The position numbers and the translations under genes are program-made. A stretch of DNA of 29,857 bases. Origin: Chloroflexota bacterium (lineage in GTDB: Bacteria; Chloroflexota; Chloroflexia; JAMDCE01). Where the stretch lies: the NCBI GenBank assembly GCA_023489135.1, contig JAMDCE010000230.1, positions 1 through 29,857 of the forward strand. Reading direction: 5' to 3'. A model generated the notes under the pieces. That model made no database searches. It was not told where the DNA came from and saw only the letters and a program-made list of their open reading frames with translations. Of the stretch, positions 1 to 29,857 are shown one piece after another. Position 1 is the first letter of the stretch. Every line of letters starts with the position of its first letter.

Positions 1-365
1 GCCATATTCTCGATGATCGCGTCCACCTCGTCAGCCTGGCACTTTTCTCTCTCAGCTAGTTCCGCCACGCGGTCCCGCTGGCTGCGCACTTCCTCCAAAA
101 GACGGACGATGCGCCGGGACAGACGAGAGACAATTACGGCGGCGATTATGCCAAGCACTCCCAAGACCAGGCTCAGGATCACTTGGATATTGAGCGTCTG
201 ATCGAGTCGGTCTCGATCGGAATCCCGCTCCGTCACAATAAGCTGATGCGGAACTACACTTCGCTGTCTAAGGTCGTTCATGAGCTGGCCTCCTGCCACG
301 GTCGCAATCGCGGCCTGGGCCTCCTCAATAATCCGAGGTTCTGTAACGATACCGTTTGGTTTCAT
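1..365 (-). CDS. Sensor histidine kinase, N-terminal part only (runs off left edge)
   Basis: Reading the minus strand from an ATG at 365 gives an open frame to the window edge. A stretch ending GGQLMNDLRQR resembles the end of a CHASE3 extracellular sensor domain. It is followed by one membrane segment (about residues 60-80, LSLVLGVLGIIAAVIVSRL), a charged coiled-coil linker (EEVRSQRDRVAELAERE) and then DEVDAIIENMA, which is how a PAS domain typically begins in histidine kinases. The kinase core would lie outside the window. The first transmembrane segment and most of the CHASE3 domain that should precede this are missing, because an in-frame TAA lies a few codons upstream of the ATG. A frame change near 365 would join it to a short upstream reading. 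The gene is therefore either N-terminally truncated or frameshifted. The assignment rests on domain order and the PAS-like start. Confidence 0.5.
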   Translation of the reverse strand, partial: MKPNGIVTEPRIIEEAQAAIATVAGGQLMNDLRQRSVVPHQLIVTERDSDRDRLDQTLNIQVILSLVLGVLGIIAAVIVSRLSRRIVRLLEEVRSQRDRVAELAEREKCQADEVDAIIENM

Positions 366-501
366 CCAGGAAAGCTTTGCCGGTTAGTGAGCTTACGCCG
401 GTAGTTGCCAACGAACACGACGTTCGCCATTTGGGTGGGGCACTTGACCGGCTGCACCCTGCGGCAATCCAACCGCTATCTCAGGCAGTGCTGGGGCATT
501 C

Positions 502-739
502 TCAAAGGTCAGGTACCTGGTCTTCCTCCAGGACGTTGTAGCGGGTACATTCGTATATGCCCTTCGCCACGTCAGCCAGGAGTTCCTCGGCCAGACCCAG
601 GATAGCGGCCACCCGCGTGTCGCTCAACTGATAGCGGACGTATCGGCCTGTCTGTTCATAGATAACCAGCCCACACTCCCGCAGACACGCGAGGTGGTTA
701 GAGACGTTCGATTGGCTAAGGCCGGTCGGCTAACTCCAT
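502..739 (-). pseudogene. Truncated and frameshifted CmtR-like ArsR-family regulator
   Basis: The minus strand encodes the C-terminal half of a winged-helix ArsR/SmtB repressor: recognition helix SQSNVSNHLACLRECG, a wing (EQTGRYVRYQLSD) and a C-terminal helix ending ECTRYN before TGA at 502-504. CmtR proteins bind metal with the two Cys of the HLACLRxC segment plus a C-terminal Cys, and all three are visible here. The N-terminal helices are absent. A short ATG reading (MELADRP, from 739) runs into a stop, and the conserved part starts in another frame, so there is both a frameshift and loss of the first 40 or so residues. It resembles the intact CmtR-like regulator at 28676-29020, so it may be the remnant of a second sensor of the same type. 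Confidence 0.7.
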
Positions 740-1033
740 ATCAAATCAATGTATTATCAATTGGTGATATTCGTGATATCATAAATGATACAGTGGTGAA
801 AAGGAGTTGGCAAGGGCATCGGCAAGCAAGTTCACCAACGCAAGCCGATGAGTGGCAGAGACAAGGTCATAGGGCTCCAGGTTGCTGAATGCCCGCTTTG
901 CGGGGGGGCTTCAAGCAAGGTGTCTTCTAAGCCGTGGAATCGGTGCTGATGCCATCGGCAGGCCAAGTGCCACGATAAGGGTGATGGTACTCCGGGTGGC
1001 GAAGCGCCGCAGTTGAACAAGGAGGAAACTGCT
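740..1033. other. Intergenic region with a palindrome, no supported gene
   Basis: No gene is supported here. The left part is AT-rich and contains a near-perfect palindrome at 777-790 (TATCAT-AA-ATGATA) plus other TGATAT-type half sites. This fits the operator/promoter of the broken minus-strand CmtR-like gene. A short GC-rich hairpin (CCCGC-TTT-GCGGG) lies at 892-904. The ribosome binding site of the next gene (ggagg, 1021-1025) is at the right end. Confidence 0.5.
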
Positions 1034-1387
1034 ATGCAAGGAAGAGATATCGCCACGATTATTCTAGTGATCGTACTGGTCCTCTTGCTCTTTAGCCTGC
1101 TGGGTGGAGGCATGATGATGTGGCCGGGGATGATGGGCTGGGAAGGTTGGGGGGCTTGGGGAGGTTTTAGCCCCTTCTGGGGTATCGTAATGCTGCTCTT
1201 CTGGGTGCTGGTCATCGCCGGCGTGGTATCACTCGTTGTCTGGCTTTTCCAGCAAGGCCGCCCGAGCGAAGTGGGGCCCACCACTCCGAGGACTCGTGCC
1301 CTTGACATCTTGCGAGAGCGCTACGCCCGAGGCGAGATCACGCGGGACGAGTTTGAGCAGATGCGGCGCGATCTGGAGGGCAAATAG
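1034..1387 (+). CDS. Small membrane protein with C-terminal SHOCT domain
   Basis: This is a 117-residue protein. There are two hydrophobic segments (about residues 7-25 and 48-72) separated by a Gly/Met/Trp-rich loop (GGGMMMWPGMMGW). The C-terminus (LDILRERYARGEITRDEFEQ, about residues 90-114) is a textbook SHOCT domain, a short helical oligomerisation or anchoring module. The start at 1034 is chosen because GGAGG at 1021-1025 gives correct spacing; an earlier TTG overlaps that site. The stop is 13 nt before the next gene, so the two are probably co-transcribed. A related SHOCT protein sits inside the selenoprotein operon at 16757. Function is unknown; such proteins often neighbour metal or redox stress genes. 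Confidence 0.75.
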   Translation: MQGRDIATIILVIVLVLLLFSLLGGGMMMWPGMMGWEGWGAWGGFSPFWGIVMLLFWVLVIAGVVSLVVWLFQQGRPSEVGPTTPRTRALDILRERYARGEITRDEFEQMRRDLEGK

Positions 1388-1400
1388 CAGGAGGCAGGAT

Positions 1401-2117
1401 ATGCGCGCGAAGGGTCTATTCATCGCTGGATTGGCTGCATTCCTTATTGGCGTTGGCGGGCTTTTTGTCGCTTCTCGTGTCGTCGCGGCGCCGTTAAGTG
1501 GCACCGCCAGGGGGTTTGGCTACGGGGGAATGACGGGGATGTCTGGGATGGCAGGGATGATGGGTGGCCCAGCGGCAGCAAATGCCACGCCAATTGGTGT
1601 CGAACGAGCTGTGACTACCGCCCAGAACTACGTCACAGGCTCAGGCAACCGTAACCTGAAACTGGACGAAGTGATGGAGTTCGCCGGTAACTACTATGCC
1701 CAGGTCGTGGAGCAGGACACTGGTATGCACGCCTTCGAGATGCTCGTCGACAAGTACACTGGAGCGGTGTTCCCAGAAATGGGCCCGAATATGGTCTGGA
1801 ACGTCAAGTACGGGATGATGCGAGGCATGATGGGACGGTGGAGTTTGGGATGGTCTCAAACGACAAGCATGCCTATCGATCCAACACGGGCGCAGGATCT
1901 GGCGAGGCAGTACCTCAAAACCCAGGGGCTGCGACTGGACGTGGACGAACCTGACGAATTCTACGGCTACTATACGTTGCACACGTTGCGCGATGGGGAG
2001 ATCGAAGGGATGCTCTCGGTTAATGGCTACAGTGGCGAGATCTGGTACCATACCTGGCACGGGCCCTTCATTCAAATGGCAAAACTTCAGGCAAGAACTG
2101 TAGACGGTTTGCGCTGA
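1401..2117 (+). CDS. Exported Met-rich protein, PepSY-like repeats
   Basis: 238 residues with an N-terminal signal or anchor segment (about 5-28), then a Met/Gly-rich stretch (GGMTGMSGMAGMMGG) of the kind seen in periplasmic copper-binding proteins. Two similar halves follow. Each has a helix of the type VERAVTTAQNYV or TRAQDLARQYL, then strands containing F/YGYYT or NYYAQV and a Gly-type turn (DKYTGAVFPEMGPNM, VNGYSGEIWYHTWHG). This layout resembles PepSY-like domains, though I do not see a confident family match. The start at 1401 has GGAGG 9 nt upstream and follows the SHOCT gene closely. A decayed paralogue is on the minus strand at 8063-9171. A role in metal binding outside the membrane is inferred only from the Met-rich segment. 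Confidence 0.65.
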   Translation: MRAKGLFIAGLAAFLIGVGGLFVASRVVAAPLSGTARGFGYGGMTGMSGMAGMMGGPAAANATPIGVERAVTTAQNYVTGSGNRNLKLDEVMEFAGNYYAQVVEQDTGMHAFEMLVDKYTGAVFPEMGPNMVWNVKYGMMRGMMGRWSLGWSQTTSMPIDPTRAQDLARQYLKTQGLRLDVDEPDEFYGYYTLHTLRDGEIEGMLSVNGYSGEIWYHTWHGPFIQMAKLQARTVDGLR

Positions 2118-2241
2118 GCGAGCAGCGACACGATGATCGGCAAACTGCGTTTGATGGATGCGCAGTTCCTGGAGCTTCAGGATAACACTTTCGACTCCAC
2201 GGTGGCGACCTTCGTCTTCGTATTTCGTATTTATTCCTTCA

Positions 2242-2270
2242 TTGACTTTTCTTGATATATTGCTTAGAAT
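2242..2270 (+). promoter_or_regulatory. Sigma70-type promoter of the M56 peptidase gene
   Basis: TTGACT (2242-2247) and TAGAAT (2265-2270) are separated by 17 nt. The predicted transcription start falls only a few bases before the GTG at 2283 and no Shine-Dalgarno is visible, so the message is probably leaderless or nearly so. Confidence 0.6.
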
Positions 2271-2282
2271 CAGCTCCGACCT

Positions 2283-3386
2283 GTGCAAGATTTCGATTTG
2301 CGAACGGTGGTGGCATTGCTCGACAAAACCAGCTTACGAGGAGTGCAAACGCGGGCGGTAGCTATCCCCGCTACATTTGCAGCGGCCCTACTACTCCTGG
2401 GGCTTGACATCTGGTTCAGACCACACAGCTTATCCCCCATTGTCATCGCCTACCAAAAAGCTTGCACACAGAACCCTTACCTGCTTAGTTGCAGCAAGCA
2501 GGTCCTGTCCCATCTGCCTACGTTTTTCAGTCTTGGCCTCGTCATCTCTTCTCTGTTAGCGGCCGGCTGGACATTATGGGGCCAGTTAAGAAAGGCCAGG
2601 AGACTCTCGCGCATAGTAGAGACGCGCGCGTGTCCAGCACCGCGAAAGCTAGTCAAAGCCGCAACTGGGCTAGGCATTCTGGATGACGTTATCTGCGTTA
2701 GGGACGAAAGGCTGTACGCGTTCTGCCACGGCATTCGCAACATGCAAATATGCGTAAGCACCGGCGTGATCCGACAGCTTTCACAGGAGGAACTCAGAGC
2801 GGGGCTGCTGCACGAATCCTGCCATCTGCGTAATAGGGACCCGTTGAAGCTCCTTGGGATGCGCGTGGTTACCAGCGCGTTTCGGATGCTGCCAGTTGTC
2901 GGCGAATTGCGGCAGCGATACCAGCTGGCAAAGGAGATCGAGGCTGATCACCTAGCTGCACAAGGAACAAGCCTCGTTAGCCTGGCTAACGCGTTGCTGA
3001 AAGTCTTCACCAGCGATCAGCATTGGCCCGACCCTGAGCAGGCTCCGGCAGGAGCGTTTAGTGTGACAGAAGAGAGAATCATTCGTCTGGCTGGAGGCAA
3101 TGCAGGGAAAGTGCCTCCTATCTCAAGGGGAAGCGTACTCGCCAGCCTATTTGTTGGCGTTGCTCTATTTGTTTCGACCTTTGGGCTAACCGAGGCATCT
3201 GGCTACTGGACGACTCGAGGTCAAGACTGTCGCCCGTTGGTGGATACGTACAAAGCAGCACGATCCGTCCACAGCGTCGGCGTGTCGAGATGCGCCTACA
3301 ATGGCACTCACGAAAACGTGATTCAGTACTCCGCCCTGCCACAACTCCGCACGGAAACTATATTGGGTGGTGTTTTCTCGGAATGA
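2283..3386 (+). CDS. M56/BlaR1-type membrane zinc metallopeptidase
   Basis: 367 residues. Membrane segments are visible at about 28-45, 80-97 and near the C-terminus (about 290-310, SVLASLFVGVALFVSTFGL). The zinc site is HESCH at residues 177-181 (HExxH), with a downstream EIEADHLA at 218-225 supplying the third ligand, as in M56/M48 peptidases. The surrounding LLHESCHLRNRDPL is typical of the BlaR1/MecR1-like M56 group. Such proteases usually pair with a BlaI-type repressor, but none is next to it and no penicillin-binding sensor domain follows. The stop codon overlaps the lgt start (ATGA), so the two are translationally coupled. The GTG start lies just after a strong promoter. A role in envelope-stress signalling is inferred from family membership. 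Confidence 0.8.
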   Translation: MQDFDLRTVVALLDKTSLRGVQTRAVAIPATFAAALLLLGLDIWFRPHSLSPIVIAYQKACTQNPYLLSCSKQVLSHLPTFFSLGLVISSLLAAGWTLWGQLRKARRLSRIVETRACPAPRKLVKAATGLGILDDVICVRDERLYAFCHGIRNMQICVSTGVIRQLSQEELRAGLLHESCHLRNRDPLKLLGMRVVTSAFRMLPVVGELRQRYQLAKEIEADHLAAQGTSLVSLANALLKVFTSDQHWPDPEQAPAGAFSVTEERIIRLAGGNAGKVPPISRGSVLASLFVGVALFVSTFGLTEASGYWTTRGQDCRPLVDTYKAARSVHSVGVSRCAYNGTHENVIQYSALPQLRTETILGGVFSE

Positions 3387-4195
3387 TTACTATCGGGATA
3401 GACCCCATCATCGTGTCTCTTGGGTTTTTCAGCATTAGCTGGCACGCCGCCATGAGTGTGGTAGCTATCGTCATAGCAATTCCAGTGGGCCTGCGTGAAA
3501 CGAGGAGACGAGGCATTGCAGATGAAGACGTGTATTCATTACTACCTTGGGCCATCGTCGGAGGAATCGTAGGCGCCCGATTATTCCATGTGGTCGACAA
3601 GTTCGGTTACTATGTGAGCAACCCTTCGGCCATCATAGCGTTTCAGGAAGGTGGACTGGCGATCTATGGCGCTATCATCGGTGGAATCGGCGTAGGCAGC
3701 GCTTACGCAAGGCTTCGAAGTATCCCGGTTGGACGACTGGGTGATGCTATGGCCCCGGCGTTGATCCTCGGACAGGCCGTAGGACGAGTTGGGTGTCTCA
3801 TTAACGGCGACGTTTTCGGCGCGCCCGCTAATCTGCCTTGGGCCGTGGCGTACACTCACCCGAACTCGCTCGCGCCGAAACTCGGCGTGCCGGCACATCC
3901 GGCGGCCGCCTACGAACTTTTGTGGGACCTGATCGTATTCGGCATCCTCTGGAAGCTGAGGATGAGGAGTTTTGCTAGCGGCACTCTTCTGTGTATTTAC
4001 TTCCTGCTGTACGCCATTGGCCGCTTCGTCATCAGCTTCTTCCGTGAGGACACCCTGGTTCTGCTCGCCCTCAGCCAGGCGCAGGTTATAGCTCTAGGTG
4101 CGATGATTGCGCCTACGCTGCTCGTTGTGCTGCTCAACACGAGACAGCAGTTTCGACGGCAAGGTTGGAACATCCATCGACAGACTGATGCGTGA
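3383..4195 (+). CDS. lgt: Prolipoprotein diacylglyceryl transferase
   Basis: Lgt transfers a diacylglyceryl group from phosphatidylglycerol to the lipobox Cys of prolipoproteins at the cytoplasmic membrane. The 270-residue product has about seven membrane segments. The family signature appears as GQAVGRVGCLINGDVFGAP (Asn-Gly-Asp/Glu region), with HPAAAYE and GRFVISFFRED later in the sequence. The ATG at 3383 overlaps the M56 stop. The first residue of the usual GRxGNFING motif region is altered (Cys for Asn), but the core NGD is kept. The 3' end of this gene is duplicated at 9254-9452. It likely serves the lipoprotein at 11309 among others. Confidence 0.9.
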   Translation: MITIGIDPIIVSLGFFSISWHAAMSVVAIVIAIPVGLRETRRRGIADEDVYSLLPWAIVGGIVGARLFHVVDKFGYYVSNPSAIIAFQEGGLAIYGAIIGGIGVGSAYARLRSIPVGRLGDAMAPALILGQAVGRVGCLINGDVFGAPANLPWAVAYTHPNSLAPKLGVPAHPAAAYELLWDLIVFGILWKLRMRSFASGTLLCIYFLLYAIGRFVISFFREDTLVLLALSQAQVIALGAMIAPTLLVVLLNTRQQFRRQGWNIHRQTDA

Positions 4196-4207
4196 AGCAG
4201 TTTTCAC

Positions 4208-4252
4208 TTGACTTTGCCCGCTCCGGAGCAGTATATTTGTAGCGAGAATATA
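4208..4252 (+). promoter_or_regulatory. arsR promoter with overlapping operator dyad
   Basis: TTGACT (4208-4213) and TATATT (4232-4237) are 18 nt apart. The -10 box is also the left arm of a dyad, TATATT-9 nt-AATATA (4232-4252), a likely ArsR binding site that would block RNA polymerase. In the duplicate copy the right arm reads AATAAA. Confidence 0.65.
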
Positions 4253-4284
4253 TCAAAAAAACTTGTTGCAAGGGGTGATCGAGC

Positions 4285-4668
4285 TTGGATCACTGCTACA
4301 CTGAGATACCCAGGGTAAGGCACGGCGACCTGCATCTGCTCCCTGATGCCGATACAGTCAAGTTAGCGGCTGTGGCCAGCGCTATCGGCGATCCCATTAG
4401 AATACAAATGGTCTACCTTCTGGAGCAGCGGCCAGACCTCTGCACCTGCGAATTCCAGGAACTGCTTGGCCTCGCCCAATCGAAGATTTCCTACCACCTG
4501 AATATTTTGCTCGAAGCGGGAATCGTCTCACGGCAGACCCACGGAACGTGGAGCCACTACAGCCTTCATAATCAGGAAGTCTTGAACCGAATGAGGTCGT
4601 TGACCGGCCAGCGGTTTTACACTGGAGACGCCAGCGAGTTGGTAGGCTCTTCCAGGCAGCAGACTTAA
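4285..4668 (+). CDS. arsR: ArsR-family metal(loid)-responsive repressor, copy 1
   Basis: 127-residue winged-helix repressor. DLCTCEFQELL (Cys53, Cys55) matches the CxC metalloid site at helix alpha3 of ArsR (ELCVCDL), which binds As(III) or Sb(III). The recognition helix follows (LAQSKISYHLNILLEAG) and then the wing (TWSHYSL). The start is a TTG at 4285 preceded by AGGGGTG. An additional Cys at position 4 could join the site. No arsenic pump, reductase or ArsM lies downstream; instead the next gene, 15 nt away, is a Cys-rich MtrA-like protein, so that protein is probably the regulated function. A near-identical copy lies at 9557-9940. Confidence 0.9.
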   Translation: MDHCYTEIPRVRHGDLHLLPDADTVKLAAVASAIGDPIRIQMVYLLEQRPDLCTCEFQELLGLAQSKISYHLNILLEAGIVSRQTHGTWSHYSLHNQEVLNRMRSLTGQRFYTGDASELVGSSRQQT

Positions 4669-4683
4669 GAGGAGTTGACGGCA

Positions 4684-5889
4684 ATGTCCGACCTGAACGA
4701 TGCCATCAAGCGGATCCATCAAGAGTTAGATCAAGTACACAGGGTCAAGAAGTGCGCGTCCTGCGAGTGTTTGCTCGACGCATTGGAGGCGCTGCAGGGG
4801 GACCTTGGGCGGATCGACAGCGCGGAGTCCAGGGCGGCCCAGGTCGATATGCGGCGCTGGCTGGAAGAAGGGAACAAGAAGCGCCACCGGTGTCTGGGAT
4901 GCGAGGTTTGCCTGCCTATCGCGCCTTACAACGATTTCAGCGCACTGCTACGCAGCGAACAAAGTATCGGGGCTGAGGCTCCTACGGAAGAGATCGAGAC
5001 CTCCTCCCCTTGCGGCTGTGGTGATACGTGTGGGACGAAGCCAGTGCAGCCAGACTCTGTGCAGAAATGGCCGGTGGTGGAGGGTGACTACCTGGTAGGG
5101 GAGCCCTCTTCCAGCGTAGCGATCTGCACGCTGGCCGATAGGGACCTCCTGGCCGAAGTGCAGGCAGCCGGGCTACTCGGCCGTGTAACGATCGTGGGTC
5201 CGCTCTCCACGGAGAATCTGGGCGTTGAGCGCGTGATCCGTAATGTGGTGGCTAATCCCAACATCGGTTACCTGATACTCTGCGGGCGAGACTCCCGAGG
5301 CCACAGGGCCGGCCAGGCGCTATTGTCCTTCAAGGCTAGTGGTGTAGACGAAAACCATCGGATCGTCGGGGCCGTCGGGCCACGTCCCATCTTGAAGAAC
5401 ATCGCCGACGAGGAACTGGAAGCGTTCCGGCAGCGTGTTGCCGTGGTGGATGAGATCGGCACGCGGGATGTGCCTCGGCTCGTGGACATTGTACAGACTT
5501 ACCTGGCCCGGCCTAAGGAAGCCCCGCCGATCCTGCCACCTAAAATCCAGATGCCCAAGATGATAGAGGCCCAGCGGGTCAGCAACCGGGAGTGGGTACA
5601 CGATTCGGAAGGATTTTTCGTGATCCTGCTGGACCGGGACGCCCAGGCGATCGTCTGCGAGCATTACACCACGGACGGCACCCTCGACGAAGTGATTCGG
5701 GGTGTTCGAGCCGAAGACGTGGCCAAGCTCGCCATCAAGCGAGGCTTGCTTTCCCGGCTCGACCACGCCGCCTATCTTGGGAGGGAACTGGCGAAGGCCG
5801 AGGCATCTTTAGCGCTTGGACTGCTATACGTTCAGGACGAGCCCCTGGAAGACGCACAAGCGGCACTAAGTCAAAAGGCGGCTTCCTAA
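4684..5889 (+). CDS. Cys-rich protein with MtrA-like corrinoid domain and C-terminal DUF4346-like domain
   Basis: 401 residues, in three parts. (1) An N-terminal ~125-residue region rich in Cys clusters: CASCEC (residues 24-29), CLGCEVC (70-76) and CGCGDTC (110-116), suggestive of metal or Fe-S binding. (2) Residues about 130-275 match the soluble domain of MtrA, the corrinoid subunit of tetrahydromethanopterin S-methyltransferase: WPVVEGDYLVG, GPLSTENLGVERVI, NPNIGYLILCG, GHRAGQ, VGAVGPRPI. The His in GHRAGQ (residue 207) corresponds to the His that coordinates cobalt in MtrA. (3) A C-terminal domain (about 300-390; GFFVILLDRDAQAIVCEHY) of the DUF4346 type often found with MtrA-like domains. 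There is no membrane anchor. It is co-transcribed with arsR; ATG 4684 has GAGGAG at good spacing. A metalloid methyl-transfer role is inference. Confidence 0.75.
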   Translation: MSDLNDAIKRIHQELDQVHRVKKCASCECLLDALEALQGDLGRIDSAESRAAQVDMRRWLEEGNKKRHRCLGCEVCLPIAPYNDFSALLRSEQSIGAEAPTEEIETSSPCGCGDTCGTKPVQPDSVQKWPVVEGDYLVGEPSSSVAICTLADRDLLAEVQAAGLLGRVTIVGPLSTENLGVERVIRNVVANPNIGYLILCGRDSRGHRAGQALLSFKASGVDENHRIVGAVGPRPILKNIADEELEAFRQRVAVVDEIGTRDVPRLVDIVQTYLARPKEAPPILPPKIQMPKMIEAQRVSNREWVHDSEGFFVILLDRDAQAIVCEHYTTDGTLDEVIRGVRAEDVAKLAIKRGLLSRLDHAAYLGRELAKAEASLALGLLYVQDEPLEDAQAALSQKAAS

Positions 5890-6102
5890 ACTGCAGTTGC
5901 GGCAGCTCTGGCCAAATTGCATCGGTGCCTGCTACCCAGGGTGTGTGGCGACGGCTTCCGCTTCGGGCTCAGAGAAGAAGTGTATGTCCCCGTCGGAATA
6001 CTCGATACGACTGTCTCCTTCTCGGCAGCTTGAGAATGTCTGCTGGGTGGTATTGCCAACTTGCTATAGGGACCCAGCGAGGAGACAAAAGGCAATTACC
6101 AA

Positions 6103-6465
6103 ATGAGCAAGCACGAGAACCGTACGCAAAGGGCCCTTGTAAGGATCATCTCCGCAGTAGCCTTGGCGGCGTTAGTTCTGCTCCTTGCTGGCCAATTAGC
6201 ATCTGTTTCCGCCGCTTCTTTTGAGAACGAAGCCCATCACAAGCCGTGCTGCGGCGAGTGCAGCGGCAAAGGAGAGATGCAGAATCTCGACGGCTGTTCC
6301 ACGCCGCACTGCCCACTTCTGTCGTGCCAGTCCGTGATGACGACTTCACCTTCTGCGCTATCTATCTCTTTACGAGAAGTCTATGCGCCTGAAGCAATCA
6401 AACAGCGACCTCTCGAAGCTCCTCCAGCATCCATCCAGCCACCACCAAGGATCGTTCAGAGCTAA
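6103..6465 (+). CDS. Small exported Cys-rich protein, copy 1
   Basis: 120 residues with a signal peptide (hydrophobic about 12-33, ending SVSAA). The mature part carries KPCCGECSGKGE and GCSTPHCPLLSCQS, seven Cys in about 35 residues, and then a Pro-rich tail (PPASIQPPPRIVQS). I do not recognise a named family. The Cys spacing suggests a soft-metal or disulfide-carrying protein outside the membrane. It sits just upstream of the MauE-DsbA gene, which could act on its thiols. A paralogue at 10855-11232 keeps the Cys pattern, showing selection on those residues. The 213 nt between this gene and the MtrA-like gene carry no supported gene; one short frame there (GFRFGLREEVYVPVG) looks protein-like but has no start. 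Confidence 0.65.
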   Translation: MSKHENRTQRALVRIISAVALAALVLLLAGQLASVSAASFENEAHHKPCCGECSGKGEMQNLDGCSTPHCPLLSCQSVMTTSPSALSISLREVYAPEAIKQRPLEAPPASIQPPPRIVQS

Positions 6466-6555
6466 CTCAGTTTTCCGGCACATCTGACGCATTGATTGTT
6501 CTCTTTGCATCTCAGGGTGGCTTACTTTGGTTTCTTGGAGGCTATCGTGAACAAA
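6150..6555 (+). repeat. Duplicated segment A2: Cys-rich gene plus start of following gene
   Basis: This stretch is matched at 10916-11317. The similarity continues through the ribosome binding site and the first three codons (GTG AAC AAA) of the next gene, where it stops. Confidence 0.8.
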
Positions 6556-7830
6556 CACACCAAACAACCGACAAAGGTAGCAAGTATAAGGAAAACGCCG
6601 GTGGCAACTAATCGAATGCACAAGGTGGAGAAAACGCCGCGGGAGCGTGGAGAACCTCGCCAGGCGGCCGATCCGGCCTGGAAGAGCTTCCTGAAGAACC
6701 CGAAGGTGGCGCTGGCGACGCGTTTGGTGCTCGGTGCGTTTTTCATCTGGTCCGCCGGCAGCAAGCTTGCTTACCCGTCCGCGTTCGAGGCGATACTGAA
6801 GAACACGTACGGGGTGTTTCCTGATCCGGTTGTGCCCATCGTGGCGTTTTTGGTGCCGTGGATAGAGCTGCCGTTGGGCAGCTTTCTGGTGCTTGGCCTA
6901 CTCATCAGAATCGTCAGCTATGGAGCCGCGGTCTTGCTGGGCATGTTTCTCGCCCTGATGCTCGTCGCCATTGCACAGGGCAAGTCGGGCGACTGCGGAT
7001 GCTTTGTGGGGCTTTCGGAGTCTATCGGGCCGTGGACTGTCGCACGAGACATCGCCATTCTGGCGCTGGCAGGTCCAACTCTGATGGCCAGGCGCCATCT
7101 GTTTAGCGGAGACACTTGGCTCGCGTCGGCAGATAGGGCAAATGTCAGATATTTTGGGACCGTCGGAGCCGCGGCGTTGCTAACGGTCGCCGTTGGTCTT
7201 TCCCTTGGTAGCTTCTATAAGGCGCCGATTGAGGCCCCACCAGCACTGTCCAGGCCGGCCGCCAGCACTGCTGCTGCGAGTGTACCAATCAGCAATCAGA
7301 CGACTGCTAGTAATCCTTCTGCATCCAGCAGGCCAAATGCAGGTTGGCGGCTTGGGCCTGAGAATGCGAAAGTGGTCATTACCGAGTTCGGCGACTTCGA
7401 GTGCCCGGCATGCCAGGCAGCGGACCCCGTTCTTAAGAAGCTGATCGCGGACTATCAGGGACAGGTAGCCCTGGTTTATCGTCATTTCCCGCTGCAGTAT
7501 CATCCCTTCGCCGTGCCAGCGGCCGAGGCTTCCGAAGCAGCCGGCGAGCAGGGAAAGTTCTGGGAAATGCACGACCTTCTTTTCGCGGACCAGAAACACC
7601 TGGCACTCAACGACCTGCAGGCGCGTGCCAGCCGTCTGGGCCTCGACATGCAACAATTCGACGAGGCGATGGCCTCCGGAAGGTACAAGCGGATAATTGC
7701 AGATGACTTCAACGAAGGTCGCAAGGTCGGCGTAGCGTATACCCCCTTCATTCTGATCGACGGCCAGGAGTTCAAAGACCACAGTTACGGCGCAATGAAG
7801 GCGAAGATCGACCAGCTATTGAACAAATAA
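6547..7830 (+). CDS. MauE/DoxX-like membrane domain fused to DsbA-type thiol oxidoreductase
   Basis: 427 residues. A charged N-terminal tail (1-50) is followed by four membrane helices (about 55-185) of the MauE/DoxX type, including GDCGCF at 148-153, a conserved Cys pair of this family. A fifth membrane segment (about 203-222) and a Ser/Ala/Pro-rich linker lead to an extracytoplasmic DsbA/BdbD-like thioredoxin domain (from about 270). Its active site is FECPAC (Cys286, Cys289), with the cis-Pro loop YTPFILIDG and catalytic surroundings HFPLQYHP. Start GTG 6547 has TTGGAGG five nt upstream; an earlier TTG lacks this. MauE-type proteins pass electrons across the membrane to periplasmic thiols. 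The fusion would form or reshuffle disulfides in exported proteins, together with the VKOR at 15623. Confidence 0.85.
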   Translation: MNKHTKQPTKVASIRKTPVATNRMHKVEKTPRERGEPRQAADPAWKSFLKNPKVALATRLVLGAFFIWSAGSKLAYPSAFEAILKNTYGVFPDPVVPIVAFLVPWIELPLGSFLVLGLLIRIVSYGAAVLLGMFLALMLVAIAQGKSGDCGCFVGLSESIGPWTVARDIAILALAGPTLMARRHLFSGDTWLASADRANVRYFGTVGAAALLTVAVGLSLGSFYKAPIEAPPALSRPAASTAAASVPISNQTTASNPSASSRPNAGWRLGPENAKVVITEFGDFECPACQAADPVLKKLIADYQGQVALVYRHFPLQYHPFAVPAAEASEAAGEQGKFWEMHDLLFADQKHLALNDLQARASRLGLDMQQFDEAMASGRYKRIIADDFNEGRKVGVAYTPFILIDGQEFKDHSYGAMKAKIDQLLNK

Positions 7831-8062
7831 TATTATTGGCTGCGGTTCTATCGGTTTAGTTTTGCTGCATGCCCTGACTTGTCGATCCGAACGCACTGCG
7901 CCGTACACCGACGACGAGCGGGGTCTTTGCTCTATCGCCACGGCCTCGTTAGATACCCTCCGATCACCACGAGAGCCAGGGCGACGTGCGTCGGCCCAAG
8001 GTGCGCCAGGGTTCCGAAGCCGTATATTGAGAGCCATCATCTCCTTCGATGGTCGGCACAGT

Positions 8063-9171
8063 TCACTTCCTTGAACCGGAGCCTCCGATGGAAGGCGTGG
8101 TGTGCAGCGCAAGAATGCAGCGCGGCATTACCGGATAATGATCACTGCACCAGCCCTGGCGCGTCCAGCCCTCCAGGAAGTCGCCGTGCCAGGTGTGGTA
8201 CCATACTGCTCCGTTGTACCCGTTCACGGAGATCATCCTCTGCATCTGGCCACCCCGCGTCACCTCGATAGTGCGGTAGCCGTAAAAGCTGTGAACATCA
8301 CCAGTCATCGTGCCCGGCAGGTAGCTGGTCAGAAACTCCTGAGCCAGTCTTACCGCCTGATCCTGGCTAACTGGCGTTTCCACCGTCGGCGTCACCTGGG
8401 CGCCCTGTTGCTGGCCTCCATGTCCCATCATCCCGCCGTCCATCGTGCCGTACTTGGTGTTCCACATCATATCAGGGCCAGGCTCTGGCATCACCGCGCC
8501 GCTCACGCGATCGATGATAAGTTCAAAGATGATAAGTTCAAAAGCGTAGTTTCCTGTGCTGGTTTCGTAGATGGGGACGTAGAAGTTATCGGCGAAGCCG
8601 TGTATTTCGTTGAAGGTCAGGTCTGAGTTGCCCGTGCTTTGAATGTGGCGCTCGGCTATACTCACGGCTCATCCATACCGATTGGCTTCGTGGTTGAAGC
8701 GAACGGGCTTCCCATCATCCCCATTTCTTCCGTCGCACCTGTACTCCGGCTGTCCATCATTCCGCCGGGCACTAGCTGGATGGTAGCTCAGGGAGTTGGG
8801 CTCGGTGCCATTTGACCACCAGGTCCCGGAGTCCCGCCCGGTCTCATTTGCCCACCTGGAACGGGTGTTCCCCAGGGCCCCCACGGGCCGCAAGGTCCCC
8901 ACTCGCCATCAGGTCCCGGCGTTCCGCTCGGCACCATTTGCCCGCCCGGGCCAGGCGTTCCCCAAGGTCCCCACGGCCCGCAGGGTCCCCACTGTCCACC
9001 AGGTCCCGACGTTCCGCTTGGGGACGGGGTTGGAGATGGAGTGAGTTGTTGAGCAGGAGCGGAAAGCACTCCGCCTTGGGCGAATCCACCACTCAGGCTC
9101 CCAAGTAGCACGACGCTAACCAACGCGAGAACGGCAAGGGTCGCGCCTATAAAGTACCTATTCCACTTCAC
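8063..9171 (-). pseudogene. Split exported protein: collagen-like Gly/Pro repeats plus PepSY-like C-terminal part
   Basis: From GTG 9171 (GGAGG upstream) the minus strand encodes a signal peptide (about 8-31) and Gly-Pro-Trp repeats such as [18 protein letters not shown]. An in-frame TGA at about 8788 interrupts it. The same frame then continues with a Met-rich stretch (EEMGMMGSPF, KPIGMDE). A one-base frame change near 8665 leads into a region clearly homologous to the protein at 1401-2117 (EIHGFADNFYVPIYE, VNGYNGAVWYHTWHG). A 15-bp exact tandem duplication near 8516-8545 repeats the codons FELII. The stop, the frameshift and the odd C-terminus after WHGDFLEG indicate decay. No SECIS-like hairpin at suitable distance follows this TGA, so I do not read it as Sec. 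Confidence 0.7.
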
Positions 9172-9229
9172 AGGGTATTGCCTCCGTCTATAAAAGAGTG
9201 CAGCGCCTCGACTTACCTACCGACGCCGC

Positions 9230-9452
9230 TCAAGAAGAAGCCAGCAATATCTATACCCTCCTGTTGATTTACTTCTTGCTGTACGCCATTGGCTGCTTGT
9301 TCATTAGCTTCTTCCGTGAGAACGCTCTGGTTCTGCTCGCCCTCCGCCAGGCGCAGGTTATAGCTCCAGGTGCGATGACGGCGGCTACGCTGCTCGTTGT
9401 GCTGCTCAACACGAGACAGCAGTTTCGAGGGCAAGGTTGGAACACATATTGA
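9230..9452 (+). pseudogene. 3' fragment of lgt (duplicate)
   Basis: The encoded stretch YFLLYAIGCLFISFFREN to LLNTRQQFRGQGWNTY matches the C-terminal third of Lgt at 3985-4195, with several substitutions. The catalytic NGD region and all earlier segments are absent, so it cannot function. It marks the left end of the duplicated block. Confidence 0.85.
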
Positions 9453-9479
9453 CAGACTGGTGCGTGAAGCAGTTTTCAC

Positions 9480-9524
9480 TTGACTTTGCCCGCTCCGGAG
9501 CAGTATATTTGTAGCGAGAATAAA
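9480..9524 (+). promoter_or_regulatory. Promoter of arsR copy 2, operator dyad partly lost
   Basis: TTGACT (9480-9485) and TATATT (9504-9509) are 18 nt apart, as in copy 1. The right half of the dyad is AATAAA rather than AATATA, so repressor binding may be weaker. Confidence 0.6.
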
Positions 9525-9556
9525 TCAAGAAAACTTGTTGCAGGGGGTGATCGAGA

Positions 9557-9940
9557 TTGGCTCACTGCTACACTGAGGCTCCCAGGGTAAGGCGCGGCGA
9601 CCTGCAGCTGCTCCCTGATTCCGATGCAATCAAGTTAGCGGCTGTGGCCAGCGCAATCGGTGACCCCATTAGAATACAAATGGTCTACCTTCTGGCGCAG
9701 CGGCCGGATCTCTGTACCTGTGAATTCCAGGAACTGCTTGGCCTCGCCCAATCGAAGATTTCCTACCACCTGAATATTCTGCTCGAAGCAGGAATCGTCT
9801 CACGGCAGACCCACGGAACGTGGAGCCACTACAGCCTTCATAATCAGGAAGTCTTGAACCACATCAGGGCAGTGGCCGGCCAGGGGCTTTTCGCTGGAGA
9901 CGCCAACGGGTTGGTGGGCTCTTCCAGGCAGCAGACTTAA
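9557..9940 (+). CDS. arsR: ArsR-family metal(loid)-responsive repressor, copy 2
   Basis: This 127-residue protein differs from the 4285 copy at only about a dozen positions. The metal site DLCTCEF (Cys53, Cys55), recognition helix and wing are intact, and the TTG start with its ribosome binding site is kept. Its former partner is reduced to ten codons (9956-9985). The next complete gene downstream (10096) is unrelated, so the repressor may now control that gene and the Cys-rich gene at 10855, or act on copy 1's operator in trans. Confidence 0.88.
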   Translation: MAHCYTEAPRVRRGDLQLLPDSDAIKLAAVASAIGDPIRIQMVYLLAQRPDLCTCEFQELLGLAQSKISYHLNILLEAGIVSRQTHGTWSHYSLHNQEVLNHIRAVAGQGLFAGDANGLVGSSRQQT

Positions 9941-9955
9941 GAGGAGTTGACGGCA

Positions 9956-9985
9956 ATGTCCGACCTGAACGATGCCATCAAGCGG
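9956..9985 (+). pseudogene. 5' fragment of the MtrA-like gene
   Basis: ATG plus nine codons (MSDLNDAIKR) identical in sense to the start of the gene at 4684, with its ribosome binding site, then unrelated sequence. It marks the right junction of the duplicated block. Confidence 0.85.
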
Positions 9986-10095
9986 GCTGGTGTGGTCCCG
10001 GTCAGTAGAAAGGGAAACTGCATACGAATACCAACCAAGAGGAACATGCACGTCTAACAAAAAAAGAGAAAAAGACGCTTCGACGTGAAAAACGA

Positions 10096-10794
10096 ATGCT
10101 TGGCGGGCAGAAAACGAGAAGGCGTGATAGTCGTCGTGCGTGGACACTGTGGCGCGAAATGATTGTGGCGGCCATAGTAATAATTGGGGGAGCATTTCTA
10201 TTATTTCCTCGGCAAAATTCTACGCAACAAAAGCCACAAGGTCATGCGGCTGCCGCCAATACGAGTAGTGGTAACATTGTGCAAGACCGCTTATCACATC
10301 AAACACTCGATTTAGGCAAAGACAACACTACCTGGCAGCCCGATGCCGATAACCTTCCAGGCGTTATAGCTGCTCTGCATCTTCCACCTTCTGATCCGCC
10401 AACGCTTCATCATCACGTACATCTTGATATTTACATCAGCGGGCACAAAATCGTTGTGCCTAAAAATATTGGTCTCTCACGAGAAGCAGAGGTGCCGGTG
10501 CATACCCATGATCCATCAGGCATTGTTCATATTGAAACGGTAGACACAAGCTTCAAGCCAACGCTCGGATTGTTGTTTGATGTGTGGGGTGTATTCTTCA
10601 ATGGAAATAACATAGGCGGCTATACTACCGACGCAAGCAACCAGCTTGCTGCCTATGTGAACGGCAGGCAGTATCCAGGTAATCCACGGAACATTGCTCT
10701 TGACCAGCACGATGAAATCGCTGTGGCCTTTGGCGAAGACTCTCAGTTGCCCCAGCCAATTCCATCGACTTCTGAGTTTCCAAACGGGCTATGA
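10096..10794 (+). CDS. Membrane-anchored protein with His-rich motif, unknown function
   Basis: 232 residues from ATG 10096. A basic N-terminus is followed by one membrane anchor (about 22-42, MIVAAIVIIGGAFLLF) and an extracytoplasmic domain with HHHVHLDIYISG (about 105-116) and HTHDPSGIVHIE (about 136-147). The clustered His and Asp suggest a metal site, but I cannot name a family with confidence. The same frame is open upstream of the ATG to about 10009, with coding-like sequence (EEHARLTKKEKKTLRREKR), so the real start may be upstream, possibly at the CTG at 10018. The native start may also have been lost at the duplication junction at 9985. Base composition is visibly more AT-rich than the neighbours, a sign of separate origin. 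Confidence 0.6.
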   Translation: MLGGQKTRRRDSRRAWTLWREMIVAAIVIIGGAFLLFPRQNSTQQKPQGHAAAANTSSGNIVQDRLSHQTLDLGKDNTTWQPDADNLPGVIAALHLPPSDPPTLHHHVHLDIYISGHKIVVPKNIGLSREAEVPVHTHDPSGIVHIETVDTSFKPTLGLLFDVWGVFFNGNNIGGYTTDASNQLAAYVNGRQYPGNPRNIALDQHDEIAVAFGEDSQLPQPIPSTSEFPNGL

Positions 10795-10854
10795 TTGATT
10801 ATAATTGGCTCAATCCGGCATGACGACGGGCGTAAGAGTTCAGGGATTTAGATT

Positions 10855-11232
10855 GTGCTCAATATTCTGTTCCATTTGAAAACTCTCTTTCAAAATCTCC
10901 AGAAGTTAAGGATTGTTTCCACAGTAATCCTGGCCGCGTTAGTTCTGGCCTTTGCTGGCCAGCTGGCGACCGTGTCCGCCGCTTCTCTTGGGAACAAGGC
11001 CGATCATAAGCCCTGCTGCGGTGAGTGCGCCAGCAAAGGCGAGATGCAGAATCTCGACGGTTGTTCCACGCCGAATTGCCCACTTCTGTCGTGCCAATCC
11101 GTTATTACGGCATCATCTTCTACGCTATCTGTCTCTTTTCAAGAAGTACATACCCCAGAAGCAGCCAAACAGCAACCCCTCGAATCTCCTTTAGAATCCA
11201 TTCACCCCCCTCCAAGGATCGCTCAGAGCTAA
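10855..11232 (+). CDS. Small exported Cys-rich protein, copy 2
   Basis: 125 residues from GTG 10855. The signal region (ending ATVSAAS) is followed by KPCCGECASKGE and GCSTPNCPLLSCQS, the same Cys pattern as the protein at 6103, and a Pro-rich tail. The first 20 residues differ from copy 1, so the start region was replaced. The start itself is uncertain because no strong ribosome binding site is seen. Preservation of every Cys in a diverged copy supports a binding or redox function. Confidence 0.62.
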   Translation: MLNILFHLKTLFQNLQKLRIVSTVILAALVLAFAGQLATVSAASLGNKADHKPCCGECASKGEMQNLDGCSTPNCPLLSCQSVITASSSTLSVSFQEVHTPEAAKQQPLESPLESIHPPPRIAQS

Positions 11233-11317
11233 CCAATTTTCTCGCACATCGGATACATTGTTCTTTTTGTACCTCAGGGTGGCTTACTTTGATTTCTTGG
11301 AGGCTATCGTGAACAAA
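10916..11317 (+). repeat. Duplicated segment B2 (copy of 6150-6555)
   Basis: Second copy of the Cys-rich gene body, the spacer and the translation start (TTGGAGG, GTG AAC AAA). After these nine coding bases the sequence becomes a different gene (lipoprotein instead of MauE-DsbA). Confidence 0.8.
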
Positions 11318-11743
11318 TATTTCTTTGCCGTCTTGACGGCCCTACTTGTGGCCAGCATCGGCTTTACCGGCTGCAGTAGCACGAGGGCACGGGCAGGAGG
11401 GGTGCTAACCGTCGACGATATTTTCAGGGACCCGTTCGCGTACAAGGGCACCATCACCTTCACGGGGGTCGTGGCGGAGATTTCAAAGGATGATCCAAGC
11501 TTGTTTGCCGTGATTGACACAAGAGAAGCCATCACGTGCAAAAGGACTAACTGTGCAAGTTTCTACATCCCCGTCAGATCCTACGGTAAAGTGCCACAGG
11601 AGTGGGATGAAGTGAACGTCACAGGGAGCGCCGTCCGCACTACGAGGACCCGCGGCCAATTTCGCGTGGCGGTCGATCTTTTGTGGAAAGACACGGAGTT
11701 CACAGCCACACAAGTCGATATCGTGAGACATCTCACTTTCTGA
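11309..11743 (+). CDS. Lipoprotein with OB-fold-like domain, ABC-exporter partner
   Basis: 144 residues. The signal segment ends IGFTGC (Cys22), a lipobox with an unusual Phe at -3. The mature part (VDDIFRDPFAYKGTITFTGV, EVNVTGSAV) has the strand pattern of an OB-fold (tRNA_anti-like) domain, plus a Cys pair (CKRTNC). It is followed 13 nt later by an FtsX-type permease and an ABC ATPase, a common three-gene arrangement. Start GTG 11309 uses the ribosome binding site carried by the duplicated segment B2. It is probably a substrate adaptor at the outer face of the membrane; the substrate is unknown. Confidence 0.7.
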   Translation: MNKYFFAVLTALLVASIGFTGCSSTRARAGGVLTVDDIFRDPFAYKGTITFTGVVAEISKDDPSLFAVIDTREAITCKRTNCASFYIPVRSYGKVPQEWDEVNVTGSAVRTTRTRGQFRVAVDLLWKDTEFTATQVDIVRHLTF

Positions 11744-11756
11744 GGAGGGTAACATA

Positions 11757-12920
11757 TTGAACATACCAAAACTCGTGGTAAGAAACATCACCCGGGCGAG
11801 GGGGCGGTTTGTCTTCACCCTACTTGGCATAACTATCGGGATAGCCTGCCTAGTGGGTCTCCTGTCTATCGGAGGGAGCCTGGACAACGAAATAAAAAAG
11901 CAGTCGAAAGACCTTGGCGCCAACCTGGTCGTGACGCCCAAGGGCTGGTGCGCCTACGAGCAGATATCGGTCCTCACCGGAGAGCAGCTACCCGAGGCCA
12001 TCCCTCTCGACGTGGTGAAGCAGATCTCCGCAATAAAGGGTCTCACCGCCGTCCCTTATATCAGCGAGAAAACCGCTTACGACAACAATCCTATCCCTGT
12101 GATCGGCAATCCGCCGAATGAGATGAAAGCGTTCAAGGGTTGGGAGATAGAGAAGGGGAGTTACTTTAGCTCAGATGACGAAAAGGCCGTCGTCATAGGC
12201 TCTGCCATCGCACAGCAGTTTAAGTTGAACCCGACGGACGAGCTGACGATAAGGGGGAACAAGTTCCCCATAAAGGGGATTCTCAAAGAGACGGGAACCA
12301 GGGATGACACTGCGGTATTCTTGCCTCTGGCAGTGGCCCAAGAAATCTATGGCGTAGGGAATAACGTCTCATTCATAGCGGTGAAGGTCGACGACATTTC
12401 AAGAATTGAGGAATACACACAAAGGATTCAGGACACCGCCAACGTCGCGGTGGTATCTGACAAACAACTGCTCAGATCTGTCCTGTCCATCGTCAGCACC
12501 GTCAGCGTGACGCTGCAGCTTATCGCCGCCGTGGCGATCCTGGCGGCCGCCTTTGGGATAGTTAACACCATGATGACAGCCGTTTACGAAAGGAAGCGCG
12601 AGATAGGGATACTGCAGGCCATCGGCGCCAAGGAGACGACCATCTTCGAGGTTTTCCTCCTAGAATCAGGGCTATATGGCCTCGTCGGAGGCATCGTTGG
12701 ATTAGCGGTAGGCATCGCATTCTCTGTGGTCGCCTCCCCTTACATATCCCAGAACGAGTTTACGGCCTTTATGAAGGGTTCGGACTTGCCGGCGGCTATT
12801 GACCTCAGGCTAGTCCTTACGTCACTGTCTTTTTCACTTCTCGTGTCCCTCGTGTCGGGCCTCTACCCGGCCTGGCGGGCATCGAAGCTAACACCGGTGG
12901 AGGCGATAAGCAATGGATGA
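11757..12920 (+). CDS. FtsX/MacB-type ABC transporter permease
   Basis: 387 residues. An N-terminal membrane helix (about 17-40) precedes a large extracytoplasmic MacB-type core domain (about 45-240). Three C-terminal helices follow (about 250-280, 300-330 and 350-375), with the FtsX signature AFGIVNTMMTAVYERKREIG and ending YPAWRASKLTPVEAI. The TTG start has GGAGGG 8 nt upstream. Its 3' end overlaps the ATPase gene by 8 nt. Together with the lipoprotein it would form a mechanotransmission-type exporter. Codon use is richer in AGG and ATA than in the flanking resistance genes, hinting at a different origin. Confidence 0.88.
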   Translation: MNIPKLVVRNITRARGRFVFTLLGITIGIACLVGLLSIGGSLDNEIKKQSKDLGANLVVTPKGWCAYEQISVLTGEQLPEAIPLDVVKQISAIKGLTAVPYISEKTAYDNNPIPVIGNPPNEMKAFKGWEIEKGSYFSSDDEKAVVIGSAIAQQFKLNPTDELTIRGNKFPIKGILKETGTRDDTAVFLPLAVAQEIYGVGNNVSFIAVKVDDISRIEEYTQRIQDTANVAVVSDKQLLRSVLSIVSTVSVTLQLIAAVAILAAAFGIVNTMMTAVYERKREIGILQAIGAKETTIFEVFLLESGLYGLVGGIVGLAVGIAFSVVASPYISQNEFTAFMKGSDLPAAIDLRLVLTSLSFSLLVSLVSGLYPAWRASKLTPVEAISNG

Positions 12921-13647
12921 CGTCGTCGTCAGAACCGAGAACCTGGTTAAGACATACAACTCGAGCCAGGTAAAAACGTTCGCGCTGAGGGGCGTAACTC
13001 TTGAGATACCGAGAGGCTCTTTCTCCTGCATCGTAGGCCCGTCAGGGCACGGAAAAACCACCTTATTGCACATGATTGGCGGACTCGACAGGCCAACTGA
13101 AGGCAGGATCTATCTCGATGGGTTAGATATCACAGGGCTGAGCAACAGCAAGCTGGCAGAGTTAAGGGCGAAGAAGATCGGCTTCGTATTCCAGTTCTTC
13201 AACCTTCTCCAAAACCTCACTGCCGAGGAGAACGTGGAGATGGCGATGATGCTCTCGGGAGCCCCGGAGAGGGTACAGAAGGAAAAAGCGCAAGAACTGC
13301 TGTCCTCAGTAGGGCTCTCCCATAAGCTCAAGGCCAGACCGTGTGAGCTTTCGGGGGGCCAGCAGCAGAGAGTCGCCATTGCCCGGGCTCTGGCCAATAA
13401 TCCCGAAATCCTTCTCATGGATGAGCCCACTGGAAACCTCGATTCGGAATCCGAGGCTGAGGTTTTGGATCAGATCTTTAGAATCCATAAGGCAGGGAAG
13501 ACCGTTGTCATCGTAACTCATAACGGCGAGTTGGCGCGGAGGGCTGACATAATCTTTGAATTGAGGGATGGCAGGCTTAAGAGCGACGGTATCGAAGGGA
13601 AGCGGTCGATGTCGGGCGGCAATCTAACGACATCAAAGGACGTGTAG
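12913..13647 (+). CDS. LolD/MacB-type ABC transporter ATP-binding protein
   Basis: 244 residues. Walker A is GPSGHGKTT (42-50), the Q-loop lies in [13 protein letters not shown], the signature is LSGGQQQR (146-153), Walker B is ILLMDEP (166-172) with the D-loop GNLDSE, and the H-loop is VIVTHN. These are the hallmarks of ATPases that energise FtsX/MacB-type permeases. The start ATG overlaps the permease stop, so the two are translationally coupled. A short tail after the H-loop (about 225-244) looks unstructured. Confidence 0.92.
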
Positions 13648-13676
13648 CTGAGCCGAAGGTGGTGGAGGGGGACACG

Positions 13677-15605
13677 GTGAGGAAGACCGGCATCGATCCA
13701 ATAACTTCGCTGGAAGATCCTGTCGACGAGGGAGAGCGCGAGCCCTTCCAAGGGCGCATAATAGCCTTCAAGGTAATGATTGTCGTGGTTTTCGCCATCC
13801 TTATAAGGCAACTCTGGGTCTTACAGATCGTGCAGGGTGAGGAGCATCGCCGAGTCGCCGACAACAACCGTTTCAGGCTGATGGGCGTCGAAGCGCCCAG
13901 AGGCGTAATCTACGATCGAAATCACATCCTTCTGGTTAGAAACACGCCCAGCTACACCATCTCGATCGTTCCTGCCGATCTTCCGAATAAACCAGACCCT
14001 GTCTACGAGCGACTCGGCACGATCCTGGGTATGTCGCCGGATAAGATACGGGAACTGATCGAGCTGCCGCCTAAGGGACAACGCAGCACGGACAACTTCA
14101 CGCCGGCACCGATCAAGACCAACGTGAGCTGGGAGGTTGCTTTTACAGTGGAGGAGAGGCACGTCGAGCTGCCTGGCGCCATGGTCCAGGTCCAGCCAAT
14201 GCGCGAGTACCTTGACGGTTCGGTGACGTCCCAGATCCTCGGATACGTAGGCGCCATCTCGAAGGAACAGTATGGGAAGCTAAAGGATGATCCTGTTAAG
14301 AAGTACCAGGCGAACGACAGAGTCGGCCAGACAGGTCTGGAACTGACCTTCGAACATGAGCTTCGAGGCGAACCGGGCGAAAGACAAATGGAGGTAGATG
14401 CTACGGGCCGCGAGGTCGAAACCCTCTTCTTCAAGAATCCCATTCCCGGCGACAATCTCAGGCTTACCATCGACATCGCGTTGCAGCAGGAGATCACTCG
14501 TATCGCCCAGGCCCACCTGAAGGATTACGGCCAGATCTCGGCGATAGCCATGGACCCACGCAACGGCCAGATTCTGGCGATGGTATCCCTGCCATCCTAC
14601 GACAACAACCTGTTTTCCAAAGGCATCAGCAACGAACAACTGTCGGCCCTGTTGAACGACCCCGAGCGGCCGTTGATGAATCACGCCATCAGCGATGCGG
14701 AACCACCGGGATCGACATTCAAGGTCGTCAACGCGGCGGGGGCTCTACAAGAGGGCATTGTCAACAAGTCCACCAAGATATTCTGCCCGGGCTACATAAC
14801 CATACCTAATCCGTGGGGCGGTGGGGGAACACGTATGCTTTGCTGGATAGCGGACGGCGCCCAGGATGTGATCACCGCTCTCGCCAACTCGTGCGACGTG
14901 TATTTCTACGAAACTGCAGGTGGCCCGCCCGATGGCAAATGGCAAGGGTTGGGCGTGGACCGCCTTGTCCACTACGCAAAGCTCTTCGGTTTCAGCGCGC
15001 CGACAGGTATCGATCTGCCGGGAGAAGCGGCGGGAAACATTCCCACTGAGGACTGGAAGAAACAGGCTATCGGCGAGCCCTGGTATAGAGGTGACACTTA
15101 CAATATGGCGATAGGCCAGGGTTTTGTGATCGCTACACCACTCCAGCTGGCTGTCGCCACCGTTGCGCTTGTCAACGGCACCGTGTACAAACCGCAGTTA
15201 GTAATGGAGCTAACCGACGGTGAAGGGAAGGTCGTCAAATCCTTCAAGCCCGAAACCATCCGCCAACTGCCGGTTGAGAAAGGTTACCTGGATATCATCA
15301 AGGACGGACTGCGGGCGGGAATGTTAATCGGCAAGACCGACAATGGGACTTCCTACGTCGGCACCTCTTATGATTCGGAGGTTTCGGGCGCCGATATCGC
15401 CGGGAAGACGGGCACAGCGCAGTACGGCATTCCCGACGCACAGGGGAACATGCCCAATCATGGCTGGTTCACGCTCCTGGCGCCGCGAGAGAATCCGCGG
15501 ATCGTCCTAACCGTTTACTTGGACCACAGCAGTGGCAGGTTCGCGGCAAACCTCGCGGCCGAAATAATGCGCTCGTACTTCCGAGTGCCAGATAAGAAGA
15601 ACTGA
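13677..15605 (+). CDS. mrdA: Penicillin-binding protein 2 (peptidoglycan transpeptidase)
   Basis: 642 residues. One N-terminal membrane helix (about 27-47) is followed by the PBP dimerisation domain (VEAPRGVIYDRN; TGLELTFEHEL) and the transpeptidase domain. The catalytic motifs are STFK (Ser346, Lys349), SCD (405-407) and KTGTAQ (577-582). The overall order matches the PBP2/MrdA elongation-type transpeptidase. GTG 13677 is chosen because GGAGGGGG ends five nt before it; a GTG 18 nt upstream precedes that site. It begins 29 nt after the ABC ATPase and may share its transcript. No rodA or mreBCD is in the window, so it may be an accessory copy. Confidence 0.88.
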   Translation: MRKTGIDPITSLEDPVDEGEREPFQGRIIAFKVMIVVVFAILIRQLWVLQIVQGEEHRRVADNNRFRLMGVEAPRGVIYDRNHILLVRNTPSYTISIVPADLPNKPDPVYERLGTILGMSPDKIRELIELPPKGQRSTDNFTPAPIKTNVSWEVAFTVEERHVELPGAMVQVQPMREYLDGSVTSQILGYVGAISKEQYGKLKDDPVKKYQANDRVGQTGLELTFEHELRGEPGERQMEVDATGREVETLFFKNPIPGDNLRLTIDIALQQEITRIAQAHLKDYGQISAIAMDPRNGQILAMVSLPSYDNNLFSKGISNEQLSALLNDPERPLMNHAISDAEPPGSTFKVVNAAGALQEGIVNKSTKIFCPGYITIPNPWGGGGTRMLCWIADGAQDVITALANSCDVYFYETAGGPPDGKWQGLGVDRLVHYAKLFGFSAPTGIDLPGEAAGNIPTEDWKKQAIGEPWYRGDTYNMAIGQGFVIATPLQLAVATVALVNGTVYKPQLVMELTDGEGKVVKSFKPETIRQLPVEKGYLDIIKDGLRAGMLIGKTDNGTSYVGTSYDSEVSGADIAGKTGTAQYGIPDAQGNMPNHGWFTLLAPRENPRIVLTVYLDHSSGRFAANLAAEIMRSYFRVPDKKN

Positions 15606-15622
15606 GCGGATCGCGAAATTGT

Positions 15623-16213
15623 ATGATCAAAGGCAGGTTGGTATTTCCAGGTCGTATGAGGGTAATGATGAGATCGAATCGACAAGCCGATATCTCTCGA
15701 ACACCTCACGGCGCACTACCTAACGAGCCAGAACAATTACCACCGGAGTTGGGGGCACGCCTTGCCGGCGCATTGGTATCAGTTCTTGGGGTGATAGGAT
15801 TGATCATCTCCAGCTATCTTCCCTACGTTCGCTGGCGATTCCTCCAGTTTATCCAGGCAGAAATAGGTAATTGCGTTCTGGTGAACTCCAGCAAGTACTC
15901 CGAAATGCTTGGCATGCCTGTGGGGATTCTTGGAATCTTCGTCTATTCGTGGCTGTTCATCCTTGGTCTACTCAATATTTGGCGCCACCAGGACTTCAGT
16001 CCCATCGTCCCGCTTGACATCTTCGGTCTGGCGTTGATGGGCGTGCTCTTCAACGCGTGGGCGTCTTACGTTGAGATATTCACGCTGCACGCCACCTGTT
16101 GGTGGTGCATTTCTTCTGGGTTGACTATGTCGGCCGCGCTGCTCTCATCTATCGTTCTTCTTGGCTCCGTCGCTCGCGCTCGACCTGTCGCGCTATCGCA
16201 TCACTTACAATGA
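15623..16213 (+). CDS. Vitamin K epoxide reductase-like (VKOR) membrane oxidoreductase
   Basis: 196 residues if started at 15623; ATG 15656 or 15665 are alternatives. There are four or five membrane segments (about 45-66, 98-118, 128-148, 160-185). VKOR hallmarks are CVLVNSSKYSEMLGMPVGILG (Cys84 and the Ser/Asn segment) and the quinone-side active site CWWC (159-162). Bacterial VKOR recycles DsbA by passing electrons to quinone. The usual two loop Cys that shuttle electrons from DsbA are reduced to one here (Cys84), so the relay may differ. The likely partner is the DsbA domain at 6547-7830. It follows PBP2 by 17 nt. Confidence 0.82.
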   Translation: MIKGRLVFPGRMRVMMRSNRQADISRTPHGALPNEPEQLPPELGARLAGALVSVLGVIGLIISSYLPYVRWRFLQFIQAEIGNCVLVNSSKYSEMLGMPVGILGIFVYSWLFILGLLNIWRHQDFSPIVPLDIFGLALMGVLFNAWASYVEIFTLHATCWWCISSGLTMSAALLSSIVLLGSVARARPVALSHHLQ

Positions 16214-16284
16214 TGTATCGGCCAAAAGGCCCCGGCTGACTGGCAACTTGTCTCGCCGGAGGACCTTCAAGCCCAGTTTCGGAG

Positions 16285-16306
16285 CGCACTTCGCCGGCGA
16301 AGTGCG
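16285..16306. repeat. Perfect 22-bp palindrome
   Basis: Eleven bases (cgcacttcgcc) are followed directly by their exact reverse complement. It lies between VKOR and the Sec operon promoter. There is no T-tract, so it is not a standard terminator; it could be a protein binding site or a cruciform. Confidence 0.7.
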
Positions 16307-16369
16307 AGCGAAGGACTGCTAATGGCGCTAATTACAATTGATGCTGATCTAACAGGCTACAAAGAATTA

Positions 16370-16393
16370 ATATAGATATGTAGCTATCTATAT
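16370..16393. promoter_or_regulatory. Operator dyad of the Sec-ArsR operon
   Basis: Perfect 9-bp arms ATATAGATA and TATCTATAT separated by six bases, in an AT-rich promoter region about 50 nt before the ArsR start. Size and position fit an ArsR/SmtB autoregulatory site. Confidence 0.65.
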
Positions 16394-16440
16394 GTTGATA
16401 TACTTCGTGTCTCATCTTTCCTGGTCTCAATGAGGTGACT

Positions 16441-16740
16441 ATGCAGGCTTCTGTGATCTCAATGGCAGAGGTATTCAAGACGCTCGCCGAGCCGACACGT
16501 CTACAGATAGTGCAGGCGCTCACCCCCACGTGAAAGTCGGTCACGCTCCTCGTGGAGGAGACAGGTTTCCCTCAGCCCTTGGTGTCACACCATCTACGCA
16601 TCCTGCGTGACCGCGGCATTGCTCGCTCCGAGCGCCGTGGCGCCTACACCTATTACTGACTGGTCGACGAAGCGCTCTGGAAGACCGTCCAGGAGTGTAG
16701 CAAGCTGGTGGCCAAAATGAGAGAATCCGGCTATCTCTAG
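16441..16740 (+). CDS. ArsR-family regulator with two in-frame TGA codons (putative selenoprotein)
   Basis: From ATG 16441 (GAGGTGACT upstream) the frame reads as an intact 99-residue winged-helix ArsR: MAEVFKTLAEPTRLQIVQAL, recognition helix PQPLVSHHLRILRDRG, wing RSERRGAYTYY, dimer helix LWKTVQECSKLVAKM, stop TAG 16738-16740. It is interrupted only by TGA at codon 31 (16531-16533) and codon 73 (16657-16659), with no frameshift. Codon 31 lies at the start of alpha3, near the place of the CxC metal site of ArsR. Codon 73 lies just after the wing. A strong SECIS-like hairpin follows the first TGA and a weaker one the second. If both are Sec, the sensor binds metal or metalloid through Sec and Cys86. 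The alternative is a pseudogene with two nonsense mutations, but its operator, start and downstream Sec gene are intact. Confidence 0.75.
16546..16560 (+). promoter_or_regulatory. SECIS-like hairpin for TGA at 16531
   Basis: Perfect 6-bp stem CTCCTC/GAGGAG with loop GTG. The loop starts 18 nt after the TGA and begins with G. Spacing and loop match the bacterial SECIS consensus (small loop with an early G, roughly 16-37 nt from UGA). Confidence 0.7.
16677..16692 (+). promoter_or_regulatory. Weak SECIS-like hairpin for TGA at 16657
   Basis: A 4-bp stem CTGG/CCAG with an eight-base loop (AAGACCGT) beginning 21 nt after the TGA; a G-T pair may extend the stem. An alternative GGTC/GACC pairing overlaps it. 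This is less convincing than the other four hairpins. Confidence 0.35.
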
Positions 16741-16756
16741 GAAAGGGAGATAACAA

Positions 16757-17020
16757 ATGGGACCGATATTCCCCTGGTGGGGTGGAATGTGGCTTTTCCC
16801 GATACTTATGCCAATCATCATGTTGCTGTTCTTTTATCTTGTCGTGCAGCACGGAGGTTTCAGACCTCCGTGGCAAGACTATCCTCGCCGCTACCCTGAG
16901 AGAGGGGATGCTGAAACACCGCTAGAGATACTCAGGAGGCGGTACGCCCAAGGCGAGATCACCAAAGACGAGTTCGAGCAAATGAAAGAAGACCTGAACC
17001 TATCAAACCTTGTAGAATGA
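16757..17020 (+). CDS. Small SHOCT-domain membrane protein in the Sec operon
   Basis: 87 residues. One membrane segment (about 10-30, MWLFPILMPIIMLLFFYLV) is followed by a basic linker and a C-terminal SHOCT domain (LEILRRRYAQGEITKDEFEQ, about 57-80). It starts 16 nt after the ArsR stop with AAAGGGAGA upstream, and its stop overlaps the methyltransferase ATG (ATGA), so the three genes form one operon. It is homologous to the SHOCT protein at 1034. It may anchor partner proteins at the membrane; no enzymatic residues are seen. Confidence 0.75.
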   Translation: MGPIFPWWGGMWLFPILMPIIMLLFFYLVVQHGGFRPPWQDYPRRYPERGDAETPLEILRRRYAQGEITKDEFEQMKEDLNLSNLVE

Positions 17021-18156
17021 GGAGCCGTGGAGGAATGGCACAAGAAAGCAAAGGGACGGATAAACGGGTCCTGAACGCCCAACAAGCGCACTGGGAGACC
17101 ACGCTCTCAAAAGGGCCTGATATGTTTGGGAAAGAAGCGAGCCTTCCCGCCCGCAAAGCGGCGGCTCTATTCAAACAGGAGGGCAAGAACAAGCTTCTCG
17201 AACTCGGAGGCGGACAGGGGCGAGACACCCTTTTCTTCGCGCAAAACGGTTCCGAGGTTCAGGTGTTAGATTATGCCGAAAGCGCAGTCGATGCGATAAC
17301 GCAGAAAGCAGAGTCGTTGGGCGTTGCGCAGTCTGTCACCGCGTCGCGTCATGACGTGAGAAACCGCCTTCCCTTTGACGACGAAACTTTCGATGCCTGC
17401 TATTCGCACATGCTGTTTTGCATGGCGCTCACGACGTCCGAACTCGAATTCCTTTCGAGCGAAGTCAGGAGGGTGCTGAAGCCGGGAGGACTTTGCGTTT
17501 ACACGGTGAGGAACACGACAGACCCCCACTATCGGAAGGGAACCCCTCGTGGCGAGGACATGTACGAAGTAGGCGGGTTCATCGTACATTTCTTCAGCGA
17601 AGAGAAGGTCAGGCATCTAGCGCACGGGTACGACATCCTTTCCATCGATGAGTTTGAAGAGAGCGAGCTTCCCAAGAAGCTGTTTCAAGTAACGCTCAGA
17701 AAGGCAACAGGGAACTCTGGCCGTAATCACGATGCCCGACGAACGACGAGCGGCTCAGGACACGATACTGGAGCGATCTCCAAAGGGGAGGGGAACGTGC
17801 TTTCCAAGTACGACGAGTTCTTCGCCGGAGTCTACCAGGACGGTGGCGCATTTGATCGCAAGACCAAACATCTGATTGCCCTTGCGGCGTCTCTGGCAGC
17901 GGCGTGCGAGCCCTGAACTGCCTACTGCTTTGCAGTTGCAAAGGAAGCTGGGGCTTCAACAGAAGAGCTGAATGAGACCGTGGCTATCGCTATGACCGTT
18001 GGAGCTACGAAGCTCCGCGCCCTCGCCGAAAAAGTTACCGGTGGCCCGATTCAAGACGTTGAGCATGAGTCTTCTGAGAGCGGAGCAGCAACCACGGAGG
18101 AACCGGCAACAACCGAAGAAAGCTGCTTCACCTGAACTGTGTCTCCTCCTGTTTAG
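17017..18156 (+). CDS. SAM-dependent methyltransferase fused to AhpD/CMD domain, two in-frame TGA (putative selenoprotein)
   Basis: 379 residues if both TGA are read. Residues about 20-230 form a class I SAM methyltransferase (motif I LLELGGGQGRDTLFF, 60-74; DACYSHMLFCMAL; EVRRVLKPGGLCVYTVRN). A Ser/Gly-rich linker leads to a carboxymuconolactone decarboxylase/AhpD-like domain (LSKYDEFFAGVYQDGGAFD, KTKHLIALAASLAA). The AhpD CxxC is CEP-U, with TGA at 17914-17916 as residue 300. The frame continues TAYCFAVAKEAGASTEELNE, clearly AhpD, with Cys304 where AhpD has His. A Glu/Thr-rich tail ends CFT-U (TGA 18133-18135, residue 373), TVSPPV and TAG. Each TGA has a SECIS-like hairpin, and an intrinsic terminator lies 40 nt after the TAG, not after the first TGA. 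It may methylate metalloids, with the CxxU pairs giving reductant; this is inference. The start may instead be ATG 17035. Confidence 0.82.
17928..17943 (+). promoter_or_regulatory. SECIS-like hairpin for TGA at 17914
   Basis: Perfect 6-bp stem CTTTGC/GCAAAG with loop AGTT (G at second position), with 17 nt between the TGA and the loop. An alternative stem AACTGC/GCAGTT right after the TGA competes with it. Confidence 0.68.
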
Positions 18157-18165
18157 GTTAAACAG
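18149..18165 (+). promoter_or_regulatory. SECIS-like hairpin for TGA at 18133
   Basis: Perfect 7-bp stem CTGTTTA/TAAACAG with loop GGT, starting 20 nt after the TGA. The TAG stop codon lies in the stem. A hairpin of this form at the extreme 3' end of the gene is hard to explain by anything other than recoding. Confidence 0.72.
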
Positions 18166-18196
18166 TGGAATCGCTCCACACGATATCATCTACGCG

Positions 18197-18221
18197 GGGG
18201 CAGGTCTGCCTGCCCCTTTTT
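18197..18221 (+). terminator. Rho-independent terminator of the Sec operon
   Basis: GGGGCAGG-TCTG-CCTGCCCC followed by TTTTT. The 8-bp GC stem, tetraloop and T-tract are classical. Its position after the TAG at 18154-18156 supports the extended reading of the preceding gene. Confidence 0.88.
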
Positions 18222-18250
18222 CTGCAGCCGTTACCTGATTCTTGCATTAC

Positions 18251-18268
18251 CACTAGTTTCGCGATTTT
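18251..18268 (+). repeat. Left terminal inverted repeat of the IS
   Basis: 18 bases identical to the reverse complement of 19669-19686. Confidence 0.9.
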
Positions 18269-18274
18269 CACCAG

Positions 18275-19582
18275 TTATGCGGCAAGGAGTTCGTCAACTT
18301 GATCTGGTGTGAGCCCCTGTTTGAATTGGTCGTGGATCCAGCCCAACATCAGACGCCGATGGCATTTCTGCTGATGGCAGCGCGCCTGGCCGATGGTCAG
18401 ATCGGGGCTTGTCCCCGCCGCCAAGAGCGCGGCGCGCCGCTCTTCCAGATAGCAGTAGCCAAGGAAGGCAAGGTGCCAGAATCGCACGAGCCCCTTGACC
18501 GAGCGGAGTTGGTACTGGTCGGTACCGAAGACCTCCTTTACGTCAGCGAAGAAGGTCTCAATGGCCCATCTTTGAGCCGCCCACGACACCACCGTAGCGA
18601 TGTCCGCCTCACGCTCCGATGTCGCCCAGTAACGGACCTCCTTAAGCGGCTGATCAAGGCGATCCCGCACCACCAGTACCTGGCAAGGACCGAGATTCCG
18701 TACCCAAGTCTTAATCAAGTGAGCGTAGACCGTTCGCGAGGTACCATCCTCGTGAGGCCAGGGTACCGGTTGATAGTCCTCGGCCGTCAGCCCAGCCGCG
18801 TACTGCGGCAAGTGGACGTAAACACGTCCCCGTTCTGGATCCACAACGCGGATCTTCCGATTGGACTTCAGCCCACTGGTGATAGCCCCGCCACGCCCAA
18901 GAGCCTTTTTCCAGAGCCGACGGCAGGTGAACCAGCTATCCATCAAGACGTGGGTGCGAGTATTGGGTACGGGAACGAAGGTGTCCATCACGTCCTCGGC
19001 CAAGTCAATCTTGCTCTGGAATTTGGCTTTCTCCTGTTGGCAGACCGTCTTCTGGCGATACAAGCGCGGGGCCAAGGGGCAGCGGTGTCCCAGCAGAACG
19101 TGCAAGGCGGCGAAGAGACTGTGGCCCTTGATCGGTTTGCCCTCGATAGTCGAGTAGTGGTGCCCAAGCCCTTCCATCTTCTTACCCTTGCGCTTGGCGT
19201 GTGTCGAGTCGTCGATGATGAGGAAGCCAGTGACGACGGTCTTCCGTGGTCGACCTCGGAGCTTCGGACGCAAGGATCGCTGACGGGCGTGCTCGGCAGC
19301 CACAACTGGGCCCAATGTACGGCAGTAGTGCCGCCACCAGCGGGCAACCAACTGTTCAGGATGCCAAGGGGCAGACTTGAAGAAGCGGTGGAGGCCATCG
19401 ATACGATAACCAACACCAGCAACCTGACGGAGCAAAGCAGAGAGGGTACGGTGTTCCTCGCACTGCATCAAAGCCAGCAGCACGGTAACGAAGTGCTGCC
19501 ATTGTGGTTGACTGAAAGAATCACGGAACAGACTGAGATACTGGCCCAAAGCTTGCTCCATAAGGTCGATAGGGAGCGGCAT
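18275..19582 (-). CDS. DDE transposase of the IS4/IS701 superfamily
   Basis: 435 residues from ATG 19582 (GGAGG seven nt upstream; an earlier ATG at 19636 lacks this). The DDE triad is visible: first Asp in GFLIIDDSTHAKRKGKK, second in THVLMDSWFTCRRLW, and Glu in RWAIETFFADVKEVFG, with the YxxR-type region QYQLRSVKG after it. A conserved start (LSLFRDSFSQPQWQHF) resembles IS701-like N-termini. The long plus-strand reading across it (18299-19684) is a shadow. The gene appears complete and is probably active. Confidence 0.9.
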   Translation of the reverse strand: MPLPIDLMEQALGQYLSLFRDSFSQPQWQHFVTVLLALMQCEEHRTLSALLRQVAGVGYRIDGLHRFFKSAPWHPEQLVARWWRHYCRTLGPVVAAEHARQRSLRPKLRGRPRKTVVTGFLIIDDSTHAKRKGKKMEGLGHHYSTIEGKPIKGHSLFAALHVLLGHRCPLAPRLYRQKTVCQQEKAKFQSKIDLAEDVMDTFVPVPNTRTHVLMDSWFTCRRLWKKALGRGGAITSGLKSNRKIRVVDPERGRVYVHLPQYAAGLTAEDYQPVPWPHEDGTSRTVYAHLIKTWVRNLGPCQVLVVRDRLDQPLKEVRYWATSEREADIATVVSWAAQRWAIETFFADVKEVFGTDQYQLRSVKGLVRFWHLAFLGYCYLEERRAALLAAGTSPDLTIGQARCHQQKCHRRLMLGWIHDQFKQGLTPDQVDELLAA

Positions 19583-19668
19583 AATGGCACCTCCGGGAAA
19601 GGGACTGAGTTCGTGGCTCAAATCCTTTTCCTGCAAGGCTCATGCCGCTCTCTTTCTTGCCAACTGAA

Positions 19669-19686
19669 AAAATCGCGAAACTAGTG
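19669..19686 (-). repeat. Right terminal inverted repeat of the IS
   Basis: Exact complement of the left repeat, directly followed by the ATTAC target duplication. Confidence 0.9.
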
Positions 19687-19761
19687 ATTACCGGTTCATT
19701 CGAACGGAAAAGCGAAATTCGTAAAATTCGTTGTAGAAATATGTGAACGAATAATTCTTAC

Positions 19762-19818
19762 TTGACTTTCATTCAACCGACGGATACACTAAAAGAGATA
19801 TATCAAATAATCTTGATA
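19762..19818 (+). promoter_or_regulatory. Promoter and operator-like dyad of the heavy-metal ATPase
   Basis: TTGACT (19762-19767), 17-nt spacer, TACACT (19785-19790). Just downstream lies a dyad TATCAA-6 nt-TTGATA (19801-19818), in position to act as a repressor site. The coding start is about 175 nt further on, leaving a long leader. Confidence 0.6.
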
Positions 19819-19853
19819 AATGGGAGCGTAACTTTGTCTTACTACACTGTGAG

Positions 19854-19920
19854 TCAGTGCGTTAGCACTGAGGCTTCCGGACAGGTCAAACACCTGAATC
19901 ACTCAGGCCGTTCTGTCCGG
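19854..19920 (+). promoter_or_regulatory. Structured 5' leader of the heavy-metal ATPase mRNA
   Basis: Two adjacent hairpins. The first is TCAGTGC-GTTA-GCACTGA (19854-19871). The second is a two-tier stem with outer arms CCGGACAG/CTGTCCGG (19877-19884, 19913-19920) and inner arms CCTGA/TCAGG (19893-19897, 19903-19907). No T-tract follows, so neither is a plain terminator. The leader could be a regulatory RNA for a metal-exporter gene, but I recognise no known riboswitch. Confidence 0.5.
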
Positions 19921-19973
19921 GGCGCCGCGTGTGCGCTCTATTCATCAAAATAGCTTGATAGGAGGAAACGTTC

Positions 19974-22352
19974 GTGAGTGCATCAACCAGTGATCGCCCT
20001 GCTATCACCAGCGTGTTACGGGTGGGGCGAATGGACTGCCCGGATTGCGCTGCCCTGGTCCAAAGGACAGTAGCATCAATGCCCGGCGTGCAGACCGCTG
20101 AGGTCAACTTCGGCGCCGGTAAGCTACGAGTCGTTCACGATCCTCGCCTAGCTCCGTTGAAGCAGATCACGGAGACGGTGACAGACCTCGGACATCCGGC
20201 TGCAGTTGATAACGCCGTCCAGGCATCCGTTACCAGCGTGCTGCGTGTGGGGAAGATGGACTGTCCAGATTGCGCCGCCCTCGTCCAGCGCACCGTCGTC
20301 TCCATACCCGGCGTGCAAGGCGCCGAGGTTAACTTCGGCGCTGGCAAACTGAGGGTCGTCCACGACCCCAGTGTGGCCCCTTTGCAGAAAATAGCGCAAA
20401 CGGTGACGCAACTGGGACATCCAGCCACGGTGGAAAGCGCGGGCCAGGCGCCCATTGGCCTGGCGTGGTGGAGACAGCCCCGAATGGTCCTGCTCCTCGT
20501 GGCCGGTGTCCTTACAGCGATCACCTTCCTCGCCGAGGAAGTGGCGCATCTTGGCCTGCCGGAGCTAGCGGTACAGGTCCTGTACGGGACAGCGGCCGTT
20601 ACCGGCGCCGTATATCCTGCCAGAAGCGGCTTGGCGGCGTTGCGACAAGGTCGTATGACGATCAACGCGCTACTGGTCGCGGCGGCGCTGGGGGCCATTT
20701 ATCTGGGCCTATGGGAGGAAGCCGCGGGGCTGGTGGTGATTTTCTCGTTAGGTGAGGTGCTGGAGGCGTACGCGGTGGATAAGGCCCGTGGGTCTATCCA
20801 GGCGTTGGTGGCATTGGCTCCCCGCGAGGCCACGGTACTCCGAGAGGGCCGCGAGATTCGTGTTCTCACAGATCAGATCGGGGTTGGCGACGTGGTACTG
20901 GTACGCCCCGGGGAGAAGATACCCGTCGACGGCGTGGTGATCGCGGGCGCATCGGCAGTGGACCAGTCGCCTATCACTGGCGAGTCCATCCCTGTCGAGA
21001 AGCACCCTGGCGCTGAGGTTTTCGCTTCTACACTCAACGGACGGGGGGCATTGGAGATCCGGGTAACGAAGCTGGCCCAGGACACGACCCTGGCGAAGAT
21101 CATCCACCTCGTCGAGGAAGCCCAGATGAAGAAGGGCGCTGCCCAGCGCTTCAGCGAGCGCTTTGGCCAGATCTATACGCCCGCGATGTTCGTCCTTGCG
21201 ATCCTGATGGCTTCCGCGCCACCCTTGTTGTTCGGCCAGCCATTCACATTCTGGCTCTATCGGGCGCTGGTGGTTCTGGTGGTATCCTGTTCCTGCTCGC
21301 TCGTACTCTCCGTCCCGGTGGCCATCGTCGCCGGCGTGGGCAATGCTGCCCGGCACGGGGTTCTGGTCAAGGGTGGTATCTATATGGAGACCGCTGGGCG
21401 AGTCCAGGTGGTGGCTTTTGACAAGACGGGCACTTTGACGACCGGCAGGCCATCGGTGACGGACTTGCTGCCATTCGACGGCGTTTCTCAAGAAGACCTG
21501 TTGCGGATGGCTGGCGCGCTAGAGGCTCGTTCTGAACATCCCCTGGCCGAAGCGATCTTGCGATTGGCCTCCGAGAAGGGAATCGAATTCCCCGCCGTGC
21601 AGGGGTTCAGCACCATCACTGGGCGTGGCGCGCAGGGCCAGATCGACGGAGAGACCTATTACGTCGGCAATCCTCGGCTATTCGAGGAACTCGGTCTTGC
21701 CCTGAACCCTTACCAGGCAGGGATCGACCGCTTGCAGAGCGAGGGCAAAACCGTCATGCTCGTCGGCAACTCCGTCCGTCCGCTGGGCATCATCGCGGCG
21801 GCTGACCAGCCCAAGGAGAATGCACGATGTGCCATCCAGCGGCTCAAAGCCGCCGGTGTGAAGAAGGTCGTCATGCTCACCGGCGACAATCGGACCACAG
21901 GTGAGGCAATTGGCCACCATCTGGGCGTCGACGAGGTACGGGCCGAGTTGCTCCCGGAGGACAAGATTACCGCCGTTCGCTCACTGCAGGATCAATACGG
22001 TCTTGTCGCCATGGTGGGCGACGGGGTCAACGACGCTCCGGCGCTGGCCCAGGCAGATGTGGGGACGGCCATGGGGGTGGCGGGTACGGATGTTGCTCTG
22101 GAGACTGCCGACATCGCCCTGATGGCCGACGATCTGGATCAGCTTGTGTATATGATTGAGATCAGCCGACGAACCGTCGCCAACATTCGCCAGAACATCG
22201 CCTTCTCGCTCACCACGGTGGCATTGCTGGTGATCTCGGCGCTCTTTGGTTGGATGACCCTGGCCACTGGCGTGTTGCTCAACGAGGGAAGCGCTCTGAT
22301 CATCATCGCCAACGGCGTGCGCCTGCTCCGCCCACGTTTGGTTAAGAGTTAA
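19974..22352 (+). CDS. P1B-type heavy-metal translocating ATPase with two HMA domains and a CSC ion-site motif
   Basis: 792 residues. Two tandem HMA metal-binding domains (about 10-75 and 85-150), each with MDCPDCA, arose from an internal duplication of 75 codons. The P-type core follows: actuator TGES (335-338), phosphorylation site DKTGTLT (483-489), HP pair (SEHPLAEA), and hinge GDGVNDAP. The membrane ion motif, CPC in Zn/Cd/Pb/Cu pumps, reads CSC (439-441, codons TGT TCC TGC). DCPDC HMA sites and overall order are like ZntA/CadA, so divalent soft-metal export (Zn, Cd, Pb, perhaps Hg) is likely, but the missing Pro makes specificity uncertain. GTG 19974 has TAGGAGGAAAC upstream. Confidence 0.88.
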   Translation: MSASTSDRPAITSVLRVGRMDCPDCAALVQRTVASMPGVQTAEVNFGAGKLRVVHDPRLAPLKQITETVTDLGHPAAVDNAVQASVTSVLRVGKMDCPDCAALVQRTVVSIPGVQGAEVNFGAGKLRVVHDPSVAPLQKIAQTVTQLGHPATVESAGQAPIGLAWWRQPRMVLLLVAGVLTAITFLAEEVAHLGLPELAVQVLYGTAAVTGAVYPARSGLAALRQGRMTINALLVAAALGAIYLGLWEEAAGLVVIFSLGEVLEAYAVDKARGSIQALVALAPREATVLREGREIRVLTDQIGVGDVVLVRPGEKIPVDGVVIAGASAVDQSPITGESIPVEKHPGAEVFASTLNGRGALEIRVTKLAQDTTLAKIIHLVEEAQMKKGAAQRFSERFGQIYTPAMFVLAILMASAPPLLFGQPFTFWLYRALVVLVVSCSCSLVLSVPVAIVAGVGNAARHGVLVKGGIYMETAGRVQVVAFDKTGTLTTGRPSVTDLLPFDGVSQEDLLRMAGALEARSEHPLAEAILRLASEKGIEFPAVQGFSTITGRGAQGQIDGETYYVGNPRLFEELGLALNPYQAGIDRLQSEGKTVMLVGNSVRPLGIIAAADQPKENARCAIQRLKAAGVKKVVMLTGDNRTTGEAIGHHLGVDEVRAELLPEDKITAVRSLQDQYGLVAMVGDGVNDAPALAQADVGTAMGVAGTDVALETADIALMADDLDQLVYMIEISRRTVANIRQNIAFSLTTVALLVISALFGWMTLATGVLLNEGSALIIIANGVRLLRPRLVKS

Positions 22353-22436
22353 CGCCTTATCTCTAAGGAATTCATACGGCGCGACTGCGACCGCGTAAAT
22401 GTGAAAGGATGCCTCGTAAGTAACCAGTGAACAGCC

Positions 22437-25115
22437 GTGACTGATGAGATTCCCACGGGGGCACCAGTCGCTCCCTGGCATGCCCTCAGCCAGCGAGAGG
22501 TGTTAGCCCGCCTGGAGAGTGATCCTCTACGAGGGCTCACTCTCGATGAGGCAAGACGGCGCCTGGAAAGGTTCGGTCCAAATCGGCTCGCTGAGGAACG
22601 GCCGGTCACTTTCTGGGAAGTTGCCCGCGAAGAAGTGACCGAGCCGATGATCGTCCTGCTCCTCGTCGTGGGCATGATCTATGCCCTTTCGGGAGAGATT
22701 CACGATGCCATAGCGATCTTCTTCGTCATAGCGGTCGTGGTCTTCGTCGAGGTCTTCAACGAGTATCGCGCGAAAGCGGCTATCGCCTCGCTGCGGCGTC
22801 TGGCTGAACCCACCTCTCCAGCGGTTCGAGGTGGTCGTTACCAGGACCTGCTGACGGAAGAACTTGTGCCCGGCGACCTGGTGCTGCTGCGCCCCGGCGA
22901 ACGAGTGCCGGCCGATCTACGACTGTTGGAGGCGATCGGGCTGCGGATCGACGAGTCGAGCCTCACAGGAGAATCGGTTCCCGTAACCAAGAATGTCGAT
23001 GCGGTCGAACTGGGGGCGGAGCTGGGTGACCGCTACGATATGGCGCACGCCGGGACGCTGGTAACATCAGGCAAGGGCCGCGGAGTGGTGGTGGCGACGG
23101 GCGTGGCCACCGAGATCGGACGGATTGCGGGCATGGTACGCGAGGCTCGGGAGCCCCGCACGCCGCTGCAGCTCGCAATGCGCCAGCTCGCAGGATGGCT
23201 CGTCTGGCTGGCCCTCGGCTTCAGCCTTCTGGTCCCGGTCCTCGGGTTCCTCTTCGGCCAACCATTGAGACAGATGATTCTCACCGGGCTGACGCTCGCT
23301 TTCGCTACGATCCCGGAGGAGCTGCCCATCCTTATCATGATTGTGCTTGGATTGGGGGCGCTAAAGCTGTCGCGCCAGAACGCTATTGTCAAGCGGCTCC
23401 GCGCGGGGGAGACGCTGGGCAGCGTCTCGACCGTCGCCACCGACAAGACCGGCACTATCACTGAAAACCGCATGGCCGTGGTCGAGATGCGCGTTGCCGG
23501 CCGGGCGCAGGCGATGTCGCCCCAAGAGGCAGCTACGGTCCCCGACGGACAGATGCTCCTGGAGCTAGGTGCCCTTGCCAGCGATGCAACCATTGCCATA
23601 ACGGATGGTCGAGACGGCTTTGCCGGCGACCCCACCGACACGGCCTTTCTGGTCGCTGCGAAAGCTGTAGGCATAGATCTGGCTCGGCTGTTCGGCGATG
23701 GCCTGGTAGAGGAGTTTACCTTCGACGAGCGGCGCAGGTTGATGTCAGCCATTTACAGACGCAATAATCGGCTGGTAGTAGTGGCCAAAGGTTCTCCCGA
23801 GGCGATCCTGATCCGCTGCTCCCGGCAGTTCGATGGAGGGGTCGAGCGGTCGCTGGACGAAGAAAGTCGGCGTGCAGCTTTAGCCCTGGCCGAGCAGATG
23901 GCAGGGCGGGGCCTACGAGTGCTGGCTCTGGGCTATAAGACGCTGCCTCAGGATATCCTCTCTGGCAGGGAAGGCGGGGCGGACCGATTGCTTTCGGCGG
24001 AGGTAGCGGAGGCAAATCTTACCTTTGCTGGCATGGCCGGGTTGCTCGACCCGCCTCGCTCTGAGGTGCCTGGTGCGCTGGGCGAGTTGCGCACCGCTGG
24101 CATTCGAGTTCTCATGCTCACCGGAGATCACCCTGCCACCGCTAAGGCCATCGCAGCCGCGGTGGGCATCGACGGCGGGCGTGTTCTCTCGGGGCGCGAT
24201 ATCGAGATGCTAGACGACGTGGGGCTGCAGAGTGCGATGAAAGAAGCCTCTGTCTACGCACGGATTTCCCCCGCCCATAAACTGCGTATCGTACGGGCGT
24301 TACACGGTACAGGCGAGGTTGTGGCCGTAACTGGCGATGGGGTCAACGATGCGCCTGCCCTCAAGGAGGCGGATATTGGGGTGGCCATGGGCCAGACCGG
24401 CACCGACGTAGCCAGGGAGGCGGCAGATATGGTACTCGCAGACGATAACTTCGCCACGATCGCGGTGGCTGTGCGGGAAGGTCGTAAGCTGTATGATAAC
24501 CTCCGCAAAGCCGTCCGATACTATTTGGCCGCCAAGCTTGCGTTGATAAGTACCTCGCTTCTGGCTGTGCTGGCTCAGCTACCGGTGCCGTTCACTCCCA
24601 TCCAGATCGTAGTGATAGACCTGTTTATGGACCTGGGGGTCTCGGTGGGTCTTACTACCGAGCCAGCGGAGGGCGATGTGATGGCTCGTCCGCCACGTGA
24701 TCCAAAACATCCGTTTATGGACCATGCGATGCAACTGGGCATCTTCTTGAGCGGGCTCTCCCTCTGCGCCGGCGTCACAATCGCCTACATCTGGGCGTTC
24801 TGGCGGGGCAGCACATCCGCTCAGGCGCAGACGTTAGCCTTTGCCACATGGATGGTCGGCCACGTGGTGCTGGCATTTCATATGCGTACCGAGCGGCAGC
24901 CGCTGGCCCTGGCCGGGCTGTTCTCGAACCCGGCGATGGTTTTGTGGGGAATCACCGTCGTGTTAGTAACCACGCTCTCGACAAATGTGCCAGCTCTAGG
25001 GCAGGCATTCAAGGTAGTACCGCTCACGGCCGAGGACTGGCTCGTAGCCCTGGCGGTCTCTATCGTCGCAACCTCGTGGTGGGAGGCGTGGAAGCTCTGG
25101 CGTTGGGGAACCTGA
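22437..25115 (+). CDS. P2-type cation-transporting ATPase
   Basis: 892 residues. The N-terminal cation-ATPase domain (WHALSQREVLARLES, GLTLDEARRRLERFGPN) is followed by ten membrane helices. The actuator loop is SLTGESVPVTK (175-185), the phosphorylation site DKTGT (336-340), the M4 motif IPEELP (292-297) and the hinge GDGVNDAPALKEADIG. The PEELP variant and C-terminal helices resemble bacterial Ca2+/Mg2+/H+-type P-ATPases of the PMA/PMR group. It lacks the HMA and CPC features of metal pumps, so a role in general cation balance is more likely than metal resistance. The GTG start has no obvious Shine-Dalgarno; it lies 85 nt after the first ATPase. Confidence 0.88.
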   Translation: MTDEIPTGAPVAPWHALSQREVLARLESDPLRGLTLDEARRRLERFGPNRLAEERPVTFWEVAREEVTEPMIVLLLVVGMIYALSGEIHDAIAIFFVIAVVVFVEVFNEYRAKAAIASLRRLAEPTSPAVRGGRYQDLLTEELVPGDLVLLRPGERVPADLRLLEAIGLRIDESSLTGESVPVTKNVDAVELGAELGDRYDMAHAGTLVTSGKGRGVVVATGVATEIGRIAGMVREAREPRTPLQLAMRQLAGWLVWLALGFSLLVPVLGFLFGQPLRQMILTGLTLAFATIPEELPILIMIVLGLGALKLSRQNAIVKRLRAGETLGSVSTVATDKTGTITENRMAVVEMRVAGRAQAMSPQEAATVPDGQMLLELGALASDATIAITDGRDGFAGDPTDTAFLVAAKAVGIDLARLFGDGLVEEFTFDERRRLMSAIYRRNNRLVVVAKGSPEAILIRCSRQFDGGVERSLDEESRRAALALAEQMAGRGLRVLALGYKTLPQDILSGREGGADRLLSAEVAEANLTFAGMAGLLDPPRSEVPGALGELRTAGIRVLMLTGDHPATAKAIAAAVGIDGGRVLSGRDIEMLDDVGLQSAMKEASVYARISPAHKLRIVRALHGTGEVVAVTGDGVNDAPALKEADIGVAMGQTGTDVAREAADMVLADDNFATIAVAVREGRKLYDNLRKAVRYYLAAKLALISTSLLAVLAQLPVPFTPIQIVVIDLFMDLGVSVGLTTEPAEGDVMARPPRDPKHPFMDHAMQLGIFLSGLSLCAGVTIAYIWAFWRGSTSAQAQTLAFATWMVGHVVLAFHMRTERQPLALAGLFSNPAMVLWGITVVLVTTLSTNVPALGQAFKVVPLTAEDWLVALAVSIVATSWWEAWKLWRWGT

Positions 25116-25604
25116 TAGGCGACCACCGGGCATCCGCACGTGGTCGCCTGTACATCCGAGAGAATGGGCGTCAAGGCTGGACGACTTCCGGGTCGATCTA
25201 CTCGGCCGGACGGGAGCCCGCCGAGTAGATTTCGAGCCGCCCTCCGCTAGCGTAACGCACCCTGGCAGATGGTCGGGCAGAACGCCCGGCGCGGATGGAG
25301 TAGTTTCATCACTTCGGGACGAACCCTTTCCGCGAAGTGGGTGTAGCTTTGCCACGTGATACTGCAGCTTGGGGCCGTGGACGGCAGCGAGCCAGAAGTT
25401 CTCGTGAAGGACATTGTCTACAATCCTCCTCGCCATTTTTATGCTGCTGGGAGAACGTATCCTTGTGCGTGATAACAGAGAACTCTGTGTGGTTTAGCCC
25501 CAGCCCTATGAACGGCGAGAGAATTAGCTATAAGTAGGAGGCGTGCTTTACTTTCCCTCCGAGATGCGTAAACTAGAAGGCAATGTTGAATAGGGGCACT
25601 CACG
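25116..25604. other. Intergenic region with two strong inverted repeats
   Basis: Perfect 9-bp arms GGCGACCAC/GTGGTCGCC (25118-25126, 25140-25148) and perfect 11-bp arms ATCTACTCGGC/GCCGAGTAGAT (25196-25206, 25220-25230) follow the ATPase stop. They probably end transcription or stabilise the mRNA, though T-tracts are short. From 25231 to 25604 no complete gene is supported. One minus-strand stretch reads YTHFAERVRPEVMKLLHP and looks protein-like but has neither start nor continuation, so it may be a gene remnant. Confidence 0.55.
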
Positions 25605-26093
25605 ATGAAGAGGAAGACTTGGGAGCAGGGCTGGGTAGTTGACATAGCTCTGAGTCTTGAACTGGTGTTAGGGGTGGCCTCCGGCCTAATGGGTATTGTG
25701 GCTCTGGTACTGGCCACATTCGGGCCTATAATGCGGCGGGAGAGCGCGCCTCCACCGATTCTCTACGTCACTGGTGCGGATGCGCGATGGCTGCCGAGCC
25801 TGGCGGCAGCGGGGTTGTCGTCCATCACTACAGTCTTTCTCGTCGTGATGCTGTTAAGCTCGGTGGGCATCGCCATCGGCGCTTATGTACACGGCTGGCG
25901 TAGGGCCAGGAGCGGGCTGGTACTGCTCTGGCTATGTAGCGCCATCTTCAGTGTCGGCTTGATGATCTGCGACCTCAGTATCGCGGCGTATCTACTGGCC
26001 GCCGGACCAAAGGCCGTCGTGGCGGCCATCGTCGGGAGCTTCGCTGAGCTATGGGCCGTCACGGCTAGGAATAGTCGGGACGGTGAACAATGA
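25605..26093 (+). CDS. Hypothetical membrane protein
   Basis: 162 residues with three to four hydrophobic segments (about 13-43, 66-98, 103-124, 124-145) and short polar tails. There are no catalytic motifs. Start ATG 25605 lacks a strong ribosome binding site. I do not recognise a family. It stands alone between the ATPase block and the converging thioredoxin-like/MerR pair. Confidence 0.5.
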   Translation: MKRKTWEQGWVVDIALSLELVLGVASGLMGIVALVLATFGPIMRRESAPPPILYVTGADARWLPSLAAAGLSSITTVFLVVMLLSSVGIAIGAYVHGWRRARSGLVLLWLCSAIFSVGLMICDLSIAAYLLAAGPKAVVAAIVGSFAELWAVTARNSRDGEQ

Positions 26094-26259
26094 GAAGCTG
26101 ACGATTATCGTGCGCTCGCCCCTATCAGCGGCAAATCAAGACAAAAACCTGGAGTTCTGATCTATGAACCACTCACAGTAGTCAATCTCGGCGGGCGCAT
26201 TCCACAGCAGAAAGGCGGTTATCTTGGGCGCCTTCGATTCTCCTATGGCTAAGAAAACA

Positions 26260-26295
26260 GACCCAGATCGTTCCTATCGAGAGACGATCTGGGTC
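26260..26295. terminator. Bidirectional terminator hairpin
   Basis: Perfect 12-bp arms GACCCAGATCGT and ACGATCTGGGTC separated by 12 bases, between converging genes (25605 plus, 26344 minus). A-rich sequence (aagaaaaca) before the left arm gives a T-tract for minus-strand transcripts. Confidence 0.7.
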
Positions 26296-26343
26296 CGATT
26301 TAGCGCGTTGGCTCCCTCTGTGGCAGCTCCCGCTATCGGTGTA

Positions 26344-26610
26344 TCAGAGTGGTTGTCCAAGCCCCGCGGCGCGAAGTGTGGCCTCATCATGGCCACGTCC
26401 AGCACAGCAATCAGCGAGTTTGCCGTCGATCACCACGGCTGGAACCGAGCGGATATCCAGGTCCTTGGCCCGGCGTGCCACGTCTGAGTCACGCATGTCC
26501 AGGACATTGACTTGGCAGGATGGACAGGCGAGTCGCTTGACTAGTTCGACCGCCTCTTCGCACGCCGGGCATCCTGCGGTGAAGACTTCGATCTTGCGTT
26601 TAGCATTCAC
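26344..26610 (-). CDS. Thioredoxin/glutaredoxin-like small thiol protein
   Basis: 88 residues. A thioredoxin-fold start (KIEVFTAGCPACEEAVELV) has active-site CPAC (Cys14, Cys17), a second CPSC at 29-32, a cis-Pro loop (IRSVPAVVIDGKLADCC) and a short C-terminus. Extra Cys make it metal-binding capable. Start GTG 26610 has AAGGAGG in place; an earlier GTG overlaps that site. It is the only gene downstream of the Hg-type MerR (58-nt gap), so it is probably mercury-induced. Small thioredoxins of this type occur in mer loci of Gram-positive and related bacteria, where they may deliver or reduce thiol-bound metal. Confidence 0.8.
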   Translation of the reverse strand: MNAKRKIEVFTAGCPACEEAVELVKRLACPSCQVNVLDMRDSDVARRAKDLDIRSVPAVVIDGKLADCCAGRGHDEATLRAAGLGQPL

Positions 26611-26667
26611 AGTTGTCACCTCCTTCCCTCGTGTATCGATTAGATGGTTGAGTCGTTAGCATCACCG

Positions 26668-27072
26668 TTACCGTGCCGTAACCAGGGCACGCAATATTGG
26701 ACACTCTTTAGTCGGGCCACTTCCAACGCACATCGCCACCAGCTCCGAGAGGACTTCCTTCATCCTCTCCAAGTCTCGGATCTTCGCCTCGATGTCGTTG
26801 AGCTTCGCCTGTGCCCGGTTCTTGACGTCTGCGCAGTCGGCGTCAGGGCCAGCTTTCAGACAGAGGAGTCCCGAGATTTCTTTGAGAGAGAACCCCAGCT
26901 CTTGGGCACGTTTGATAAACTTTATGCGCGTAGCGACATCCCGGGAATACTGTCGGTAGCCAGAGTCACTTCGTGGCGGCTCGGGTATCAGCCCCCGTCG
27001 TTCATAATAGCGAACCGTTTCCACTTTCACCTGTGCCGTCTTGGCCAGCTGACCTATCGTGAGATATCTCAA
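26668..27072 (-). CDS. merR: MerR, mercury(II)-responsive regulator
   Basis: 134 residues. An N-terminal winged helix (MRYLTIGQLAKTAQVKVETV, RYYERRGLIPEP) is followed by the dimer helix and metal loop. The three Hg-binding Cys are Cys80 (DADCADVK), Cys115 (AMCVGSG) and Cys124 (ECPIL). Their spacing of 35 and 9 residues is identical to Cys82/117/126 of Tn501 MerR, which distinguishes Hg sensors from Zn, Cu or redox MerR relatives. TTG 27072 is chosen because GGAGGTGG lies upstream and the product then starts MRYLTIG like other MerR; earlier ATGs lie at or before the likely transcription start. It is transcribed with the thioredoxin-like gene. The merA, merT and merP genes are absent from the window. 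Confidence 0.92.
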   Translation of the reverse strand: MRYLTIGQLAKTAQVKVETVRYYERRGLIPEPPRSDSGYRQYSRDVATRIKFIKRAQELGFSLKEISGLLCLKAGPDADCADVKNRAQAKLNDIEAKIRDLERMKEVLSELVAMCVGSGPTKECPILRALVTAR

Positions 27073-27096
27073 CTCTTCCACCTCCATGCGCGTCAT

Positions 27097-27128
27097 AGTA
27101 TAAACCCTACACCTAGGTACGGAGTCAA
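27097..27128 (-). promoter_or_regulatory. mer operator/promoter with long spacer
   Basis: On the minus strand, TTGACT and TATACT are separated by 20 nt, longer than normal, as in MerR-activated promoters. The spacer holds a dyad CCGTACCTAGGTGTAGG resembling the mer operator (CCGTAC...GTACGG). Confidence 0.75.
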
Positions 27129-27421
27129 GCGTTTTTGACAACTCACTCGCGGTTACTGTCGTCTGATCATAGAGGTAAGAAGAGGATTGTGCGACATCTG
27201 GGCTGCAGAAGTTGCCTAGCCTCAAGAGTCGGATCGGAAAGATGCATCTTGCGCGAGATCGGTTCAAGCCCTCCCGTGGTACACGGACGGTGTACGCGGG
27301 ATCCCGCAGAGCGGGACGATACTTGCAGTATTAGAATGTATCGGGCCAGGCACAAGCGCTCCATATCGGGAGCCACCAGTCACAGCCTTCCACTCGAGAC
27401 CATAACCTCGGGCCACGGCCT

Positions 27422-27810
27422 TCAGCCGACCCGAACGAGCTTGCCGTTTAGCAGGAAGCCGTGGTACTCTTCCGCGACCACGAACGGCACCACTGTGAAG
27501 TGCGGCGGCTCGCCAGTCCGATACCAGTCAGGCCCGTTGCTCATTGGCCCATCGATGTCCCAATCCCAATCATTAACCAATCAGACGACCAGGTGTGGTC
27601 CGCTGCCCCCGTGCCCGATGTGCCTCCGAATCCCACCTCCCCACCATGTCTGGGTCCGACCAGATGTCTCCCGGCTCGGGCTCACCCCTGTTCGTAGTAA
27701 AGCGGTCAGCGTCCTTCGCGATGAGTTGGCACATAATCTCGTCCATCTGCTGACCGCGGATCAGCCGGGCCATGACCTCTCCGATGTAGACGGCGCCCCG
27801 GAGCTTTGCG
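27422..27810 (-). pseudogene. Remnant of an unrecognised gene
   Basis: Protein-like stretches lie in different frames: GEVMARLIRGQQMDEIMCQL and GDIWSDPDM, then, after a frame change and an in-frame TGA, DWDWDIDGPMSNGPDWYRTG and EEYHGFLLNGKLVRVG before TGA at 27422-27424. Residue composition and continuity suggest one former gene. I do not recognise it. The TGA here is not followed by a convincing hairpin and the frame is broken elsewhere, so it is decay rather than Sec. The following 300 nt up to merR carry no supported gene. Confidence 0.45.
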
Positions 27811-27812
27811 CC

Positions 27813-28448
27813 CAATATCTGCCTGCTCAGACGCTCAAGGAGACGGAAAGCGTCGGCCACGGGCACGGTGAAGGCGTAGGGGCGCTCGACCAGCCACATG
27901 GCTGCCTTATCGGCAGAGAGGAAGAAGTCCTGGTTGTCGCAGCAGGTTGCTCGGAGGTTCTGTCGGTCTATCTAGTCACAAAGGACACCACGGCGCTCGG
28001 TGGTCGCACCTCTTCCACACCCTCCGGCCTCACCGCGACGGTGATCACTTGCCCCGTGGCGCAACAGGGCGAGTGATTTGGGCGCTCTCGTTGATCAGCG
28101 CTTGGAGCAACAGGGCATCAGCGGCACACCAGGCGTGCAAGGCGCGGTCCCTCCCTTGCGGGACGACCTCGTGGGAAGTGGGCGCAATAGAACGCCCGAG
28201 GCCAAGCAGCCGCCCGTGAGCGTCGAACTCGGCATCGGGTGAAGACTTGCGAGATAGTTGCCGCTGCCAAATGAGTGGGCAGGCCAATGGCATGGTCGAT
28301 CTCATCTGCCGAGGCAGGCTGCCCATTCGCCAGGATTCGCAGAATCGTGGGGAGCATGAGAGCGCCTGCCGAGCAGCGAGTGTCGTCGGGAACGCCTGAT
28401 GCGGCAGCCACCTTTCTCAGTGAGCTTCTCGATCTGGTCTGCCGTCAT
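27813..28448 (-). pseudogene. merB: Frameshifted organomercurial lyase (Cys-type merB)
   Basis: Starting at ATG 28448 (MTADQIEKLTEK) and changing frame at least four times, the minus strand gives a near-complete MerB: LPTILRILANGQPASADEID, GRLLGLGRSIAPTSHEV, LHAWCAADALLLQALI (the Cys96 and Asp99 equivalents), SPCCATGQVITVAVRPEGV, NLRATCCDNQDFF (the Cys159 equivalent as Cys) and VPVADAFRLLERL. Frame changes occur near 28425, 28240, 28090 and 27965. It lies upstream of merR in the same orientation and was probably once part of a mer operon. The working copy may now be the Sec version at 29058. Confidence 0.85.
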
Positions 28449-28598
28449 AGGCCAATTTCCCCAGGGTCACGGGCACCCTTAGCCTCGCATTCTAAGCCTA
28501 CGACGTAAGTTTAAGGCTTACAGTGAACACTTTCAAGGGTAGGCGAGGCGGGCCTGATCTCGGCTGGCTCACTGTTCTCGTTAAGGCTTCCCTGCTTG

Positions 28599-28644
28599 TT
28601 GACATCGTTGCCCATATTCTGTAGTATACGGATATCCTGATATA
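28599..28644 (+). promoter_or_regulatory. Promoter and palindromic operator of the cmtR-like/merB operon
   Basis: TTGACA (28599-28604), 17-nt spacer, TAGTAT (28622-28627). An imperfect 20-bp palindrome centred on GGATATCC (28625-28644) overlaps the -10 box and start site, fitting repression by the adjacent regulator. Confidence 0.75.
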
Positions 28645-28675
28645 AATGCAGAGCAGCTTCTTAGGAGGTAAGGGG

Positions 28676-29020
28676 ATGCAATCCGTGGAAATGCCCGCGG
28701 AGCAAGTCGAACTGCAGACGGAAGTCTTGAGCAAGTTCTTCCGTGGTCTCGGCGACCCGACCAGGGTAAGGATCATCGAATACCTGCTGGAAGGAGACAA
28801 GAGCGTCGGTGAACTGGTGTCTTTGCTGCACTCGCCGCAGGGGCGGGTGTCAACACACCTTGCCTGTCTGCGCTGGTGTGGCTACGTCTCGTCGTACAAG
28901 AACGGCCGCAACGTCTACTATCGCGCCGACGATCAACGCGTCAGGGACATCCTGCGTCTGGCCAAAGAGATGATCTTCGACAATGCCCAACGGATCGTCT
29001 GCTGCAACATTATTCGTTAG
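28676..29020 (+). CDS. CmtR-like ArsR-family metal sensor
   Basis: 114 residues: FFRGLGDPTRVRIIEYL, recognition helix GRVSTHLACLRWCG, wing KNGRNVYYRADD and C-terminal helix ending RIVCCNIIR. Cys64 and Cys68 in HLACLRWC and Cys109/110 near the C-terminus match the three-Cys Cd/Pb site of CmtR (Cys57, Cys61, Cys102). The start at 28676 has AGGAGG seven nt upstream. It lies 37 nt before the MerB gene and has its own palindromic operator, so it probably controls merB and responds to a soft metal, plausibly Hg or an organomercurial. A decayed relative is at 502-739. Confidence 0.88.
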   Translation: MQSVEMPAEQVELQTEVLSKFFRGLGDPTRVRIIEYLLEGDKSVGELVSLLHSPQGRVSTHLACLRWCGYVSSYKNGRNVYYRADDQRVRDILRLAKEMIFDNAQRIVCCNIIR

Positions 29021-29057
29021 TTCCCATTTCTTATTGCCTTAAGGGAGAACCTTGGTA

Positions 29058-29687
29058 ATGGCTGATTCTGACTCCGTACCACTCAAAAGCCTGGTGCGGT
29101 CCATAAGCGCCGATGAGAAGGCCGTACTGTTGGCATCCTTTGACGCTATCCTCGCGAATACACCTGCGTCTCTCCAGTTCCTCACACAGCGCACAGGTCT
29201 GACTCCTGGAGCCGTGGCCGACGCAACAAAACGTCTTGTTGAACTGGGTCTTCTGGTCTTCGATGAGGCAGGGCTGGTCGTTGGTAGCTTGGGCCTTACG
29301 CTTGTTCCTACGCGCCATCACCTTAGTATGCAGGGCAACGGCTACTATACGTGGTGTGCCGAGGATGCCGTGGGCATACCGGCGGCGCTCAATTTAGACG
29401 CCGCGATAACCTCTTCCTGCTTTCAGTGTGGCCAGCAGGTAGCCATTGAGCTGGAGCGTGGAGAAGTCGTTAAAGCAACTCCGCAAGGGATTCGTTTGTG
29501 GATAGCTGAAGCAGAGGTTGGTCGCTCAATCGTCGGTTGTACCTGACCGCGCATCAATTTCTTCTGCTCGGTCGAGCACTTGGAGGCGTGGCGTCAGCAA
29601 AACCCCGCTCAAGAAGGGCATTCGGCGACCTTGGAGGAAGCTGTCGCTATGGGGCATTTGTTGTGGGGCGAGCTAAACAGAAGATAG
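29058..29687 (+). CDS. merB: Organomercurial lyase MerB with TGA at catalytic Cys159 position (putative selenoprotein)
   Basis: MerB cleaves C-Hg bonds using Cys96, Asp99 and Cys159. From ATG 29058 (AAGGGAG upstream) the frame shows an N-terminal helical domain, then GYYTWCAEDAVGIPAAL with Cys100 and Asp103. A TGA at 29544-29546 is codon 163. The frame continues PRINFFCSVEHLEAWRQQNP, GHSATLEEAVAMGHLLWGEL and stops at TAG 29685-29687, giving 209 residues, the normal MerB length. Spacing from Cys100 to codon 163 is 63 residues, exactly that of Cys96 to Cys159. The local sequence GCT-U-PRINFFCS fits the TCPxINFFCS pattern I recall from many MerB. A SECIS-like hairpin follows at 23 nt. If translated, the enzyme uses a Sec nucleophile; if not, it would lack its C-terminal quarter. 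An extra CFQC lies at 121-124. Confidence 0.88.
29565..29578 (+). promoter_or_regulatory. SECIS-like hairpin for the merB TGA at 29544
   Basis: TGCTC-GGTC-GAGCA: a 5-bp stem (six if the inner G-C closes) with a loop starting GG, 23 nt after the TGA. It lies within sequence coding for conserved MerB residues, so both constraints act on the same bases. Confidence 0.72.
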
Positions 29688-29857
29688 GGTCGGCGATGGC
29701 TGAGAGGACCGCAAGCGTAAGCGCCGTGGAAGATCCGTCAGGCCCGCGGCCAGAATATCTACGCGCTCGTCGCGCTGGACAGGGTCCGGAAAGCGACTGC
29801 CGTCGATGGCGACGAATGCTCCTTGGCGATTACCACTGCCTCATCGAAGACCAGAAG
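29673..29857 (-). pseudogene. Possible transposase remnant at right edge
   Basis: The minus strand reads GAFVAIDGSRFPDPVQRDER followed by VDILAAGLTDLPRRLR and a TAG at 29673-29675. ELVAIDGSKF-type sequences occur early in IS1182-like transposases, which suggests a broken fragment. It ends inside the merB 3' end. A TGA about eight codons before GAFVAIDG and the lack of flanking transposase sequence prevent a firm call; a plus-strand frame from 29697 is also open to the edge. Confidence 0.25.

Follow-up and report, generated by a model that had tools for sequence, protein, structure and literature searches.

A MerB-family protein with a predicted selenocysteine at the catalytic Cys159 position in a Chloroflexota bacterium

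We analysed a contig of 29,857 nucleotides from a Chloroflexota bacterium (hereafter the window, meaning the whole stretch of DNA at its full length). Our main result, which we hold with high confidence, is that the window encodes a MerB-family protein whose UGA codon at the position of Cys159 is likely read as selenocysteine (Sec); the resulting enzyme is predicted to break carbon-mercury bonds by means of Cys100, Asp103 and Sec163. The placement of Sec at the Cys159 position is well supported by sequence comparison. By customary computational standards the Sec prediction is a strong one. The UGA stands at this very position, the frame is conserved on both sides of it, relatives carry Cys there, and a hairpin type specific to the UGA copies follows. 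The genome of a close relative, L001, contains the Sec machinery, and the L001 gene stands in a mer-type gene order. The features of the gene are as follows.

29058..29687, + strand: Sec-MerB gene, MerB family, 209 residues including the predicted Sec163, stop codon TAG
29355..29357, + strand: Cys100 codon (TGT), equivalent to the catalytic Cys96
29364..29366, + strand: Asp103 codon, equivalent to the catalytic Asp99
29544..29546, + strand: TGA codon 163, predicted selenocysteine, equivalent to MerB Cys159
29565..29578, + strand: SECIS-like hairpin TGCTC-GGTC-GAGCA, with the loop beginning at the 24th nucleotide past the TGA

Translation of 29058-29687 gave 162 residues, a single TGA, 46 further residues and a TAG stop, which bore out the initial annotation of a MerB frame broken by TGA at codon 163 alone. 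The product matched the MerB family of Pfam (PF03243, E = 5.5e-30) and has the MerB domain and fold. Codon 163 lies 63 residues past Cys100, the spacing that had been pointed out beforehand, and a search against PDB sequences placed it opposite MerB Cys159 and the corresponding Cys of MerB2. The context of the TGA reads T-U-P-R-I-N-F-F-C-S. Cys121 aligned with MerB Cys117 and was kept in at least 90% of 21 rows. The curated NCBI models for MerB were missed (NF009710 and NF033555, 99 of 193 and 89 of 200 bits, respectively), and thus the substrate of the window protein is not assured. Because TGA stands in place of the classical Cys159, where Sec would be its counterpart in kind if inserted, we classed the protein as a MerB-family variant by Pfam and not as a classical MerB.

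Close relatives were sought at the DNA level. A single-query scan of genome contigs returned no relative; an alignment query of genome contigs returned five loci, of which L001, from the MAG Chloroflexi bacterium FW602_bin.16, was the sole close one. L001 has TGA at the same codon and continues past it as P-L-I-N-F-F-C-S-V-E-H-L-E-E-W. Viral contigs searched with alignments A2 and A3 gave nothing. A DNA pattern spanning the TGA found 14 loci in the viral contigs; one of them, on the IMG/VR contig L086, was a Sec-MerB with TGA at the same codon, and the other 13 were without a MerB match. Alignment A4 recovered the L086 contig again (as L099). A plasmid search matched 112 records, and among the 20 matches listed all were below 60% identity.

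The TGA is common to all three close members read as DNA (the window, L001 and L086), which share 40-48% protein identity. Between the window and L001, dN was 0.51 and dS 2.2 before the TGA, and dN was 0.41 and dS 2.1 after it (Nei-Gojobori). In the other two pairs, pN after the TGA (0.39 and 0.28) was lower than pS (0.76 and 0.75), with dS saturated in both. Selection downstream of the TGA, whose loss in relatives had been named in advance as evidence against the Sec reading, was therefore kept and was similar on both sides in these three DNA records. Purifying selection on the 3′ side of the TGA in the three records indicates that the downstream sequence is still selected as protein.

We then collected protein relatives. 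The protein search gave 22 and the profile search the best 120 of 185, together 125 proteins with identifiers. We found that 13 of the 22 relatives from the protein search end exactly before the TGA position. In the protein records of all relatives fetched, 108 of 125 have their last residue directly ahead of position 163, more than chance would give, the DNA past the last codon having been read for P0014 (which is L001) alone. The equivalents of Cys100 and Asp103 were present in every one of the 125, and position 163 was Cys in 14. From these records, many database relatives look likely to share the UGA feature. The truncated relatives with a named organism come from Chloroflexi or Chloroflexota bacteria (P0005, P0014), Anaerolineae (P0033), Clostridia (P0062) and a Syntrophales bacterium (P0064). 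The closest Cys forms (P0013, P0046, P0047, P0055, P0087, P0094, P0097, P0108 and P0123) have the motif C-P-Q-I-N-F-F/Y-C-S/T-x-E-H-F, which is nearly the window sequence past the TGA. P0007 terminates 15 residues earlier than the 108, P0012 enters unrelated sequence, and P0009 is a full-length relative with Arg at position 163 (1 of 125). This Arg is either a genuine loss or a sequencing error. Another relative, P0016, has 355 residues and combines a heavy-metal-binding domain and a ferredoxin-like stretch (weak matches) with a MerB part that stops at the same Sec position.

More distant MerB-like genes were found in 49 of 400 Chloroflexota genomes, in 23 of 393 genomes of the class of L001 (overlapping sets), and, with a stricter limit, in 14 of 158 genomes of a second Chloroflexota class, which also overlaps the other sets. 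Ten of these genes were tested and none reached the NCBI cut-offs for MerB or SaoL. When aligned to the L001 protein, 15 locus entries, representing 13 distinct genes, had TGA at position 163, and one of the 15 had TGA at position 100 as well. The only TGA elsewhere in these alignments was at query residue 9 of L027. A tree made by a quick method, with some long branches, was built on 17 Sec-type and 60 Cys-type rows (77 in all); it implied 6 Sec/Cys switches, and well-supported branches make at least 3 of these unavoidable. In the same tree, the Sec-type clade of L025, L026 and L103 is sister to the Cys-type L023, L024 and L102, all from one Chloroflexota class.

In five genomes we found MerB-like genes in which TGA occupies the positions of both catalytic cysteines (the equivalents of Cys96 and Cys159):

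L067/L116, genome G531
L071/L117, genome G527
L114, genome G659
L115, genome G521
L113, genome G512

Both TGAs are kept between L067 and L071, which are 55% identical, and between L114 and L113 (59%). Four of the double-TGA genes were checked (all except L113); in these, a hairpin with a G among its first two loop bases comes after each TGA. We predict that these genes encode double-selenocysteine relatives of MerB. What surprised us most in this analysis was how large the truncated family is, together with the double-TGA genes.

The hairpin after the window TGA was examined next. The initial annotation had reported a hairpin at 23 nt; the hairpin is present, but 23 nt is the distance from the TGA to the loop, and the stem begins 18 nt past the TGA. 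We defined the hairpin type as an [AG]GU[CU] tetraloop on at least 5 base pairs and searched for a loop start 18-27 nt past the codon. It was found in 15 of 17 distinct Sec-type loci, with the loop starting 20-24 nt past the codon, and in none of 47 Cys-type loci (Fisher's exact test, p = 8.5e-13, kinship not corrected; L025, L026 and L103 are closely related to one another). When 4 base pairs were allowed, 2 of the 47 Cys-type loci had it. Codon-order shuffles of the 17 Sec-type loci produced the type in 33 of 34,000 cases. The count started from 66 rows, from which two L050 alignments with neither TGA nor TGT/TGC were dropped; loci whose alignment ended before the position were also dropped. 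The two Sec-type loci without the tetraloop type, L064 and L070, have sequences that read as a 6-bp stem with a 6-nt loop.

A published bacterial SECIS model, as given in PMC13188914, has G in the first two loop bases, a spacing of 16-37 nt and a minimum free energy of at most −7.5 kcal/mol. The window hairpin agrees with it in loop (GGUC) and in distance (23 nt between); its compact form, at −7.1 kcal/mol, falls narrowly short of the energy limit, and a longer fold passes at −16.1 kcal/mol. Plain folding of the 60 nt that surround the TGA gave nothing unusual (−19.7 kcal/mol, z = −0.96; 32 of 200 shuffles did as well), and an Rfam search of the window at gathering thresholds gave no match. 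GGUC is also the loop of the fdhF element of Escherichia coli.

The Sec machinery that the initial annotation had proposed to look for was found in the genome of the relative L001: SelA (524 bits), SelB (355 bits), SelD (399 bits) and tRNA-Sec (70 bits), all above curated cut-offs. The SelD gene of this genome itself contains a TGA. The tRNA-Sec search matched loosely in 5 of 5 genomes and in 14 of 14 control genomes, and among the five only G001 passed the cut-off. SelB was above its cut-off in 13 of 14 genomes tested with Sec-type copies and in 23 of 26 genomes picked for Cys-type copies, where G521, one of the 26, also has a double-TGA copy. An association of SelB with Sec-type MerB was rejected on these counts. 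Because SelB is about equally common with Cys-type copies, its presence is a needed condition only and counts as permissive evidence. In the window itself, TGA terminates 5 of 11 genes (MerB included among those checked), and therefore the genetic code is standard.

The neighbourhood of the gene was examined in the window and in L001. Two further genes of the window are of interest here:

28676..29020, + strand: ArsR/SmtB-family metalloregulator directly upstream of the Sec-MerB gene (NCBIfam HTH_metalloreg, 79 bits, cut-off 55)
17017..18156, + strand: second predicted selenoprotein gene, MduS-like methyltransferase/AhpD-type, TGA at 17914 (CEPU) and 18133 (CFTU), stop codon TAG

In L001 an ArsR-type regulator is followed by Sec-MerB, then MerA (609 bits, cut-off 454) and finally a protein with weak likeness to MerT, whose 36 bits do not reach the cut-offs. 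No merA was seen in the window, where the contig ends 170 bases past the Sec-MerB gene. In this last part (29688-29857), right behind the MerB stop, an open frame runs from an ATG at 29696 to the contig end; it has no Pfam match and is not recognisably merA. A heavy-metal ATPase gene is also present in the window. When read through, the MduS-like gene scored 376.7 bits against MduS (NF045649, cut-off 380). One of its TGAs is at a CxxU site inside the AhpD-type domain and the second is at a CxxU just beyond the matched stretch, as read from the sequence; each has a hairpin behind it with a G among the first two loop bases. We liken this second predicted Sec gene of the window to the double selenoprotein MduS, a likeness that bears on Sec use only.

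On the viral contig (L086:1499-7161), the Sec-MerB has a CopZ-like gene as its companion, and the pair is bracketed by genes for a phage capsid and a head-tail connector; a tail-chaperone gene occurs farther along. The CopZ-like gene has its own in-frame TGA and scored 128 bits with the Csac_0668 family model (cut-off 190). Given these flanking genes, a selenoprotein metal cassette seems to be carried by a phage or prophage.

We compared the window protein with known systems. Among MerB structures (5c17 for MerB2; 1s6l and 3f0o for MerB), it is 26% identical to 5c17, and where MerB has Cys159 it has the TGA predicted to encode Sec. SaoL (MerB-like organometallic lyase selenoprotein, NF040728) is likewise MerB-like with a predicted Sec, and this Sec-containing protein is tabled in PMC13188914 and PMC9312934. 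Selenium in a relative of MerB is therefore not wholly new. The window protein is far below the SaoL cut-off (47.3 bits against 140), and we rejected its assignment as SaoL. The motif of SaoL is CU (table of PMC13188914) and that of the window protein is T-U, and the L001 gene, unlike SaoL, has Mer-type neighbours. None of 400 Chloroflexota genomes had a SaoL above the cut-off, and no Sao operon neighbours were recognised among those genes around the window and L001 copies that were scanned with NCBIfam.

Other predicted selenoproteins linked to mercury are tabled in PMC13188914 and PMC2398784, namely Sec-containing MerP/MerT-like proteins, a UxxU metal-binding protein, HgcA and HgcB. These belong to transport, binding or methylation, whereas the window protein is predicted to be of the carbon-mercury lyase type. 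The passages of PMC12013277 examined contain no MerB. A search by title and abstract found no paper on a Sec-MerB in a mer operon, which is weak evidence of absence as most subscription papers are outside its coverage.

The TGA could be an ordinary stop, leaving a 162-residue MerB without Cys159; the gene would then be dead, or its short product would have another role such as mercury binding or regulation. We consider this improbable. Gene callers do end 108 of the 125 relatives there, and a conserved short protein would look alike. However, in three members that are 40-48% identical the 46 codons past the TGA stay in frame, still read as MerB and are under purifying selection, the Cys relatives continue through the same sequence, and the hairpin type is specific to the TGA copies. 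Truncation would also remove a catalytic residue along with the last part of the fold. The window gene is not a lone pseudogene. A one-base sequencing or assembly error is hardly credible: the same codon is found in three distinct DNA records of this mutual identity and in more distant families, although the contig is probably metagenomic and a single wrong base could create a stop.

Decoding of UGA as another amino acid, by a reassigned code or by read-through with Trp or Cys, would leave an identical open frame past the UGA in any one gene. It is very improbable here, since TGA serves as terminator in the window, aligned TGAs fall only in the two catalytic Cys columns (except residue 9 of L027), and Sec genes are present in the genome of L001. 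A different possibility concerns the substrate. The protein may be a MerB-fold selenoprotein acting on another organometal or a metalloid and not on organomercury, as the name of SaoL (organometallic lyase) suggests for that relative. The scores under the NCBI MerB cut-offs, the weak kinship to SaoL, and a window with a methyltransferase-type selenoprotein and a heavy-metal ATPase in which merA was not seen are in its favour. We regard it as unlikely, because the L001 gene directly precedes MerA and the weakly MerT-like protein with an ArsR-type regulator upstream, the equivalents of Cys96 and Asp99 are present in all 125 relatives, and that of Cys117 (Cys121) is widely kept. The reading of the gene as a Sec-MerB agrees with the TGA-keeping relatives, the Cys replacements, the hairpin type and the L001 Sec genes, and the initial proposal of Sec at Cys159 is upheld by them.

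Published computations on MerB (PMC4525700) have Hg bound by Cys96 and Cys159, with Asp99-aided proton transfer and exit by thiol exchange. A survey (PMC8261052) describes Cys96, Asp99 and Cys159 as strictly conserved and catalytic. For the Sec-MerB, we propose that mercury binding would make the ArsR-type repressor let go of the promoter, and that SelB would bind the hairpin and bring Sec-tRNA to the UGA. Cys100 and the selenolate of Sec163, which would fill the role of Cys159, would take up RHg+; Asp103 would shuttle the proton that releases the hydrocarbon; and Hg(II) would be handed to MerA by thiol exchange. Both organomercury cleavage by the window protein and any gain from selenium are what we infer, and the improved or specialised enzyme suggested in the initial annotation remains a hypothesis. 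The gain to be expected is a residue that carries its charge at neutral pH and holds mercury more firmly while still allowing fast ligand exchange.

MerB is the textbook biological route of methylmercury breakdown. On a broader reading, for which we see an even chance, selenium organomercury lyases would form a large overlooked class, with repeated change of Cys159 to Sec, some double Sec forms, and members in mer operons and phages, in which a faster or tighter selenolate lyase would suit traces of methylmercury under anoxic conditions. If the truncated relatives are what they appear to be, 108 of the 125 proteins fetched have lost their end, from the catalytic residue on, in gene calling, and methylmercury surveys that demand a full-length MerB with Cys159 therefore probably miss them. 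A natural selenium active site would open the known affinity between mercury and selenium to direct testing at the enzyme level, with natural Cys forms available as controls for the Sec-MerB.
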